This document shows, in pieces, positions 1 to 64,000 of a stretch of DNA of 64,000 nucleotides. The DNA lies in the NCBI RefSeq assembly GCF_004115745.1, contig NZ_QXIL01000005.1, forward strand, positions 62,001 to 126,000, read 5' to 3'. Under the pieces are notes generated by a model that was not told the DNA's origin, did no database searches, and worked only from the letters and a program-made list of their open reading frames with translations. The stretch's first letter is position 1. Every line of letters begins with the position of its first letter. The position numbers were made by a program, and so were the translations under genes. The DNA comes from Levilactobacillus suantsaii (lineage in GTDB: Bacteria; Bacillota; Bacilli; Lactobacillales; Lactobacillaceae).

Positions 1-211
1 CAACGTATTGTCCCTGTTCAAGCGCCACTATCCGGAAGCGACCAGCCAACGAATCCGCTATCAGGTACCAATTGCGCCCGAACGCTTTAGTGATTTGATG
101 CTGATGACACCGATGCATTGGGGCGCCAGTGAGGCACAGTTAGAACGGGTTGCCGCGGCGCCATTTTCCCAGATCACGGTCGACGTGACGCTCTTACAGG
201 CCCGGTTTTAG
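1..211 (+). CDS. RlmA-type 23S rRNA (guanine-N1)-methyltransferase, C-terminal fragment
   Basis: The frame is open from base 2, so this is the 3' end of a gene that enters from the left; only about 70 codons are present. The tail contains the MLMTPMHWGAS stretch, which resembles the conserved (M/L)TPFAW segment near the end of RlmA/TlrB enzymes, SAM-dependent methyltransferases that modify a guanine in helix 35 of 23S rRNA. The SAM-binding and zinc parts lie outside the window. The TTG at 8-10 is simply an internal codon, not a start. The family call rests on a short segment and is moderately secure. Confidence 0.6.
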   Translation, partial: NVLSLFKRHYPEATSQRIRYQVPIAPERFSDLMLMTPMHWGASEAQLERVAAAPFSQITVDVTLLQARF

Positions 212-246
212 TAAGGCTAGTGGGTGAATTATTTGCCCATTGCCCC

Positions 247-275
247 TTGAAGACCGCGCAGGAGCGTGTTATATT
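247..275 (+). promoter_or_regulatory. Promoter of candidate small RNA
   Basis: A -35 TTGAAG (247-252) and -10 TATATT (270-275) are separated by exactly 17 bases, predicting a start near 282. No coding start with a ribosome binding site follows before the terminator at 350-390. Confidence 0.6.
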
Positions 276-281
276 GAGCAA

Positions 282-390
282 TGAGAAATCGTTTGGTAGT
301 CGATATCAGCGGGTAACTGTTAGCGGCTGACAAGTAGTACTTCACTAAGGTAGTCCCTCGCCGTGCCCACACCGGGGAGCTACTTTTTTT
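282..390 (+). ncRNA. Candidate small structured RNA (possibly 23S-methyl-like leader)
   Basis: About 109 nt lie between a well-formed promoter and an intrinsic terminator. Inside, TCAGC (306-310) pairs with GCTGA (326-330) around a 15-nt loop that can form a further TAA/TTA helix. The terminator pairs GTAGTCCC (350-357) with GGGGAGCTAC (374-383), followed by seven T (384-390). The unit sits between an rRNA methyltransferase gene and trmL. The described 23S-methyl RNA motif of Lactobacillales also precedes rRNA-methyltransferase-type genes and ends in a terminator, so this could be that motif. I cannot confirm it without a covariance search. It may equally be a free-standing sRNA, because trmL has its own promoter at 432-461. 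Confidence 0.45.
350..390 (+). terminator. Intrinsic terminator of candidate small RNA
   Basis: The stem GTAGTCCC/GGGGAGCTAC with one bulge is followed by TTTTTTT at 384-390. A weaker hairpin (GGGG at 410-413 with CCCC at 423-426) follows, so read-through into trmL is probably low. Confidence 0.65.
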
Positions 391-431
391 GTGGGCTGAG
401 CTTGAATCTGGGGACTTTTAAGCCCCACGCC

Positions 432-461
432 TTGTCAAAGCCCAGGTGGGTTGACTATAAT
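432..461 (+). promoter_or_regulatory. Promoter of trmL
   Basis: A -35 TTGTCA (432-437) and a perfect -10 TATAAT (456-461) are 18 bases apart, and the transcript would start about 40 nt before the trmL start. It is the strongest promoter match near trmL. Confidence 0.7.
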
Positions 462-505
462 AATGAGACAGAACGAATGTTTGAGCAGAGGACGGAGAAA
501 AATCT

Positions 506-1018
506 ATGACGAATCATATTGCTTTATTTGAACCGTTGTTTCCGGCAAACACCGGGAACATTGCACGGACCTGTGCCGGGACCGATACCGTGTTGGATTT
601 GATTAAGCCCCTCGGGTTTTCGGTCGATGATACGCACTTGAAACGTGCCGGCCTAGATTACTGGGATAAGGTCGACGTACGGTATCACGAAAACCTGCCA
701 GCCTTTTTGGCGACGATTCCGGACCAGACCCAGTTGTACTTGGTGTCAAAGTTTGCCGAACGCGACTACACCGAGCCCGATTACACGGTCAACGACAACG
801 ACCACTACTTCTTGTTTGGCAAGGAGACCACGGGCTTGCCGGAATCCTTCATGCGCCAAAATCCGGAAAAATGTATCCGGATTCCGCAAGATGACAGCCA
901 TATTCGGGCTTTGAACCTGTCGAACAGTGCGGCTATCGTGATTTACGAGGCTTTACGTCAACAGGCTTTTCCACAATTGGAACGGGTGCACCGGTACCCA
1001 CACGATAAATTAAAATAA
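506..1018 (+). CDS. trmL: tRNA (cytidine(34)-2'-O)-methyltransferase TrmL
   Basis: This 170-residue SPOUT-class enzyme 2'-O-methylates the wobble nucleotide of leucine tRNAs in the cytoplasm, using SAM. The three SPOUT motifs are visible: PLFPANTGNIAR near residues 11-22, LFGKETTGLPE near 102-112, and IPQDDSHIRALNLSNSAAI near 127-145, which form the knotted SAM site. The length matches the minimal TrmL type without extra RNA-binding domains. A GGAG-containing site precedes the ATG. It has its own promoter and is followed 27 bases later by ftsK, probably co-transcribed. Older annotations call such proteins SpoU rRNA methylases. Confidence 0.9.
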   Translation: MTNHIALFEPLFPANTGNIARTCAGTDTVLDLIKPLGFSVDDTHLKRAGLDYWDKVDVRYHENLPAFLATIPDQTQLYLVSKFAERDYTEPDYTVNDNDHYFLFGKETTGLPESFMRQNPEKCIRIPQDDSHIRALNLSNSAAIVIYEALRQQAFPQLERVHRYPHDKLK

Positions 1019-1045
1019 TCGTTTGAGCAGAAAGGAGGCCGCAAC

Positions 1046-3418
1046 TTGGCGACAAAACGAAAAACAACTCGCCGCAAGACTTCCCGGCGGCGTCCTGCGA
1101 AACGCAAAAGCACTCAACCGTTTCCGTATACGCGTAACGTCGTTGGCCTAGTCTTGCTGGTGTTAGCGGCGTTGGGGTTATTCAACTTAGGGATGTTAGG
1201 GACGTTGTGTGCCAATTTGACCCGGCTACTGGTCGGTGAATCGTACCAGGTTGGTCTGGTGGTCATTGGGGCATTAGGCGTCACGTTGGCCGTGACCAGC
1301 ACCTGGCCGGACTTACCACGGCACTATCTGGTGGGCAGTGGTATCGTGTATGCCGGGTGGCTCTTATGGGCTAGTGCGACCACGTTCACGGCGGCTAACC
1401 AACACAGCGGTTTTTTGGTGACCATCTGGAATAATGGGTTGGCTGACCTGGTCTCCGCTGGCCGGACCAGCGACTTGGGTGGCGGCCTGATTGGGGCGCT
1501 GGCGCTATCAGTCATCGCCTGGTTGATTGCCTTACTGGGTGCCCAGATTGCCGCGTGGGTCATCATGGCTGGCGGGGTTCTAGTCTTCTTCCAGATTCCA
1601 CTGACCGATGTCCAGCACGGTCTGCAACGGATCGGCCGATGGTTAGTGGCAGGGTTAGATTGGTTACAAGCCACTGTTGACCGGGGACGCGCAGCACTCA
1701 AGGCGCACCGGGAACGGACCGCTAAACAGGTGGCCACGTCGCCGGATTCATCGGCCGCCCCCAAAGATGAGCAACCGGCAGATCAGCCAGCACCCACGGC
1801 GCCCGCTCAGCCGGCGTCTTCGTCGGCCGAACCCAGTTATCACGTGACGGTGGCCGCTAACGAACACCCAGCACCGACACCGTCATCGGCAGCGTCGGCA
1901 CCAGAAACGTCGGCGCCGGATGATGGTGAAGAAGCTGAATCCGCGTTAGTGGGAACCACTGAAGTCGACCCGAATTACCAATTACCGACGGCTGACCTTT
2001 TGAAGCAAGTGCCCCCGGCTGATCAGACCGCGGAAGTGAACGCTATCGACGCCAATACTAAAATCTTGAAACAGACGTTGGATAGCTTCGGCGTGGATGC
2101 CGAGGTCAAAAACGTGAGCTTAGGACCGTCCGTGACCGAGTACGAGTTGCACCCAGCCATCGGGGTCAAGGTGTCCCGTATCGTGAACTTAGCGGACGAC
2201 TTGGCGTTAGCACTAGCCGCGAAGGGGATTCGGATTCAAGCGCCGATTCCGGGCAAGTCCTTGATTGGGATTGAAGTCCCGAACAAGGAGGTTTCCACGG
2301 TCTCGTTCCGCGACGTGGTCGAGTCGCAACCACCACACCCGGGACACCCCTTGGAGGTACCGTTGGGTCGGAACGTCACGGGACAAGTGGTCACAATGGA
2401 TTTGACCAAGATGCCCCATTTACTGATTGCGGGAGCGACCGGGAGTGGGAAGTCCGTGGCGATTAACGATATTATCACTAGTATTTTGATGAACGCCCGG
2501 CCAGACCAGGTCAAACTGATGTTGATTGACCCTAAGAAGGTCGAACTGAGCGTGTACAACGGGGTCCCACATCTCTTGACCCCCGTGGTCTCTGAGCCGA
2601 AAAAGGCGGCCCGTGCGTTACATAAAGTGGTGGCGGAAATGGAACGGCGCTACGATCTCTTTTCCCAGTTTGGGCAACGAAAAATCGCCGGGTATAACGC
2701 CTACGTCAAGCAGGCCAACGCTGAAGACAATCAGGCGCGGCCCACGCTACCGTACATCGTGGTCATTGTCGACGAATTGGCCGACTTGATGATGACGGTC
2801 TCTAGTGAAGTTGAAGACGCCATCATTCGCTTGGCCCAGATGGGGCGGGCCGCCGGGGTCCACATGATCTTAGCCACCCAACGGCCCTCGGTCGACGTCA
2901 TTACGGGGTTGATCAAGGCCAACGTGCCATCGCGTATCGCATTCGCAGTTTCCAGCGGGGTCGATTCGCGGACCATTCTGGATACCAACGGCGCCGAAAA
3001 GTTACTTGGTCGAGGAGATATGCTCTTCCAGCCAGTCGACGCCAACTCACCGGTTCGGGTCCAGGGTGCCTTTATCCCGGACGAAGACGTTAACCACGTG
3101 GTGGACTTCATCAAGCAACAACAGACCGCGGATTACGACGAAGACATGATGGTCACCGACGAAGAAATGCAGCAGACCGAACAGGGCGACAGCGATGACG
3201 CCTTGTTCGACGATGCCTTGGCCTTCGTGGTGGACCAGCAAAAAGCCAGCACGTCGCTGTTACAACGGCGGTTTCGCATCGGTTATAATCGGGCGGCCCG
3301 CATCATCGATGATTTGGAACAACGGGGTTATATTGGCCCCCAGGAGGGGAGCAAACCCCGCCAGGTCTATAAGCAACCGGATCCGCCGGAAGGCAGTGAA
3401 ACGCCAAAGGCGGATTGA
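1046..3418 (+). CDS. ftsK: DNA translocase FtsK/SpoIIIE
   Basis: This membrane-anchored ATPase pumps chromosome ends through the closing septum and helps resolve dimers. The 790 residues start with a Lys/Arg-rich tail, then four or five membrane helices (about 28-190) and an Ala/Pro-rich linker (about 225-320). The hexameric motor follows, with Walker A GATGSGKS at 463-470 and Walker [10 protein letters not shown] near 573. The last about 70 residues form the winged-helix gamma domain that reads KOPS-like DNA sites. The start is TTG at 1046, chosen because AAAGGAGG lies 8-15 bases upstream and no ATG fits. It lies 27 bases after trmL and ends before a long symmetrical terminator. Confidence 0.95.
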
Positions 3419-3440
3419 ACGACAATGTAAAATGAGTCAA

Positions 3441-3483
3441 AAAATGGTCGGTAACTTTCACGCAGAAAGTTACCGACCATTTT
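3441..3483. terminator. Bidirectional terminator between ftsK and the DUF4044 gene
   Basis: A perfect 19-bp inverted repeat, AAAATGGTCGGTAACTTTC and its complement, encloses a 5-nt loop. The A-rich left and T-rich right flanks let it terminate both ftsK from the left and the convergent gene from the right. Confidence 0.9.
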
Positions 3484-3500
3484 GACATTTAACCGTGATA

Positions 3501-3620
3501 TTAAGCCGTCATAATTGAGGAAATGGCGCCGAAAATCAGTGAGCCTAAAGTTGCAATAATCATAATCCAGACAAAGACGTTAGTTATTTTTTGAAATGTT
3601 GATTTCTTTTTCTTTTCCAT
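3501..3620 (-). CDS. Small membrane protein, DUF4044 family
   Basis: This is a 39-codon gene on the reverse strand. The product begins MEKKKKSTFQKITNVFVW and has a single hydrophobic helix (about residues 15-36) ending in IMTA. The Lys-rich start followed by STFQKIT and one membrane span fits the DUF4044 family of very short lactobacillar proteins that I know from mraZ-proximal positions; the function is unknown. AAGAGGTGG precedes the ATG at 3620 at a workable distance, and a reverse-strand promoter lies at 3663-3691. It converges on ftsK across the terminator at 3441-3483. It is easily missed because of its size. Confidence 0.8.
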   Translation of the reverse strand: MEKKKKSTFQKITNVFVWIMIIATLGSLIFGAISSIMTA

Positions 3621-3662
3621 ACGAGCTTAAGCCACCTCTTTACCTACAGTTCTTTCCCAAAT

Positions 3663-3691
3663 AGTTTACCGTGAGTGCCGCCGAATTGCAA
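3663..3691 (-). promoter_or_regulatory. Promoter of the DUF4044 gene
   Basis: Read on the reverse strand, TTGCAA (3691-3686) and TAAACT (3668-3663) are 17 bases apart, about 43 bases upstream of the start codon. Confidence 0.5.
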
Positions 3692-3719
3692 CTCTTGACC
3701 GTGATGCGTGAGTTATGAA

Positions 3720-3748
3720 TTGCAAGTTATTCACAAAATATTTATAAT
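3720..3748 (+). promoter_or_regulatory. Promoter upstream of the DUF3397-mraZ cluster
   Basis: TTGCAA (3720-3725) and a perfect TATAAT (3743-3748) have a 17-base spacer. This leaves a leader of roughly 100 nt before the DUF3397 start. It is divergent from the DUF4044 promoter about 30 bases away. Confidence 0.7.
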
Positions 3749-3854
3749 AGGACGGACATGAATTACACGGGTACTCGGATCAGTTACGGGGAACAGCGAG
3801 TATCGTTGCCAAAACTTAACCATAGTGGTGGACGGATGAACAGGGGGAATCGAC

Positions 3855-4208
3855 ATGCGGTTTTGGGTCTCGCCAGGAGGCCAATTGGCTATTTTACTGT
3901 TGGGATGGTTGGTGATACATAGTGTGCGTCGGTTAATGCGCCATCATTGGCCGCAAGAGCTGGTGCCGTGGGATTTGATGACACCATTACTTATCTTGTG
4001 CAGTATCATTTTGATTCCTCAAGGGGCGGGGCACCTCCTTCCTTGGGTGGTCATTGGATGGATGCTGATTGGCATCGGGGTCGCACTGCTCCAGGCGGTG
4101 CATAATCACGAATTACTTTATCCGCGATTTTGGAAAACTTTTTGGCGGTTATCGGACTTGTATTGGTTGTTTGGGTTCGCCGCGTGCTTTTTACTTACGA
4201 TTAGTTAG
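3855..4208 (+). CDS. DUF3397 family membrane protein
   Basis: The 117-residue protein is almost entirely hydrophobic, with about four predicted membrane helices (roughly residues 7-22, 42-58, 60-80 and 98-116) and short basic loops. Its size, topology and position directly before mraZ match the DUF3397 family of lactobacilli, whose function is not known. The ATG follows an AGGGGG element. A hairpin at 4275-4307 separates it from mraZ, so its coupling to the dcw cluster may be only partial. Confidence 0.7.
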   Translation: MRFWVSPGGQLAILLLGWLVIHSVRRLMRHHWPQELVPWDLMTPLLILCSIILIPQGAGHLLPWVVIGWMLIGIGVALLQAVHNHELLYPRFWKTFWRLSDLYWLFGFAACFLLTIS

Positions 4209-4274
4209 AAAATGTATAAATATAAATTAAGTTGAGTATTGACTCGTTTTTCGGGACAATACGGAAACGTTTCC

Positions 4275-4307
4275 AGCCGCGGCGAACAAGTGTTCGCCGC
4301 GGCTTTT
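4275..4307 (+). terminator. Strong hairpin between DUF3397 and mraZ
   Basis: A perfect 14-bp stem (AGCCGCGGCGAACA and complement) encloses a 2-base apparent loop and is followed by TTTT. It can act as a terminator or attenuator. A 12-bp palindrome GGAAACGTTTCC at 4263-4274 abuts it. Confidence 0.75.
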
Positions 4308-4347
4308 GGGGTCTCTGGGGAGAAATTTATAAAAATACGGTAACATT

Positions 4348-4382
4348 GTGGTAGAAAGTGGGGGTATGTGGTAAACTTGGTG
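4348..4382 (+). promoter_or_regulatory. MraZ operator: four TGG(G/T) boxes at 10-bp spacing
   Basis: GTGGT, GTGGG, GTGGT and TTGGT begin at 4348, 4358, 4368 and 4378, exactly one helical turn apart. MraZ is known to bind direct TGGGN repeats separated by 5 bases in front of its own gene, so this is a textbook autoregulatory site for the dcw operon. It lies 27 to 61 bases before the mraZ start. Confidence 0.8.
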
Positions 4383-4408
4383 ATAGTTACAAGTTAGGGG
4401 TAATGGCT

Positions 4409-4840
4409 ATGTTCATGGGCGAATTTGAACATTCGATTGATACCAAGGGCCGGCTCATTATCCCCGCTAAATTTCGGGAGCAACTCGGGTCCCATTTCGT
4501 GGTGACTCGAGGCATGGATGGTTGTTTATTCGGCTATCCCATGACGGAATGGGCCGCTTTGCAGGATAAATTAAAGGCGTTGCCGGTGAATCGCAAAGAT
4601 GCACGGGCGTTCGTGCGGTTCTTTTATTCGGCGGCCACCGAGTGTGACTTGGACAAGCAAGGGCGGATTAATTTACCCCAATCGTTACGCACCCACGCGG
4701 ACCTCCAGAAGGCTTGCGTGATTGTGGGCGTGGCGAATCGCTTTGAAATTTGGAGTGCCGACCGCTGGGCGAAATTCTCAGCTTCAGCGGAGGAAAACTT
4801 CGATGATATTGCGGAAAACTTGATTGATTTTGACTTGTAA
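4409..4840 (+). CDS. mraZ: Transcriptional regulator and division-cluster repressor MraZ
   Basis: The 143-residue protein carries two AbrB-like swapped-hairpin DNA-binding halves. The conserved [13 protein letters not shown] is at about 11-23 and its second copy, [16 protein letters not shown], is at about 78-93. MraZ rings bind repeated TGGG boxes and control the dcw operon. The ATG at 4409 gives the family start MFMGEFEHS and has TTAGGGG 8 bases upstream. An upstream in-frame GTG at 4358 would lie inside the operator and is rejected. It is followed by rsmH after 31 bases, as in nearly all Firmicutes. Confidence 0.95.
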
Positions 4841-4871
4841 CTTGAGATTTTAGACGGAAGGAGCGTGCCCA

Positions 4872-5816
4872 TTGGAAGACTTTCATCACGTTACGGTACT
4901 TTTAAATGAAGCGGTCAACGGGTTGGCGATTCAACCAACCGGGACCTATGTGGATTGCACGCTGGGGGGTGGCGGACACAGTCAGAAGATCTTGGACCAA
5001 CTGACGACCGGTCACCTGTACGCCTTTGATCAAGACCAGACCGCAATCGACTATAATCAAGACCATTTAAAAACGGCGTTGGCTGCCGGCAAGGTGACCT
5101 TCATCAAGAGTAATTTTCGGGACATAAAGGCACAGCTTGCCGACCAAGGCGTCACCCAAGTGGATGGCGTACTCTACGATTTGGGGGTTTCGTCACCCCA
5201 GTTCGATGAGGCTGACCGCGGGTTTAGCTATCAACACGACGCGCCGCTGGACATGCGAATGGACCAAAGCGCGAAGTTGAGCGCCTGGACCGTGGTTAAC
5301 GAATGGTCATTTAACGAACTTTTGCGAATCTTCCACCGTTATGGAGAGGAAAAATTCGCCAAGTCCATTGCCCGAGCCATTGAACGGCACCGGGCGACGG
5401 CTCCCATCGACACGACGGGACAACTGGTGGAGATCATCAAGGAAGGCATCCCCGCGGCCGCTCGCCGGCACGGGGGACATCCCGCCAAGAAGGTCTTTCA
5501 AGCTATCCGCATCGCGGTCAATGACGAGTTAGGTGCCCTGGAAGCGTCGTTAGAACAAGCCATTGGCTTACTCGCGCCGAAAGGCCGGATCAGTGTCATC
5601 ACGTTTCAGTCGTTGGAAGACCGGCTGGTCAAAACCATGTTTCGGGAACAGTCTTCGTTACCAGAACTCCCACACGGGTTACCCGTGATTCCGGAACAAA
5701 TGCAGCCGGATTATAAACTTGTCAATCGTAAACCGATTCTGCCATCTGCGGCGGAGTTGGCCGCTAATCACCGAGCCCATAGTGCTAAATTACGGATCTT
5801 AGAAAAGCTAGACTAG
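4872..5816 (+). CDS. rsmH: 16S rRNA (cytosine(1402)-N(4))-methyltransferase RsmH
   Basis: This 314-residue SAM-dependent enzyme methylates N4 of C1402 in the 30S decoding centre. The SAM loop [10 protein letters not shown] is at 28-37, [11 protein letters not shown] is near 104-114, and the RGFSY...LDMRMD segment follows at about 119-133. The length is typical (MraW). The start is TTG at 4872, supported by GGAAGGAG just upstream; there is no competing ATG before the conserved [11 protein letters not shown]. It is the second gene of the dcw operon. Confidence 0.96.
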
Positions 5817-5863
5817 CTCCCTGATGAGAACTTAATTATTCGGACATAGGAAGATGATTATTT

Positions 5864-6265
5864 ATGGCGCAAAATAGCTTAGCAGAAGCGGTTCCACTCA
5901 CAAAAGAACCGCAGCAACGCCCAAACATAGCACAACCACAGCCGCAAGTGCAGCCCCAGGGGCAACCTGCAGGGCAGCTTCACCGGCAAAAATTACCCGT
6001 TTCCAAATTTGAGAAATGTCTAGTCTTGGTCTGTGGCCTGGTTTTAGCTGGTTTGATGGTGTGTGTCGTTTCCGCTAAAATTGCGATGAGCAATGCGCAG
6101 CATGATTTACAAACGGTTAATCAGACAACGACGACTTATCGCAATCGGAACACCAACACGCGACAAGAAATCAACGAGTTGCAGAGTCGGACCCGGCTTG
6201 ATAAGATTGCGCAGAAGCAAGGGCTGAGTTTGGAAAATGCGCGAATAAGGACTGTTGATAAATAA
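5864..6265 (+). CDS. ftsL: Cell division protein FtsL
   Basis: FtsL bridges the DivIB-DivIC and FtsW-PBP2B complexes at the septum. The 133-residue protein has a Gln/Pro-rich cytoplasmic tail of about 45 residues, one membrane helix (about 51-73), and an extracellular coiled coil (about 75-125) that ends in a short basic tail. Sequence conservation of the family is low, so the call relies on topology and on its place between rsmH and the PBP. Its TAA overlaps the ATG of the next gene (TAATG at 6263-6267). Confidence 0.88.
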   Translation: MAQNSLAEAVPLTKEPQQRPNIAQPQPQVQPQGQPAGQLHRQKLPVSKFEKCLVLVCGLVLAGLMVCVVSAKIAMSNAQHDLQTVNQTTTTYRNRNTNTRQEINELQSRTRLDKIAQKQGLSLENARIRTVDK

Positions 6266-8421
6266 TGAATGATTCCCCAAAGCACCCAATGAAAAATACA
6301 AACGCGCGCAGAAACCGGAAGATCGTAGGCCAGTTTCTGTTTTTCCTTTTCATCGGCGTTTTTATTCTCATTGCGGTGCGTTTTTCTTACATCTCCATTG
6401 GCAAGAAAGTCCAAAACGTTAATCTGAGTGCGTCAGCCCAGAAACTCTACACGGCGAACAAAACGCTGAAGGCCAAGCGGGGCACGATTTATGATGCCAA
6501 TAATCAGCCGATTTCCGAGGACACCAGCGTGTATTCCCTATACGTGGTCCTGGACAAACGGCAGGTGGGAACCAACAATCAAAAGTTGTACGCCACCAAC
6601 AAGCCCAAGATTGCCAAGGTCTTGGCCAAATACTTACCAATCAGTGAAAAAAAGGCGTTAAAGATTCTGAATCCGAGCAAGGGGAATCCCTTCCAAGTAG
6701 AATTCGGGACGGCCGGACAAAACATTTCACTGGCGACCAAGCAAAAGATCCAGCACTACCACCTGAGCGGCATCAATTTCGTCCAACAAGAGGCGCGGTT
6801 GTATCCGAATGGGATCTTTGCCTCCCACTTGATTGGCTTGGCTCAGTCGTCCACGAAGAACAACCAGACGACCTTGACGGGGACGATGGGAATTGAACAA
6901 GCCTTCAACAAGGAACTGACCGGGAAGGATGGGTCCCAAAAGATCAAGAAGGATACTTATGGCTACCAGTTACCGGGGACCAAGCAAAAGTATCGCAAAG
7001 CCCAGAACGGGGACAACGTGTACACCACCTTGGATACTCGCTTGCAGACGCTACTGGAAACGGAAATGAGTAACGTCCAAAAGCAGGTCAAGGCCAAGTC
7101 GATGAACGCGGTCTTGATGAACGCGAAGACCGGGGCCATCTTGGCCGCTACCCAGCGGCCGACGTTCAATGCCACCACCAAATCGGGCTTGAGCAAGATT
7201 TGGCGGGACACCTTGGTCCAGGATGCTTATGAGCCGGGGTCCACGATGAAGATTTTCAGTCTAGCCGCTTCCATCGATAGTGGGAATTACAACGGGAATG
7301 TGACTTACCAGTCTGGGCGTTACAAGATTGGGAACCAAGTCGTACCCGACTGGAACACCTCTGGTTGGGGAACGATTACTTATAATAAAGGGTTCGCCCT
7401 TTCCAGTAACGTCGCCATGGCCCATTTGGAACAACAAATGGGGGCTAAAACTTGGAAAAAATATATCAATCGTTTCCGTTTCTTAAAGAGTACCCATTCG
7501 GGCTTGCCCGGAGAGCTGAGCGGGAGCATCGCCTTCTCGCGGCCAATCGAACAAGCGGATACCTCGTTCGGCCAGGGGATTCAAGTCACGGCCTTTCAGA
7601 TGCTACAGGCCTTGACGGCAGTCAGCAATAATGGGACCATGATGAAACCGTACATCGTTAGTAAAGTCGTTAACCCAAACACCAACAAGACCGTCAAGTC
7701 TTACTCACCAACGAAGGTGGGTCACCCGATTTCGGCCAAGACGGCCAAGGCCGTGCGTAAGCACATGGAAGATGTGGTCTACAAGAGTTATGGGATTGGG
7801 AGCGACTACAAGATGAGCGGGCAACTCGTCGCGGCTAAGACCGGGACGGCGCAGGTCAGCAATGGTAAATCCGGTTATTTATCGGGCGACGATAGCTATC
7901 TGTACTCCGTTGCCGCCATGGTGCCGGCTAGCAATCCAAAGTACGTGATGTATATCACCATGAAACAGCCCCACTTGGGGAGCAAGACGGCGACGAAACT
8001 GTTGGCGTCCATTACGAAGCCCGTGTTGGCCCGAGCTCTTCAAGAAGACAACGCGACGACAACCAAGCAAGTCAAGATGCCAACGGTCACCGGGTCAAGT
8101 GCGACTAAGGCGACCAAGCAGCTCAAGAAATTGGGTATGACGGTCACGCGCCTAGGTAGTGGTAAGACGGTCAAACGGCAGTCGGTGAAGGCCGATAGCG
8201 TACTTTACCAGGGCCAACGGGTCTTCTTATCGACTGGCGGTACTGTGACTATCCCGAATTTGACCGGTTGGTCGAAGGGGGATGTGGTAAAATTAGCACA
8301 GTTGCTGGGGCTCAAGGTGACCACTGACGGTGACGGCTACGTTACCAAGCAAAGTCTGAAGACTGGAACGACCGTTTCGTCAGGGGACAAATTGACCGTC
8401 ACACTGAAACAAAATAAATGA
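6265..8421 (+). CDS. Division-specific class B penicillin-binding protein (PBP2B/FtsI) with PASTA domains
   Basis: This is the septal DD-transpeptidase that cross-links new peptidoglycan. The 718 residues have a membrane anchor (about 20-43), a dimerisation/pedestal domain (about 50-260) and a transpeptidase domain with STMK at 326-329, SSN at 380-382 and KTGTAQ from 525. Two PASTA repeats occupy about 600-718. Neither motif is altered. It overlaps ftsL by one base, so the two are probably translationally coupled. Names used in lactobacilli include pbpB, pbp2B and pbp2X. Confidence 0.95.
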   Translation: MNDSPKHPMKNTNARRNRKIVGQFLFFLFIGVFILIAVRFSYISIGKKVQNVNLSASAQKLYTANKTLKAKRGTIYDANNQPISEDTSVYSLYVVLDKRQVGTNNQKLYATNKPKIAKVLAKYLPISEKKALKILNPSKGNPFQVEFGTAGQNISLATKQKIQHYHLSGINFVQQEARLYPNGIFASHLIGLAQSSTKNNQTTLTGTMGIEQAFNKELTGKDGSQKIKKDTYGYQLPGTKQKYRKAQNGDNVYTTLDTRLQTLLETEMSNVQKQVKAKSMNAVLMNAKTGAILAATQRPTFNATTKSGLSKIWRDTLVQDAYEPGSTMKIFSLAASIDSGNYNGNVTYQSGRYKIGNQVVPDWNTSGWGTITYNKGFALSSNVAMAHLEQQMGAKTWKKYINRFRFLKSTHSGLPGELSGSIAFSRPIEQADTSFGQGIQVTAFQMLQALTAVSNNGTMMKPYIVSKVVNPNTNKTVKSYSPTKVGHPISAKTAKAVRKHMEDVVYKSYGIGSDYKMSGQLVAAKTGTAQVSNGKSGYLSGDDSYLYSVAAMVPASNPKYVMYITMKQPHLGSKTATKLLASITKPVLARALQEDNATTTKQVKMPTVTGSSATKATKQLKKLGMTVTRLGSGKTVKRQSVKADSVLYQGQRVFLSTGGTVTIPNLTGWSKGDVVKLAQLLGLKVTTDGDGYVTKQSLKTGTTVSSGDKLTVTLKQNK

Positions 8422-8443
8422 GAATAGGGATTGAGTAGAAAAC

Positions 8444-9412
8444 ATGATAACTGCACTGGTGCCCCTTTTAGGCGGCTTTATAATTACGGTAGCGTTTATG
8501 CCGGCATTGATTCGGTATTTCCGCGCCCGACATGAAGGACAGATGATTCGGGAAGAGGGTCCGAGCTGGCACGAAAAAAAGTCCGGGACCCCAACGATGG
8601 GGGGCTTGCTCTTCATCATCGCGATTCTGGTGGTGACCTTATTGGTAAGCTGGGGCGCTGCGCCACATCGCGTTTTGCCCACGACCTGGATTCTACTGTT
8701 TATCCTGGTCCTGTACGGGGCGTTGGGCGCTTGGGATGATAGTATCAAGCTGTTCCACCGCCAGAATGAAGGCCTCAAGGCTTGGCAAAAGTTACTGGGT
8801 CAAATCATCGGGGCACTATTCCTTTTTGGGGTCTACACGCATGAAGGGTTGCCCATGGCCTTAGCGATTCCGGGCCTCGGCACCTGGCGGATGGGTGGTT
8901 GGTACGCCCTCTTTGCTATCATTTGGTTAGTTGGCTTTTCTAACGCCGTCAATTTATCTGACGGTCTGGACGGCCTAGTCAGTGGTTTAGCCAGCATTTC
9001 CTTTGCGGCTTACGGCTGGGTTGCGTTGATCCAACACCAATTCAATATCAGTATCTTTTGTTTTGCCGTAGTCGGCGGTCTGCTAGGGTTCTTGATCTTC
9101 AACCATAAACCAGCCAAAATCTTCATGGGGGATACCGGGTCGTTGGCCTTAGGGGGCGCTTTAGCCGCCGTGGCCATCCTGTTACACCACGAAGTGTCCC
9201 TATTATGGATTGGTCTGGTCTACGTGATCGAGACGGCCAGTGTGATTTTGCAAGTAGCCTCGTATAAATTAACGGGGAAGCGCATCTTCTTGATGAGTCC
9301 CATCCACCACCACTTTGAAATGTTAGGCTGGAGTGAGTGGAAGATTGATTTGACTTTCTGGGGTGTGGGCTTGGTAACGGCGCTGACCGGCGTCTGGGCC
9401 ATCCTTGCTTGA
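8444..9412 (+). CDS. mraY: Phospho-N-acetylmuramoyl-pentapeptide-transferase MraY
   Basis: MraY makes lipid I on the cytoplasmic face of the membrane from UDP-MurNAc-pentapeptide and undecaprenyl phosphate. The 322 residues contain about ten membrane helices. The conserved motifs are present: GTPTMGG near 49-55, GAWDDSIKL near 94-102 (catalytic Asp pair), NLSDGLDGL near 170-178, [11 protein letters not shown] near 228-238 and PIHHHFE near 286-292. It lies 22 bases after the PBP gene and is followed by a terminator-like hairpin before murD. Confidence 0.97.
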
Positions 9413-9429
9413 TAATCAGCGACCGACTA

Positions 9430-9469
9430 GGGCTAACCGGGCTCGTTAGAGTTGGGTTAGCCCTTTTTT
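9430..9469 (+). terminator. Intrinsic terminator-like hairpin between mraY and murD
   Basis: GGGCTAACC (9430-9438) pairs with GGTTAGCCC (9455-9463) and is followed by TTTTTT. It sits inside the dcw cluster, so it may reduce or condition transcription of murD onward. Confidence 0.75.
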
Positions 9470-9519
9470 AGAACATGACAACGAAATTAATAAGAGTGAA
9501 CGGAGAGCGAGCAGTAGTT

Positions 9520-10899
9520 ATGAAAGAGATCACAACGTATGTGGATAAACGGGTCTTAGTTTTAGGGTTGGCCAAGAGTGGCTTCAACGCCGCCAAGCTG
9601 TTGAAACGCCTAGGGGCTTTGGTCACCGTTAGTGACGTGCAACCTTTGGCCCAAAATACGGAGGCTAAAGAACTACAAGAAGCGGGTTTCAAAGTGATTA
9701 CGGGCCAGCAAACGCCTGATCTCTTGGATGCGGGGTACGACTTAGTGGTCAAAAATCCCGGTATTCCGTACGATGTTCCCGTCGTCAAGCGGGCCTTGGA
9801 ACTAAAGCTGCCCATTATCAGTGAAATGGAACTGGCCAGCGAGGTGGCCGATGCCGAACTCGTGGCGGTGACTGGCAGTAACGGTAAGACCACCACGACG
9901 ACCATGATTCAAAAGATGTTGGCCCACGACCGTGAGACGGGTAAGTCGGTCTACGCCGGCAACATCGGGATTCCGGCCAGTCAGGTGGCCCAACAGGTCA
10001 CCAGCGTGGATACGTTGGTCTTAGAGGTCTCCAGCTTCATGTTAGTGGGGACGACCACGTTCAACCCGCACATTGCGGTGCTGACCAATATCTTCTCGAA
10101 CCACTTGGATTACCACAAGACGCGGGCCAATTACGTGGCCGCGAAGATGAAGATTACGGCTAACCAAACGGCCAGCGATTACTTCGTCGTGAACTTCGAT
10201 GATCCCGAATGGCGGGAACTCAGTACCCACTCGGCGGCTCAGGTCGTGCCGTTCTCCCGGCAAAACGTGACCCAGGATGGCGCTTACGAAGCCAACGGGA
10301 CGTTGTACTACCAACAAGAAGCCATCATGCCGGCAAGTGAAGTCAAGGTCCCTGGCGACCACAATATTGAAAACGCCCTGGCGGCCATTGCGGTCGCTAA
10401 AATCAAGGGCGTCAGCACCGCTTCCATCGTGTCCGTTCTGCGGGCCTTTGGTGGGGTACGGCACCGAACCCAGTTCGTCCTTGAAGCTGATGGTCGCCAG
10501 TACTACAACGATTCCAAGGCCACGGATATGGAAGCAACGGAAATGGCCCTCAAGGGGTTCCAAGCGCCAGTCGTCTTGCTTGCCGGGGGCTTGGACCGCG
10601 GGTACACCTTTGAAAAGATGATTCCAGCATTCAAGGAACACGTCAAAGCCATCGTCTTGTTTGGGGAAACCGCCAAGTTATTGGCGGAGACCGCTAAACA
10701 AGCGGGGATCGCGACTATCAAGATGACGGAAAACGCTGAGACCGGGGTGCCGGTCGCGTATGAGCTGAGTGACCCAGGCGATATCATTCTCCTGTCACCG
10801 GCCAATGCTAGCTGGGATCAGTACCCGAACTTCGAAGTTCGGGGTGACAAGTTTATTCAAGCAGTCGAAAAATTGACCGGGAAACAGGAGGAAGTTTAA
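9520..10899 (+). CDS. murD: UDP-N-acetylmuramoylalanine--D-glutamate ligase MurD
   Basis: This ATP-dependent cytoplasmic ligase adds D-Glu to UDP-MurNAc-L-Ala. The Rossmann-like N-terminus VLVLGLAKSGF is at about 11-21, the ATP loop GSNGKTTTT is near 118-126, and the C-terminal SPANASWDQYPNFEVRG motif is near 425-441. The ATG at 9520 gives MKEITTYVDKRVLVLG and a normal 459-residue enzyme. An upstream in-frame ATG at 9475 would add 15 unconserved residues and overlap the terminator region. The murD stop abuts the murG start. Confidence 0.96.
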   Translation: MKEITTYVDKRVLVLGLAKSGFNAAKLLKRLGALVTVSDVQPLAQNTEAKELQEAGFKVITGQQTPDLLDAGYDLVVKNPGIPYDVPVVKRALELKLPIISEMELASEVADAELVAVTGSNGKTTTTTMIQKMLAHDRETGKSVYAGNIGIPASQVAQQVTSVDTLVLEVSSFMLVGTTTFNPHIAVLTNIFSNHLDYHKTRANYVAAKMKITANQTASDYFVVNFDDPEWRELSTHSAAQVVPFSRQNVTQDGAYEANGTLYYQQEAIMPASEVKVPGDHNIENALAAIAVAKIKGVSTASIVSVLRAFGGVRHRTQFVLEADGRQYYNDSKATDMEATEMALKGFQAPVVLLAGGLDRGYTFEKMIPAFKEHVKAIVLFGETAKLLAETAKQAGIATIKMTENAETGVPVAYELSDPGDIILLSPANASWDQYPNFEVRGDKFIQAVEKLTGKQEEV

Positions 10900-11991
10900 A
10901 TGCGTTTAATGGTATCGGGTGGTGGCACGGGTGGTCACATATACCCAGCACTGGCTTTGATCAAGGCCTTAAAAAAACGGGACCCGGATGCCGCGGTGAT
11001 GTACGTCGGTTCACAGCGGGGCCTAGAAAGTACTATCGTTCCTGCTAAGGGAATCGCGTTTGAAGCCACGCACATTCAGGGGTTCAAGCGCTCGCTGTCG
11101 CTGGAGAACTTCAAGACCATTTATCTCTTCTTGAAGAGCGTGCACCGGGCCAAGCAACTGATTCGTGAGTTCAAGCCTGACGTTGTCGTTGGGACCGGGG
11201 GCTATGTCTCCGGGGCCGTCGTCTATGCGGCCAGTCGATTGCACGTGCCGACGATGATTCACGAACAAAACAGTGTCGTGGGCATCACCAACAAGTTCTT
11301 GAGTCGCTACGTCGATAAGATTGCTTATGTATTTGACGCGGCTGTCGACCAGTTACCGGCTAGTAAGATGGTCAAGACGGGGAACCCGCGGGCCCAAGAA
11401 GCCGCCGAAGTGGTCAGTCACTTTGATTGGTCGGAGTACGATTTAAAATCTGACGTGCCGACGTTACTGATTTTTGGCGGTTCCCAAGGGGCGTTAAAAA
11501 TCAATGCAGCAACGGTGGCGGCAATCCCGGCGTTTAACCAGCGCGACTACCAGGTAGTCTTTGTGACCGGGCAGAAACGCTACGATGGGGTGATGGCCCA
11601 GCTCAAGGACCAGACGGTGGCGCCCAACGTGGTTATCAAGCCATACATCAGTAACATGCCGGAGGTCTTGCCGCACGTGGCGGCCATTGTGGGCCGCGCC
11701 GGGGCGACTAGTTTGGCCGAAATCACGGCCGACGGGATTCCGTCGATCTTGATTCCTAGCCCGTACGTCACGGCGGACCACCAGACCAAGAACGCCCAGT
11801 CGTTGGTCAACGTGGGGGCGGCGGAAATCATCAAGGAAGCCGATTTGACTGGTGAGTCCCTGGTGAAGCAGGCCGACCAACTGATGCAAGACGACCAGTT
11901 GCGCCAGGGGATGGCCGAAGCGTCGAAGCACTTAGGAGTGCCAGATGCGGCCGACCGGGTCTTAGACGTGGTCTTGTCCCTAAAAAAGTAA
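10900..11991 (+). CDS. murG: UDP-GlcNAc:lipid I N-acetylglucosaminyltransferase MurG
   Basis: MurG converts lipid I to lipid II at the inner face of the membrane. The 363 residues form a GT-B fold. The N-terminal glycine loop [16 protein letters not shown] (about 5-20), the [10 protein letters not shown] loop (about 97-106) and the C-domain FGGSQGA (about 194-200) are intact, as is the donor-site segment [12 protein letters not shown] (about 266-277). A GGAGGAAG site at the end of murD precedes the ATG, which starts directly after the murD stop. Confidence 0.97.
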
Positions 11992-12026
11992 AGTTGGCTA
12001 GTTAGCAGAAGCGGAGGTGGACGCTC

Positions 12027-12884
12027 GTGAAATTTCGGCACGACCGAAAACAAGCCCCAAGGTCCCGGGAGCAAACGCCCTGGGAAAAGTACCAATCACG
12101 GGCGGCCCAGCAGCGAAAACGGGCTCAGACCCCAAGATGGTATCGCCGAACCAAGCGGATTGGGGATAAGCTGCCCCGGTTACGGCAGCAACGTCACCGA
12201 GAATTGGCTCGGCGGTTAGCCCTGCTCTTGTCGATCTTTTTGGTCGTCATCGGGGTCATGGTTTACTTGATTTCTCCGCTCAGTCACGTGCAGGCGGTTA
12301 CCGTGAAGGGGACTCAAGAATTGTCAGCCAAACAGGTGCAACGGGCCGTAGGAATTCGGCCAGGTGATTCCATCTTCAAGGTGGTTGGACACCAAAAGCG
12401 CCTGCAACGGGTAGCACCTCAGCACAGTACCCGGTTGAAACGGGTGCGAGTGCAGTTCCAGGCGCCTAACCGGGTGACCGTTCGGGTCCATGAATACGCA
12501 ACTGCTGGTTACGTGGTTCGTAACGGCCAGTACTACGAGGTGCTGGAGAACGGTGTCGTCAGTCAACAATCGGTCAGTCAACCGAAGAGTGGGACCCCGG
12601 TTTACGGGAAGTTTAAATCCACGAAAGCATTGCACCGCATGATCTTGCAGTACGCACGACTGAGCACCGCTATCAAGCATAGTATTAGTGAAATTCAAGC
12701 GGCACCCACAAAAATGAACGCTCAGCGAGTGCATTTGTTCATGAATGACGGCAATGAAGTGTATGCTAGTATTGGGAGCTTCGCCAAAAAGATGGCGTAT
12801 TATCCCAGCATTGCACACAGGATGAAACAAAAGGGTGTCGTGCATTTGGAAGTCGGCGCGTATTCGTCCGCTTTTACGAAATAA
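12027..12884 (+). CDS. divIB: Cell division protein DivIB/FtsQ
   Basis: This is a bitopic divisome scaffold. The 285 residues have a long, very basic cytoplasmic tail (1-68), one membrane helix (about 69-90) and a POTRA domain starting near HVQAVTVKGTQELS (about 92-160). A beta domain follows and ends in LEVGAYSSAF. The GTG at 12027 follows GGAGGTGG. It is the last gene before ftsA, where a new promoter is likely. Confidence 0.92.
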   Translation: MKFRHDRKQAPRSREQTPWEKYQSRAAQQRKRAQTPRWYRRTKRIGDKLPRLRQQRHRELARRLALLLSIFLVVIGVMVYLISPLSHVQAVTVKGTQELSAKQVQRAVGIRPGDSIFKVVGHQKRLQRVAPQHSTRLKRVRVQFQAPNRVTVRVHEYATAGYVVRNGQYYEVLENGVVSQQSVSQPKSGTPVYGKFKSTKALHRMILQYARLSTAIKHSISEIQAAPTKMNAQRVHLFMNDGNEVYASIGSFAKKMAYYPSIAHRMKQKGVVHLEVGAYSSAFTK

Positions 12885-12924
12885 TTTCATTTTGATTTCA
12901 GCGTTAAAAGCGTTTATAAAGGCT

Positions 12925-12953
12925 TTTTCAACCCCTAGTAAATGTGGTAAGCT
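12925..12953 (+). promoter_or_regulatory. Candidate promoter of ftsA-ftsZ
   Basis: TTTTCA (12925-12930) and TAAGCT (12948-12953) are 17 bases apart in the 141-base gap between divIB and ftsA. The match is fair only. The gap size and a separate AGGAGGTTCC ribosome site at 13010-13019 support independent expression of ftsAZ. Confidence 0.4.
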
Positions 12954-13025
12954 GAAGAATAATTAGGAGAAAAAGCGAATTCATACGTGTTAATAGATCG
13001 ATTAGCTTAGGAGGTTCCTTTTTCT

Positions 13026-14366
13026 ATGGATAATTCAGGGATGTACGTAGGTCTCGATATAGGAACCACCTCAATAAAAGTCATTGTTGCTGAAAATGTT
13101 AAAGGGCAAATGAACGTTATTGGCGTGGGGAATGAACGTTCGAATGGTGTCAGCCGCGGTGTGATCGTGGACATTGACAAAGCAGCTGAAGCGATTCTGC
13201 GCGCTATTCGACAAGCCGAAGAAAAGGCTAGTATCGAAATCCACGATGTCATTGTGGGGATACCCGCAAATATGTTAAAAATTGAAACGTGTAGTGGCAT
13301 GATTGCCATCGATGATCAGTCTCGTGAGATTACCGGCCGCGATGTCCGCAACGTTGCGGCGGCCGCTTTGATTCAGAGCCTGCCCCCCGAGCGCGAAATC
13401 GTTGATATTTTAGCCGATGAATTCGTGGTGGACGGTTTCGACGGGATTAAAGACCCCCGCGGAATGGTGGGGGTCCGGTTGGAACTTCACGGGACCCTGT
13501 TTACGGGACCGAAGACCATCATGCATAATACCCGTAAGGCGGTTGAGCAAGCTGGCTTGGCCATCCGGGGAACCGTTATCGACCCCATGGCTCAAGGAAT
13601 GATGGTCATGAACGACGGCGAGCAAGACTTTGGCACTATCCTGGTTGACCTGGGTGGTGGCCAAGCGACGGCCGCAGTGATTCACGATCACCAGCTCAAA
13701 TACATTGACGTGGACCAGGAAGGTGGGCAGTTCATCACCAAGGATATCTCGGTGGTTCTGAACACTTCACTGGACAGCGCGGAAAAGCTCAAACGCGATT
13801 ACGGGTATGCGGATTCGACCCAGGCCAGCGATGAGGATGAGTTCCCGGTAGATGTGGTCGGCCAAAGCCAACCAACACCCATTTCGGAAAAATACTTAGC
13901 AGAGATTATCGAAGCGCGTTTAGACCAAATCTTGAAGCGGCTACGGGCCAATTTAGATAAGGTCCAGGCACTAGAGTTACCTGGTGGTATCGTATTGACT
14001 GGTGGGGTCGCGGCTTTACCGGGCATTACGGAGCTGGCTACCGATGAGTTTGGCACCAACGTGCGGGTGTACGTTCCGGATCAAATGGGACTGCGGCATC
14101 CATCGTTTACCTTGGCCCTGGCCTTAGTGAACTACTTTGGTGGCCTCAATGAAATTGATTTATTGATTAAGAGCGCCTTGACGGGGTCGACTCAGTTAGC
14201 CGATGAAACTGATGAAATTCGTCAACGGGAGGCTGAAGCGGCACCACAAAGTGATGCTTCGGTCGAGCCGCAACCGCACAGTCAGACTAACGACAAGAAA
14301 GCAAAACCTAAAAAGAAAAGCCGAACTGAACGGGTAAAGAAGTTCTTTAGCGACTTCTTCGACTAA
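13026..14366 (+). CDS. ftsA: Cell division protein FtsA
   Basis: FtsA is an actin-like ATPase that tethers FtsZ to the membrane. The 446 residues show the phosphate-1 loop GLDIGTTSIKVIV (about 9-21), the phosphate-2 loop VDLGGGQATAAV (about 208-219) and the adenosine motif GGIVLTGGVAALPGI (about 320-334). A charged linker leads to the C-terminal amphipathic helix RTERVKKFFSDFFD that inserts into the membrane. A strong AGGAGG lies before the ATG. ftsZ follows 21 bases later. Confidence 0.96.
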   Translation: MDNSGMYVGLDIGTTSIKVIVAENVKGQMNVIGVGNERSNGVSRGVIVDIDKAAEAILRAIRQAEEKASIEIHDVIVGIPANMLKIETCSGMIAIDDQSREITGRDVRNVAAAALIQSLPPEREIVDILADEFVVDGFDGIKDPRGMVGVRLELHGTLFTGPKTIMHNTRKAVEQAGLAIRGTVIDPMAQGMMVMNDGEQDFGTILVDLGGGQATAAVIHDHQLKYIDVDQEGGQFITKDISVVLNTSLDSAEKLKRDYGYADSTQASDEDEFPVDVVGQSQPTPISEKYLAEIIEARLDQILKRLRANLDKVQALELPGGIVLTGGVAALPGITELATDEFGTNVRVYVPDQMGLRHPSFTLALALVNYFGGLNEIDLLIKSALTGSTQLADETDEIRQREAEAAPQSDASVEPQPHSQTNDKKAKPKKKSRTERVKKFFSDFFD

Positions 14367-14387
14367 TGTGAGATGGAGGAATACACA

Positions 14388-15674
14388 ATGGAATATTCAT
14401 TAGATTCTGCTCAAAATCACGGCGCCAACATCAAAGTCATTGGCGTCGGCGGCGGGGGCAACAACGCCGTTAACCGAATGATCACCGAAGACGTGAAGGG
14501 GGTTGAATTTATCGTCGCCAACACCGACGTGCAAGCCTTAGAAGCGTCTAAAGCGGAGACCAAAATCCAATTAGGGCCGAAACTGACCCGGGGGTTAGGT
14601 GCCGGTGCCAATCCTGAAATCGGCGCCAAGGCGGCTGAAGAAAGCGAAGAAGCTATCACGGAAGCCTTAGAAGGCGCCGACATGGTCTTCGTTACGGCCG
14701 GCATGGGCGGTGGTACCGGGAACGGTGCCGCCCCAATCGTGGCCAAAATCGCCAAGGAAGGCGGTGCGTTGACCGTTGGTGTTGTGACCCGTCCATTTAG
14801 CTTTGAAGGTCCACGGCGGGCCCGTTTTGCGGCCGAAGGGGTCGCGGCGATGAAGGAGAACGTCGATACGTTGATTATTATCGCCAATAACCGCTTGTTA
14901 GAAATCGTCGACAAGAAGACGCCAATGATGGAAGCCTTCCAAGAAGCCGACAATGTCTTACGGCAAGGGGTTCAGGGGATTTCTGATTTGATCACGAGTC
15001 CCGGCTATGTCAACTTGGATTTTGCCGACGTCAAGACGGTCATGAAGGACCAAGGATCTGCGTTGATGGGGATTGGCTCGGCCAACGGCGAAAATCGCAC
15101 GGAGGATGCCACCAAGAAAGCCATCTCGTCACCATTACTGGAAGTGTCCATTGACGGGGCCGAACAAGTTCTCTTGAACATTACCGGTGGTCCCGACTTG
15201 TCCTTGTTTGAAGCCCAAGCGGCTTCCCAAATCGTGTCAGATGCTGCGACGAGTGATGTCAACATCATCTTTGGAACGTCCATCGACGAAGAGTTAGGCG
15301 ACGAAGTTCGGGTCACCGTGATTGCAACCGGGATTGACCGGAAGCGGGAAGAAAAAGCGGCAGGCCGTTCTCGGGTAGCTCGGCGGGCGAATGCGCAAAA
15401 TAATAATAACGCGGGGAGCCAACCGACCAACCATGGTGAGACGCGTCAATCTCAAGCTGACCATCGTGAACAAAAGAGTGATCCGTTTGGTAACTGGGAT
15501 ATTCGTGAACCAGCGCACCGGCCGGAACCCAAGCCATCATCCGGTAGCGATGAGTTTGCCGGGGTCGACAAGCCTGACTTTAATATTTTCAACCCAAGTT
15601 CTAACCAGCATTCAGCGGCGGACGACAATCAGGGTGAAGACACGCCACCGTTCTTTAAGCGGCGGCGGAAATAA
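14388..15674 (+). CDS. ftsZ: Cell division GTPase FtsZ
   Basis: FtsZ is the tubulin-like GTPase that forms the Z ring. It is 428 residues from the ATG at 14388, which is set by GGAGG at 14375-14379 eight bases upstream; an in-frame ATG at 14373 overlaps that site and is rejected. The nucleotide loop [12 protein letters not shown] (about 18-29), the tubulin signature [10 protein letters not shown] (about 102-111) and the T7 region are present. A disordered Gln/Asn-rich linker (about 320-415) precedes the C-terminal [10 protein letters not shown] peptide that binds FtsA and SepF. Confidence 0.97.
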
Positions 15675-15711
15675 CTGATGTGGTGAGCTGTTGTGAGAGG
15701 AGTGATTAGCT

Positions 15712-16158
15712 ATGGCGGATAAGTTTAGTCTCAGCAAGTTTTTCGGCATGAACGATGATTATGATGATGACGACGACTATCAAAAATCCAATTCGGTCGC
15801 TCAACGACAGCCTCAAGCGGCTCATCCAGTAGCGCCGCAACGTCCAGTTGACACACGGAAGGTGGTTGCTATGCGTTCCGCTACTAATTCAAGTCACATC
15901 ACGATTTGTGAGCCCCGGATTTACTCAGATGCGAAGGGAATCGCCAAGCAAATTACCAGCGGGGATGCCGTTATCGTTAATTTTGCCCGGGTCGATGAAG
16001 CTCAAGCCCAGCGCATTGTGGATTTTTTGAACGGGACGGCGTTTGCTGTCGGCGGTGAAATCAAACGAATTGGCGAAGAAATCTTTCTTTGCACGCCACA
16101 TAACTTCGAGGTGACCGGCGATGTTGCGGCCAATCTCGGCAATCAATTTACGTCATAA
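15712..16158 (+). CDS. sepF: Cell division protein SepF
   Basis: SepF forms rings that bundle FtsZ and provides a second membrane anchor for the Z ring. The 148 residues start with an amphipathic helix ([10 protein letters not shown]), followed by an acidic Asp-rich and Gln-rich linker (about 13-60). The SepF core runs from about 64 to 145, including [20 protein letters not shown] and the [15 protein letters not shown] segment. GAGAGGAGTG precedes the ATG. It continues the ftsZ-ylmG-ylmH-divIVA order of Firmicutes. Confidence 0.95.
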
Positions 16159-16170
16159 GGAGCGGATGCT

Positions 16171-16479
16171 TTGATTAACGCTGGAATAAGTGCAGCCATG
16201 CTCAAATTGGTCATGTTTGTCTTTCAAGTTTTGAACTGGTTGGTCGGCGCGTACATCCTGTTAATCGTGATTTACGCGTTACTAAGCTGGCTTCCCGGAG
16301 GCTATCAGTCCCGGTTTGGTCAGATTATCGGTCGCTTAGTCGAACCGTTCTTAAGTTACTTTAACTTCATTGCCATTGGACCCTTAGGTTTTGGCCCAAT
16401 TGTTGCCATCGTCGTGTTATCGGTAGTTCAGATCGGGCTACAAGCCATCGAAGGGTTCGTTATCCAGTTATTACTGTGA
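16171..16479 (+). CDS. YggT/YlmG family membrane protein
   Basis: The 102-residue protein has two hydrophobic helical regions (about 10-40 and 68-100) joined by the SWLPGGYQSRFGQIIGRLVEPFLSYF segment, which resembles the LP...P(F/Y) loop typical of YggT proteins. The family is linked to osmotic tolerance and division by context only. The start is TTG at 16171, with AAGGAG nine bases upstream; no better ATG gives the full first helix. Confidence 0.85.
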   Translation: MINAGISAAMLKLVMFVFQVLNWLVGAYILLIVIYALLSWLPGGYQSRFGQIIGRLVEPFLSYFNFIAIGPLGFGPIVAIVVLSVVQIGLQAIEGFVIQLLL

Positions 16480-16503
16480 CGATGATGAGAGGAGGAAACG
16501 GCC

Positions 16504-17283
16504 GTGGATGAGAATATCACGCAACATTTCCGGCCGGATGAAGCCCCCTTCATCGATGCGGTTGGGAACTGGTTGCAGCGGGTTCAGGATGAGTACCGGC
16601 CAGTGCTCACGCATTTCCTGAATCCGCGTCAAGTTTACGTCGCTACCACGTTAGCCCATCGGGCCGACATTGCGGTTCGGTTCAACGGTGGTTACGCGGG
16701 GGCGGAGATGCAACGAGCCCTCTTTTATCCGGAGTACTACACGCCGGAAACCCGGGACTTCGAGCTGGCATTACTGCAGGTCGATTATCCCATCAAGTTT
16801 GCCACGTTACATCATAGTCAGATCTTAGGCACCCTCCTGGGGTCGGGCATTGAACGTGAAATCATCGGCGATATCGTCACGGACGGTCTCACCTGGCAAT
16901 TGGTGACCGAATCGGCGATGACCGATTACTTAACGGGCCAAGTCGACCGTATTGGTCGGGTCAAGGCTCGCCTGGTTCCTACCACGTTGGAAACGTTGGT
17001 CCAGCCAGAAGACGAGTGGGAACCTGAAGCGGCGACGTTATCGTCGCTACGATTAGATAGTATCGTCGGGACAGGCTTTCACTTATCCCGTCACCGCGCC
17101 AAAGAACTCATCGAGGGCGGTCGGGTCCGGGTCAACTGGGCCGATACGGAAAAGCCCGACTACGAGTTAGCCGTGGCAGATATTGTGTCCGTACGACATT
17201 TCGGGCGGATTCGGCTCGACGAGGTCGGCGGGCGGACGAAAAAAGAAAAAATTCGGGTCATCCTAGCGGTGCTGAAGAAATAG
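16504..17283 (+). CDS. ylmH: YlmH, S4-domain RNA-binding protein
   Basis: The 259 residues comprise an N-terminal YlmH domain (about 1-180) with RADIAVRFNGGY and YPEYYTPE, and a C-terminal S4 RNA-binding domain (about 180-255) including SRHRAKELIEGGRVRVNW. Homologues of this family associate with the 50S subunit and have been implicated in rescue of stalled peptidyl-tRNA. The GTG at 16504 follows GAGGAGG. It is always found before divIVA in this cluster. Confidence 0.92.
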   Translation: MDENITQHFRPDEAPFIDAVGNWLQRVQDEYRPVLTHFLNPRQVYVATTLAHRADIAVRFNGGYAGAEMQRALFYPEYYTPETRDFELALLQVDYPIKFATLHHSQILGTLLGSGIEREIIGDIVTDGLTWQLVTESAMTDYLTGQVDRIGRVKARLVPTTLETLVQPEDEWEPEAATLSSLRLDSIVGTGFHLSRHRAKELIEGGRVRVNWADTEKPDYELAVADIVSVRHFGRIRLDEVGGRTKKEKIRVILAVLKK

Positions 17284-17302
17284 ATGCGGAGGGAACGTAC
17301 AA

Positions 17303-18025
17303 ATGGTACTAAGTCCATTAGATATTCATAATAAAGAGTTCGGAACCAAAATGCGGGGTTACAACGTTGATGAGGTCAATGACTTCTTAGATCAGGTCAT
17401 CAAGGATTATCAAATCACGTTGAACCATAATAAGGAGCTGGGTGAACAGTTAGATGCAGCCAACGAAAAGTTGAAATACTTTAACGACTTAAAAGATTCG
17501 TTGAACCAATCGATCTTGGTCGCCCAGGAGGCCGCTGATAAGGTCAAGGCCAACTCGCAAAAGGAATCCGAAATTATTATTCGTGAGGCGCAAAAGCAAA
17601 GTTCCGACATCGTTTCCGAAGCCACCAACAAGGGCAACCAAATTATGACGGAAGCCTCGAAACGCGCCAAGAAACTGGCGGTCGAGACGGACGACTTGAA
17701 GAAGAGTACCCGGGTCTTCCGGCAACGGCTCCAAGTCATGTTAGAAAGCCAACTGGAAGTCGTTAAATCTAACGATTGGGACGAGTTGCTCAAGGAAGGT
17801 TCCATGTCCAGCTATGAGGAGATTAAGAAGGTCGTGGGCGACCGACTTGACAAGGCGCCAGAACAAGGCGTAGACTCAGAAACATCATCGTCAACGGATG
17901 CGACTGACGAAACAGATGGTCAGACTCAAGTCACCGAAACGCCCGTCACGGACACGGGTGACCCGAGTCAAGAGACCGTCGTCATCTTCCCGGACAATGA
18001 TCAAAAACATTACAACCAACAATAA
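17303..18025 (+). CDS. divIVA: Septum site and pole-determining protein DivIVA
   Basis: DivIVA is a curvature-sensing coiled-coil protein that recruits partners to septa and poles. The 240 residues begin with the conserved LSPLDIHNKEFGTKMRGYNVDEVNDFLD membrane-binding head, followed by coiled coil to about 185. An acidic Thr/Ser-rich tail ends in HYNQQ. GGAGGG precedes the ATG. It is the last gene before the ileS T-box. Confidence 0.95.
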   Translation: MVLSPLDIHNKEFGTKMRGYNVDEVNDFLDQVIKDYQITLNHNKELGEQLDAANEKLKYFNDLKDSLNQSILVAQEAADKVKANSQKESEIIIREAQKQSSDIVSEATNKGNQIMTEASKRAKKLAVETDDLKKSTRVFRQRLQVMLESQLEVVKSNDWDELLKEGSMSSYEEIKKVVGDRLDKAPEQGVDSETSSSTDATDETDGQTQVTETPVTDTGDPSQETVVIFPDNDQKHYNQQ

Positions 18026-18029
18026 AAAT

Positions 18030-18260
18030 GCTTGAGGAAACACAACGACAAGGTAAACGGTCCTAGCGAGCTGGTGAAGGTGGAAGACCAGCGATTCAGA
18101 GACCTTGGCGTGATCATTCTGAGTGGCTTTAGGACTGAAAACGAAGTAGGTCTTAACGGGTACCCCGTTACGGTATTGAGGGAAATTAGCGGGAGTTAAT
18201 TTCTAAATTTGGGTGGTACCACGAACGACTTCGTCCCTTGCGGCGGGTCGTTTTTTTTAT
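18030..18260 (+). promoter_or_regulatory. T-box leader (tRNA-Ile-sensing riboswitch) of ileS
   Basis: The conserved T-box sequence TGGGTGGTACCACG lies at 18210-18223. It is followed directly by an intrinsic terminator: AACGAC 18224-18229 pairs with GTCGTT 18247-18252, then a run of T to 18258. The upstream 170 nt can form the stem I architecture. A possible isoleucine specifier ATC is at 18113-18115, inside GTGATCATTCTGAG, but I could not fold it reliably. Uncharged tRNA-Ile should stabilise the antiterminator and allow ileS transcription. The exact 5' end is not determined; I see no clean promoter and part of the signal may come from read-through of divIVA. Confidence 0.9.
18224..18258 (+). 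terminator. T-box-controlled terminator
   Basis: AACGAC/GTCGTT stem with eight T behind it. Its 5' arm lies immediately 3' of the T-box sequence, as expected for a mutually exclusive antiterminator. Confidence 0.85.
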
Positions 18261-18290
18261 GGTTAGGATGCAAGTGAAAAATAAGGCGTT

Positions 18291-18341
18291 TGACCGGTGA
18301 GCTGAGGTGGCCTCCAGTGGGACACTTGAGCTCACCGGTCA
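18291..18341 (+). repeat. Large inverted repeat between T-box and ileS
   Basis: TGACCGGTGAGCT (18291-18303) is perfectly repeated in inverted form at 18329-18341. The 25-nt interior adds a further AGGTG/CACTT helix after a G-G mismatch. No T run follows, so it is not an intrinsic terminator. It is located in the ileS leader 43 bases before the start codon. Confidence 0.8.
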
Positions 18342-18383
18342 CGCACCGTGGAAGAGTCATGACAACAAGGAGGAATTGCTGGT

Positions 18384-21185
18384 ATGCGAGTAAAAGACAC
18401 GCTGAACTTGGGTAAGACCAAGTTTAAAATGCGAGGCAATTTGCCGGTCAAGGAAGTTGACCGGCAAAAGGCGTGGGCTGATAACCATTTGTATCAAGCC
18501 CGCCAGAAATTAAACGAGGGGAAACCGACCTTTATTCTACATGATGGTCCCCCGTACGCGAACGGCCCGATTCACATGGGTCACGCGTTGAACAAGATTT
18601 CCAAGGATATCATCGTGCGCTACAAGTCGATGAACGGTTTTCGCGCCCCGTACGTGCCCGGTTGGGATACGCACGGACTGCCAATTGAACAACAATTGAC
18701 CAAGGCCGGTTACGACCGCAAAAAGATGTCGACGTCGGCGTTCCGGGATCTTTGTCGCGAATACGCGCTAAAGCAAGTCGACCAACAACGTGAAGGCTTC
18801 AAACGCTTAGGCGTTTCTGGCGATTGGGATAACCCGTATATGACGTTGACCCCTGAATTCGAAGCCGCAGAAGTGCGCGTCTTCGGAGAAATGGCCAAGC
18901 GCGGCTTGATCTATCGGGGCAAAAAGCCGGTCTACTGGTCCTGGTCTTCTGAATCTGCGATGGCCGAAGCCGAAGTTGAATACCATGATGTGACCTCACC
19001 GTCCGCCTTCTTCGTGGAAGAAGTGGCCGATGGCAAGGGCGTCTTGGATGATCAGACCTACTTTGTGGTTTGGACCACGACGCCGTGGACCATTCCCGCT
19101 TCCGAAGGGATCACGATTGATGCCGGTATCGAGTACGCGGTGGTCAAACCCGCCAACGATGACCGGAAGTTCGTTCTGGCCAGCACCTTAGTGGCGGAAA
19201 ATGCCGAACGGTTTGGCTGGGAAGATGTCCAAGTGGTCAAGACCGTTTTGGGCAAGGACCTCGAAAACATCACGGCTCAACATCCATTTATCGCCGACCG
19301 GAAACTCGTGGTCATGTTAGGCGACTTCGTGACGACCGATTCCGGGACTGGGTTGGTCCACACGGCACCTGGTTTAGGGGAAGATGACTTTAACGTGGGG
19401 GCCTTATACCACTTACCCGTCTTAGTCCCTGTTGACGACAAGGGGTACATGACCGAAGAAGCTGGTCCTGATTTCAAGGGTGTCTTCTACGAAGATGCTA
19501 ACCAAATTGCTTTGGACAAGCTTAAGGCTACGAACGCTTTGCTGGATTACATGCCGTACGAACACAGTTACCCGTTTGACTGGCGTACCAAAAAGCCGGT
19601 CATCTTCCGGGCCACGCCACAGTGGTTTGCCTCAGTTGATAAGATTCGTGATGAGATTCTGGACAACTTAAAGGACGTTTCCTTCAAGCCAGACTGGGGT
19701 CAACGGCGCTTAGCCAACATGATTAAGGACCGTGGCGACTGGGTCATCTCCCGGCAACGGGTCTGGGGTGTGCCGCTGCCAATCTTCTACGCGGAAGATG
19801 GCACGGCCATCATCGAACCAGAAACGGTTGCTCACGTGGCGGACTTATTTGGCAAGTACGGCTCCAACGTCTGGTTCGATCGTGACGCCAAGGACCTCTT
19901 ACCAGATGGATACACCAACGAACACTCCCCGCACGGTGAATTCACTAAGGAAACTGACATCATGGATGTGTGGTTCGACTCCGGTTCCTCGCACCAAGGG
20001 GTCTTAGCCCAGCGTGATGACCTGGTTTACCCAGCCAACCTTTATTTGGAAGGGTCCGACCAATACCGGGGCTGGTTCAACTCTAGTTTGATTACCAGTG
20101 TGGCCGCTGAAGGCAAGGCGCCTTACAGGCAGGTCGTTTCCCAAGGCTTTACCTTGGATAAAGACGGCCACAAGATGTCCAAGTCCTTAGGGAACACGAT
20201 TGCCCCAGACGAAATCATCAAGAAGATGGGGGCCGACATTGTCCGGTTGTGGGTCACGTCCGTGGACGCGTCCGCTGACGTGCGGGTCTCGACCGAAGCC
20301 TTCGTGAAGATTTCGGACAGCTACAAGAAGCTGCGGAACACGATGCGCTACCTGTTGGCCAACACGACGGACTTCGATCCGGAAAAAGACGCCGTTGCCG
20401 TGGCCGATTTACAAGCCGTCGACCGGCACATGCTATACCGGCTCAATGAGTTTACTAAGTCGGTCAAGGGTCACTATGACCAGTACGACTTCTTGAGCAT
20501 CTACAAAGAACTGATGAACTTTGTCATCACCGAGTTGTCCACCTTCTACCTGGACTTCGCCAAGGATGTCTTGTACATCGAATCCGAAAACAGTCCGGTC
20601 CGGCGCTCGATGCAGACGGTCTTCTACCAGATTGCGGTGACGTTGACCAAGCTGTTGACGCCCATCATCCCGCACACGACCGAAGAAATCTGGACCTTCT
20701 TGAAGGAACCGGAAGACTTCGTCCAATTAGCGGAAATGCCGAAGGTCTTAGACCTGCCAACCACCAACGAAGACGGTGACCCGTCGGCTTGGGACCAATT
20801 CATGACGGTCCGTAGCGATGTGTTGAAGGCGCTCGAAGAAGCCCGGAACGCCAAGTTGATTGGGAAGGCTGCCGAAGCGCACTTGGACCTCTACGTGAAG
20901 CCTGAGATTGCGACCTTGTTCAAGCAATTGGACATCAACGTGCAACAGATCCTGCTGGTTTCCGGTCTGGACGTTCAAGACTACGATCAAAAGCCGGCTG
21001 ATGCCGTCGACTTTGACGACGTGGCCATTGTGGTCACCGCCGCTGAAGGGGACGAATGCCAACGCTGCCGGTTGATCAAGACCGATGTCGGCAGTGACGC
21101 CGCTTATCCGCACTTCTGTGCCCGCTGTGCCGCTATCGTCCGCCGGGATTACCCAGAAACAGCCACGACCGGCTTTGATGACTAA
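18384..21185 (+). CDS. ileS: Isoleucyl-tRNA synthetase
   Basis: This class I enzyme charges tRNA-Ile and edits misactivated valine. It is 933 residues, the usual bacterial length. The HIGH motif is HMGH at 64-67 within [12 protein letters not shown], and KMSKS is at 597-601. The editing domain lies between, with [13 protein letters not shown]. The C-terminal zinc finger pairs are CQRC and CARC near 892-915. ACAAGGAGG precedes the ATG. Regulation is by the T-box at 18030-18260, and a terminator follows at 21212-21247. Confidence 0.97.
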
Positions 21186-21211
21186 TTAAATGAAACTTTA
21201 GATTTACCCGT

Positions 21212-21247
21212 AAACGGGCCTGGATAAACCAGGTCCGTTTTGTGTTT
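21212..21247 (+). terminator. Terminator of ileS
   Basis: AAACGGGCCTGG pairs with CCAGGTCCGTTT around a 5-nt loop, followed by a T-rich tract. Confidence 0.9.
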
Positions 21248-21280
21248 TCCAATCCGAATCACCCGGGCGTTCCTCGTGGT

Positions 21281-21309
21281 TTGCGGGGGCCGGCTAAAAC
21301 GGGTATAAT
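21281..21309 (+). promoter_or_regulatory. Promoter of the csp-nudix-mtnN operon
   Basis: TTGCGG (21281-21286) and a perfect TATAAT (21304-21309) are 17 bases apart. The expected start, near 21316, leaves too little room for an upstream TTG/ATG start and supports the ATG at 21348. Confidence 0.7.
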
Positions 21310-21347
21310 CTGCTTGTATGTCAAGACGGAAGGGAGACCAGTGCATC

Positions 21348-21569
21348 ATGCTAATCGGTAAAGTAAAAAGTTATAGTGAGCAACGGGGCTTTGGCTTCAT
21401 CACGACCCCGGATGATGGCGATGTCTTCGTTTATTACACGGGGATTTTAGGTGACGGTTTCCGGAAACTCGAAGCGGGTCAAACGGTTCAGTTCGTGATC
21501 GTTCAGGGCCAAAAGGGGCCCCAAGCGGCTAAAGTCACGCCCGTGGTGACCGCAGACCAGGAGGCATAG
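21348..21569 (+). CDS. Divergent cold-shock-domain protein
   Basis: The 73-residue protein is a single cold-shock domain that would bind single-stranded RNA or DNA. RNP1 is RGFGFI (about 13-18) and RNP2 is VFVYY (about 26-30). Compared with ordinary Csp proteins (KVKWFN, VFVHF), the first-strand Trp-Phe is replaced by Ser-Tyr and the RNP2 His-Phe by Tyr-Tyr, so nucleic-acid stacking may differ. The later GFRKLEAGQTVQF and KGPQAAKVTPV segments are typical. The ATG at 21348 is chosen because it gives the canonical domain start. The gene heads an operon with a Nudix hydrolase four bases downstream, which is not the usual solitary csp context. Confidence 0.85.
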   Translation: MLIGKVKSYSEQRGFGFITTPDDGDVFVYYTGILGDGFRKLEAGQTVQFVIVQGQKGPQAAKVTPVVTADQEA

Positions 21570-21572
21570 AGT

Positions 21573-22115
21573 ATGGATTTAGAAGAACACGTTGAATCAT
21601 CTGAAACATTGTACGATGGCGTTATCGTGCGCTTAGAACGTCAACAGGTGCGCTTGCCGAACGGCGAAGCAGCCACGCGTGAAATCGTGCGGCATGCAGG
21701 TGCTGTAGGTATTTTAGCCTTAACGGACGCCGACCACATGATTTTGGAGCGGCAGTGGCGGGCCCCCGCTGCCAAGGCAACGTTAGAGATTCCGGCTGGT
21801 AAGCTGGATAGTCGCGACGCCGATAACATTGAGCATGCGGTCCGGCGCGAACTCAATGAAGAGATTCGCTATGAACCGGGGACGTTGAAACGGATTACTG
21901 GTTTTTATTCCAGTGTTGGCTTTTCCGACGAGTACATGACGTTGTTTATGGCAACTGACTTAACGCCCGTCAAGACGGAATTACCGCGTGACCAGGGGGA
22001 AAACCTCGAGTTGTCCACGGTCACCAAGACCCAGGCGCAGGCCATGATTGCTAGCGGCGAAATTGAAGACGCCAAGACCATTATGGCCATTTACTACTGG
22101 CTCTTACAGAAGTAG
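21573..22115 (+). CDS. Nudix hydrolase, probably ADP-ribose pyrophosphatase
   Basis: The 180-residue enzyme likely hydrolyses ADP-ribose or related sugar nucleotides. The Nudix box is recognisable as GKLDSRDADNIEHAVRRELNEE (about 70-91), with the metal-binding REL-EE core intact. LERQWRAPA (about 52-60) and the following EIPAGKLD match the ADP-ribose pyrophosphatase subgroup (NudF/YqkG). The ATG lies four bases after the csp gene, and the next gene begins nine bases after its stop. Confidence 0.87.
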   Translation: MDLEEHVESSETLYDGVIVRLERQQVRLPNGEAATREIVRHAGAVGILALTDADHMILERQWRAPAAKATLEIPAGKLDSRDADNIEHAVRRELNEEIRYEPGTLKRITGFYSSVGFSDEYMTLFMATDLTPVKTELPRDQGENLELSTVTKTQAQAMIASGEIEDAKTIMAIYYWLLQK

Positions 22116-22124
22116 GTGATGGCA

Positions 22125-22415
22125 GTGCGTAATGATTGGCAATCGGACGACGATCAACCCAAGACGCGAGCGGATTACCGCCGCGAACAAGAGCAAGCCA
22201 ACCAGTCACACCAACGCCGGCGGGGCCAGGACGTAAGGCCTGACAGTCCGGTGACGGATAATCCGCAAGGCCTGGAACAAAATGGCGATACGGCACCACT
22301 CAGCCAGTCTGAGTATAAGCAGCGGCGGTTAGGTCGTCGGTTAAACTGGGTCATCTTTTGGCTGGTCGTTTTGATTATTACCGTGTATATTATTTTATTT
22401 TTTGTTGAATTTTAA
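22125..22415 (+). CDS. Small C-tail-anchored membrane protein of unknown function
   Basis: I do not recognise a named family. About 70 N-terminal residues are strongly hydrophilic (Arg, Gln, Asp-rich, with RADYRREQEQANQSHQRRR), followed by KRRLGRRLNW and one hydrophobic C-terminal helix of about 22 residues. The protein is probably membrane-attached with its bulk in the cytoplasm. Start choice is uncertain: GTG at 22125 has AGGTGATG upstream, while GTG 22116 and ATG 22119 abut the Nudix stop. It sits between the Nudix gene and mtnN in the same operon. Confidence 0.7.
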   Translation: MRNDWQSDDDQPKTRADYRREQEQANQSHQRRRGQDVRPDSPVTDNPQGLEQNGDTAPLSQSEYKQRRLGRRLNWVIFWLVVLIITVYIILFFVEF

Positions 22416-22432
22416 AGGAGTGACCAAGCATC

Positions 22433-23125
22433 ATGACATTTGGCGTAATTTGTGCCATGGAAGAAGAAATCAAAGAATTAAAGGCCGCCTTACAGGACGG
22501 TCAAACCACGACCATCCACGGGTTAGAATTTTACCGCGGGACCATTTCCGGTCAAAACGTGGTGCTCGTGCGTTCCGGAATTGGGAAAGTCGAAGCCGGT
22601 TTAACCACGGCCTTACTGATCACCCAATTCGACGTGGATGTCGTCATCAATTCGGGTTCAGCTGGTGCCTTAGCGCCCGACCTGAACATTGGCGACGTGG
22701 TCATCTCGACCGAAACGGCCTACCACGATGCCGACGCCCGGGCCTTTGGCTACGTTTATGGCCAATTGCCGCAACAACCGGCACGTTTTGAAGCGTCCAA
22801 AAAGTGGGGCGCGGAATTAGCTGCGGCCGCGAAGCAAACGGGCCTGACCACCAAGCAAGGCTTGATCGTGTCCGGCGACCAGTTCTTAAACGGGCCGGCA
22901 GCCACGAACCCCATCTTGGCACACTTCCCCGAAGCTTTGTCCGGTGAAATGGAAGGGGCCGCGGTCGGCCAAGTCGCCCACCAATTCGACGTGCCTTACG
23001 TCGTGGTGCGGGCCATGTCCGATACGGCGGATAACAATTCCGGCGTTGATTTTGATGACTTTATTATTGATGCTGGTCGGCAATCGGCCCAGATGTTACT
23101 GGCCCTGTTTGCCGCGCAGCACTAG
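22433..23125 (+). CDS. mtnN: 5'-methylthioadenosine/S-adenosylhomocysteine nucleosidase
   Basis: This enzyme cleaves MTA and SAH (Pfs), recycling methionine and feeding autoinducer-2 synthesis via LuxS. The 230 residues start FGVICAMEEEIKEL and contain GIGKVEAG (about 45-52), NSGSAGAL (about 70-77), SGDQF (about 147-151), EMEGAAVGQVA (about 172-182) and the RAMSDTAD loop with catalytic Asp (about 192-199). AAAGGAGTG precedes the ATG by the right distance. It is part of the 21281-driven operon. Confidence 0.95.
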   Translation: MTFGVICAMEEEIKELKAALQDGQTTTIHGLEFYRGTISGQNVVLVRSGIGKVEAGLTTALLITQFDVDVVINSGSAGALAPDLNIGDVVISTETAYHDADARAFGYVYGQLPQQPARFEASKKWGAELAAAAKQTGLTTKQGLIVSGDQFLNGPAATNPILAHFPEALSGEMEGAAVGQVAHQFDVPYVVVRAMSDTADNNSGVDFDDFIIDAGRQSAQMLLALFAAQH

Positions 23126-23150
23126 CTTCAGTTTCTAGGAGGGTTTAGTT

Positions 23151-24317
23151 GTGAAGGAGATTTACTTAGATAATGCGGCCACGACGCCCATGTCGCCCGC
23201 CGTCTTAGCTGAGATGACGGATAAAATGGCTAACGTCTTTGGCAACGCCTCAACGTTGTATGGCTTGGGACGCGAAGCTCATACGGTGATGGAAAATAGT
23301 CGGCAGGTGATTGCGGATAGCATCAACGCCGCTAGCGACGACGAAATCATCTTTACCAGTGGCGGTAGTGAAAGTGATAACACGGCGATTACCCAAACGG
23401 CCCACGCCCGGCAAAAACTGGGCAAGCATATCATTACGACGGCCATCGAACACAAGGCGATTTTGGAGCCGCTCCGGGCGTTAGAGCAGGAGGGCTTTGA
23501 GGTGACCTACCTGCCGGTCGACCAGCAGGGACACATCAGTCTTGACGACTTCAAGGCCGCCTTGCGCGATGATACCATCCTGGTGTCCATCATGACCGGG
23601 AACAACGAGGTTGGTAGTCGGATGCCAATCCACGAAATCGGCGAAATCTTAAAGGACCACCAGGCGTGGTTCCACACCGATGCCGTGCAAGCCTATGGGT
23701 TACTGGACATCGACGTCCAACGCGACCACATCGACATGCTGTCAACATCGGCCCACAAAATCAATGGGCCCAAGATGATTGGTTTCTTGTACCGGCGGGA
23801 AGGCGTGAACTTCCCGAGTTTGGTCAAGGGCGGCGACCAAGAAGAAAAGCGCCGGGCTGGGACCGAGAACGTCCCGGCGATGGCGGGCTTTGCCACGGCC
23901 GTGCAGGCGTTGACGCCCGAGGTCAAGGCTAAGCGCCAGGCTAAGTATCAGGGCTTCAAGCAACACGTGGTCGACGGTCTGACCGCTAACGGTGTTGACT
24001 TTGCCGTCAACGGGTCATTAGACGGAGAGAACCTGAACCACGTCTTGAACCTCTGGATCAAGGGTATTTCGACCTACGTCATGCAGACTAACCTGGACCT
24101 CGCGGGGATCGCCGTTTCCGGTGGCTCGGCCTGCACGGCGGGCTCCATCGAGCCGTCGCACGTCTTGACGGCGATGTTCGGGGCTGATAGTCCCCGCATC
24201 GGTGAGTCGTTACGGTTGTCCTTTGGGACCTACACCACCGAAGCCGACCTGGACGCCTTTATCCAGGCCGTGACTAAAATTGTGACGCGATTAAAGCACA
24301 CCAACGAGGTGAAGTAG
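23151..24317 (+). CDS. Cysteine desulfurase (IscS/NifS type)
   Basis: This PLP enzyme removes sulfur from cysteine as an enzyme-bound persulfide. The 388 residues begin with IYLDNAATTPMSPAV and contain HTDAVQA and the PLP lysine in STSAHKINGPKMIG (about 199-212). The catalytic cysteine is in SGGSACTAGSIEPSHVL (about 323-339). Two genes downstream lies mnmA, as in the Bacillus yrvO-trmU pair, so this enzyme probably supplies sulfur directly to MnmA. The start is GTG at 23151, preceded by GGAGGG. Confidence 0.92.
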   Translation: MKEIYLDNAATTPMSPAVLAEMTDKMANVFGNASTLYGLGREAHTVMENSRQVIADSINAASDDEIIFTSGGSESDNTAITQTAHARQKLGKHIITTAIEHKAILEPLRALEQEGFEVTYLPVDQQGHISLDDFKAALRDDTILVSIMTGNNEVGSRMPIHEIGEILKDHQAWFHTDAVQAYGLLDIDVQRDHIDMLSTSAHKINGPKMIGFLYRREGVNFPSLVKGGDQEEKRRAGTENVPAMAGFATAVQALTPEVKAKRQAKYQGFKQHVVDGLTANGVDFAVNGSLDGENLNHVLNLWIKGISTYVMQTNLDLAGIAVSGGSACTAGSIEPSHVLTAMFGADSPRIGESLRLSFGTYTTEADLDAFIQAVTKIVTRLKHTNEVK

Positions 24318-24318
24318 C

Positions 24319-24660
24319 GTGTTATTTAAAAAAACGATGCAGATTGAAGGGGACCAGGACAGCTATACGCTCCACCCCAACATTAAGCCGTACGCTTTAA
24401 AGGACGTCGGCTTTCAGGTGACAAACGCGGGCAACTACACGTTGGAACGGTCGGTCGACCCGACTTCACCGTATAACCGTAACCAGATGCTCAAGGTGAC
24501 GGTGGCCAAGGACCTGTCCGGGTTCAAGATGGCGACCACCAACGCGTCGGGCAATCGGCGGCTGAATATCTTTAAAGGCCCCCACGCCAAGGGTAACGTT
24601 GAGCAGTACCATTTCATCATGCAAAATCTAATCGACCGGGAGATTTTGAAGAAACAGTAA
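24319..24660 (+). CDS. DUF1831 family protein
   Basis: This 113-residue soluble protein is conserved in lactobacilli directly after cysteine desulfurase; its biochemical function is unknown. Segments such as FQVTNAGNYTLERSVDPTSPYN and ATTNASGNRRLNIFK are characteristic, and there is no signal peptide or membrane helix. The start is GTG at 24319, one base after the previous stop, so translation is probably coupled. Context suggests a role linked to sulfur transfer, which is inference. Confidence 0.8.
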   Translation: MLFKKTMQIEGDQDSYTLHPNIKPYALKDVGFQVTNAGNYTLERSVDPTSPYNRNQMLKVTVAKDLSGFKMATTNASGNRRLNIFKGPHAKGNVEQYHFIMQNLIDREILKKQ

Positions 24661-24668
24661 CCGGGTGT

Positions 24669-24705
24669 AGGGAGTCACCAGCAGGAACGCTGGGACTCCC
24701 TTTTT
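24669..24705 (+). terminator. Terminator after the DUF1831 gene
   Basis: AGGGAGTC and CCAGC pair with GCTGG and GACTCCCT, followed by TTTTT. It ends the operon that began at 21281. Confidence 0.88.
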
Positions 24706-24745
24706 CATGGGCTGTGAGCCGTTTTCAGGAAAAGAAACACCAGGC

Positions 24746-24774
24746 TTGCAAAATGTAAGCTAAATCGTTACACT
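24746..24774 (+). promoter_or_regulatory. Promoter of mnmA
   Basis: TTGCAA (24746-24751) and TACACT (24769-24774) with a 17-base spacer. A small hairpin AGATTC-TCCA-GAATCT follows within the leader, upstream of the start. Confidence 0.55.
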
Positions 24775-24779
24775 GATAA

Positions 24780-26003
<1,224 letters not shown>

Positions 26004-26015
26004 TTTAGTGCGACG

Positions 26016-26049
26016 AAAGGGTCTGGGAGTTATTTCTCGGACCCTTTTT
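26016..26049 (+). terminator. Terminator of mnmA
   Basis: AAAGGGTC and GGAG pair with CTC and GACCCTTT (one mismatch region) followed by a T tract. Confidence 0.85.
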
Positions 26050-26101
26050 GAGTTATCAGGCCCTTTTTCGGACTAACGAGCCGGCAGTTTGACACAGTTA
26101 C

Positions 26102-26130
26102 TTTGAAAACGCGGCAAAAACTGGCATAAT
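26102..26130 (+). promoter_or_regulatory. Promoter of the histidine phosphatase-TPR-recD2 operon
   Basis: TTGAAA (26102-26107) and CATAAT (26125-26130) with a 17-base spacer; the leader is about 115 nt. Confidence 0.6.
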
Positions 26131-26252
26131 ATGTAGAGATTGGGTCGTTAATTGCTGAGCGCAGTGACTCGATTTAAGCGGTAAATGAGTTTTCGCGTCT
26201 GCTAATCGGGTAACAGTGAGCGCAATTAATGGTGAAAGGACGTTTACAAACA

Positions 26253-26906
26253 ATGAAACTATACTTTATTCGACATGGGAAGACACAGTGGAACTTGGAA
26301 GGACGGTTTCAGGGCGCCGGTGGTGATTCGCCGTTACTGCCGGCTAGTTATCAGCAAATGATTCAATTAGGGCGTTTTTTGCGCGATGTTAAATTCACGC
26401 ACGCCTATTCGAGTCCCATCAAACGAGCCCGGGTCACAGCACGGCGGGTATTGCGAGAAGCCCATCAACGCGTGCCACTGACCCTAATGAGTCGCTTAGA
26501 AGAGTTTCATTTAGGCGTGATGGAAGGTCAGACGTTTGCGTCGATTCAGGAACGGTTCCCCACGGAGCTGGATGCGTTTCGTAACCATCCGGATCGCTAC
26601 GCCACCCAAAAGGTGGGCGGCGAGACCTTTACGCAGGTCATCGACCGGATGACGCCGGCCATTCAGACCATTGTGGCGCATAACCCGGACACCGCCAACG
26701 TGATGATCGTGGGTCACGGGGCAGCGCTCAACGCCGAGATCAACGCGTTGTTACAGACGCCGTTAGCCGACCTGCGCAAACGGGGCGGTATTCGGAATAC
26801 TAGCGTGACGGTGCTCGAGACCCATGACGGGCAATACTTTGACCTGTTGGACTGGAACAATACTAGTTTTCTAACGGCCAGCGCCACCCCGACCGATACT
26901 ATTTAA
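26253..26906 (+). CDS. Histidine phosphatase (phosphoglycerate mutase-like) family protein
   Basis: The 217-residue protein carries the RHGKTQWN phosphohistidine motif at residues 7-14 and the second catalytic histidine in MIVGHGAALNAEI (about 151-163). The specificity is not readable; such proteins are often broad phosphatases rather than glycolytic mutases. The ATG at 26253 puts the RHG motif at the normal position. An in-frame ATG at 26229 lacks a ribosome site, while GAAAGGA lies 13 bases before 26253. It is inserted before the TPR-recD2 pair. Confidence 0.85.
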   Translation: MKLYFIRHGKTQWNLEGRFQGAGGDSPLLPASYQQMIQLGRFLRDVKFTHAYSSPIKRARVTARRVLREAHQRVPLTLMSRLEEFHLGVMEGQTFASIQERFPTELDAFRNHPDRYATQKVGGETFTQVIDRMTPAIQTIVAHNPDTANVMIVGHGAALNAEINALLQTPLADLRKRGGIRNTSVTVLETHDGQYFDLLDWNNTSFLTASATPTDTI

Positions 26907-26922
26907 TGCAGGTGATAATGTT

Positions 26923-27603
26923 ATGACAACGGAACCTTCCGCCAAGCGAGCAGCGGACAAACAACGCTCGGAAAAATTAGTCCATCAACTGGTGCAACAG
27001 ATTACCCAACACCCTGGGGAGTTCAAGCCCTATTACGAACTAGCCACCGTGTTGGTCGACCTCAAGTCTTATGCCCAGGCCGAAGAGCTCTTGATGAAGG
27101 CGCTCGGCTTGTTTCAGGCGCAACCCGAGGCGGTCGAACGTTTACACTACGGGCTGGGGAACGTGTACTATGCGGCCCAGGATTACCCCAAAGCTATCGC
27201 CCAGTTTGACCAGTTGGGTGACCAGTTCAAAGGGGTTGGCTATTTGATGATCGCCCAAATTCACATGGCAAATGGCGACCATAAGCGGGCGTTGGCCTTT
27301 GCGCTAACGGCGTTGGCCAGCCAACCCAACGATGTGGCCACCCTCCAGGTGGTTGCCGAAAACCTCTTAGCCGTGGGTGACATGGCCCAAGCCGCTACTT
27401 ATTATGACCGGGTCTTGGCACTGGATGCTAAGAACGGGCACGCACAATTCGACCGCGGACTAGTGGCAATGGTGCAAGGCGAGGCTTATGCCGATTACTT
27501 TGCTAAGGCCAAACAACTTGATCCAGCGTATTATGCCAAGGGCCAGAAGAAGTTGGTCGATATCGAGAAATTCATTCACACGCAGCATCAACAGAAGGAG
27601 TAA
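26923..27603 (+). CDS. Tetratricopeptide repeat protein (YrrB-like)
   Basis: The 226-residue soluble protein is built of helical TPR repeats. Visible units include YYELATVLVDLKSYAQAEELLMKAL, HYGLGNVYYAAQDYPKAIAQFDQL and the MAQAATYYDRVLALDAKNGHA segment. No signal or membrane helix is present. In Bacillus the TPR gene yrrB lies between trmU and recD2, and the order is the same here except for one added gene, so this is the likely counterpart. It probably mediates protein contacts; partners are unknown. Confidence 0.87.
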   Translation: MTTEPSAKRAADKQRSEKLVHQLVQQITQHPGEFKPYYELATVLVDLKSYAQAEELLMKALGLFQAQPEAVERLHYGLGNVYYAAQDYPKAIAQFDQLGDQFKGVGYLMIAQIHMANGDHKRALAFALTALASQPNDVATLQVVAENLLAVGDMAQAATYYDRVLALDAKNGHAQFDRGLVAMVQGEAYADYFAKAKQLDPAYYAKGQKKLVDIEKFIHTQHQQKE

Positions 27604-27609
27604 TGTGGG

Positions 27610-30153
27610 ATGGCAACCGAATCTATGGACCTGCTGGCGACGGACCGGGGCCAACAGGGCGATTACGTCGTGGGCTCGGTCAGTGCGGTCTTTTTCACCA
27701 GTCAGGATAGTTTTTATAAGGTCTTACTGATCAAAGTCAGCGAGACCAGTTTAGATTGGCACGAAGACGAAATCGTAGTCACGGGTAACTTTGCCGACAT
27801 CAAGGATGACGTGGTCTATCGTTTTACGGGTAAACGGGTGGAACACCCCAAGTACGGCGTGCAGTTTCAGGCTACGAACTACCAAAACGAAACGCCAACT
27901 TCCCGCAACGGGGTCATTGCCTATTTGAGTGGGGATGACTTTCCTGGCGTGGGGAAGAAAACGGCGGAAAAGGTGGTCGACGCCCTGGGTGCCGATGCTA
28001 TCGATGCGATTTTAAACGACCACTCGGTCCTCGATCCGTTGGGGTTGTCGCCTAAGGTGACCCAGACGTTGGTCACCCAACTTCAGACCAATAATGGGAT
28101 GGAACAGATTATCATCGGGCTGAATGGGTACGGGTTTGGCAGCACCTTAGCGGCCGCCATCTATAACCGCTACCAAGAAAAGACTCTTGATGTGATTCAC
28201 GATAACCCGTACCAGTTGGCCGAAGACATCACTAGGGTCAGCTTCAAGCGTGCCGACCAGATTGCCACGCAACTGGGCTATGCCCCGGACCGGCCCGAAC
28301 GGTTACGCGCTGGGATCCTACAGACCTTGCGGGATCTGTCGGTGGCCAACGGGGATACTTACACCACGGCCAAGCCGTTACTGACCAACACGTTGAGCCT
28401 ACTTGAAAATAGCCGCAACGTGCGCTTGAACCCGCAACAGTTGGCCGACCAACTCTTAGAATTGGCCAAGCAACAAAAAGTGGTCGGCGATGAGCAACGC
28501 ATCTACTTAAAACCGCTCTATGACGATGAGTGGCAGATTGCCGAACACTTCAACCGCTTGTTGCAGGATGACGATGAAGAAAATAAGCAGACCTTTAGCG
28601 ATAAAGCCATTCAGCAACAGTTGCGGAAAGTCGAAAAGCAACTCGACATCACCTACGACGAGTCGCAAACGGCCGCGTTGACCGCGGCGATTCGCGCTAA
28701 GGTCCTGCTGTTGACCGGGGGCCCAGGGACCGGGAAGACCACCATTATTCGCGGACTAGTCCACCTGTACGCCAAGATGCACGACGTTTCGTTAGACATC
28801 AACGAGTATAAGGAACGACCGTTTCCTGTCCTACTAGCGGCGCCCACGGGGCGGGCCGCAAAACGGATGAGTGAGACCACGGATCTGCCAGCCAGTACGA
28901 TTCACCGCTTATTAGGCTTGACCGGCCGGGAAGGCAATATTGAAGACGCCACCACCAAGGATTTGGAAGGCGGGTTATTAATCATCGATGAGGTGTCGAT
29001 GGTCGATGTCTCACTGATGAAGGTGCTTTTGCGAGCAGTACCGGTAGGCATGCAGGTCATCTTGGTCGGTGATAAGGACCAATTACCTTCCGTGGGCCCC
29101 GGCCAGGTCTTTCACGACCTCTTGGCCAGTGATCAATTGCCAAAGATTCAACTCGACACGATTTATCGCCAAGGCGATGGGTCGTCGATTATCCCGTTAG
29201 CCCACGCCATCAAGAAGGGGCAATTGCCCGCTGATTTCACCAAGAATCAACGGGACCGGTCGTTTATTGCGTGCCGGGCCAACCAAGTAGCCGACGTCAT
29301 CGACCAGATTGTGGCTAAAGCCCACGTCAAGGGCTTCTCGGCCGCTGATATCCAAGTATTGGCCCCGATGTACCGGGGAACAGCCGGCATTGATCACTTG
29401 AACGAGATCTTGCAGGAGATTTTGAATCCCAAGAAAGATGAACGGACCAAGGAAGTCACTTTCCGGAATCAGCAATTCCGTATCGGCGACAAGGTCTTAC
29501 ACCTGGTCAATAGTCCCGAGAACAACGTCTTTAACGGCGATATCGGGACCATTACCGGAATCGATTTGGCGAGTGACCCCCACAGTAAGGTCAAAAGCGA
29601 TCAATTGACGATTGCCTTTGAACAGACCGAGGTCACCTACCAACGCAACGACTGGATTCGGTTGACCTTGGCCTACTGCATGTCAATTCACAAAGCCCAG
29701 GGTTCCGAATTTAAGTTGGTCATCTTGCCGATGGTCAGTCAGTACAACCGAATGCTGCAACGGAATTTGCTCTACACGGCGGTGACGCGGGCCGCCGACA
29801 TGCTGATTCTGGTCGGGGAACCCCAAGCCTTTGCGACTTGTGTGGAGAACCTTTCGGTCAACCGGGCCACTACCTTGACCCAACGGATTCAAGCCGTACT
29901 GGCACCGGACCAGACGCCTAGTCCCACCGCTGAAGCTGAGACCCAGCCAGCAGAAAAGGACGCCACGCCGACTGCGGGTGAATCGGTGACGGCAGGACCC
30001 ACCGCAGACGCCGAAAAAAGGACGCCAGCGACCGCGGCACCGGCGACGCCCACCGATTACCGGTTGACCCCCGAACTGGCCTTAGCGGGGCAAATTGACC
30101 CGATGATTGGCATGCAGGGGATTACGCCCCAACAATTTATGCCCCAGGCTTAA
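27610..30153 (+). CDS. recD2: ATP-dependent 5'-3' DNA helicase RecD2
   Basis: RecD2 is a superfamily 1B helicase of organisms without RecBC partners, involved in replication-fork repair. The 847 residues contain an N-terminal OB-like domain and the helix-hairpin-helix segment FPGVGKKTAEKVVDALGADAID (about 113-134). Walker A GGPGTGKTT is near 369-377, LLIIDEVSMVD near 457-467 and the C-terminal helicase motif YCMSIHKAQGSEF near 691-703. The last about 90 residues are an Ala/Thr/Pro/Glu-rich extension ending MIGMQGITPQQFMPQA. It starts six bases after the TPR gene. Confidence 0.93.
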   Translation: MATESMDLLATDRGQQGDYVVGSVSAVFFTSQDSFYKVLLIKVSETSLDWHEDEIVVTGNFADIKDDVVYRFTGKRVEHPKYGVQFQATNYQNETPTSRNGVIAYLSGDDFPGVGKKTAEKVVDALGADAIDAILNDHSVLDPLGLSPKVTQTLVTQLQTNNGMEQIIIGLNGYGFGSTLAAAIYNRYQEKTLDVIHDNPYQLAEDITRVSFKRADQIATQLGYAPDRPERLRAGILQTLRDLSVANGDTYTTAKPLLTNTLSLLENSRNVRLNPQQLADQLLELAKQQKVVGDEQRIYLKPLYDDEWQIAEHFNRLLQDDDEENKQTFSDKAIQQQLRKVEKQLDITYDESQTAALTAAIRAKVLLLTGGPGTGKTTIIRGLVHLYAKMHDVSLDINEYKERPFPVLLAAPTGRAAKRMSETTDLPASTIHRLLGLTGREGNIEDATTKDLEGGLLIIDEVSMVDVSLMKVLLRAVPVGMQVILVGDKDQLPSVGPGQVFHDLLASDQLPKIQLDTIYRQGDGSSIIPLAHAIKKGQLPADFTKNQRDRSFIACRANQVADVIDQIVAKAHVKGFSAADIQVLAPMYRGTAGIDHLNEILQEILNPKKDERTKEVTFRNQQFRIGDKVLHLVNSPENNVFNGDIGTITGIDLASDPHSKVKSDQLTIAFEQTEVTYQRNDWIRLTLAYCMSIHKAQGSEFKLVILPMVSQYNRMLQRNLLYTAVTRAADMLILVGEPQAFATCVENLSVNRATTLTQRIQAVLAPDQTPSPTAEAETQPAEKDATPTAGESVTAGPTADAEKRTPATAAPATPTDYRLTPELALAGQIDPMIGMQGITPQQFMPQA

Positions 30154-30170
30154 AAACGTTCGGTTAAGCG

Positions 30171-30199
30171 TTGCGTTTACGGGGATAAATTGCGATAAT
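30171..30199 (+). promoter_or_regulatory. Promoter of prs
   Basis: TTGCGT (30171-30176) and GATAAT (30194-30199) are 17 bases apart, about 44 bases before the start. Confidence 0.6.
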
Positions 30200-30242
30200 A
30201 AAGACACATTTATGGAACAGTGAATATGCATAGGAGGCAGTT

Positions 30243-31232
30243 ATGGTGGTAGAACAGGTCGAAGCGGGCAAGATGAAGGTGTTTGCCTTGAGCTCTAACC
30301 GGCCCTTAGCCGAAAAGATTGCCCGGGTCGCCGGGGTCGAATTAGGAAAGGCAACGGTTAATCATTTTAGTGACGGTGAAATTCAAATTAGTATTGATGA
30401 AAGCATCCGGGGTGATGAACTCTTTATCATTCAATCCGTCTCTGATCCCGTGAATACCAATCTCATGGAATTACTGATCATGGTGGATGCCGCTCGGCGG
30501 GCCAGCGCAGCGAAGATCAACGTGGTTATCCCGTACTATGGGTATTCTCGGGCTGACCGGAAAGCCCGGTCGCGGGAACCCATTACGGCCAAGCTCGTGG
30601 CGTCGTTGTTGCAGATGGATGGGGTCAGCCGTGTGATTGCGCTGGACCTGCACGCTGCCCAGTTACAAGGCTTCTTTGATATTCCGGTGGATCACTTGCA
30701 AAGTGACCGGCTGTTGGCCAGCTACTTTGAAGGTCGGTCCGATTTGACCGCGGATAACACGGTCGTCGTCGCCCCGGATCACGCGGGGGTCAGTCGAGCA
30801 CGGCGCTTAGCCGAGCTGTTAGGCACGCCCATCGCCATCATCGACAACCGCAGTGAGACCGAAAATGCGGCTCATCCGGACGCCGTGATTGGTGATGTGA
30901 CCGGCAAGAATGCCATCTTAGTTGATGATATCATCGACACGGCCGTGCGGATCTCCGTATCGGCCCAAGCGCTGCGTAACGCGGGGGCGGCCCATGTCTT
31001 TGCCAGTGCGACCCACGCCGTGTTGTCGGGGGATGCGACCAAGCATATCGACGCCTCACCGTTGGAAAAGGTCGTGGTGTCGGATTCCATTCGAATCCCC
31101 GCCGAAAAGCAGAGTGATAAGTTTGTGGTCATGTCCGTTGATGAACTCTTCGGGCGGGCCATCACGTTGATTTACAACGAACAACCGGTCGACCAGCTCT
31201 TCCGGTCACCGTTGAAGATGCAACAACAATAA
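30243..31232 (+). CDS. Ribose-phosphate pyrophosphokinase, Prs2-like paralogue
   Basis: The enzyme would make PRPP from ribose 5-phosphate and ATP. The 329 residues have the start [17 protein letters not shown] (after a 10-residue extension), [21 protein letters not shown] (about 98-118) with the flexible catalytic loop, and LVDDIIDTA (about 226-234). After DIIDTA the usual Gly-Thr of the PRPP-binding loop is replaced by VRISVS, so ribose-phosphate binding may differ. This pattern, seen in second PRPP synthetases of lactic acid bacteria, is why I call it Prs2-like. A perfect AGGAGG precedes the ATG, and a terminator follows. Confidence 0.88.
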
Positions 31233-31277
31233 GCTGACTGACCGGCGGGAGTGACTCGACCGGAATAGTCAACCGAA

Positions 31278-31314
31278 AAACGGGCCTGGGGGTAACTCTC
31301 AGGTCCGTTTGTTT
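31278..31314 (+). terminator. Terminator of prs
   Basis: AAACGGGCCTG and CAGGTCCGTTT pair around an 11-nt loop, then GTTT. It resembles the ileS terminator in sequence. Confidence 0.85.
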
Positions 31315-31364
31315 ATGGTGATGAGAAAAAGTGTGCGCTAAGAAAGTAAGGACTGAGTGAGTAG

Positions 31365-32417
31365 ATGCAATTGAGGAAAACGGCAGCGGTAACTGATATT
31401 GGCGATTATTTGAAGGTCGCCGCGTGTACGGCGGTCATGGCCCAGACCGTACTTGGTTTGGCGCTGGCCACCCGACCAGGCGCCGCGGCGCAATGGGCGA
31501 TTGGACAAGCTTATGACCTGGTGAAGTTTACGGCACCGGCCTTCATTTTTGGTATCCTGTACACCACCTTGCGTCAGCATGCGATGACGCCCGTGACTAA
31601 GCGCCAATACTGGCGCCAACAGTGGGCCGCGTTGGGCGTGCCCAGTGTGTGGTGGACCTTGGTGTATTTGATTATCACGCCTAAGTTGCAGCAACATCAG
31701 CCCTTCCATGATTTAGGTAGTTTCTTGTGGCAGGCGGTGAACGGTAATGCCGCCCCACATCTCTGGTACAACACCATGATGTTGCAATTTATCGTGGTCA
31801 TGCCACTGTTTTGGGCCTGGTCGGCTTGGGTCGGGTCTTCCCGATACCGCGCTCAACTAAGTGTGGGCGCGGTGGCGATTTTTTACGCGTTGTGGTTGGC
31901 CTGGTTTCCGCATGCGCCCACTTACTTAGTGGACCGCTTAGCCCTTAGTTTTTTGCCGTACGCCGTCTTAGGGGTACTGTGGTGGCAGTTTCCGCGGGTG
32001 GCGGTGGCACTGCGTCACCATTGGCTCGTGGGACTACTCTGGTGGGCGCTAGGATTTATGTGGCTGGGCTGGCAACTAAAACGGCGGGGGTTGCCGGTCA
32101 GCTTACCAGCCACCGGTTACTACCAGCCGTCTGCTCTGATGTACGCGTTGGGCGTGATTGGGTTGGTCAGTTGCCTAGCTGTGGCACAATTACAGCGCCG
32201 TTCAACGTGGCTTCCAGTGATTCATTGGTTGGCCACGTACGCTTATCGGGCCTATTTGAGTCACGCGTTTTGGCTCTACTGGTTGTGGCCGTTGACGGAC
32301 GGACTGGCCTTGGGCTGGCGAATCTTACTTAGTTATGGGGCGACCTGGATTGTTGCTTTTGCCACGACTTATTGTTTGCATTGGGGCTGGCAACGAGTAA
32401 AGATGACAACGCAATGA
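31365..32417 (+). CDS. Acyltransferase-3 family integral membrane protein
   Basis: The 350-residue protein has about ten membrane helices spread over its whole length and short loops rich in Trp and Arg. The layout, with FTAPAFIFGILYTTLRQH (about 57-74), the LWYNTMMLQFIVVMPLFWAW segment (about 134-153) and YRAYLSHAFWLYWL near the end, resembles OafA/YrhL-type O-acyltransferases that decorate wall or exported polysaccharides. Substrate is not readable. GTAAGGA lies some distance before the ATG at 31365. It is a single gene between prs and oppA; an alternative is a non-catalytic polytopic membrane protein. Confidence 0.6.
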   Translation: MQLRKTAAVTDIGDYLKVAACTAVMAQTVLGLALATRPGAAAQWAIGQAYDLVKFTAPAFIFGILYTTLRQHAMTPVTKRQYWRQQWAALGVPSVWWTLVYLIITPKLQQHQPFHDLGSFLWQAVNGNAAPHLWYNTMMLQFIVVMPLFWAWSAWVGSSRYRAQLSVGAVAIFYALWLAWFPHAPTYLVDRLALSFLPYAVLGVLWWQFPRVAVALRHHWLVGLLWWALGFMWLGWQLKRRGLPVSLPATGYYQPSALMYALGVIGLVSCLAVAQLQRRSTWLPVIHWLATYAYRAYLSHAFWLYWLWPLTDGLALGWRILLSYGATWIVAFATTYCLHWGWQRVKMTTQ

Positions 32418-32456
32418 GGAGAATGGTGATAATTTTTAATGTGGAAGCCGTCTGAC

Positions 32457-32485
32457 TTGCAATGTATTTTGAAAATCGGTATGGT
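32457..32485 (+). promoter_or_regulatory. Promoter of oppA
   Basis: TTGCAA (32457-32462) and TATGGT (32480-32485) with a 17-base spacer in the 185-base gap before oppA; the leader would be about 110 nt. Confidence 0.5.
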
Positions 32486-32602
32486 TGAACAGGATTTTTT
32501 TGCTTACGAATAATTAGCATTTTAATGGGGCCGACTCGGCGCATGAGGTTGGGATGATCAGTGCGGCAGCTAGCGGTCCCCATAGATTGAGGAGGATCCA
32601 TT

Positions 32603-34252
32603 GTGAACGGAAAACATATTGGGGCTTTATTAGGTATTACCCTCTTAGTCGTCGGCGGTCTTGCCGCTTGTGGCAAGTCGAGTAGCCAGTCGTCAGGCCA
32701 GGGGCAGTTGGCGGCGAAACAGACCGTCAACCTGTCGGCCAAGTCAGAGGTCACGACACTGGATGTTTCTAAGGCTTCTGATTCGACGAGTTTGACCATG
32801 CTCTACCACACCCAAGAAGGGTTGTTTCGATTAGGCAAAAACGAGAAGCTGATCAATGCCTTAGCGACGAAGACCAAGGTCAGCAAGGACGGGACCCGTT
32901 ACGTCTTCAACTTGCGGCGGAACAACAAGTGGAATGATGGCAAACCGGTCACAGCCCACGATTTCGTTTACTCGTGGCAACGGACGGTCAACCCCAAGAC
33001 CGCGTCCGAATACGCCTACTTAATGGCTGGTGTGAAGAACTATAAGCAGATTCAGTCCGGAAAGATGAAACCTAGCAAATTGGGCGTCAAGGCATTGAAC
33101 AATTACCGCTTGGAAGTCACGTTGAGTAAACCGGTGGCTTACTTCAAGTTGCTGCTGGCTTTCCCAACGTTCTTCCCACAAGAACAAAGCGTCGTGGAAA
33201 AAGAGGGTAGCAATTACGGTCACTCAGGTAGCGCTACGGCGTACGATGGGCCGTTCAAGATGACCAAGTGGACCGGGACGTCGCAGAGCTGGAAACTGGT
33301 GAAGAATTCGAAGTTCTGGGACCACAAGGACATCACGTTGAAGTCATTAAACTTCCAAGTGGTCTCCAACGCATCGACGGGCTTGAACTTGTTCCAAAAG
33401 AAGTCCTTGGACGCCACGACCCTCGATGGGACGCAGGTTGCTAATTTGAAGAACAATCCCAACTTGAAGACCTACGTGGGTGGGACGACCTACTACATGC
33501 AGATGAACCAGAAACGCATTAAGGCTTTACGGAACGTGAAGGTCCGTAAAGCGTTGTCGTTAGCCATCGATAAACAACAGTTGGCTAAACGGGTCCTGCG
33601 GGATGGCTCGAAAGCGCCGTTAGGGTTCGTCTCCCAGAATTTGACCCAAAACCCGAAGACTAAGAAGGACTTTGCCAAGGACGCTTACGTCAAGGAAGGT
33701 GTCACCCACAATCTGCCACAAGCTAAGAAGCTGATGAAGGCCGGATTGAAGGCTAGTGGGACCAAGCAATTGAACCTGACGCTGATGTGCGATGATACCT
33801 CAGTTACCAAGACTGTGGCCCAGTACATTCAGGCTGAACTGCAGAAAATGCCGAATGTTAAGGTATCGATCAATACCTTACCGTACAAGACGCGGTTGAG
33901 CCGGTCGAACTCCGGGAACTTTGACTTAGTTATTTCTAGTTGGGGCGCCGATTTCGCGGATCCAATCAACTTCTTGTCACTGATGGCTACCGGAAATACT
34001 AATAATAACGGGGACTTCAGCGATGCCACTTACGACGCGTTGATCAAGCGCTCCGAGAACCAGGATGCCAACCGGCCAACTGCCCGATACAATGACTTGG
34101 TCAAGGCCGAAAAGCGCTTGATGACCCAACAAGGGGTCGTGCCACTGTATCAACCAGCGACAGCCGAGCTTTGGAACTCGAAGGTTAAAGTGTACGTTTG
34201 GAACCCCGCCGGAATGAGTCGTGGTTATCAATGGATGAAAGTTGAAAAGTAA
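32603..34252 (+). CDS. Oligopeptide ABC transporter substrate-binding lipoprotein (OppA family)
   Basis: This extracellular solute-binding protein has 549 residues. The signal peptide ends in the lipobox LAAC with the lipidated Cys at 23. The family-5 SBP domain follows, with the LRRNNKWNDGKPVTAHDFVYSWQRTVNP signature near 96-123. Near the end it has SWGADFADPINFL, typical of OppA. The GTG at 32603 is set by GAGGAGG upstream. No permease or ATPase genes are adjacent, so it must use a transporter encoded elsewhere. Ligands could be peptides or muropeptides. Confidence 0.92.
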   Translation: MNGKHIGALLGITLLVVGGLAACGKSSSQSSGQGQLAAKQTVNLSAKSEVTTLDVSKASDSTSLTMLYHTQEGLFRLGKNEKLINALATKTKVSKDGTRYVFNLRRNNKWNDGKPVTAHDFVYSWQRTVNPKTASEYAYLMAGVKNYKQIQSGKMKPSKLGVKALNNYRLEVTLSKPVAYFKLLLAFPTFFPQEQSVVEKEGSNYGHSGSATAYDGPFKMTKWTGTSQSWKLVKNSKFWDHKDITLKSLNFQVVSNASTGLNLFQKKSLDATTLDGTQVANLKNNPNLKTYVGGTTYYMQMNQKRIKALRNVKVRKALSLAIDKQQLAKRVLRDGSKAPLGFVSQNLTQNPKTKKDFAKDAYVKEGVTHNLPQAKKLMKAGLKASGTKQLNLTLMCDDTSVTKTVAQYIQAELQKMPNVKVSINTLPYKTRLSRSNSGNFDLVISSWGADFADPINFLSLMATGNTNNNGDFSDATYDALIKRSENQDANRPTARYNDLVKAEKRLMTQQGVVPLYQPATAELWNSKVKVYVWNPAGMSRGYQWMKVEK

Positions 34253-34351
34253 GCTGATTTTCCAGTTGCAGGAATAAATTTTTGTAATCACAAGCCTAAC
34301 TTTCTATTTTGGCGAGTTAACCGCGGGAAAATAAAATAAATTGTCAATGGG

Positions 34352-34393
34352 GGTCGCCCAGTTAAATCTACGGATTTGCTGGGCGGCCTTTTT
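34352..34393 (+). terminator. Terminator of oppA
   Basis: GGTCGCCCAG (34352-34361) pairs with CTGGGCGGCC (34379-34388), followed by TTTTT. Confidence 0.9.
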
Positions 34394-34450
34394 GCTGTGG
34401 CGCCGGGGCTTTCGAGCTGTGTTTCAACAGATGGGGATTATTGGGAGAAA

Positions 34451-34464
34451 TGAAAACGGTTACT
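34451..34464 (+). promoter_or_regulatory. CcpA-binding (cre) site upstream of murQ
   Basis: TGAAAACGGTTACT matches the cre consensus TGWAANCGNTNWCA at 13 of 14 positions. It ends 19 bases before the -35 element of the murQ promoter, a position compatible with CcpA-mediated control. Confidence 0.65.
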
Positions 34465-34483
34465 AACATTCTTCAGTAAAGAA

Positions 34484-34512
34484 TTGAAATTTTTTATGGA
34501 ACATGGTATACC
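34484..34512 (+). promoter_or_regulatory. Promoter of murQ
   Basis: TTGAAA (34484-34489) and TATACC (34507-34512) have a 17-base spacer, 64 bases before the chosen start. Confidence 0.6.
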
Positions 34513-34575
34513 TAAGTTAGGACTCGTGAAAACGAATACATAAACGACGGAACGGTTAGGTTGGAGGATGACGAG

Positions 34576-35484
34576 ATGCAATTAGATGAAATCTTAACGG
34601 AACAACGCAATCACCGGTCGACGCACATTGATCGGGAATCCACGCTCGACATGGTGGGCACGATTAACCGTGAGGATCAGCGGGTTGCTCGCGCGGTGCA
34701 GAAACAGTTGCCCCAGATTGCGGCGGCCATCGATGCGGCTTATCCTAAATTCGACCAGGGCGGTCGGCTGATTTACATTGGGGCCGGGACGTCCGGTCGA
34801 TTAGGGGTGATGGACGCCACGGAATTACAACCCACTTACGGTTTAACGGCCCAACAGACGTTTGGGCTGATTGCCGGGGGTACGGCGGCGCTGACCAAAA
34901 CGATTCAGGACGCTGAAGATTCGCCGGAGCTGGCCCAAAAGGATTTGCAAGCGGTCGAATTGACCGACCAAGATATTGTTGTTGCTAGTGCGGCTTCAGG
35001 GCGGACGCCATATACGGTGGCGGCCTTGAAGGCAGCGCAAGACCAGGGCGCTTTAGGCATTGGCTTTTCTTGCATTGCCGACAGCCCCTTGGCCCAATTG
35101 GCGGACTATCCCATCACGCCCGTGGTCGGTCCCGAAGTGATTACCGGGGCCACGCTGTTGAAAGCGGGGACCGCAGAAAAGATGGTCTTGAACATGCTGT
35201 CGACTGGCATCATGATCAAGACGGGAAAGGTTTACCAGAATTTGATGATCAATGTGGTCCCGACCAACGATAAGACCTTTGAACGGGCCAAGAAGATCAT
35301 TGCCGAAGCGACCCAGACATCGACGTTAGCGGCGGAACGCGCATTGGCCCGAGCCAAGAACAACGTACCGCTCGCTATCGTCTTGATTGATACCAAGGGG
35401 ACGATTGCCGAAGCTAAGGAACTTTTAGCCGCTACCGACGGCCACGTGTCACAAGCCGTCAAGTTGAGTGACAATCGCCATTAA
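34576..35484 (+). CDS. murQ: N-acetylmuramic acid 6-phosphate etherase MurQ
   Basis: MurQ cleaves the lactyl ether of MurNAc-6-phosphate to give GlcNAc-6-phosphate, the key step of murein sugar recovery. From the ATG at 34576 (GGAGG eight bases upstream) it has 302 residues. The SIS fold shows GAGTSGRLGVMDATELQPT (about 63-81), GGTAALTKTIQDAEDSPELAQKDL (about 94-117) and VGPEVITGATLLKAGTAEKMVLN (about 185-207). The TTG at 34561 overlaps the ribosome site and is rejected. No PTS MurNAc importer or murR regulator is adjacent. Confidence 0.94.
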   Translation: MQLDEILTEQRNHRSTHIDRESTLDMVGTINREDQRVARAVQKQLPQIAAAIDAAYPKFDQGGRLIYIGAGTSGRLGVMDATELQPTYGLTAQQTFGLIAGGTAALTKTIQDAEDSPELAQKDLQAVELTDQDIVVASAASGRTPYTVAALKAAQDQGALGIGFSCIADSPLAQLADYPITPVVGPEVITGATLLKAGTAEKMVLNMLSTGIMIKTGKVYQNLMINVVPTNDKTFERAKKIIAEATQTSTLAAERALARAKNNVPLAIVLIDTKGTIAEAKELLAATDGHVSQAVKLSDNRH

Positions 35485-35500
35485 AATCGGGTCGACCGCC

Positions 35501-35530
35501 TTGACTGGTCCGCACCAATTCCCTTATACT
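35501..35530 (+). promoter_or_regulatory. Promoter of the aldo-keto reductase gene
   Basis: TTGACT (35501-35506) and TATACT (35525-35530) with an 18-base spacer, about 37 bases before the ATG. Confidence 0.65.
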
Positions 35531-35566
35531 CGACGTAGGTATTGAGTAGAAAGGAATGTGGCAAAT

Positions 35567-36559
35567 ATGTACGTAGCAGATGAACATCGGTACGATAAGA
35601 AGATGCCGATTCGACGCGCCGGCAACACCGGGTTCCAATTACCCGCAATCTCCTTTGGGATGTGGCACAGTTACGGAGAGACCGCGAACTACGCGGATAC
35701 CCGTGACATCATGTTGAAGGCGTTTGACGCCGGGATTTTTAGTTTTGACTTAGCTGCGAACTATGGTCCAGGAACGGGAGAAGCCGAACGCCTCTTTGGC
35801 CAGGTCTTTCATCGTGAACTGGCACCTTACCGTGATGAACTCGTCATCAGCACCAAGGCAGGTTTCCACATGTGGCCAGGACCTTACGGGGAAATGAGTT
35901 CTCGCAAGGCCTTAGTCGCGTCACTGGACCAATCCCTCGAACGGATGGGCCTGGATTACGTGGATGTTTACTATAGTCACCGCTTTGATCCCAACACGTC
36001 ACCGGAAGAAACGGCTGTCGCGTTGAACGATTTGGTCAAGCAAGGTAAGACGCTGTACGTGGGGATTTCGAACTACACGGCGCCCCAAGCCATGGCCATG
36101 GTCAAGATTTTTAAGGACTTGCACACGCCGTTTGTCATTGACCAAGTGTCGTACAATATGTTGAACCAGAAGGCCGCTCAAGACGGACTGTTTGACCGGA
36201 TGCGGGAAAATAATGCCGGCATCATGGCGTACGGCCCACTGGCTGAGGGCTTACTGACCGACAAGTACTTGGATGGGATTCCTGAAGACTTGAACATCCA
36301 TTGGTCGAGCCAATATATCTTCGACAATGGTCGCGACAAGATTTTTCACAAGTTGCAGGCGCTGAACAAGATTGCCCAAAGCCGGGGGCAAAAATTGGCC
36401 CACATGGCGTTAGCTTGGTTGTTACACGATCCCGTGGTCACCAGTGTGATTACCGGGGCATCCAAGCCAGAACATTTGGCTGAAAACCTGAAGGCGGTTC
36501 AAAACCTATCTTTCGATTCGGAAGAATTGGCCGCTATCGATAAGATTTTAAAGGCTTAA
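35567..36559 (+). CDS. Aldo/keto reductase (YghZ-like)
   Basis: This NADPH-dependent TIM-barrel oxidoreductase has 330 residues. The start MYVADEHRYDKKMPIRRAGNTGFQLPAISFGMW, the catalytic Asp/Tyr region FDLAANYGPGTGEAE, and DYVDVYYSHRFDP with the active-site His are present. The C-terminal VVTSVITGASKPEHLAENL is also seen. This set matches the AKR14/YghZ (glyceraldehyde-3-phosphate reductase) group; the true substrate is unknown. The ATG at 35567 is preferred to GTG 35558 because AAAGGA is only two bases before the GTG. Confidence 0.87.
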   Translation: MYVADEHRYDKKMPIRRAGNTGFQLPAISFGMWHSYGETANYADTRDIMLKAFDAGIFSFDLAANYGPGTGEAERLFGQVFHRELAPYRDELVISTKAGFHMWPGPYGEMSSRKALVASLDQSLERMGLDYVDVYYSHRFDPNTSPEETAVALNDLVKQGKTLYVGISNYTAPQAMAMVKIFKDLHTPFVIDQVSYNMLNQKAAQDGLFDRMRENNAGIMAYGPLAEGLLTDKYLDGIPEDLNIHWSSQYIFDNGRDKIFHKLQALNKIAQSRGQKLAHMALAWLLHDPVVTSVITGASKPEHLAENLKAVQNLSFDSEELAAIDKILKA

Positions 36560-36574
36560 TTGAAGATCGGTCTT

Positions 36575-36606
36575 AAGGCGTCGTCCACCCAGACGGCGCC
36601 TTTTTT
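36575..36606 (+). terminator. Terminator of the aldo-keto reductase gene
   Basis: AAGGCGTCGTC and GACGGCGCCTT pair around a short loop and are followed by TTTTTT. Confidence 0.88.
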
Positions 36607-36690
36607 GAGGTCCGCGAGATTTCCAAAAAGGCGCCCGAAAGGTCCAAGCGATGCGGTATAATTAACTAAACGAAACGTTGAGGAGGGCCT

Positions 36691-37707
36691 ATGACACGGA
36701 AAGTAACGATTCGAGACCTGGCGCAAGCCGCAGGGGTCTCGGTAACGACGGTCTCACAGATTTTAAACGGAAAGGGTGAGCGGTTCAGCCTGGATACCCG
36801 GCGGCGGGTGCACCAACTCCAGGAAGAAATGAGCTATGTGCCGGACTTTAACGCCCGTAATTTGATTATGAAATCGGCGCAAACCCTGGGCGTCTTGGTC
36901 CCTAATTTGGGGAACCCGTTTTTTGGCATGTTTATTCGGGGGGTCCAAGCCGCTAGTCGTGAGCAGCACTTCATTCCGTTGGTTTTTGGGGCCGACCACG
37001 ACCCGAAATTGGAGAGCTACTACCTGCAAGAATTGATCAAACGAGCGGTCGATGGGTTGATTATTGCCAGTGCGTCAATCACTAGTGAAGCCATCGAGAC
37101 CATCCTCAAGAAAAACGGGATTCCGTACCTGTTGGTCGATCAAAATGGGGGGCCTAGTTTAGACTGGTTCCGAGTCGATGACCGACAAGGAGGCCAGGTT
37201 GCCGCCCAACATCTCTTGGATTTAGGACACCGGCAGATTGTGGTGGTCATGCCGGACCATCCGACACCGAACCTGGCGGAACGGTTGACGGGTTTTCGCC
37301 AGACATTGGCCACGGCCGGAATTTCCCTCGAAACGGATCAGGTGATTGCCACGCCAATGACTAAACTCGGGGGCTATCAAGCCACGGCTGCCGTGGTGGC
37401 ACAACATCCAAGTGCCGTTTTTGCCATCAACGATGAAACGGCATTGGGCTTGATTCGTGGCCTACACGAACGCGGCTTGAGTGTCCCGCACGACATGTCG
37501 GTCTTAGGCTACGATGATATCGATCTCGACGAATACGTGGTGCCGAAGCTCAGTAGTATCCATCAACCGGTAGTCACGATGGGGGAACAAGCCACGACGC
37601 TGTTGATCAATCGGATTCATAATCGACGGCAACCCGGGCAAAATGTGAATTTACCCGTGACGTTGCGGCGGCGTGAGAGCACGGCGCCCGTAAATCCAGC
37701 GAAATAG
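36691..37707 (+). CDS. rbsR: LacI-family repressor, probably of ribose utilisation (RbsR)
   Basis: The 338 residues begin with a LacI helix-turn-helix (RKVTIRDLAQAAGVSVTTVSQILNG, residues 3-27) and hinge helix. A periplasmic-binding-protein-like sensor domain follows (about 60-330), with LGVLVPNLGNPFFGMFIRG and a C-terminal YDDIDLDEYVVPKLSSI segment. The ribokinase gene follows immediately, and a 14-bp palindrome lies in front of it, so ribose is the most likely effector. A TATAAT (36657-36662) sits upstream without a good -35. GAGGAGGGCC precedes the ATG. Confidence 0.88.
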   Translation: MTRKVTIRDLAQAAGVSVTTVSQILNGKGERFSLDTRRRVHQLQEEMSYVPDFNARNLIMKSAQTLGVLVPNLGNPFFGMFIRGVQAASREQHFIPLVFGADHDPKLESYYLQELIKRAVDGLIIASASITSEAIETILKKNGIPYLLVDQNGGPSLDWFRVDDRQGGQVAAQHLLDLGHRQIVVVMPDHPTPNLAERLTGFRQTLATAGISLETDQVIATPMTKLGGYQATAAVVAQHPSAVFAINDETALGLIRGLHERGLSVPHDMSVLGYDDIDLDEYVVPKLSSIHQPVVTMGEQATTLLINRIHNRRQPGQNVNLPVTLRRRESTAPVNPAK

Positions 37708-37710
37708 GCC

Positions 37711-37739
37711 TTGTAAGCCTTTTCGAAGTATGGTAATCT
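37711..37739 (+). promoter_or_regulatory. Promoter of rbsK
   Basis: TTGTAA (37711-37716) and TAATCT (37734-37739) are 17 bases apart, beginning just after the rbsR stop. Confidence 0.5.
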
Positions 37740-37768
37740 TACGAGGAATGCTGTAGTGAGTTAGGTCA

Positions 37769-37782
37769 GTTTTACGTAAAAC
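37769..37782. promoter_or_regulatory. Palindromic operator before rbsK
   Basis: GTTTTACGTAAAAC is a perfect 14-bp palindrome with a central CG, the symmetry expected for a LacI-family operator. It lies about 25 bases downstream of the predicted transcription start, where bound RbsR would block elongation. Confidence 0.55.
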
Positions 37783-37824
37783 CTTTTACAAAATTTTGAG
37801 TCCTGATGGAGGAGTGATGGTCAG

Positions 37825-38745
37825 ATGACTAATCGTGTGACAGTTTTAGGGAGCTTGAACGTGGATACCACGTTACGGTTGGCGCGGATGCCCCAACCCG
37901 GAGAAACACTATTAACGGAAAACAAGACCAGTGCGGCTGGTGGTAAGGGCGCCAACCAAGCGGTCGCCGCGGCGCGGTCTGGCGCGCAGACTCGCTTTAT
38001 CGGTAAGGTCGGTAACGACGAAGCTGGTCGATTCATGGTGGAATCACTCACTGACGATCAGGTCGATACCAGTGCCATCATTACCGATGAAACGGTGGGG
38101 ACTGGCTCCGCCTTTATTCTGTTGGACGAAGCGGGACAAAACAGTATCCTGGTCTACGGAGGCGCCAACCAACAAGTGCAGGCCGCGGAAGTAGCCGCCG
38201 TAGAAGACGAAATCGCCCAGGCTGATTTCCTGATTACCCAATTTGAAACGCCTCAAGCTGCGACACTCAAGGCGTTTACGTTAGCCAAACAGCACGGCGT
38301 CACTACGATTCTGAATCCGGCTCCGGCCGCCACCATCGACCCGGCGATTCTGAAAGTGACGGACTTGGTCGTCCCGAACGAGACGGAAAGTGCGTCCTTG
38401 ACGGGAATTCCGGTGACGGACGTGGCGTCCATGGACGCCAACGCCAAGCGGTTTTTGGAGATGGGCGTCAAAAGTCTGATCATCACGGTCGGCAGTAAGG
38501 GGGCTTACTACGCGACCCCCGCAGGCTCCGGGTTCGTGCCGGCTTTTAAGGTCAAGGCTGTGGACACCACAGCGGCTGGGGATACTTTCATTGGGGCGTT
38601 GAGTTCCCAGTTGAAGCCAGATTTGAGTAATATCGAAACAGCACTAACGTACGCTCAACGCGCTAGTTCGCTGACCGTACAGGGCCTGGGGGCAATGCCG
38701 TCGATTCCGACCTACGCACAGGTCCAAGCGGCCAGCCAAGCTTAA
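37825..38745 (+). CDS. rbsK: Ribokinase
   Basis: RbsK phosphorylates ribose to ribose 5-phosphate. The 306-residue PfkB-type kinase has GSLNVDTTLRLARMPQPGETL at the start and GGKGANQAVAAARSGA (about 37-52). The catalytic motif is DTTAAGDTFIGAL (about 247-259). A GGAGGAG element precedes the ATG. No rbsD or ribose transporter genes are adjacent here. Its product and that of the nearby prs and transketolase genes meet in pentose phosphate metabolism. Confidence 0.94.
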   Translation: MTNRVTVLGSLNVDTTLRLARMPQPGETLLTENKTSAAGGKGANQAVAAARSGAQTRFIGKVGNDEAGRFMVESLTDDQVDTSAIITDETVGTGSAFILLDEAGQNSILVYGGANQQVQAAEVAAVEDEIAQADFLITQFETPQAATLKAFTLAKQHGVTTILNPAPAATIDPAILKVTDLVVPNETESASLTGIPVTDVASMDANAKRFLEMGVKSLIITVGSKGAYYATPAGSGFVPAFKVKAVDTTAAGDTFIGALSSQLKPDLSNIETALTYAQRASSLTVQGLGAMPSIPTYAQVQAASQA

Positions 38746-38770
38746 TAACTCACTAAAATTTTAATGGATC

Positions 38771-38803
38771 GGCCTCACCGTGGAAGTAGCGGTGGGGCCT
38801 TTT
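38771..38803 (+). terminator. Terminator of rbsK
   Basis: GGCCTCACCG (38771-38780) pairs with CGGTGGGGCC (38790-38799) with one G-T pair, then TTTT. Confidence 0.88.
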
Positions 38804-39100
38804 GTGGATTCTGAGAAAATACGCGGATGGTCAACTCGGGGGGGGGGGGGATTTGACGAGAAAAACTCCAGTTGTTTGAAATTGGTATAGGAGCGGCATA
38901 TGAACCAATTTGCGAATTATTTCCCTAAAAACACTGATAAAATAACTTTTATGCGAAGGCTTGACTTTTTTAAATTAAATTGGTATAGTTAGGAAAGTCG
39001 ATGGATAACGTCGATTTTACCGGTAGAATTAACGTTTAACGTCCTGACCTAAATTCGATGACCGCAAATGGTCTGGTTAATCAAAGTGAGGTTTTATGAG
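38804..39100 (+). other. Intergenic leader with G13 tract and hairpin before transketolase
   Basis: This 297-base gap holds a run of 13 G (38838-38850), an 8-bp inverted repeat AAATTGGT/ACCAATTT (38879-38886 and 38904-38911), a 30-codon frame at 38900-38992 with GGAG before its ATG, and the transketolase promoter at 38961-38989. The short frame overlaps that promoter and has no recognisable product, so I do not annotate it as a gene. The 12-base string AAATTGGTATAG occurs twice (38879 and 38977). Confidence 0.6.
38961..38989 (+). promoter_or_regulatory. Promoter of transketolase
   Basis: TTGACT (38961-38966) and TATAGT (38984-38989) with a 17-base AT-rich spacer, one of the best promoter matches in the window. 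Confidence 0.75.
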
Positions 39101-41125
39101 ATGTTAAATGAAAAAGTAGTCGCACAATCAGCAAGTTTTGATGCAACGGACACCCAAGCCGTGACGGCGGTCCGGATGCTCAGCATGGATATGATTTCCC
39201 GGGCCCGCTCTGGGCACCCGGGCTTGCCCTTGGGCGCGGCCCCGATGGCCTATGTGTTGTTCTCACGGCATCTTCGGGTTGACCCGTCATTTCCCCAGTG
39301 GTTCAATCGCGACCGGTTCGTTTTGTCGGCCGGTCATGGTTCTGCGATGTTGTATAGTCTTTTACATCTGAGTGGGTTTGCGGTCTCCCGGAACGATTTG
39401 ATGCACTTTCGGCAACTGGGCAGTAAGACGCCGGGGCATCCTGAAGTGGGGGTAACCCCCGGCGTCGACGCCACGACTGGGCCGTTGGGCCAGGGCGTAG
39501 GGATGGCCGTGGGCATGGCGATGGCTGAAAGTCACTTGGCCGCGACCTATAACCGGACTAATTACGCTATCGTGGACCATTATACTTACGCGTTGTGTGG
39601 CGACGGCGATCTGATGGAAGGAGTCGCGGCTGAAGCGGCCAGTTTAGCTGGCCAACTGAAATTGAATAAATTGATTGTTCTGTACGATTCCAACGATGTG
39701 TCGTTAGACGGGCCGTTAGCGAATGCCTGTCACGATAACGTGGGTCAACGGTTCATGAGCTACGGCTGGAATTATTTACGGGTCACAGACGGTAACGACT
39801 TACAGGCCATTGACGCCGCCATTAATGCGGCCAAGGATAATCAAAATGGGCCGACTTTGATCGAAGTCAAGACTCAGATTGGGGCCGGTAGTCCCCACGC
39901 AGGTACGAACCAGGTGCATGGGGCGCCACTAAGTGCGGCTGACTTGGCCACTACTCGCCAATTTTACGAGTGGGAAAATGATCCCTTTACGGTCCCGGTG
40001 CGGGTTCACGACCGGTTCATGAGTACCATTAAAGCCCGGGGGTGGGCCAGTCACCAGGAATGGTCGAATTTAGTCGCCCATTATTCGGCGGGGCACCCGC
40101 AATTGGCGGCGCAGTTTGCGCAGGGAGTTAGTCAAACGGTGCCGAAAGGCCTACGGGACCAGTTGCCAACGTACTATAAAAAAGACCAGCTAGCCTCGCG
40201 AGCCAGTGGGCACGAGATTTTACAGCGTCTCAGTGCCGTTTGTCCTAATCTTTGGGGCGGCTCAGCAGACCTCTTTAGTTCCAATAAAACCAATGTGGCC
40301 GATACAGAACGGTTTAGTGCGACGAATCGTAGTGGCAAGAATCTATGGTTTGGAATCCGGGAGTTTGCGGAAGCCGCGGCGATGAATGGCATCGCCCTAC
40401 ACGGGGGCACCCGAGTATACGGGTCCACGTTCTTCGTCTTCTCCGACTACATGAAGGCTGCTATTCGTTTGGCAGCGTTGCAAAAACTACCCGTGATTTA
40501 CGTGTTTACCCATGATTCGTTAGCGGTAGGTGAAGATGGGCCGACCCACGAACCAGTCGAACAATTAGCAGCGTTACGGTCGATTCCGGGACTTACGGTC
40601 TATCGACCGGCTGACGGCAACGAAACGGCTGCGGCGTGGCTGGCAGCGCTCCAGGCAACGGATCATCCGACGGCTTTGGTCTTAACGCGCCAAGGGCTGC
40701 CAACGTTGCCAAAACCCGCCCAACGGGTTCACAGTGGTGTGAAACGGGGAGGCTACGTGGTGGCCGATGCGCAAAATACCGCGGAAGGGATTCTCCTGGC
40801 TTCGGGTTCCGAAGTCCAAATCGCTTTGACCGCCCAAAAACAGCTATTGGCGCAGGGGCATGACGTGCGGGTCGTATCCCTCCCGAGTTTTGAAGTCTTC
40901 AATCGCCAATCGGTTGAGTACCGCGAAAGGGTTTTGCCCCGGCGTTTACGCCGGCGGGTGGCCATCGAAATGGCGAGTGGTTTTGGTTGGTGCCAATATA
41001 CGGGCTTGGATGGGTCCGTTGTCTCGCAGGATCGGTTTGGGGCCAGCGGCAATGGTGAACAGGTGATTGCCATGGCGGGATTCACGCCAGAACGGGTCGT
41101 CCAGACTTACTTAGCGCTCGACTAG
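39101..41125 (+). CDS. tkt: Transketolase
   Basis: This thiamine-diphosphate enzyme moves two-carbon units between pentose and other sugar phosphates. The 674 residues carry [18 protein letters not shown] (about 36-53), [20 protein letters not shown] (about 114-133), the TPP/Mg motif [17 protein letters not shown] (about 166-182), and the pyrimidine-domain [17 protein letters not shown] and [21 protein letters not shown]. The ATG at 39101 has GTGAGG nine bases upstream, giving a family-like start; an in-frame ATG at 39068 adds 11 unlikely residues. It may take part in ribose use together with rbsK. Confidence 0.94.
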
Positions 41126-41158
41126 ATTGGGGGATGCGTTCGTCGTGTCAAAACGGAC

Positions 41159-41187
41159 TGGTCAGACCTCTAAATTCTTGGTATATT
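41159..41187 (+). promoter_or_regulatory. Promoter of the NlpC/P60 gene
   Basis: TGGTCA (41159-41164) and TATATT (41182-41187) are 17 bases apart, 29 bases before the start codon. Confidence 0.5.
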
Positions 41188-41215
41188 GAAGACAAACGGA
41201 TTTGGAGGCGGTTTT

Positions 41216-42106
41216 ATGGAGATTCGACGAGTGAAAGTACCGACAGCTTTGGTCTGGGCGAAACCGGTACAGCCCCAGACGTTAACCCAAGCCCTGCTAG
41301 CAGGGCAAGTGGCCCCGTGGCTAGCCCAGTTAAGTTTGGTTGACCAGGAACAATTGGCTGATCAGCAGGCCGTGGTGACCGAAGTCTTGTTCAACGACCA
41401 GGTCGTGTTGGATCAGATCCAAGATGGATGGGCCCACGTTTTTGTTCAACGGCAGACGAATCGCCTTTCCCGTCGCGGGTATCCGGGATGGTTGCCCCTC
41501 AGTCAACTGACCGATGCGGACCAGGAACTCGCTTACCCAACAACGACGGTACGCTTGGTCCAACCCGCAACGGTATTCACCACGACCGACCAGCAAATCC
41601 GCTTGACCTTACCCATGGGGACGATTTTGACCACGACGGGACAGGACAGCGACCGAATTCAGGTCGTCACGCCGTTAGGTTCAGGCAGTATCGCCGCGCA
41701 AGCAGCACACTTGACCATTGCCGGTGGCGATGATGGCGCCCGGTTGTTGGCTTTAAGTCGGCAGCTCTTAGGAACGCCTTATCTGTGGGGCGGGCTGACA
41801 CCGCAGGGCGTGGACTGCTCCGGGTTGGCCTACAGCGTGCACCGGACGTTAGGATACCGCATTCCGCGGGATGCCCAGGACCAATTTACGGCGGGGTATC
41901 CCATCGCTCCTGAGGCTTTACGTCCCGGTGATTTGATCTTCTTTGCAACCGACCACGGTACGGGGCACGTGCACCATGTCGGTCTCTACGCCGGCCAAGG
42001 TCAAATGTTACACGCCCCACGACCTGGACAAACGGTCGCCCAAACGCCACTGACTACCGCGCCCTTTGCGGCAGAATATGCCGGTGCCCGGCGGTTCTGG
42101 CAATAA
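41216..42106 (+). CDS. NlpC/P60 cysteine peptidase without signal peptide (YkfC-like)
   Basis: The 296-residue protein has an N-terminal pair of SH3-like regions (about 1-170) and a C-terminal NlpC/P60 domain. The catalytic Cys is C201 in GVDCSGLAYSVH, with His in GHVHHVGLYAGQG and the PGDLIFF motif between. No signal peptide or membrane helix is visible, so it probably acts in the cytoplasm. It resembles YkfC, which cleaves the gamma-D-Glu to diamino acid bond of imported murein peptides. The ATG at 41216 follows TTTGGAGG. It would fit a murein-recycling role with OppA and MurQ nearby. Confidence 0.85.
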   Translation: MEIRRVKVPTALVWAKPVQPQTLTQALLAGQVAPWLAQLSLVDQEQLADQQAVVTEVLFNDQVVLDQIQDGWAHVFVQRQTNRLSRRGYPGWLPLSQLTDADQELAYPTTTVRLVQPATVFTTTDQQIRLTLPMGTILTTTGQDSDRIQVVTPLGSGSIAAQAAHLTIAGGDDGARLLALSRQLLGTPYLWGGLTPQGVDCSGLAYSVHRTLGYRIPRDAQDQFTAGYPIAPEALRPGDLIFFATDHGTGHVHHVGLYAGQGQMLHAPRPGQTVAQTPLTTAPFAAEYAGARRFWQ

Positions 42107-42211
42107 TCCTGAAGAATCTCCTAAGGCCCCGGTATTTCGGTCTTCTTCGCCGATTGGCATGCTATACTATTAGTGGAGTCGACGAAACTTGCGAAAGAAG
42201 AGGACGATTTT

Positions 42212-43252
42212 ATGAAATTAAAACGAATCTTAGTCGGGCTGGCCGTCGTCAGCGCGACCTTAGCCGCGGGGAGCCTAAGCCTCACCAGTCACGCCGATAC
42301 GACCGGAACGACAACGAGCAGCTCGGTTGAAAGCGACCAGAGTTCTACCAGTAGTGATAGTGGCAGCACGGTCCAGACGAAGGCCTTGTCGAAAGCTTAT
42401 GCCGTCTATGGTGCTGGCTTAGCCAGTGAGGATAAGGACAAGGTTAGTTCAGCCTTAGGGGTGAAGTCCAACTACACCAGTTTGACCGCCACGGGGAGTG
42501 ACTACGCCAAGTATCTGAATTCAGCCGGTACCACGGATGCCAGCATGATTAGTTCTGTTGCCCTAGCGCCTGCTGATCCGGGATCGGGTGTGAAGGTCAA
42601 TATCGTGAAGTATGATGGTCAAAACAATATTACTCAAGTCAAATCGCAACAATACGCCATGGTCGCCACTATGGCGGGGGTCAAAGACGTCATCATCACG
42701 GTTACGGCGGATAAGTCTGTTTCCGGGGAATCGGCGTTGACCGGAGTCTATAAAGCTTTGGCTGCGGACGGCTTGACGCTCAACTCGGCTAACACTCAAG
42801 CTGCTAATAGCGTCTTAGATGCGACCCAACCCGCGATCAATTCCAATAGTGATAACAAGAAGTATCCGGGTAAGCTGATGGCAGCGGTAGGGTCGGTTTC
42901 ATCAGACCTTGCGCAACAACGGCAGAAGGGCGACAAACTCGCCACGAAGGCCGATATCGAAGCAATGCTGAAAAAGGCGTTATCGAAACAGGGCGTCTCG
43001 AGCCAAACTACCCAGACGCAGATCAACAACATCTCGGTGGCCTTAAGTAAGGTCCAAAAGGCCCCCGTGTCGACTAGTAAATCGTATGTCACCAACGTCA
43101 AGACCGTGGCGAATAACCTTGCTAATAGTATTGGGGACAAGATGGCAAGCGTGAAAGACTTTGCCAACAGTGCCGATGCGAAGAAAGCCGAAAACTTTCT
43201 CGTGCGTATCTGGCATCAAGTTGTCAGCTTCTTCCAGGGACTATTTAGTTAG
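42212..43252 (+). CDS. Secreted DUF1002 family protein
   Basis: This is a predicted exported protein of 346 residues from the ATG at 42212. It has a signal peptide of about 29 residues ending SHA before DTTG, a Ser/Thr-rich low-complexity stretch, and then the DUF1002 domain with VYGAGLASEDKDKVSSALGV and Lys/Ala/Gln-rich helices. It ends in a hydrophobic amphipathic WHQVVSFFQGLF segment. Function unknown. AGAAGAGG precedes the start; a TATACT at 42163-42168 could be its -10 but lacks a clear -35. Confidence 0.82.
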   Translation: MKLKRILVGLAVVSATLAAGSLSLTSHADTTGTTTSSSVESDQSSTSSDSGSTVQTKALSKAYAVYGAGLASEDKDKVSSALGVKSNYTSLTATGSDYAKYLNSAGTTDASMISSVALAPADPGSGVKVNIVKYDGQNNITQVKSQQYAMVATMAGVKDVIITVTADKSVSGESALTGVYKALAADGLTLNSANTQAANSVLDATQPAINSNSDNKKYPGKLMAAVGSVSSDLAQQRQKGDKLATKADIEAMLKKALSKQGVSSQTTQTQINNISVALSKVQKAPVSTSKSYVTNVKTVANNLANSIGDKMASVKDFANSADAKKAENFLVRIWHQVVSFFQGLFS

Positions 43253-43266
43253 ATATTAAACAAATT

Positions 43267-43290
43267 AACGGGCGAATGGCCCGTTTTTTT
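43267..43290 (+). terminator. Terminator of the DUF1002 gene
   Basis: AACGGGC and GCCCGTT pair around a 5-nt loop with TTTTTTT behind. Confidence 0.92.
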
Positions 43291-43717
43291 GTGTTCCAAT
43301 TTAAATTTCACAAAGTCGGCGTGGGATTAGATATTGTAATCTACAAAAAGCGGCCTGGCAATTTTATTGTAGGGTACAATTAGTTGTGAATTTATCGCGA
43401 AAAAAAGTTGTTGAAAAGCCGGCAAATTAAAGCTTGTATACGGAAAAAGAACTAACGTTTGCTTTAAGCCTAAGGGGAAGCTTGTTAGACTGGGATTGTA
43501 GCGCGATTTTAATTAATGAAACCGTTTTAAACGAACGTCAGTTCCGTAAGAAAAATCTGTTAACGTTTTCTTAATAATTCACAAGGAATCTGCCGAAGCT
43601 GTGGTAAGATAAATTTGTAATTCGTATTTAGTATGAACCAACGAGGACGGTTGTAAGTTGACCGGCCGTGGGGGAAGCAGTTAGTCAGATTGAGAAATGA
43701 AGGACGTGTGTGTAAAG
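43291..43717 (+). other. Long AT-rich leader of the LysM-NlpC/P60 gene
   Basis: The 427-base gap contains no gene that I can support. It is more AT-rich than its surroundings. Two cre-like sequences are present: TGAAACCGTTTTAA (43517-43530, 13 of 14 consensus positions) and TGTTAACGTTTTCT (43558-43571, 12 of 14). A -10-like TAAGAT lies at 43605-43610. I could not place a convincing -35 for it. Confidence 0.5.
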
Positions 43718-45373
43718 ATGAGTACAGAGCAACGAAAAACGAAAGTCGCAGTTGGCGTTGTTGGCGCTCTCGGTGTTTTAGCCGCCGGCGCACAAATGAC
43801 CGCCAGTGCCGATAGTGTTCAAGTTCAAGCGGGCGATACCGTTTGGGGATTATCCCAGAAATATGGCGTTTCAATCAAGACGCTGGAGCAACAGAATTCA
43901 CTAGATAGCAACACCCACTTGATCTTTGTGGGTCAGCGCTTGCAGGTGAACAAGGCGACCACGAAAGTAACCTATACCGTAAAGTCGGGGGATACCTTGT
44001 GGGATTTGGCGCAACACTACCACCTGTCGGTCGCCCAGCTTCAAAAGGCGAACCATCTGACGGGCTCAGCGTTAAGTGTTGGCCAGAAACTAGTCATTCC
44101 GAGTGCTACGAAGACGGCTAAGACTAGCACCAGTCAAAAGTCAACAACAACGACTACACCATCAACAACTAGTCAACAGACGCAAAAGGCCAGTGCCTTT
44201 CAAGCCCAGATCTTAGCCCAGCAGCAAGCTGCGGCTAGTCAGCAACAACAACGACAATCATCGACTTCGACGACATCGTCCTCAACCCAAAGCAGTAGTT
44301 CAGTGGCTCCGGCGGCTTCATCAACGATCACCGCTAATAGTCAGTCGACGGCAACGTCAAAGGCGGCCACAACTAGCAGCAGCCAAGTTAAGACGCAATC
44401 AGGTCAAACGAAGACGTCGAGTGCCAATGAACAATCGAGCCAAGCGGCGACGTCTAACACTAATGCGACCTTAGCGCATACGCGGGCAGCCTCGACGTCA
44501 TCATCATCGGCGACAACAACGGCTAAATCAGGTATCCAAGCTGCCTCAGCCAGCGTTTCGACGCCAGCGGCAACGACTTCAACGTCATCCGCTTCAACCC
44601 AAACGAGCAGTTCATCGTCAGCTGCTAAGCAATCACGGTCGGCTCAGAGTCAAGCGACGCAACCTACCAGTTCGTCAACAAGTGTGGCGTCAAGCCAATC
44701 TTCAGTAGCAACGTCACAACCGATTAAGGCGTCGCAATCGGTATCCTCGACTCGTCAAGCGGCGACGAGCACTTCCAAAGCCGCCACGACCAAGCGGTCG
44801 ACTTTCAAAGTGACGACAGCCCGGTCGGCTAGCTCCAGTCAAGCAACCAGTACTAAGCAATCAACGGCTGCGGCAACAGTGACGAGTAGTAGCAGTTCAG
44901 CGGCCAAACAGACAACGCAAACGGCAACGAGCAGTAGCAGTAGTAGTAGCCAAGCCGCAACGGCCTCTAGCAGTAGCAGTACGACGAGTAAAAAATCCAC
45001 GTCTAACTTAACTAGTGGTTCTGTGACCAGTCTGGCATTGAAGCTGGCTTCCGCCAATATTCCGTATGTTTGGGGTGGTGCTTCGCTCAGCGGGATGGAC
45101 TGCTCTGGCTTGGTCGCTTACGTCTACCTACACGCGGAGGGCATCAGCTTGCCGCATAATACGGTGGCCCAAGAGAGCTACGTCTCAACGCACTCGGTGG
45201 CTAAAGCTCAACCCGGGGATATTCTCTTCTGGGGGAGCCACGGGGCAACTTATCATGACGCCATTTACTTAGGGAACAATGAATTCGTGGCGGCACCAGA
45301 ACCCGGTGAAAATGTGTCTGTACAGACTATCAGCAAGTACTTTATGCCGTCATTTGCTGGGACGGTCAAATAA
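43718..45373 (+). CDS. Secreted LysM and NlpC/P60 peptidoglycan hydrolase
   Basis: This wall hydrolase is expected to cleave peptide bonds in peptidoglycan during growth or cell separation. The 551 residues begin with a signal peptide (about 1-32). Two LysM domains (about 33-76 and 83-128) follow, then a very long Ser/Thr/Ala/Gln low-complexity linker (about 130-435). The C-terminal NlpC/P60 domain has C462 in GMDCSGLVAYVYLH, PGDILFWG, and HDAIYLGN with the catalytic His. The start is taken as ATG 43718; an ATG at 43697 is in frame and would only lengthen the signal peptide. Confidence 0.92.
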   Translation: MSTEQRKTKVAVGVVGALGVLAAGAQMTASADSVQVQAGDTVWGLSQKYGVSIKTLEQQNSLDSNTHLIFVGQRLQVNKATTKVTYTVKSGDTLWDLAQHYHLSVAQLQKANHLTGSALSVGQKLVIPSATKTAKTSTSQKSTTTTTPSTTSQQTQKASAFQAQILAQQQAAASQQQQRQSSTSTTSSSTQSSSSVAPAASSTITANSQSTATSKAATTSSSQVKTQSGQTKTSSANEQSSQAATSNTNATLAHTRAASTSSSSATTTAKSGIQAASASVSTPAATTSTSSASTQTSSSSSAAKQSRSAQSQATQPTSSSTSVASSQSSVATSQPIKASQSVSSTRQAATSTSKAATTKRSTFKVTTARSASSSQATSTKQSTAAATVTSSSSSAAKQTTQTATSSSSSSSQAATASSSSSTTSKKSTSNLTSGSVTSLALKLASANIPYVWGGASLSGMDCSGLVAYVYLHAEGISLPHNTVAQESYVSTHSVAKAQPGDILFWGSHGATYHDAIYLGNNEFVAAPEPGENVSVQTISKYFMPSFAGTVK

Positions 45374-45399
45374 AAGTGGGAAGTTTTCCCGGTTGGCTC

Positions 45400-45432
45400 T
45401 GACCAACTCAAGGAAAGTGGCCAGTTTTTTTA
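45400..45432 (+). terminator. Terminator of the LysM-NlpC/P60 gene
   Basis: CTGACCA and TGGCCAG form a stem with one A-C mismatch, followed by TTTTTTT. An alternative GTTGG/CCAAC hairpin overlaps the left side. Confidence 0.7.
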
Positions 45433-45441
45433 AGATTTTCG

Positions 45442-45470
45442 TTAACAAATCCGCCCCCGCGTGGTATTAT
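45442..45470 (+). promoter_or_regulatory. Promoter of the small orphan gene
   Basis: TTAACA (45442-45447) and TATTAT (45465-45470) with a 17-base spacer. Confidence 0.65.
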
Positions 45471-45537
45471 TCTCCAGTAGTCATTTCGTGGTTATTGAAG
45501 ACTTAATATTCTGATGGAAAAGGAGTTGTTGAAAGTT

Positions 45538-45744
45538 ATGAGTAATCGGACGGAGATTTTAGCAGAGTATCGTCAAGCAAATTCACAGTTGGCGACGTTA
45601 AAGAAAAAGGAATCTGTTGGGGTCCAATCAGGTTCAGGGACGGTCAAAATCGAACCGCGCTATGGCGAAGAGATGACCTACCTGACGAATAAATGTGCTC
45701 AGCTGGATATGATTCTTGAGGCCATGGCAGCTTCAGAAGACTAG
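45538..45744 (+). CDS. Small soluble protein of unknown function
   Basis: I do not recognise the family. The 68-residue product (MSNRTEILAEYRQANSQLAT...) is hydrophilic, predicted mostly helical with a short Gly/Ser-rich middle (QSGSGTVKIEPRYGEE), and ends in an acidic SED. The start is probably the ATG at 45538, with AAGGAG 12 bases upstream; an in-frame ATG at 45514 would include that site. It is a monocistronic unit with its own promoter and a strong palindromic terminator. Confidence 0.75.
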   Translation: MSNRTEILAEYRQANSQLATLKKKESVGVQSGSGTVKIEPRYGEEMTYLTNKCAQLDMILEAMAASED

Positions 45745-45830
45745 ACCCACATGGGGGTCCTAATTCATTGCAAAGAATCCACAGTTCCCGCATTTTTTAG
45801 TGGGAGTTGCGGCTCATCACTGGTAACAGT

Positions 45831-45876
45831 GGTAAACAAAAAGGTGAGACCAATTGGTCTCACCTTTTTGTTTACC
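45831..45876. terminator. 46-bp perfect palindrome, bidirectional terminator
   Basis: GGTAAACAAAAAGGTGAGAC and the next three bases are followed directly by their exact reverse complement, with the axis at 45853/45854 and no unpaired loop in the DNA. AAAAA and TTTTT runs flank a GGTGAGACC core, so it can stop both convergent neighbours. Confidence 0.93.
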
Positions 45877-45890
45877 GTTAAGGATTGGCG

Positions 45891-46853
45891 TCACATGGTC
45901 ACGTCAATCCAGAAGGGATACTGCTTGAGCCCTACGTAAACGTCGAAGAAGTGTCCGCCCATCTCCTCACCGTCTAATTGACCATACTCAATGGCGGGGA
46001 CGGTCAGATGCAAGTTTTTAGCGGTGTAGTAATGCACGGATTTGGACGTTAGGTGGCGTTTGAAGACCAGACGTAACGCCAACCAAATCAACTTAAGAAA
46101 ATTGGGCTTCTCGATAACGACGAGGTGGAGTTGATGGTCCGTTAAGGTCGCATTGGGAACGATCCCGACGCCACCACCGAAATAGGGGTGGTTAGTGGTC
46201 GTGACCAAAAAGGCGTTCGGAAAGATGTCGCGCCGACCGTTAACGTGGACCGTCAACATGAAACCTTGCTGGTTATAATAGACGCCTAGAGCGGCGGATA
46301 GATAGGCTAACGACCCGAGGTGGTGGTGGTTAAGCCAAACTTTAGCCTTGGATTGGTTGGCGCGAGCAATGATACTAGCATCGAAACCGATTCCAAGGTT
46401 ATTAGTAAAAACACCGCGTTCTTCTTTAACCGTTTCATTATAAACGCCCACATCGTAATTGGTGGGGTGGGTGCACTGAATAATCTGGGTCAGTGCACTG
46501 GTCCAATCATGAGCCATCCCGACGCCCCGGGCAAAATCGTTTCCGGACCCAACTGGCAAGTACGCCACGGGAATCGGGTATTGGCGGGGCGTCTGGGTCA
46601 GACCGTTGATGGTCTCGTGGAGGGTGCCGTCACCCCCGACCGCCAGCACGACCCAATTTTGATGGGGGGTATCGGGAAGTTGTTTGGCAAACTGTTCACT
46701 TAGGAGGATGGCATGATCGGCATACTCGGAAGTCGCCACTTGGTAGGTCACCTGCGCGGCGTCGAGGCGGGCCTTGATTTGGGGCCACAGGATCCCGGCT
46801 TGGCCACTCCCTGCATGCTCATTTAAGATGATATAGTACTGGACACTCACCAT
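45891..46853 (-). CDS. Diacylglycerol kinase-family lipid kinase (DagK/YegS-like)
   Basis: The 320-residue protein has the DAGK catalytic domain with YYIILNEHAGSG at the N-terminus and VLAVGGDGTLHETINGL (about 66-82). YLPVGSGNDFARGVGM (about 93-108) is also present. It would phosphorylate diacylglycerol or a related lipid, recycling it from lipoteichoic acid synthesis. The start is ATG 46853, or GTG 46850 which has better spacing to GGAG. A TATAAT (reverse strand, 46887-46882) with a weak TAGGCA -35 lies upstream. Confidence 0.88.
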   Translation of the reverse strand: MVSVQYYIILNEHAGSGQAGILWPQIKARLDAAQVTYQVATSEYADHAILLSEQFAKQLPDTPHQNWVVLAVGGDGTLHETINGLTQTPRQYPIPVAYLPVGSGNDFARGVGMAHDWTSALTQIIQCTHPTNYDVGVYNETVKEERGVFTNNLGIGFDASIIARANQSKAKVWLNHHHLGSLAYLSAALGVYYNQQGFMLTVHVNGRRDIFPNAFLVTTTNHPYFGGGVGIVPNATLTDHQLHLVVIEKPNFLKLIWLALRLVFKRHLTSKSVHYYTAKNLHLTVPAIEYGQLDGEEMGGHFFDVYVGLKQYPFWIDVTM

Positions 46854-46976
46854 ACTGCTCCTCTCAATTTTTTTCTCTCTTATTATAACGAACTTTTTTT
46901 CGTGTGCCTAGTCATTCCCAATTAACTTTGACCGGTCGTAAGAAACACTTAAGCAGCGACCAGGTCGTGGCAAACG

Positions 46977-47005
46977 AAAAGGGTCTGGGTTTATCCCAGG
47001 CCCTT
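46977..47005 (-). terminator. Terminator of rnjA
   Basis: On the reverse strand, AAGGGCCTGGG pairs with CCCAGACCCTT around ATAAA, followed by TTCG/T-rich sequence. It begins about 12 bases after the rnjA stop. Confidence 0.85.
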
Positions 47006-47016
47006 CAGACAGCAAC

Positions 47017-48696
47017 TTATTTTGTCATGATAAACATTGGCAGAATCATCGGGTGCCGCTCAGTCTTCTCAAACAAGAAGTTTTGCAGATCGTCGATAAC
47101 GGCGTTGCGAATCGAGGCTTCGGTTGCCTTCGGGTTCCGCATCGCTCGGCGAATCGTTTGGAAGACGCGTCGGCGGCCCTCATTCAGTAATTCACCAGAT
47201 TCACGCATGTAGACGAAACCGCGTGAGAGCAAGTCAGGACCAGCTTTGATTTCTTGATGTTTGAGGTCGATAGTGGCGACCACAACAACTAAGCCTTCTT
47301 CGGAAAGTAATTGCCGGTCGCGTAACACGACGTTACCAATATCACCGATGCCGGAGCCGTCGATGTAGACATCGCCCGCAGCAAAGTGACCAGCGACCCG
47401 GGCTGAATCCTTGGTCAACGCTAAGACGTCACCATTTTGGAGGATAAAGCTCCGGTCAAGGGGCACGCCACATTGTTCGGCAAGCTCAGTATGAATCTTT
47501 AACATCCGGTATTCTCCGTGAATCGGCATGAAGAACTTCGGTTGCATCAGTCGGAGCATCAGCTTCTGTTCTTCTTGGCCCCCGTGTCCAGACGTGTGGA
47601 TGTTGTTCACGCGGCCGTGGATAACGTTGGCGCCAGCTTCTTCCAACTCGTTGATGACGTGGTTGACGGAGATAGTGTTGCCTGGAATCGGGTTACTCGA
47701 GAAGACGACGGTGTCGCCAGGTTGAATAGTGATTTGCCGGTGAGTCCCGTTCGCAATTCGTGAAAGGGCCGCCATCGGTTCACCTTGAGATCCGGTACAC
47801 AGAATCATGACCTTGTTGGCTGGAAGGGAGCGAATCGTGTTGGCGTCGACAAGGGCGTCGTCAGGAATGTTTAAGTAACCTAATTCCCGACCATTGACGA
47901 TAGCGGCTTCCATGGAGCGACCAAACACGGCAATCTTCCGGTTATGCGCCAGCGCAGTTTCACACGCTGTTTCAATCCGAGAAATGTTAGACGCAAAAGT
48001 GGCAAAAATCACCCGACCTTCGACTTGGTCGAAAATACGTCGGATGGATTTTCCGACCCACTTTTCAGATTTCGTCCAGATAGGGCGCTCTGCGTTGGTA
48101 CTGTCGGACATCAGGCACAGAACACCATCTGCCCCCAGTTTGGCCATCTTTTGGAGATCAGGCGGCTGGTTGGTGACCGGTGTCAGGTCGAACTTGTAGT
48201 CCCCAGTTTCGACGATGGTGCCGACCGGCGTATGCACTGCAATCCCCAGTGTATCAGGAATCGAGTGGGTCGTTCGGAAGAAAGAAACACTCATCTTGCG
48301 GAACTTAAGAACCGTATCATCGTCAATTGTGTGCAGTTCAGTTGATTTTAATAATCCGTGTTCTTCCAGTTTGTTCTTAATTAAAGCTAAGGCTAATGGC
48401 CCCGCATAAACGGGAACATTGAGCGCTTGGAGCAAATAAGGAATCCCACCAATGTGGTCTTCGTGGCCGTGGGTGATCACTAGCGCTTTGATCTTGGACT
48501 GGTTTTCAACGAGGTATTGGTAATCCGGAATCACGTAATCGATTCCTAGTAATTCGTCTTCGGGGAATTTAATCCCAGCATCGATCAGAACAATTTCATC
48601 CTGAAACTGAATGCCGTAAGTATTTTTCCCAATTTCACCTAATCCACCCACGCCAAAGATAGCTGTTTCGTTATTTTTGACGTTTAGCTTGTTCAT
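47017..48696 (-). CDS. rnjA: Ribonuclease J1
   Basis: RNase J1 is a 5'-3' exonuclease and endonuclease central to mRNA decay and rRNA maturation. The 559 residues have the beta-lactamase fold with the metal motif [10 protein letters not shown] (about 73-82) and the beta-CASP region with [10 protein letters not shown] (about 300-309). [15 protein letters not shown] (about 364-378) and the C-terminal dimerisation domain follow. The ATG overlaps the rpoY stop by four bases (ATGA), so they are translationally coupled. A terminator follows at 46977-47005. Confidence 0.96.
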
Positions 48697-48911
48697 TCAG
48701 TGAACTCCGTCAATTTATAATTAGGATTTTGTTGTTCATAGGCCAGAGTATTTCCTTCGATGGGCTCGATGAACTCAATATTGTGATCCGTGTGGGCTTC
48801 TACTTGGCTACGAGCTTCGACTTCCGTCTGAGCCTCCAGGTAGAGCGTATGGGTATCCTCGCGCTTAGGATTCCGTTTTTTGTCTTCTTGGTAATAAACT
48901 TTGTAAATCAC
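48693..48911 (-). CDS. rpoY: RNA polymerase epsilon subunit RpoY
   Basis: This small accessory subunit (DUF1447) of Firmicute RNA polymerase has 72 residues starting [18 protein letters not shown] from GTG at 48911. AAAGGAG lies eight bases upstream of the GTG; the open frame further upstream is leader, not protein. Acidic, with a [17 protein letters not shown] core and the [10 protein letters not shown] segment. The pair rpoY-rnjA is conserved across Firmicutes. A possible promoter (TATACA-N17-TAAAAT, the -10 at 49021-49016) lies upstream. Confidence 0.93.
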
Positions 48912-49109
48912 TAACAAGACTCCTTTATCAATAGATTTAACTTGTCCTAACTTAAGCGGCAAGTCATAATTTGGGTCTTTCCGAACTGCGGGTTGCTTAC
49001 ACAACAATTAGCACAATTTTAGCATAGTTTTTTCCAATTGTATAGAATTACCCCTAGCTGGCGTTCCGTGCTATCATAAAATAAAGGTAACTTGAACGGA
49101 GGGACCGAG

Positions 49110-49607
49110 ATGGCCTTAACAACCGAGATCATTATTGGGATTATTATTGCGGGACTGATTTACGTGTTTATCCACCGAACCATTGTCCAGCGGGCGACCC
49201 GAATGGTTCGGCGGACCGCCCAAGACGAAACTGATGTGGCGATGACCGCTGCTGTCCAGCGGCTGGTCAATGATGGTGTGCTGACCGTAGCTGAAAGTGA
49301 CCTTTCACCTTCGGCTGCGGTGGCGGATGTTTGGGGGCGCGGCGTGATGGCGTTTGAGTACCACTTAGCAGTGGGGATGGCGGCTGAACACCAGGTGGCC
49401 CGCTTAGAACACGCTTTTAATGAGGCCTTAGCGGGGTTTAGCGTTGACCACCAAGTCAAAGCCGTGATTTCGGGACCCGCTTTCGTGGTCAGTGACATTT
49501 GGGTCTACGAGGAACGGCTACACGTTGACGTGGCTTATTTGATGAACGAATCGACCGTTGAGTATTTGAAAGATTTAAAGAAAATCGATAGCTCATCTGT
49601 TCAATGA
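49110..49607 (+). CDS. Membrane-anchored protein of unknown function
   Basis: I do not recognise a named domain. The 165-residue protein starts with one N-terminal membrane helix (about 3-22), followed by basic residues (HRTIVQRATRMVRR) indicating the bulk is cytoplasmic. An Ala/Val-rich helical domain follows and ends near YLKDLKKIDSSSVQ. The ATG at 49110 has GGAGG seven bases upstream. It lies alone between reverse-strand rpoY-rnjA and def, and ends at a bidirectional terminator. Confidence 0.78.
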   Translation: MALTTEIIIGIIIAGLIYVFIHRTIVQRATRMVRRTAQDETDVAMTAAVQRLVNDGVLTVAESDLSPSAAVADVWGRGVMAFEYHLAVGMAAEHQVARLEHAFNEALAGFSVDHQVKAVISGPAFVVSDIWVYEERLHVDVAYLMNESTVEYLKDLKKIDSSSVQ

Positions 49608-49683
49608 TGCACAATATACGGTACATAATGGAAGAAACTGAAAAACTAATTGTTCCTATACGAATGTGAAAAGGGACGAAAAA

Positions 49684-49717
49684 AACGCGCTAGGCTAACA
49701 GCCTTGCGCGCTTTTTT
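49684..49717. terminator. Bidirectional terminator between the unknown gene and def
   Basis: AAACGCGC-T-AGGC and GCCT-T-GCGCGC pair around TAACA, with A run on the left and T run on the right. A second 9-bp hairpin, GACCTTTAA/TTAAAGGTC, lies at 49733-49761 without a T run. Confidence 0.82.
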
Positions 49718-49774
49718 GATTTTGATTTGGGTGACCTTTAAGGGGGACACCTTTAAAGGTCCGATTGTTAAAAA

Positions 49775-50335
49775 CTACTCAATCATGACCATATCATCAG
49801 GCCGCGTAAATGGTTGGTCCTGGTTGATGTGGTCGTAGAAGAGAATCCCGTGCAAATGATCGATTTCATGTTGGCATACGATGGCAGGATAGTTCTTTAA
49901 GCGAACTTGATGCTTTTCACCGTTGACGTCATAATAGCGCAATGTGATCCGGTCGTGGCGTGGCACGAAGCCTGGCACGTCTTTATCTACGGACAGGCAA
50001 CCTTCACCTTCGGTCAACGCACCATTTTGAACGGATTCCGAGATGATTACGGGATTAATGATGACGTCGGTGAAGGGCGATTTGCCACCTTCTTCAGCAG
50101 CCGGGACCAAGACGGAAGCCATCTTCTTGGAAACACCAACTTGTGGGGCGGCCAAGCCGACACCAGCTCGGAGGCCGTACTTCTTACATTGTTCTGGATC
50201 TTGGGAAACGACTAGGTATTCCATTAAGTCTTTAGCCAGTTGTTGGTCCGCTTCAGACAGGGGAAAGCTGACGTCGGCTGCTTCCTGGCGTAAAACAGGA
50301 TCCTCGTCACGGACGATATCTTTCATTAAAAACAA
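49775..50335 (-). CDS. def: Peptide deformylase
   Basis: Def is the metalloenzyme that removes the N-formyl group from new proteins. The three motifs are GVGLAAPQVG, EGCLSV and QHEIDHLHG, with the metal-binding Cys and two His all present. It is 186 residues in the likely form MFLMKDIVRDEDPVL, starting at TTG 50335. The TTG is eight bases after GGAGG, whereas the in-frame ATG at 50341 is only two bases from it. The neighbour order rnjA-rpoY-def-pdhA is common in Firmicutes. Confidence 0.94.
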   Translation of the reverse strand: MFLMKDIVRDEDPVLRQEAADVSFPLSEADQQLAKDLMEYLVVSQDPEQCKKYGLRAGVGLAAPQVGVSKKMASVLVPAAEEGGKSPFTDVIINPVIISESVQNGALTEGEGCLSVDKDVPGFVPRHDRITLRYYDVNGEKHQVRLKNYPAIVCQHEIDHLHGILFYDHINQDQPFTRPDDMVMIE

Positions 50336-50406
50336 GGACATTACCTCCGAAAATTAATCATAACTACCATTATTTTATCATAGTTACTTATAAAAATGAA
50401 ATGAAA

Positions 50407-50420
50407 AGAAAACGGTTTCG
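50407..50420 (+). promoter_or_regulatory. Candidate cre site upstream of pdhA
   Basis: AGAAAACGGTTTCG matches the cre consensus at 12 of 14 positions, differing at the outermost bases. It lies about 85 bases before the pdhA -35. Confidence 0.4.
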
Positions 50421-50504
50421 CTTGCAAAAAAATTACAAAAACCGAAATCGCTGGTTTCAACGCCAATTGACGAGGGAAAGCCCAATTATCCGTAATGAAA
50501 GGGC

Positions 50505-50533
50505 TTGCAAGATTTATGAAAAGATGGTACTGT
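50505..50533 (+). promoter_or_regulatory. Promoter of pdhABCD
   Basis: TTGCAA (50505-50510) and TACTGT (50528-50533) with a 17-base spacer; leader about 75 nt. Confidence 0.55.
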
Positions 50534-50611
50534 ATAAGCGTAGTCAGGAAACGCAACGTTGACTCACCTTTAGTTAACAATTTCATATCAAGTGAAAGGA
50601 AAGTGTTACTT

Positions 50612-51727
50612 ATGGCTAATGGAAGCAAACAAATTGTAGACTTTGCCAAAATCAAAGCTACGATGGCCGATCCTTACAAGCACCCGATTCAAGTTATTGA
50701 CCGGGAAGGAAAGGTTGTTGATCCAGACACCTTGGCGAAATATTCAGATGACCAACTGGTTGACTTCATGAAGAAGATGGTTTGGGAACGAACATTACAC
50801 GAACAAACCATGAACTTTTCGCGTCAAGGCCGTTTAGGTTTCTACGCGCCAACTGCCGGTGAGGAAGCAAGTGAAATGGGTAGTGTCACTGCCTTTAAGG
50901 AACAAGATTTCTTAGCACCTGCTTACCGTGATTTACCGCAAATGATTCAACACGGCACAACTGTTGCCAAAGGATTCTTATGGTCCAAGGGCCACGTTGA
51001 AGGCAACATTCATGAAAACAAGAACATGTTGTTCCCACAAATCATCATTGGGGCGCAATACGTTGAAACCGCGGGCGTTGCTTTAGGTATCAAGAAGAAT
51101 GAAGACAAGGACCGCGTTGCCTTTGTTTACACTGGTGACGGTGGGACGTCACAAGGTGACTGGTATGAAGGGGTTAACTTCGCCAGTGCCTTCCAAGCAC
51201 CAGCAGTCTTCTTCGTTCAAAACAACGGTTGGGCGATTTCCGTTCCCCGTTACAAGCAAACGGCGGCGGAAACCTTAGCCCAAAAGGCCGTTGCTATGGG
51301 TGTTCCTTCCGTCCAAGTTGACGGGATGGATATCGTGGCGGTTCACGAAGTCTCGAAGGCTGCCCGGGAATTTGCCGCTGCCGGCAACGGACCAGTCGTG
51401 ATTGAAACCTTGACTTACCGTTACGGCGCGCACTCCTCAGCGGGTGATGACCCATCACGTTACCGGACCAAAGAAGAAGAAAAGCCATGGTTTGACGCCG
51501 ATCCATTAATTCGGATGCGCAAAGTCTTGACCGACAAGAAACTTTGGTCTCAAGACCAAGAAGACAAGTTAGTCGAACAATATAAGGACGACTTCAAGGA
51601 AGCGATGAAGGATGCCGAAGCAGCACCAGCACAAAAGGTTTCTGACTTCCTGAAGTGGACTTACAATGTTCCTACTCCAAGTGTGAAGAAGCAAATTGCA
51701 GAATTTGAAGCAAAGGAGTCGAAGTAA
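50612..51727 (+). CDS. pdhA: Pyruvate dehydrogenase E1 component, alpha subunit
   Basis: With PdhB this forms the TPP-dependent decarboxylase of the pyruvate dehydrogenase complex. The 371 residues from ATG 50612 (AAAGGAAAG upstream) contain GRLGFYAPTAGEEASEMGS (about 69-87), the TPP motif GDGGTSQGDWYEGVNFA (about 173-189) and TYRYGAHSSAGDDPSRYR (about 267-284) with the phosphorylation-loop equivalent. The in-frame upstream ATG 50495 lies before the promoter and is discarded. Codon use here is less GC-rich than in the dcw genes, as usual for abundant proteins. Confidence 0.96.
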   Translation: MANGSKQIVDFAKIKATMADPYKHPIQVIDREGKVVDPDTLAKYSDDQLVDFMKKMVWERTLHEQTMNFSRQGRLGFYAPTAGEEASEMGSVTAFKEQDFLAPAYRDLPQMIQHGTTVAKGFLWSKGHVEGNIHENKNMLFPQIIIGAQYVETAGVALGIKKNEDKDRVAFVYTGDGGTSQGDWYEGVNFASAFQAPAVFFVQNNGWAISVPRYKQTAAETLAQKAVAMGVPSVQVDGMDIVAVHEVSKAAREFAAAGNGPVVIETLTYRYGAHSSAGDDPSRYRTKEEEKPWFDADPLIRMRKVLTDKKLWSQDQEDKLVEQYKDDFKEAMKDAEAAPAQKVSDFLKWTYNVPTPSVKKQIAEFEAKESK

Positions 51728-51729
51728 TC

Positions 51730-52707
51730 ATGGCTAAAATGACGTACATTAAAGCGATCACTTCTGGACTGGATCAAGTGTTGAATGACGATCCTAAAAC
51801 CTTGATCTTCGGTGAAGATGTTGGTAAAAACGGTGGTGTGTTCCGGACGACTGTCGACTTACAAGACAAGTACGGTGAAGACCGGGTCTTCGATACACCA
51901 CTGGCTGAATCAGGAATCATTGGCTTAGCGATTGGGTTATCCTTAACCGGCTGGCGGCCAATCCCAGAAATCCAATTCATGGGGTTCACGTTCGAAGCCA
52001 TGGATGGGATTGTTGGCCAATTAGCTCGGGACCACTACCGGTTTGGTGGGACGAAGAACTTCCCAGTTACTATCCGGACGCCATTCGGTGGCGGGACGCA
52101 CACGGCTGAAATGCACGCGGATAACCTGGAAAATTACTTTGTTAGCACGCCAGGTCTGCGGGTCGTAACCCCAGCTAACCCATACGATGCGAAGGGCATG
52201 GTCATTTCCGCGGTCGAAAGCGACGATCCGGTGCTCTTCTTGGAAAATCTGAAACTTTACCGTTCGATGAAGGACGAAGTTCCAGATGACAAGTACACGG
52301 TTCCGCTAGATTCCGCAAAGGTTGTTCGTGAAGGAAAAGACTTGACGATTGTGGCTTACAGTGCCGAAGTCAACGAATCCTTAAAGGCAGCCGATGCTTT
52401 GGCTAAGGACAATATCGATGCTGAAGTCATTGACTTACGCTCCTTATCCCCAATCGACACCGACACCATCTTTGCTTCCATCGACAAGACCCACAAGGTC
52501 GTTGTGGTGCAAGAAGCCCAAAAGATGGCCGGGGTCGGGGCAACCGTTGCGTCCGACATTGCCGAAGAAAAGATTATGTCGTTGGATGCGCCAATCGGCC
52601 GGGTTGCGGCTCCCGATAGCGTTTACCCATTTGCTCAGGCTGAAAACGATTGGATTCCAAATGCGGATGACATCGAAGCCAAAGCCCGCGACATTGTGAA
52701 CTACTAA
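51730..52707 (+). CDS. pdhB: Pyruvate dehydrogenase E1 component, beta subunit
   Basis: The 325 residues carry FGEDVGKNGGVFRTT (about 27-41), DTPLAESGIIGLAIGLS (about 55-71), IQFMGFTFEAMDGIVGQLAR and VIDLRSLSPIDTDTI (about 233-247). The protein begins two bases after the pdhA stop with a GGAG-like site inside the pdhA end. It pairs with PdhA as an alpha2-beta2 E1. A gap of 81 bases with a small GATGT/ACATC hairpin precedes pdhC. Confidence 0.96.
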   Translation: MAKMTYIKAITSGLDQVLNDDPKTLIFGEDVGKNGGVFRTTVDLQDKYGEDRVFDTPLAESGIIGLAIGLSLTGWRPIPEIQFMGFTFEAMDGIVGQLARDHYRFGGTKNFPVTIRTPFGGGTHTAEMHADNLENYFVSTPGLRVVTPANPYDAKGMVISAVESDDPVLFLENLKLYRSMKDEVPDDKYTVPLDSAKVVREGKDLTIVAYSAEVNESLKAADALAKDNIDAEVIDLRSLSPIDTDTIFASIDKTHKVVVVQEAQKMAGVGATVASDIAEEKIMSLDAPIGRVAAPDSVYPFAQAENDWIPNADDIEAKARDIVNY

Positions 52708-52788
52708 AATTAATCTGTTTCACTAAAAACATTAAAAAAACGATGTGGGAGACATCCTGCATTATGATGAAAGAAAGGAAGTTTTCCC

Positions 52789-54114
52789 ATGGCTTATACG
52801 TTCAAACTCCCAGAGCTTGGTGAAGGAATGGCCGAAGGCGAAATTTCTTCATGGCTAGTTAAAGAAGGCGACCAAGTTAAGGAAGACGATACGTTAGTCG
52901 AAATCCAAAACGACAAGTCGGTTTCGGAACTGCCATCGCCTGTTGACGGGACCATTTCACAAATTGTTGCCCAAGAAGGTGACACCGTTGAAATCGGCGA
53001 CCCGCTGATTGTGATTGATGATGGCTCAGACACTCCACCTGATTTAGGTAAGGGTGGCGACGCAAAGGAAGACGCTGCACCGGATGAAGACGCCGCGCCA
53101 GCCGAAGAGTCAGCTGCGCCAGCACCTGCAGCCGCACCGGCCGCAGCAACTGGTGTCCCGGCGGCTTCAGATCCGAACAAGTTAGTGATGGCGATGCCAT
53201 CCGTTCGGCAGTATGCCCGTGATAAAGATATCGATATTACCCAGGTTACCCCAACTGGGAACCACGGCCAGGTCTTAAAGGCTGATATCGACAACTTCAA
53301 TGGTGCAGCTGCACCTGCAGCTGCCGCAGGCGGAGCCGAAGCCGAAGCCGCACCAGCTGGCAAGAGCGCTACTGGTGGGCCAATCAAACCATGGCAACCT
53401 GATCGTCCAGATTTGGAGACCCGTGAACCAATGTCCGCAATGCGGAAGATCATTGCCAAGAGCATGCGGTCATCCAAGGACATTGCGCCACACGTCACCT
53501 CATTTGATGAAGTTGAAGTGTCTAAGCTGATGGCTAACCGGAAGAAGTACAAGCAGGCTGCCGCTGATAAGGACATCCACTTGACCTTCTTGCCGTACAT
53601 CGTGAAGGCTTTAGTTGCTGTCATGAAGGACTTCCCAGAACTTAACGCCTCGATTGACGACACGACGCAAGAAATCGTCTACAAGCACTACTACAACATC
53701 GGGATTGCAACGAACACGGACCACGGACTGTACGTTCCAAATATTAAGAGCGCAGATTCCAAGGGCATGTTCGAGATTGCTAAGGAAATCTCCGAAAATA
53801 GTCAAGCGGCCTACGACAACAAGTTGTCACCGGCATCCATGGCTGGTGGGTCTATTACCATCAGTAACGTTGGGTCCATTGGTGGCGGCTGGTTCACGCC
53901 AGTCATTAACCAACCTGAAGTCGCTATCTTAGGGGTTGGCCGGATTGAAAAGGAACCCGTTGTCAATGACGATGGTGACATCGTAGTTGGCCGGATGATG
54001 AAGCTCTCCTTGAGTTACGATCACCGGTTGATTGATGGTGCGTTAGCACAAAATATTTTGAACGAAATGAACGCATTGCTGCATGATCCAGAAATGCTGT
54101 TAATGGAAGGATGA
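52789..54114 (+). CDS. pdhC: Pyruvate dehydrogenase E2, dihydrolipoyl acetyltransferase
   Basis: E2 transfers acetyl groups from E1 to CoA and forms the complex core. The 441 residues have one lipoyl domain with the modified lysine K43 in [13 protein letters not shown]. An Ala/Pro/Glu-rich linker and a peripheral subunit-binding domain ([17 protein letters not shown], about 132-148) follow. A second linker leads to the catalytic domain (about 220-441) with [22 protein letters not shown] precedes the ATG. Several lactic acid bacteria have two lipoyl domains; here only one. Confidence 0.96.
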
Positions 54115-54121
54115 TCGAAAT

Positions 54122-55549
54122 ATGGCAGATGTTGAAAAAAAGGATACCGTCATTATTGGTGCCGGCCCCGGCGGTTACGTTGCTGCAATTCGGGCATCAG
54201 AATTAGGCCAAAAGGTCACGCTGGTCGAAAAATCTGACACCGTTGGTGGGGTATGCTTAAACGTTGGCTGTGTTCCTTCCAAGGCTTTGATTCAAGCGGG
54301 CCACCGGTTAGAAGCAGCAAATAATGGTGACCCTTACGGCATTACGACGAAACCAGCCACGATTGATTTTAAGAAGACCCAAGATTGGAAGCAGCATAAA
54401 GTCGTCGATCGGATGACCGGCGGGGTCAACATGCTGTTGAAGAAGCACCACGTTGACGTGGTTAACGGGGAAGCTGTCTTCTTGAGTGACACGCAGTTGC
54501 GGGTCATGCCAACCGGTGAGAAGCAATTCATGTCGACGGATACCGGACAAACGTTCGAATACAATAACTTGATTATTGCATCCGGCAGTCATCCGATTGA
54601 AATTCCGGGCTTCAAGTTTGAAGGCCGGGTCATCGACTCCACTGGCGGCTTAGGGTTACCAGAAATCCCTAAGGAATTCGTCGTTATCGGTGGTGGCTAC
54701 GTGGGGACCGAATTAGCGGGGGCTTACGCCAGCTTAGGGTCTCACGTCACTATCATTGAAGGAACGAAGTCCATTCTGCCTAACTTTGAAAAAGACATGG
54801 TCGCCGTTGTCTTGAAGAACTTGAAGAAGAAGGGTGTCGACGTCATCACGAACGCGATGGCGAAGAGCTCCTCACAAGATGACAAGAGCGTCTCTGTGAC
54901 CTATTCAGTCGATGGCAAGGAATCTACGATCAAAGCGGACTACTGCATGGTCACCGTTGGTCGGCGGGCAAACACCGACAACCTGGGCCTGGAGTACACG
55001 AAGGTCAAGTTGGATGACCATGGCTTGGTTCAAGTTGATAACCAAGGCCGGACCGATTCCGAACACATCTTCGCGGTCGGTGACATTGTCGCCGGTCCAG
55101 CGCTGGCCCACAAGGCGTTCTTCGAAGGCAAGACTGCTGCCGGTGCCATTGCCGGCAAGAAGGTCGCCAACGATTACGTCAGTGTTCCGGCGGTCTGCTT
55201 CGCGGATCCCGAATTAGCCACGGTCGGTATGACGGCCGCCGAAGCCAAGGACAAGGGGATTGCCGTGAAGACGGCGAAGTTCCCGTTTGCCGGTAACGCG
55301 CGGGCGGTTTCACTGGATCAACCAGAAGGCTTTGTTCGCTTCGTTTACACGGACGATGACAACCAAAACATCGTTGGGTCACAAGTCGTTGGCCCAGAAG
55401 CCAGCACCATGGCTGGTGAGTTATCGTTGATCGTTAATGGTGGGATGAATATCGAGGACGTCGCCTTGACGATTCACCCGCACCCAACGCTGAACGAACC
55501 GATTCAAGAAGCAGCCGATATTGCTTTGGGTTACCCAACACATCTGTAA
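54122..55549 (+). CDS. pdhD: Dihydrolipoamide dehydrogenase (E3)
   Basis: This FAD enzyme reoxidises lipoamide with NAD. The 475 residues contain the FAD loop IIGAGPGGYVAAIRA (about 11-25), the redox disulfide in GGVCLNVGCVPSKAL (about 42-56), the NAD loop VIGGGYVGTELAG (about 187-199), FAVGDIVAGPALAHKA (about 317-332) and the C-terminal HPHPTLNEPIQEA with the catalytic His. It begins eight bases after pdhC and is ended by a strong terminator. Confidence 0.97.
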   Translation: MADVEKKDTVIIGAGPGGYVAAIRASELGQKVTLVEKSDTVGGVCLNVGCVPSKALIQAGHRLEAANNGDPYGITTKPATIDFKKTQDWKQHKVVDRMTGGVNMLLKKHHVDVVNGEAVFLSDTQLRVMPTGEKQFMSTDTGQTFEYNNLIIASGSHPIEIPGFKFEGRVIDSTGGLGLPEIPKEFVVIGGGYVGTELAGAYASLGSHVTIIEGTKSILPNFEKDMVAVVLKNLKKKGVDVITNAMAKSSSQDDKSVSVTYSVDGKESTIKADYCMVTVGRRANTDNLGLEYTKVKLDDHGLVQVDNQGRTDSEHIFAVGDIVAGPALAHKAFFEGKTAAGAIAGKKVANDYVSVPAVCFADPELATVGMTAAEAKDKGIAVKTAKFPFAGNARAVSLDQPEGFVRFVYTDDDNQNIVGSQVVGPEASTMAGELSLIVNGGMNIEDVALTIHPHPTLNEPIQEAADIALGYPTHL

Positions 55550-55574
55550 ATCGACTGTTGCAGTCATAACTTTT

Positions 55575-55609
55575 AAAAGGGATTCGGGGCTAAAGCCGAA
55601 TCCCTTTTT
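55575..55609 (+). terminator. Terminator of the pdh operon
   Basis: AAAAGGGATTCGG and CCGAATCCCTTTT form a 13-bp stem with an 8-nt loop and T run. Confidence 0.93.
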
Positions 55610-55680
55610 GGTGTTGGTCATGCCGCGCTTGGCAGTTGTTTTTCCCCGCCAAAGTGGCGCAACGAGGAACAGATTTAACC

Positions 55681-55708
55681 TTGCTATCCAGGGGGCTTCC
55701 CCTATAAT
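55681..55708 (+). promoter_or_regulatory. Promoter of the LDH-like/UPF0223/IMPase operon
   Basis: TTGCTA (55681-55686) and a perfect TATAAT (55703-55708) with a 16-base spacer. Confidence 0.6.
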
Positions 55709-55751
55709 GATGGTATGACTTAATTTCAGAAATCCAAATGGAGGCTTGTCA

Positions 55752-56657
55752 ATGAAACCGACATTACTCATTCAAGGGGAGTTAACGCAGACCAATCAGT
55801 TTTTACATCAACTACTGATGGCGGATCTACCAATTGATTGCGTGATTTTACCGGAACACACGGACGATACGCCCCAGTACCAGGCGTTGGTAGTCGCGAG
55901 CGCATTGTGCCCGCAGCTGTCGATCCGGGTGGGGACCAATACCGATTATGCGCAGGCAAGTTGGCTGATTTTACTCGATCAAACGGTGACGGAACAGCCA
56001 CTGGTAACGCGAGTGGCCAATTTGCGGCGGGTAACGAACCGAATTTTGGAGAACGGATTTCAGGGGCAGTTAATCTTTGCAGGGGAACACGATGACTTAT
56101 TTACTTACTTTGCGTGGAAGTATTCGGGGGCAGCGCCACACCAAATCTTGGGCTTGGGGACTTACCCACTGACCCGCTTGTTGACTTGTCGGTTGGCCGA
56201 ACGGTTAGGCGTGGGACCACGGGCGATTCAAACTACCGTCATTGGTCGTTCAGCGACTCCCATTGCAGCGTGGAGTCGAACCTATGTTGGGCCAACGCCC
56301 ATTTTGATGTATCTGGCTAACGCCGATGCTAAATTTGGGGCGGATGACCTGGGAAAAATGGGAAGCTGGTTACAGCGGGAAGCTGCGGCGCCACAGACGA
56401 CACTACGGTTCATGGTGTTGATTCGCATCTTGCGGTCGGTCTTGATGGGTCATCCCGTGATCGTGCCCGTCGCGCACCCACAACCAGAAACGCCGACTTA
56501 CGCCACGGCGACCCCGGTGCTGGTCTCGGCTGACGGGTGGAAGCCGCTGCCGAAGTTAGCGTTGTCGGAAGACGAGCAGCAAGACTACGCTGCTTGTGTG
56601 GCCGCAATCCAGGATGACATTGGTCAGATTGAAGGCCAACAAACGGAGGAAAATTAA
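55752..56657 (+). CDS. Lactate dehydrogenase-like protein lacking catalytic residues
   Basis: The 301-residue protein aligns by eye with the L-lactate/2-hydroxyisocaproate dehydrogenase family in its middle: RVANLRRVTNRILENGFQG, then LFTYFAWKYSGAAPHQILGLGT and ERLGVGPRAIQTTVIG...AAWSRTYVG. However, the NAD glycine loop at the N-terminus is not recognisable (LLIQGELTQ). The substrate-binding Asp/Arg after GT are Leu/Leu (GTYPLTRLL), the NPVD motif reads EHDD, and the catalytic His motif GEHGD is GRSAT. It is therefore probably a pseudoenzyme. ATG 55752 has GGAGG seven bases upstream. It shares its last base with the UPF0223 start. Confidence 0.8.
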   Translation: MKPTLLIQGELTQTNQFLHQLLMADLPIDCVILPEHTDDTPQYQALVVASALCPQLSIRVGTNTDYAQASWLILLDQTVTEQPLVTRVANLRRVTNRILENGFQGQLIFAGEHDDLFTYFAWKYSGAAPHQILGLGTYPLTRLLTCRLAERLGVGPRAIQTTVIGRSATPIAAWSRTYVGPTPILMYLANADAKFGADDLGKMGSWLQREAAAPQTTLRFMVLIRILRSVLMGHPVIVPVAHPQPETPTYATATPVLVSADGWKPLPKLALSEDEQQDYAACVAAIQDDIGQIEGQQTEEN

Positions 56658-56956
56658 TGGCACAAGCAATGAATTACGAGTACCCCCTGCAACCGGACTG
56701 GTCAACGGCTGATATCATTAAGGTGACACAGCTGTACCAGGACGTGGAAGCTGCTTACGAACGGGGGAAAGGGGTGGCCGTGGCTGACTTACTAACGGCA
56801 TACCGGGACTTCCAGACGGTCGTCCCCCAGAAGTTTGAGGAAAAGCAACTTGACCGCGATTTTCAGGCGGTTTCAGGCTATAGTATTTACCGGACGATAC
56901 AGGCAGCACGCCAAGCCACGACGGCTACCATTAAAATGAAAGGATCACAAAAATGA
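56657..56956 (+). CDS. UPF0223 family protein
   Basis: The 99-residue soluble protein has the family features NYEYPLQPDWSTADIIKVTQLYQDVEAAYERG near the start and FEEKQLDRDFQAVSGYSIYRTIQAAR in the second half. It is predicted as an all-helical bundle. Function unknown (YktA in Bacillus, also near an inositol-monophosphatase gene). GGAGG lies upstream. The stop overlaps the next ATG by four bases (ATGA). Confidence 0.9.
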   Translation: MAQAMNYEYPLQPDWSTADIIKVTQLYQDVEAAYERGKGVAVADLLTAYRDFQTVVPQKFEEKQLDRDFQAVSGYSIYRTIQAARQATTATIKMKGSQK

Positions 56957-57747
56957 GTGACTTAAATTGGCAAGACTTGAGTGCCCAAGTGGTGGCACTT
57001 TTGCAACAATCCCGACAACGGGTATTGACCCAAATGCAACGGGCGTTGACCATCGACGAAAAGACCAGTCGGAAAGATTTGGTTACCAACGTGGATAAGG
57101 GGAACGAGCAATTCTTGATTCAAGGGATTCGGCAATTGGACCCGCAAGCCCAGGTTTTGGGTGAAGAGGGGTTTGGTGACCACGTGACGTCGACGACCGG
57201 TCGGCTTTGGATTGTGGATCCCATCGATGGAACGATGAATTTTGTGAAGCAACGGGATAACTTTGCCATGATGATTGGCATCTATCAGGATGGCGTGGGG
57301 CAACTCGGGTTTATCTATGACGTCATGAAGGATGTCTTATACCGGGGTGGGCCGCAATTAGGCGGTGTCTGGGCCAACGAGATGCAACTGACTGCCCCGG
57401 CTGACTTAGCCTTGAGCGACGGACTGATCGGCATGAGTTCACCGTTAGTGATTCACGATGTGGCTCACATGCAGGCCATCGTCCACGCCAGTGCGGGGAT
57501 GCGGATTTACGGCAGTGCCGGAATTGAAATGATTAATGTTATGGTGGGCAAGACTTTAGGGTACATTTCGCACCTGAAACCGTGGGACTTTGCCGCGGGG
57601 CAAATTCTGCTCAATACGCTGGGGGTTCAGATGTCGACTATTGACGGACAGCCGCTTGATATGCTATCATCTAATCTTGTACTAGTAGCGACAAAACAAG
57701 CGCAACGTGATATTCTCCAAATTGAAGAAGATGACGTCTCACTGTGA
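56953..57747 (+). CDS. Inositol monophosphatase family protein (YktC-like)
   Basis: This Mg-dependent sugar/inositol phosphatase family member has 264 residues. The metal-binding motifs LGEEGF (about 70-75) and WIVDPIDGTMNFV (about 86-98) are intact, and the C-terminal metal Asp is in LKPWDFAAGQILL (about 210-222). The physiological substrate in lactobacilli is uncertain. It overlaps UPF0223 by four bases. Its stop codon lies in the 5' arm of its own terminator. Confidence 0.9.
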   Translation: MSDLNWQDLSAQVVALLQQSRQRVLTQMQRALTIDEKTSRKDLVTNVDKGNEQFLIQGIRQLDPQAQVLGEEGFGDHVTSTTGRLWIVDPIDGTMNFVKQRDNFAMMIGIYQDGVGQLGFIYDVMKDVLYRGGPQLGGVWANEMQLTAPADLALSDGLIGMSSPLVIHDVAHMQAIVHASAGMRIYGSAGIEMINVMVGKTLGYISHLKPWDFAAGQILLNTLGVQMSTIDGQPLDMLSSNLVLVATKQAQRDILQIEEDDVSL

Positions 57748-57766
57748 CTTGGTCACAGTTTTTTTA
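57741..57766 (+). terminator. Terminator overlapping the end of the IMPase gene
   Basis: ACTGTGAC (57741-57748) pairs with GTCACAGT (57752-57759) around TTG, followed by eight T. The TGA stop at 57745-57747 is inside the stem. Confidence 0.88.
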
Positions 57767-57882
57767 TGCGACAGCCGGTACGGTTGGACTTTACCGGTAA
57801 ATGGCGCTACAATAGGGCGTACTTGCTCTGTAAGTTCGCCAAGAACCATCTAATTCAACAAGTACGAAAGGAAGAAATACAC

Positions 57883-59727
57883 TTGAAAACCAGAGATGAT
57901 ATCCGTAACATTGCCATCATTGCCCACGTTGACCACGGGAAGACGACGTTGGTTAACGAAATGCTGAAACAATCCGACACGTTGGATTCCCACGCTTCGA
58001 TTGAGGACCGGGCCTTAGACTCCAACGCCATTGAACGGGAACGGGGAATCACGATCCTGTCCAAGAACACGGCGGTACGCTACGGCGACAAGCAAATCAA
58101 CATCTTGGATACCCCAGGACACGCCGACTTTGGTGGTGAAGTTGAACGGATCATGCGTATGGTTGATGGCGTTTTGTTGGTTGTCGATGCCTACGAAGGA
58201 ACGATGCCGCAGACCCGGTTCGTTCTGAAGAAGGCTTTGGATCAACACTTGACCCCAATCGTGGTCATCAACAAGGTTGACCGTCCAGGTGCCCGGCCTT
58301 CTGAAGTTGTCGATGAAGTTCTGGATCTCTTTATTGAACTGGGTGCTGACGAAGACCAATTGGACTTCCCCGTTGTTTACGCTTCGGCCATGAACGGGAC
58401 GTCCAGTTACGACCCAGACTTATCGACCCAAGAACACACCATGAAACCAATTTTTGACACTATTATTAAGAATATTCCAGCACCACTGGATAATGCTGAT
58501 GAACCGTTACAATTCCAAGTTGCGATGTTGGACTACAACGATTTCGTTGGTCGGGTCGGCATTGGCCGGATTTTCCGGGGGAAGATTAAAGTTGGGGACC
58601 ACGTTACGGTTATGAAGCTGGACGGGTCGCAACAAAACTTCCGGGTTACGAAGCTATTTGGTTACTTTGGCTTGAAGCGCTTGGAAATCAACGAAGCGAA
58701 AGCCGGGGACTTGATTGCTGTTTCCGGGATGGAAGACATCAACGTTGGGGAAACCGTTGTGGATCCAGATCACTTGGAACCACTCCCATTATTGCGGATT
58801 GACGAACCAACTTTGAAGATGACTTTCCGGACCAACGACTCACCATTTGCGGGCCGCGAAGGGAAATTCGTGACGTCACGTCAAATCGAAGAACGCTTAA
58901 AGCGGGAATTGCATACCGACGTGTCCTTACGAGTTGACGACACGGAAGACCCAGGTGCTTGGATCGTTTCCGGCCGTGGGGAATTGCATTTGTCCATCTT
59001 GATTGAAACCATGCGGCGTGAAGGTTACGAATTACAAGCTTCCCGTCCAGAAGTTATCTACAAGACGATTGACAACACCCGTTGCGAACCATTTGAATCC
59101 GTGCAAATCGATACGCCGGATGAATACACCGGTTCCATCATCGACTCTCTTTCCAAGCGGAAGGGTGAAATGAAGAACATGGAAGCCGTTGGTAACGGTC
59201 AAACGCGGTTGACCTTCTTGGCCCCAACGCGTGGGTTGATTGGTTACTCGACCGACTTCTTGTCCATGACCCGGGGTTACGGGATTATGAACCACACGTT
59301 CTCCAAGTACATGCCAGTCATCAAGAACTGGAACCCAGGTCGTCGTAACGGGACGCTGGTTTCCATCAATTCTGGTAAAGTGACGACTTACGCTATCATG
59401 GCCGTTCAAGACCGGGGAATCATCTTCACTGATCCAGGTACTGAAGTTTACGAAGGGATGATCATCGGCCAAAACAGCCGGGATAACGACATCTCCGTCA
59501 ACATCACGCGTGGCCGGAACCAAACCAACGTCCGGGCCGCTGGTTCTGAAGATATTGCCAAGGTTAAGACGCCATTGAAGATGTCTTTGGAAGAGTCACT
59601 GGAATTCATCAACGAAGATGAATACTGTGAAATCACTCCAGAACATGTTCGTCTGCGGAAGCAAATCTTGAACACTAGCGAACGTGAAAAGGCCGCTAAG
59701 AAGATGCGCCACGGAAACAACAAATAA
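57883..59727 (+). CDS. typA: Ribosome-associated GTPase TypA/BipA
   Basis: TypA is a translational GTPase that aids 50S assembly and growth under stress. From TTG at 57883 (GAAAGGAAG upstream) it has 614 residues, the usual length. The G domain shows AHVDHGKTT (14-22), [18 protein letters not shown] (about 76-85) and NKVD (about 130-133). Domains II, III and V follow, and the BipA-specific C-terminal domain ends in KKMRHGNNK. The in-frame ATG at 57766 lies in the preceding terminator and would add 39 unconserved residues. It is transcribed separately from the IMPase operon. Confidence 0.96.
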
Positions 59728-59750
59728 GTAAAACTTAACTAAAATTTTAC

Positions 59751-59789
59751 GGGGAAGACTGCACGGGAAACCGCCGCGGTCTTCCTTTT
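59751..59789 (+). terminator. Terminator of typA
   Basis: GGAAGACTGC and GCGGTCTTCC pair (one G-T or mismatch) with TTTTC behind. Confidence 0.8.
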
Positions 59790-59798
59790 CTTTAGGCC

Positions 59799-59827
59799 TG
59801 AAACTCAGTGAACGTCTATGCTATAAT
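59799..59827 (+). promoter_or_regulatory. Promoter of ftsW
   Basis: A perfect TATAAT (59822-59827) is preceded 17 bases earlier by TGAAAC, a weak -35. Confidence 0.5.
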
Positions 59828-59876
59828 ATAAGCATTCGATTGCCGATTTAACGGCAGGCTTGGGGCGAACGACAGT

Positions 59877-61031
59877 ATGCGAAAATTAAAATATTTGGAC
59901 TACTGGCTCCTAGTCCCCTATCTCGGACTGAGCGTGTTAGGCATCGTCATGGTCTACTCGGCCAGTGCGGATATTGGGACGCAAAACGGGGGGAGTCCAA
60001 CCAGTTACTTATTGAAACAAACGCTTTACGTCATCCTGGGATTACTGGTAATCACCTTTATGATGGCGCTCAATTTGCAGAAGCTTCGTGATCGCAATGT
60101 GCTGCGGATACTGAGTATCGCCGCTTTTGTGTCATTAGGGGGCTTATTACTGGTGGGTCAAACCATCAACGGGGCTGCTGGGTGGTATCATTTAGGGCCC
60201 ATCAGCCTACAACCTGCGGAATTTGTGAAATTTTACCTGATTGTTTGGCTGGCCAACGCGATTGCCAACCGTCAAACAGAGATTGAAACGGAGGGCTGGT
60301 ATTTGTCGATGCGGCGGCCACTGCTGATTTGTATCGCCATCTTAGCGTTAATTTTTGTCCAACCGGATATTGGGGGGATGACCATCAACGCTTGTATCGT
60401 CATGGTACTAGCTTTGGCGAGTGGCATTAATTGGAAGTGGGCAACCGGACTCATGACCGGAGGAATCTTACTGGTCGTAGGGGTTATCTTTCCTTTACTG
60501 GTCAAACTGTCGGAAAGTGGGTTCGCCAAAGATTCGTATCAGTTACAACGTATCGTGGCCTTTACGAACCCATTTGCCCATTCTCAATCGGTCGGGCAAC
60601 AACTGGTTAATTCCTACTATGCCTTAAGCAATGGGGGAATCTTTGGCGTTGGCTGGGGTAATAGTATCCAAAAGACCGGGTACTTACCCGAACCCAACAC
60701 CGACTTTATTATGGCTATCTTAGCCGAAGAATTAGGGCTCATTGTGGCGTTAATCGTCATCGCAGTTCTTTTCTTGATGATTACCCGTACGGTGTTGATC
60801 GGGGTCCGCAGTAATTCAACGTATTATGGCTTGATCTGCTACGGTGCAGCAACGTATTTGACCGTCCAAACGCTCTTCAATCTAGGGGGTGTCTTGGGGT
60901 TATTGCCGATTACCGGGGTCACTTTCCCATTCATTAGTTACGGGGGGTCCAGTACCTGGACGTTGGCCTTAGTGATGGGCTTGGTGTTGAATATTAGTGC
61001 GCGGCAAAAGTATTACCGCGCGACCCATTAG
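59877..61031 (+). CDS. ftsW: Septal peptidoglycan polymerase FtsW (SEDS family)
   Basis: This SEDS glycosyltransferase polymerises lipid II at the septum with its partner PBP. The 384 residues have about ten membrane helices. SEDS features include GIVMVYSAS near the start, VLILGPISLQPAEF-like GPISLQPAEFVKF (about 103-115), the loop with SYYALSNGGIFGVGWGNSIQKTGYLPEPNTDFIMA (about 244-278) and PFISYGGSS (about 355-363). Location near ylbG, rsmD and coaD favours FtsW rather than RodA. The RBS before ATG 59877 is GGGGCG, weak. Confidence 0.9.
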   Translation: MRKLKYLDYWLLVPYLGLSVLGIVMVYSASADIGTQNGGSPTSYLLKQTLYVILGLLVITFMMALNLQKLRDRNVLRILSIAAFVSLGGLLLVGQTINGAAGWYHLGPISLQPAEFVKFYLIVWLANAIANRQTEIETEGWYLSMRRPLLICIAILALIFVQPDIGGMTINACIVMVLALASGINWKWATGLMTGGILLVVGVIFPLLVKLSESGFAKDSYQLQRIVAFTNPFAHSQSVGQQLVNSYYALSNGGIFGVGWGNSIQKTGYLPEPNTDFIMAILAEELGLIVALIVIAVLFLMITRTVLIGVRSNSTYYGLICYGAATYLTVQTLFNLGGVLGLLPITGVTFPFISYGGSSTWTLALVMGLVLNISARQKYYRATH

Positions 61032-61051
61032 TAGAGAGGGGAACGAGTAAC

Positions 61052-61336
61052 ATGGCATTTGAAATTCAGCCACGGCAAAGTTTAATCGTGTATACGTACA
61101 GCTTAAAACAGACGCGGCAGTTAAAACGTTACGGCACGGTGATGTACGTGTCTAAAAAGATGCGTTACGTCGTGTTATATGTCGATCAAGACCAGGTTAC
61201 TGACCTGGTGGACCAACTACAACATTTACGGTTCGTGAAACGGGTCGTGCCGTCTGACCGACCGAAGATTAAAGAAACGTTCAACGGGGTTGAGAAACCA
61301 ACTGTTGCGACGGAAACAGAGGATGATGACGAATGA
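61052..61336 (+). CDS. DUF2129 family protein (YlbG-like)
   Basis: The 94-residue cytosolic protein contains LIVYTYSLKQTRQLKRYGTVMYVSKKMRYVVLYVD, the typical YlbG core, and an acidic C-terminal tail (TEDDDE). Function unknown. GAGAGGGG lies before the ATG. Its stop overlaps the rsmD start (ATGA), an arrangement conserved with Bacillus ylbG-ylbH-coaD. Confidence 0.9.
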   Translation: MAFEIQPRQSLIVYTYSLKQTRQLKRYGTVMYVSKKMRYVVLYVDQDQVTDLVDQLQHLRFVKRVVPSDRPKIKETFNGVEKPTVATETEDDDE

Positions 61337-61890
61337 GAATTGTTGCCGGTGATTTTGGGGGCCGCCGTTTGAAGGCCGTTCCGGGACGGGCCACGCGTCC
61401 CACCACTGATAAAGTCAAAGAGGCCATGTTCAACATTATCGGGCCTTATTTTTCGGGTGGTCAAAGCCTTGATCTCTTTGCAGGCTCCGGTGGGCTGAGT
61501 ATCGAAGCAGTCTCTCGGGGAATTGACCGGGCCGTTTTGATTGACCGGCAGTACGCCGCGATTCAGACGATTCAAGCGAACGTGGCGGTGACTAAGGTGC
61601 CCGAGCGCTTTGAAATCTTGAAGCGCGATGCCAATCGGGCTGTCACGGCACTGGCCAAACGGGGTGAACACTTCGATCTGGTCTTCTTTGACCCTCCTTA
61701 CGCGCAGCAAAAAATCGTCGCTCAAATGGCTCAACTTAAAGAGCTGGGGTTATTAACGGCGACGGCCCGGGTGGTCTGTGAGACCGACCAAAACGCTCAA
61801 TTACCGGAGGAGATTCCGGGATTCACTTTTGTGGAACAACGAAATTATGGCATTACAGTTTTGACGATTTACGCTGTGGAAGGGAGTTAG
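61333..61890 (+). CDS. rsmD: 16S rRNA (guanine(966)-N(2))-methyltransferase RsmD
   Basis: RsmD methylates G966 of 16S rRNA with SAM. The 185 residues have RIVAGDFGGRRLKAVPG at the start, RPTTDKVKEAMFNII, the SAM loop DLFAGSGGLSIEA (about 48-60) and the catalytic DPPYA (about 117-121). It overlaps the DUF2129 gene by four bases and is followed by coaD after two bases. Confidence 0.95.
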   Translation: MRIVAGDFGGRRLKAVPGRATRPTTDKVKEAMFNIIGPYFSGGQSLDLFAGSGGLSIEAVSRGIDRAVLIDRQYAAIQTIQANVAVTKVPERFEILKRDANRAVTALAKRGEHFDLVFFDPPYAQQKIVAQMAQLKELGLLTATARVVCETDQNAQLPEEIPGFTFVEQRNYGITVLTIYAVEGS

Positions 61891-61892
61891 CG

Positions 61893-62381
61893 ATGACGGT
61901 TGCAGTATTTCCGGGGAGCTTTGATCCCCTAACTAACGGCCACTTGGATTTGATCATTCGGGCGAGCCACTTGTTTGACCAGTTGGTCGTCGTGGTGGGG
62001 CAAAACACCTCCAAAAAAGGGGTCTTTACGCCCAGTGAGCGGGTAGCCTTCATCCAACAAAGCATCCAAACGCTTCCCAACGTGACGGTACAGGTCGAAA
62101 GCGGACTGACCGTGGCGTTCATGCATCAGTTGCACGCCACGGTCCTGATTCGCGGGTTGCGGACTAGCACCGATTTTGAATACGAACGGGGCATTGCGGG
62201 GATGAACCGCCATTTGGACCCTAAGATTGAAACGGTCTGCTTGATGGCTGATGCAAAGTACCAGTTTGTGTCGTCCAGTCTCTTACGCGAAGTCGCCAAG
62301 TTCGGGGGTGACTTGACCACCCTGGTGCCGGCACCGGTCGCCAAGGCCCTGGCGCAGCGGTTGGGAAGTGACACAAAGTGA
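61893..62381 (+). CDS. coaD: Phosphopantetheine adenylyltransferase CoaD
   Basis: CoaD catalyses the penultimate step of coenzyme A synthesis. The 162 residues contain the nucleotidyltransferase motif PGSFDPLTNGHLDLI (about 7-21), RGLRTSTDFEYE (about 88-99) and the SSSLLREVAKFGGD (about 128-141) segment. The HxGH-type site here reads TNGH, as is standard for CoaD. GGAGTTAG precedes the ATG. It overlaps the following gene by four bases. Confidence 0.96.
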   Translation: MTVAVFPGSFDPLTNGHLDLIIRASHLFDQLVVVVGQNTSKKGVFTPSERVAFIQQSIQTLPNVTVQVESGLTVAFMHQLHATVLIRGLRTSTDFEYERGIAGMNRHLDPKIETVCLMADAKYQFVSSSLLREVAKFGGDLTTLVPAPVAKALAQRLGSDTK

Positions 62382-63442
62382 AACGATTACGACGTGTGAC
62401 GCGCCAGCAGTGGACCCAGTTCGTGGGGATGCTGGTGGCGGTGGCGGCTATTTTGGCTTTCTTTATGCTTCCGTTGCCCCGCTACATCGAAGGTCCCGGT
62501 GAAGCCGATGATTTGAAGGCCTTTGTGACCATGCCACATCATCAGGACAAACAAAAGGGGAAGTTCATGATTACTTCGGTGACCGTGGCGCAAGCGCGTC
62601 CGGTAAGCTACCTGTACGCCAAGTTGAAGTCTTACTACTCGATTGAACCCGCTTCTAGTGTGACCGGAGGAGCAAGCAATGCCACTTATGACAAAGTCCA
62701 GGACTTTTATATGCAGAGTGCGATTAACGAGTCCATTTACACGGCTTACAAGGCGGCTAAGCGGCCGGTGACCCGCAAGTACCTCGGGATCTATGTTCTG
62801 AGTGTAGCGGCTAATTCGCCCTTTAAAGGGCATTTAGCGGTGGGAGATACGGTGACTAAGGTCAACGGCCACCACTTTAATAGCATGACGGGCTATCAAC
62901 ACTACATTCAACGCCAAAAGGTCCACCAGAAACTAACGGTCACTTATCGCCACCAGGGCAAGACGAAAAAAACGACTGCCAAACTCATGAAGCTTTCAAC
63001 GGGTAAGGCGGGGATTGGGATTACCTTGACCGATAATGTCAAGGTGCAAGCCAAACCCAAGGTGACCGTCGATCCCGGTAATATTGGGGGACCATCAGGT
63101 GGCTTGATGTTCAGCCTACAGATCTACCAACAATTGACCGGTGAAAATCTCCGGCATGGCCGTAAAATCGCCGGGACGGGGACCGTTGATAGTCACGGCA
63201 ATGTTGGTGAGATTGGTGGAATCGATAAAAAGGTCATTGCCGCCAAACGAGCGGGAGCCACGATATTCTTTGCCCCGTACGTAAAGCCCACTAAGACGGT
63301 TTTGAAGTATGAGGAAAACCACCAAACGAATTATCAACTTGCTAAGAAAACGGCAAAAAAGAATGCACCAAATATGAAGGTCGTCCCGGTCCGTTCCTTT
63401 AAGGACGCACTCCATTACTTACAGACTCACCCTAAGTCTTAG
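62378..63442 (+). CDS. SepM/YlbL-type membrane-anchored Lon-like protease with PDZ domain
   Basis: The 354-residue serine protease has a short basic cytoplasmic start, one membrane helix (about 13-33), a PDZ domain (about 125-205) with FKGHLAVGDTVTKVNG, and a C-terminal S16 (Lon-type) protease domain. The catalytic Ser240 lies in GGPSGGLMFSL and the Lys in GIDKKVIAAKRAGA (about 283-285). In streptococci SepM processes a competence pheromone; the substrate here is unknown. The GTG at 62378 overlaps coaD. A terminator follows before comEA. Confidence 0.92.
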   Translation: MKRLRRVTRQQWTQFVGMLVAVAAILAFFMLPLPRYIEGPGEADDLKAFVTMPHHQDKQKGKFMITSVTVAQARPVSYLYAKLKSYYSIEPASSVTGGASNATYDKVQDFYMQSAINESIYTAYKAAKRPVTRKYLGIYVLSVAANSPFKGHLAVGDTVTKVNGHHFNSMTGYQHYIQRQKVHQKLTVTYRHQGKTKKTTAKLMKLSTGKAGIGITLTDNVKVQAKPKVTVDPGNIGGPSGGLMFSLQIYQQLTGENLRHGRKIAGTGTVDSHGNVGEIGGIDKKVIAAKRAGATIFFAPYVKPTKTVLKYEENHQTNYQLAKKTAKKNAPNMKVVPVRSFKDALHYLQTHPKS

Positions 63443-63458
63443 GCCAAAGGTGAGTTAG

Positions 63459-63507
63459 CCAACCTGGCTTTTCGGGATGTCCCGGAACGGCTAGGTTGGT
63501 TTTTTTA
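63459..63507 (+). terminator. Terminator of the ftsW-sepM region
   Basis: CCAACCT (63459-63465) pairs with AGGTTGG (63493-63499); an internal CGGGA/TCCCG helix closes the loop, and eight T follow. Confidence 0.85.
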
Positions 63508-63570
63508 GCTGACGGCAAAAATTTAGGAACGCCTTTCGGAGTTAGAACTATAACCAGGAGGTGCAAAGGG

Positions 63571-64000
63571 ATGCAAGTGATTTGGGAATGGCTAGCACAA
63601 CTGCCGCGGCGTGTTCAGCTCATAGTGGGGAGCATGGGCGTCGTGGTGCTGATCGGACTAGGCTGGATGCTGTTGCGACCGGAAGCGACTTCGGTGGCTA
63701 CGGGAACACCACCGCCGGCCACCACGAATTCGGCGTTAGTGACATCGCGGCAGACGCTGAGTTCCGGAGCTACGGGCATTTCGAAGGCCAGTACGGTGAG
63801 CCACGACACCCGGGTGTTTGTCGATGTCCAGGGAGCAGTCAAACGACCGGGATTGTACCAATTTTCCCAGGGAATGCGGGTAGCCGATGCACTCAAGACT
63901 GCCGGGGGATTAGTGGCGCGAGCGGACCGGAAACGAATTAACTTAGCCACGCGGTTGGTGGACCAGCAACAGTTGTATATCCCGTTGAAGGGTGAGAAAA
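63571..64000 (+). CDS. comEA: Competence protein ComEA, N-terminal part (runs off the window)
   Basis: ComEA is the membrane-bound DNA receptor of natural transformation. The frame from ATG 63571 (AGGAGGTG upstream) remains open to the window end, 143 codons. It starts with a basic-flanked membrane helix (about 15-37), followed by a Thr/Ser/Ala-rich linker. The SLBB-like domain FVDVQGAVKRPGLYQF (about 84-99) continues with RVADALKTAGGL and LATRLVDQQQLYIP. The C-terminal helix-hairpin-helix DNA-binding region would lie beyond 64000. Placement after sepM and start of a com late operon fits. Confidence 0.93.
   Translation, partial: MQVIWEWLAQLPRRVQLIVGSMGVVVLIGLGWMLLRPEATSVATGTPPPATTNSALVTSRQTLSSGATGISKASTVSHDTRVFVDVQGAVKRPGLYQFSQGMRVADALKTAGGLVARADRKRINLATRLVDQQQLYIPLKGEK

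Follow-up and report, generated by a model that had tools for sequence, protein, structure and literature searches.

The window, the 64,000-nucleotide stretch of Levilactobacillus suantsaii DNA analyzed here, carries downstream of pdhD a gene for a 301-residue protein (positions 55752 to 56657, + strand) that we identify, from homology, predicted fold, residue alignment, conservation and dN/dS, as a pseudoenzyme with the fold of lactate dehydrogenase (LDH); we refer to it as pLDH. The gene starts with ATG at 55752, with TTG at 55746 as an alternative start, and its ribosome-binding site, GGAGG, can be read directly at 55740 to 55744 (+). Between pdhD and the gene lie, in this order, a predicted terminator of the pdh operon, found by folding and pattern search as a hairpin with a 13-bp stem and a U-tract (55575 to 55609, +), and a promoter, TTGCTA-N16-TATAAT (55681 to 55708, +). 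The hairpin has a folding energy of -20.6 kcal/mol (z -4.35) and none of 200 shuffles is as good; the pattern of hairpin plus U-tract matches once in the window and not at all in 100 shuffles, and the hairpin is absent from the list of a consensus terminator scan. Downstream follows a UPF0223 (YktA-like) gene (56657 to 56956, +; PF05256, E 1.2e-33), whose start codon opens on the final base of the pLDH stop codon, in line with the coupling of the two genes proposed in the initial annotation. Its end is overlapped by the start of an inositol-monophosphatase-family (IMPase) gene (56953 to 57747, +; PF00459, E 1.2e-44), and at the end of the latter the scan places a terminator-like hairpin (57741 to 57759, +), one of 6 terminator-like sites in the scanned region vs 2.7 expected. 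Because of the terminator after pdhD and the gene's own conserved promoter, the transcription unit in the window is likely to be pLDH-UPF0223-IMPase, as predicted from sequence, with IMPase as its third gene. No RNA family reached its gathering score between positions 50000 and 60000.

The count of promoter-like sites around the pLDH promoter (4 vs 2.1 expected) is not clearly above chance, so the promoter call rests on conservation across Levilactobacillus: in all 33 loci of this genus, TTG-N19-TATAAT is found 66 to 202 nt ahead of the pLDH start, which bears out the earlier suggestion that the gene has a promoter of its own. These 33 loci also share letters outside both hexamers, mostly TTGCTATCC-N7-TTCACTTATAAT, which may include an operator. 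A search for the extended motif that allowed up to two mismatches gave a single match per genome in 4/4 genomes, always upstream of pLDH; a control pattern gave 0 matches. Outside Levilactobacillus such a promoter is rare, with TTG-N18 to N21-TATAAT within 300 bases upstream in 7 of 57 pLDH loci.

At the level of sequence, pLDH is related to LDH far beyond chance, with scores that amount to less than one fifth of the curated cut-offs of two LDH families (NCBIfam NF000824, E 2.3e-16, 60 of 339 bits; TIGR01771, E 5.1e-16, 58.9 of 303.6 bits). It matches the L-LDH of PDB entry 3wsv at E 1e-15, and in Pfam it gives a sub-threshold hit to Ldh_1_C alone (PF02866, 18.7 of 22.6 bits). Elsewhere in the source genome, on other contigs, two more genes of the LDH family score above the Ldh_1_N cut-off. 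An AlphaFold2 model computed from the window protein and 44 relatives has a pLDDT of 93 and a pTM of 0.89, and its 50 best matches among solved structures in Foldseek are all LDHs (4m1q, TM 0.86). In a structural comparison the model superimposes on LDH 4m1q over 294 residues with a Z of 34.5 and an rmsd of 2.1 at 18% identity; ranked below 4m1q are LDHs and, lower down, some malate dehydrogenases. pLDH is thus confidently predicted to adopt the LDH/MDH fold over its whole chain, as the initial annotation had proposed from the letters of the gene.

The residues that make LDH an enzyme are a different matter. We use LDH residue numbers that we take to be the customary ones (Gly30, Gly33, Asp53, Arg109, Asn140, Asp168, Arg171 and His195). 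In the alignment to true LDHs, the first nucleotide-binding glycine of the window protein is kept (G9), Gly30 is replaced by Leu11, Gly33 by Thr14 and Asp53 by Pro34, and the position of Arg109 falls in a gap; Asn140 has become Glu112, Asp168 Leu140, Arg171 Leu143 and His195 Ser167, as had been claimed for the catalytic residues. To relate this to the family, we surveyed 90 distinct pLDHs (76 from Lactobacillaceae, 8 from Carnobacteriaceae and 6 from Listeriaceae) next to 19 true LDHs, which a script picked for G-x-G-x-x-G and N-P-x-D, so that their 19/19 at these motifs is by construction; this filter removed 7 of 20 class-level loci. Within the glycine motif, pLDHs keep the first glycine in 89/90 cases, the second (Gly30) in 2/90 and the third (Gly33) in none. 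His195 and Arg171 are both absent from all 90, in three families, so the substitutions are indeed common to the relatives; Arg109 and Asn140 are each present in two proteins, and Asp168 in ten (7 Carnobacteriaceae, 2 Listeriaceae and 1 Lactobacillaceae). Any single pLDH keeps at most one of Arg109, Asn140, Asp168, Arg171 and His195. Asp53 is kept in 9/90, including 4 of the 6 Listeriaceae proteins. Two Listeriaceae proteins (L112 and L114) have the Asp168 element (LDTA), with His195, Arg171 and the later glycines gone, perhaps an earlier stage of active-site loss. We infer that pLDH can no longer carry out LDH chemistry. In LDH, Arg171 and Arg109 bind the keto acid substrate; with both gone, it is unlikely that pLDH would bind a pyruvate-like ligand in the LDH manner.

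Other residues have become fixed in their place. The family is marked by a Trp-Ser-Arg motif, found in the alignment of the 90 pLDHs and encoded in the window at 56271 to 56279 (+): Trp174 is present in 90/90, Ser175 in 88/90 and Arg176 in 88/90, and Arg176 is found in 0/19 true LDHs. Asp114 is present in at least 90% of 45 aligned Lactobacillaceae pLDHs. When the protein is divided into 15 segments of twenty residues, pLDH is more variable than LDH in all of them except residues 181-200 (entropy 2.04 vs 2.16, in a comparison with unequal set sizes and ten of the 19 LDH rows cut at the N-terminus). The newly conserved Arg176 and Asp114 could be explained if pLDH were a neofunctionalised enzyme or ligand-binding protein with a new site, for instance around these two residues, that has no need of UPF0223, and the enzyme-like constraint on the gene (a dN/dS of 0.029, see below) would fit as well. 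The nucleotide-binding half, however, is among the most variable parts of the protein (entropy 2.4-2.8 in the segments of residues 1-100, with only segment 201-220 higher), and the later glycines are lost; we therefore regard a new catalytic or binding site of this kind as unlikely, while giving it some weight.

Selection on the gene is strong. Over 21 close pairs, the dN/dS of pLDH has a median of 0.029 and ranges from 0.015 to 0.075; the values are approximate, as dS nears saturation in some pairs, and 34 of the 55 pairs were left out because their dS was at least 1.5 or could not be computed. The medians for the neighbors are 0.032 for IMPase (20 pairs), 0.038 for UPF0223 (17 pairs) and 0.012 for PdhD (11 pairs). 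pLDH is thus under strong purifying selection, about as tight as that on a working enzyme, and therefore probably does a job in the cell; going by constraint, this job would be a non-catalytic one. The loss of the catalytic residues, the large sequence distances from genus to genus (members are 19-35% identical to the window protein) and the absence of the gene from part of several genera might also be what one expects of a decaying pseudogene or a misalignment, but the gene is intact in 35/35 Levilactobacillus genomes, as the initial annotation had it for the window, its dN/dS is low throughout, and identical losses are seen in three families. Proteome data moreover include probable members from Lactiplantibacillus and Listeria, according to the accessible parts of two reports (PMC10927959, PMC7880126). 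Decay and misalignment are hence highly implausible, and we reject both. LDH homology, catalytic residues absent across relatives and purifying selection together make pseudoenzyme status well supported.

A single-sequence search found pLDH in 115 of 397 Lactobacillaceae genomes, in 9 of 40 genera, and a profile search found it in 117 at E 1e-50 or better, a cut chosen inside the gap between the last accepted match (2e-56) and the next best (2e-39). Groups in this family are represented by, among others, Lacticaseibacillus casei, Fructilactobacillus ixorae, Apilactobacillus apisilvae, Ligilactobacillus faecis and Lactobacillus sp. CBA3606, the last of which is probably a Lactiplantibacillus. 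The Fructilactobacillus group keeps the gene in 10/10 genomes sampled, though these measure only 1.2-1.5 Mb. Several genera carry it in part of their genomes, and it has therefore probably been lost several times. Outside Lactobacillaceae, pLDH occurs in Carnobacteriaceae (represented by Carnobacterium sp. 17-4) and Listeriaceae (represented by Listeria innocua). In a search of the order (295 genomes) the best matches from other families were weaker, at 2e-43 or worse, and four of them (L115-L118) are ordinary LDHs at other loci. At the level of the class (398 genomes) the profile cannot separate pLDH from LDH, because true LDHs score highly too (matches in 229 genomes reach E 1e-30 or lower); of 20 high-scoring matches that were checked, none adjoins UPF0223 or pdh genes. 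The order and class searches thus revealed no pLDH outside the three families, which is not proof of absence.

Could pLDH be a regulatory subunit that tunes an active LDH in mixed tetramers? The predicted fold is the same, and the search that found pLDH in 117 genomes gave one or more additional matches in every one of them. Such LDH-family matches are, however, found nearly everywhere (386/397 genomes), whether pLDH is present or not, and among the neighbors searched for, pLDH adjoins UPF0223 and not another LDH gene. A role as LDH subunit accordingly seems distinctly unlikely to us.

In a tree built from 44 of the 90 distinct pLDHs and 20 LDH rows, two of which represent a single gene, a branch supported at 100/99 has all LDHs on one side, with the caveats that the pLDHs form long branches and that the LDHs may appear uniform through constraint. 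With LDH as outgroup, Listeriaceae, Carnobacteriaceae and Lactobacillaceae branch off stepwise, a topology that fits a single origin and mainly vertical descent; the branch between pLDHs and LDHs agrees with the active site having been lost a single time, long ago. Arg176 and the common gene slot also favor this history. A single Carnobacteriaceae row, L105, is set apart from the rest in the tree.

The position of the gene behind pdhD had led to the proposal of a link to pyruvate dehydrogenase (PDH), possibly through sensing of a pyruvate-related ligand. pdhD does precede pLDH in Levilactobacillus and several other Lactobacillaceae genera, and pLDH follows pdhD in 8/8 Carnobacteriaceae and 6/6 Listeriaceae loci fetched. 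Some Listeriaceae loci, such as L110 (5357-5989), have ~0.6 kb between the two genes. A sensor of pyruvate or of PDH would also fit a proteome of Lactiplantibacillus paraplantarum, where lp_2150 (UniProt F9UQ89), a probable pLDH, is 1.6-fold up at high phosphate together with PdhA, PdhB and PdhC, going by the accessible part of the report, in which table rows are shifted (PMC10927959). In four genera, however, no pdh genes are seen upstream of pLDH within the 6 kb fetched, and 11 of 16 genomes from these genera keep pLDH and have no match to PDH E1-beta at E 1e-10 (Fructilactobacillus group 4/4, Apilactobacillus group 4/4, one further genus 3/4, Ligilactobacillus group 0/4). Arg171 is moreover missing from every pLDH and Arg109 from 88/90, and in the window the predicted terminator and pLDH's own promoter stand between pdhD and the gene. 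Given the 11 genomes and the terminator, the link to PDH finds no support as a general interpretation: a general dependence of pLDH on PDH is rejected, a pyruvate link as a rule is unlikely, and we consider it very unlikely that pLDH serves as a pyruvate or PDH sensor.

The constant neighbor of pLDH is UPF0223 instead. The two genes adjoin in 87/87 Lactobacillaceae loci fetched (86 judged by match ends and L092 by the end of the ORF; with the window these are 74 distinct pLDH proteins, several loci being one genome twice) and in 16/16 further loci, the 8 from Carnobacteriaceae and 6 from Listeriaceae among them. Spacing was measured in 86 of 90 loci; in 85 of these UPF0223 starts no more than 35 nt from the pLDH stop, and in 49 it starts at or before the pLDH end. 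All 117 Lactobacillaceae genomes with pLDH have UPF0223, compared with 233 of the 280 without pLDH, counts that cluster by genus and are not independent; UPF0223 is also found without pLDH in Bacillus subtilis and Lactococcus lactis. In 48 loci with all four proteins, residual evolutionary distances of pLDH and UPF0223 correlate with a partial r of 0.60 given TypA, compared with 0.50 for pLDH and IMPase and 0.24 for UPF0223 and IMPase. The two correlations that involve pLDH have equal permutation p values of 0.001, and rate covariation is hence not specific to UPF0223. Comparing 86 UPF0223 proteins that neighbor pLDH with 18 that do not, we found no column that separates them cleanly. Eighteen Lactobacillaceae loci have UPF0223 but give no pLDH match; pdhD lies upstream in 10 of them, and in 9 of these 10 it is 0.10-0.22 kb ahead of UPF0223. 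In the tenth (L126, 3204-4158) the slot between pdhD and UPF0223 is taken up by transposase-like sequence with two overlapping ORFs. Two genomes (G299 and G399) show two UPF0223 matches each, at unusually weak E-values; the gene may be split or duplicated there.

Since UPF0223 is so constant a neighbor, and going by position, spacing, co-occurrence and rate correlation, the data suggest that pLDH works with UPF0223. Our preferred reading, which we hold to have somewhat better than even chances of being right, is that pLDH is a pseudoenzyme and putative non-catalytic partner or regulator, made and working with UPF0223. The LDH active site would have disappeared a single time, ahead of the split between Listeriaceae, Carnobacteriaceae and Lactobacillaceae, leaving a protein incapable of LDH chemistry; this protein would be made together with UPF0223 and act with it, most likely as a scaffold or an allosteric regulator, with the region that begins at the Trp-Ser-Arg motif and ends near residue 200 as candidate surface for contacts or a ligand. 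A regulatory or scaffold role thus stays our best guess, putative as it is. In a wider and more tentative form, which we think possible yet would not count on, an LDH was converted once, in the common ancestor of the three families, into UPF0223's non-catalytic partner, and the pair would form a regulatory module of core cell physiology that persists even where a reduced genome has no PDH, and that responds to a signal other than NAD and lactate. Through its fixed link to UPF0223, pLDH gives a handle on that widespread family. As to the protein itself and its conservation, that is its fold, its residue losses and its relatives, the initial annotation was right, and both checks by which it could have been refuted, on the fold and on the catalytic residues of orthologues, turned out in its favor.

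LDH is a textbook enzyme, and in the literature searched (most subscription journals lie outside its coverage) we found no description of an LDH branch without catalytic residues that has been kept for long. We consider it well supported that pLDH is a new pseudoenzyme branch of this known family. With L-lactate dehydrogenase (TIGR01771, NF000824; structures 4m1q, 3wsv and 1ldn) it has in common the whole fold and the length, as well as the GF-G, FSG, G-GT, WS and C-terminal elements; it differs in that the family has no complete GxGxxG, scores far under the curated cut-offs, and has Arg176 where L-LDHs mostly have His. UPF0223 / YktA (PF05256; solved structure 2oy9), in turn, is the constant gene neighbor of pLDH, but a small protein of a separate family, present in many genomes without pLDH. 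We found no function for UPF0223 in the literature searched; in the accessible part of one study, B. subtilis YktA is entered as conserved and hypothetical, with a possible part in polyamine metabolism, in a co-evolution group tied to RNA metabolism (PMC3814617).

In the literature consulted, probable pLDHs go by the name of lactate or hydroxyisocaproate dehydrogenases, so that a dead enzyme may be taken for an active one when the metabolism of lactobacilli or Listeria is modeled or their proteomes are studied. By its position, presumably after the pdh genes, lmo1057 of Listeria monocytogenes is probably the Listeria member, the Listeriaceae loci fetched having pLDH after pdhD. In the accessible parts of the reports it is annotated only as L-lactate dehydrogenase, both in a biofilm proteome (Q8Y860; PMC7880126) and in a pathway table (PMC5750592). 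lp_2150 of Lactiplantibacillus plantarum is likewise a probable member, an orthology suggested by its accession, F9UQ89, which follows those of pdhA, pdhB and pdhC (F9UQ93-91) after a gap of a single accession that would be pdhD's; in the accessible part of its source it is annotated only as malate/L-lactate/L-2-hydroxyisocaproate dehydrogenase (PMC10927959).
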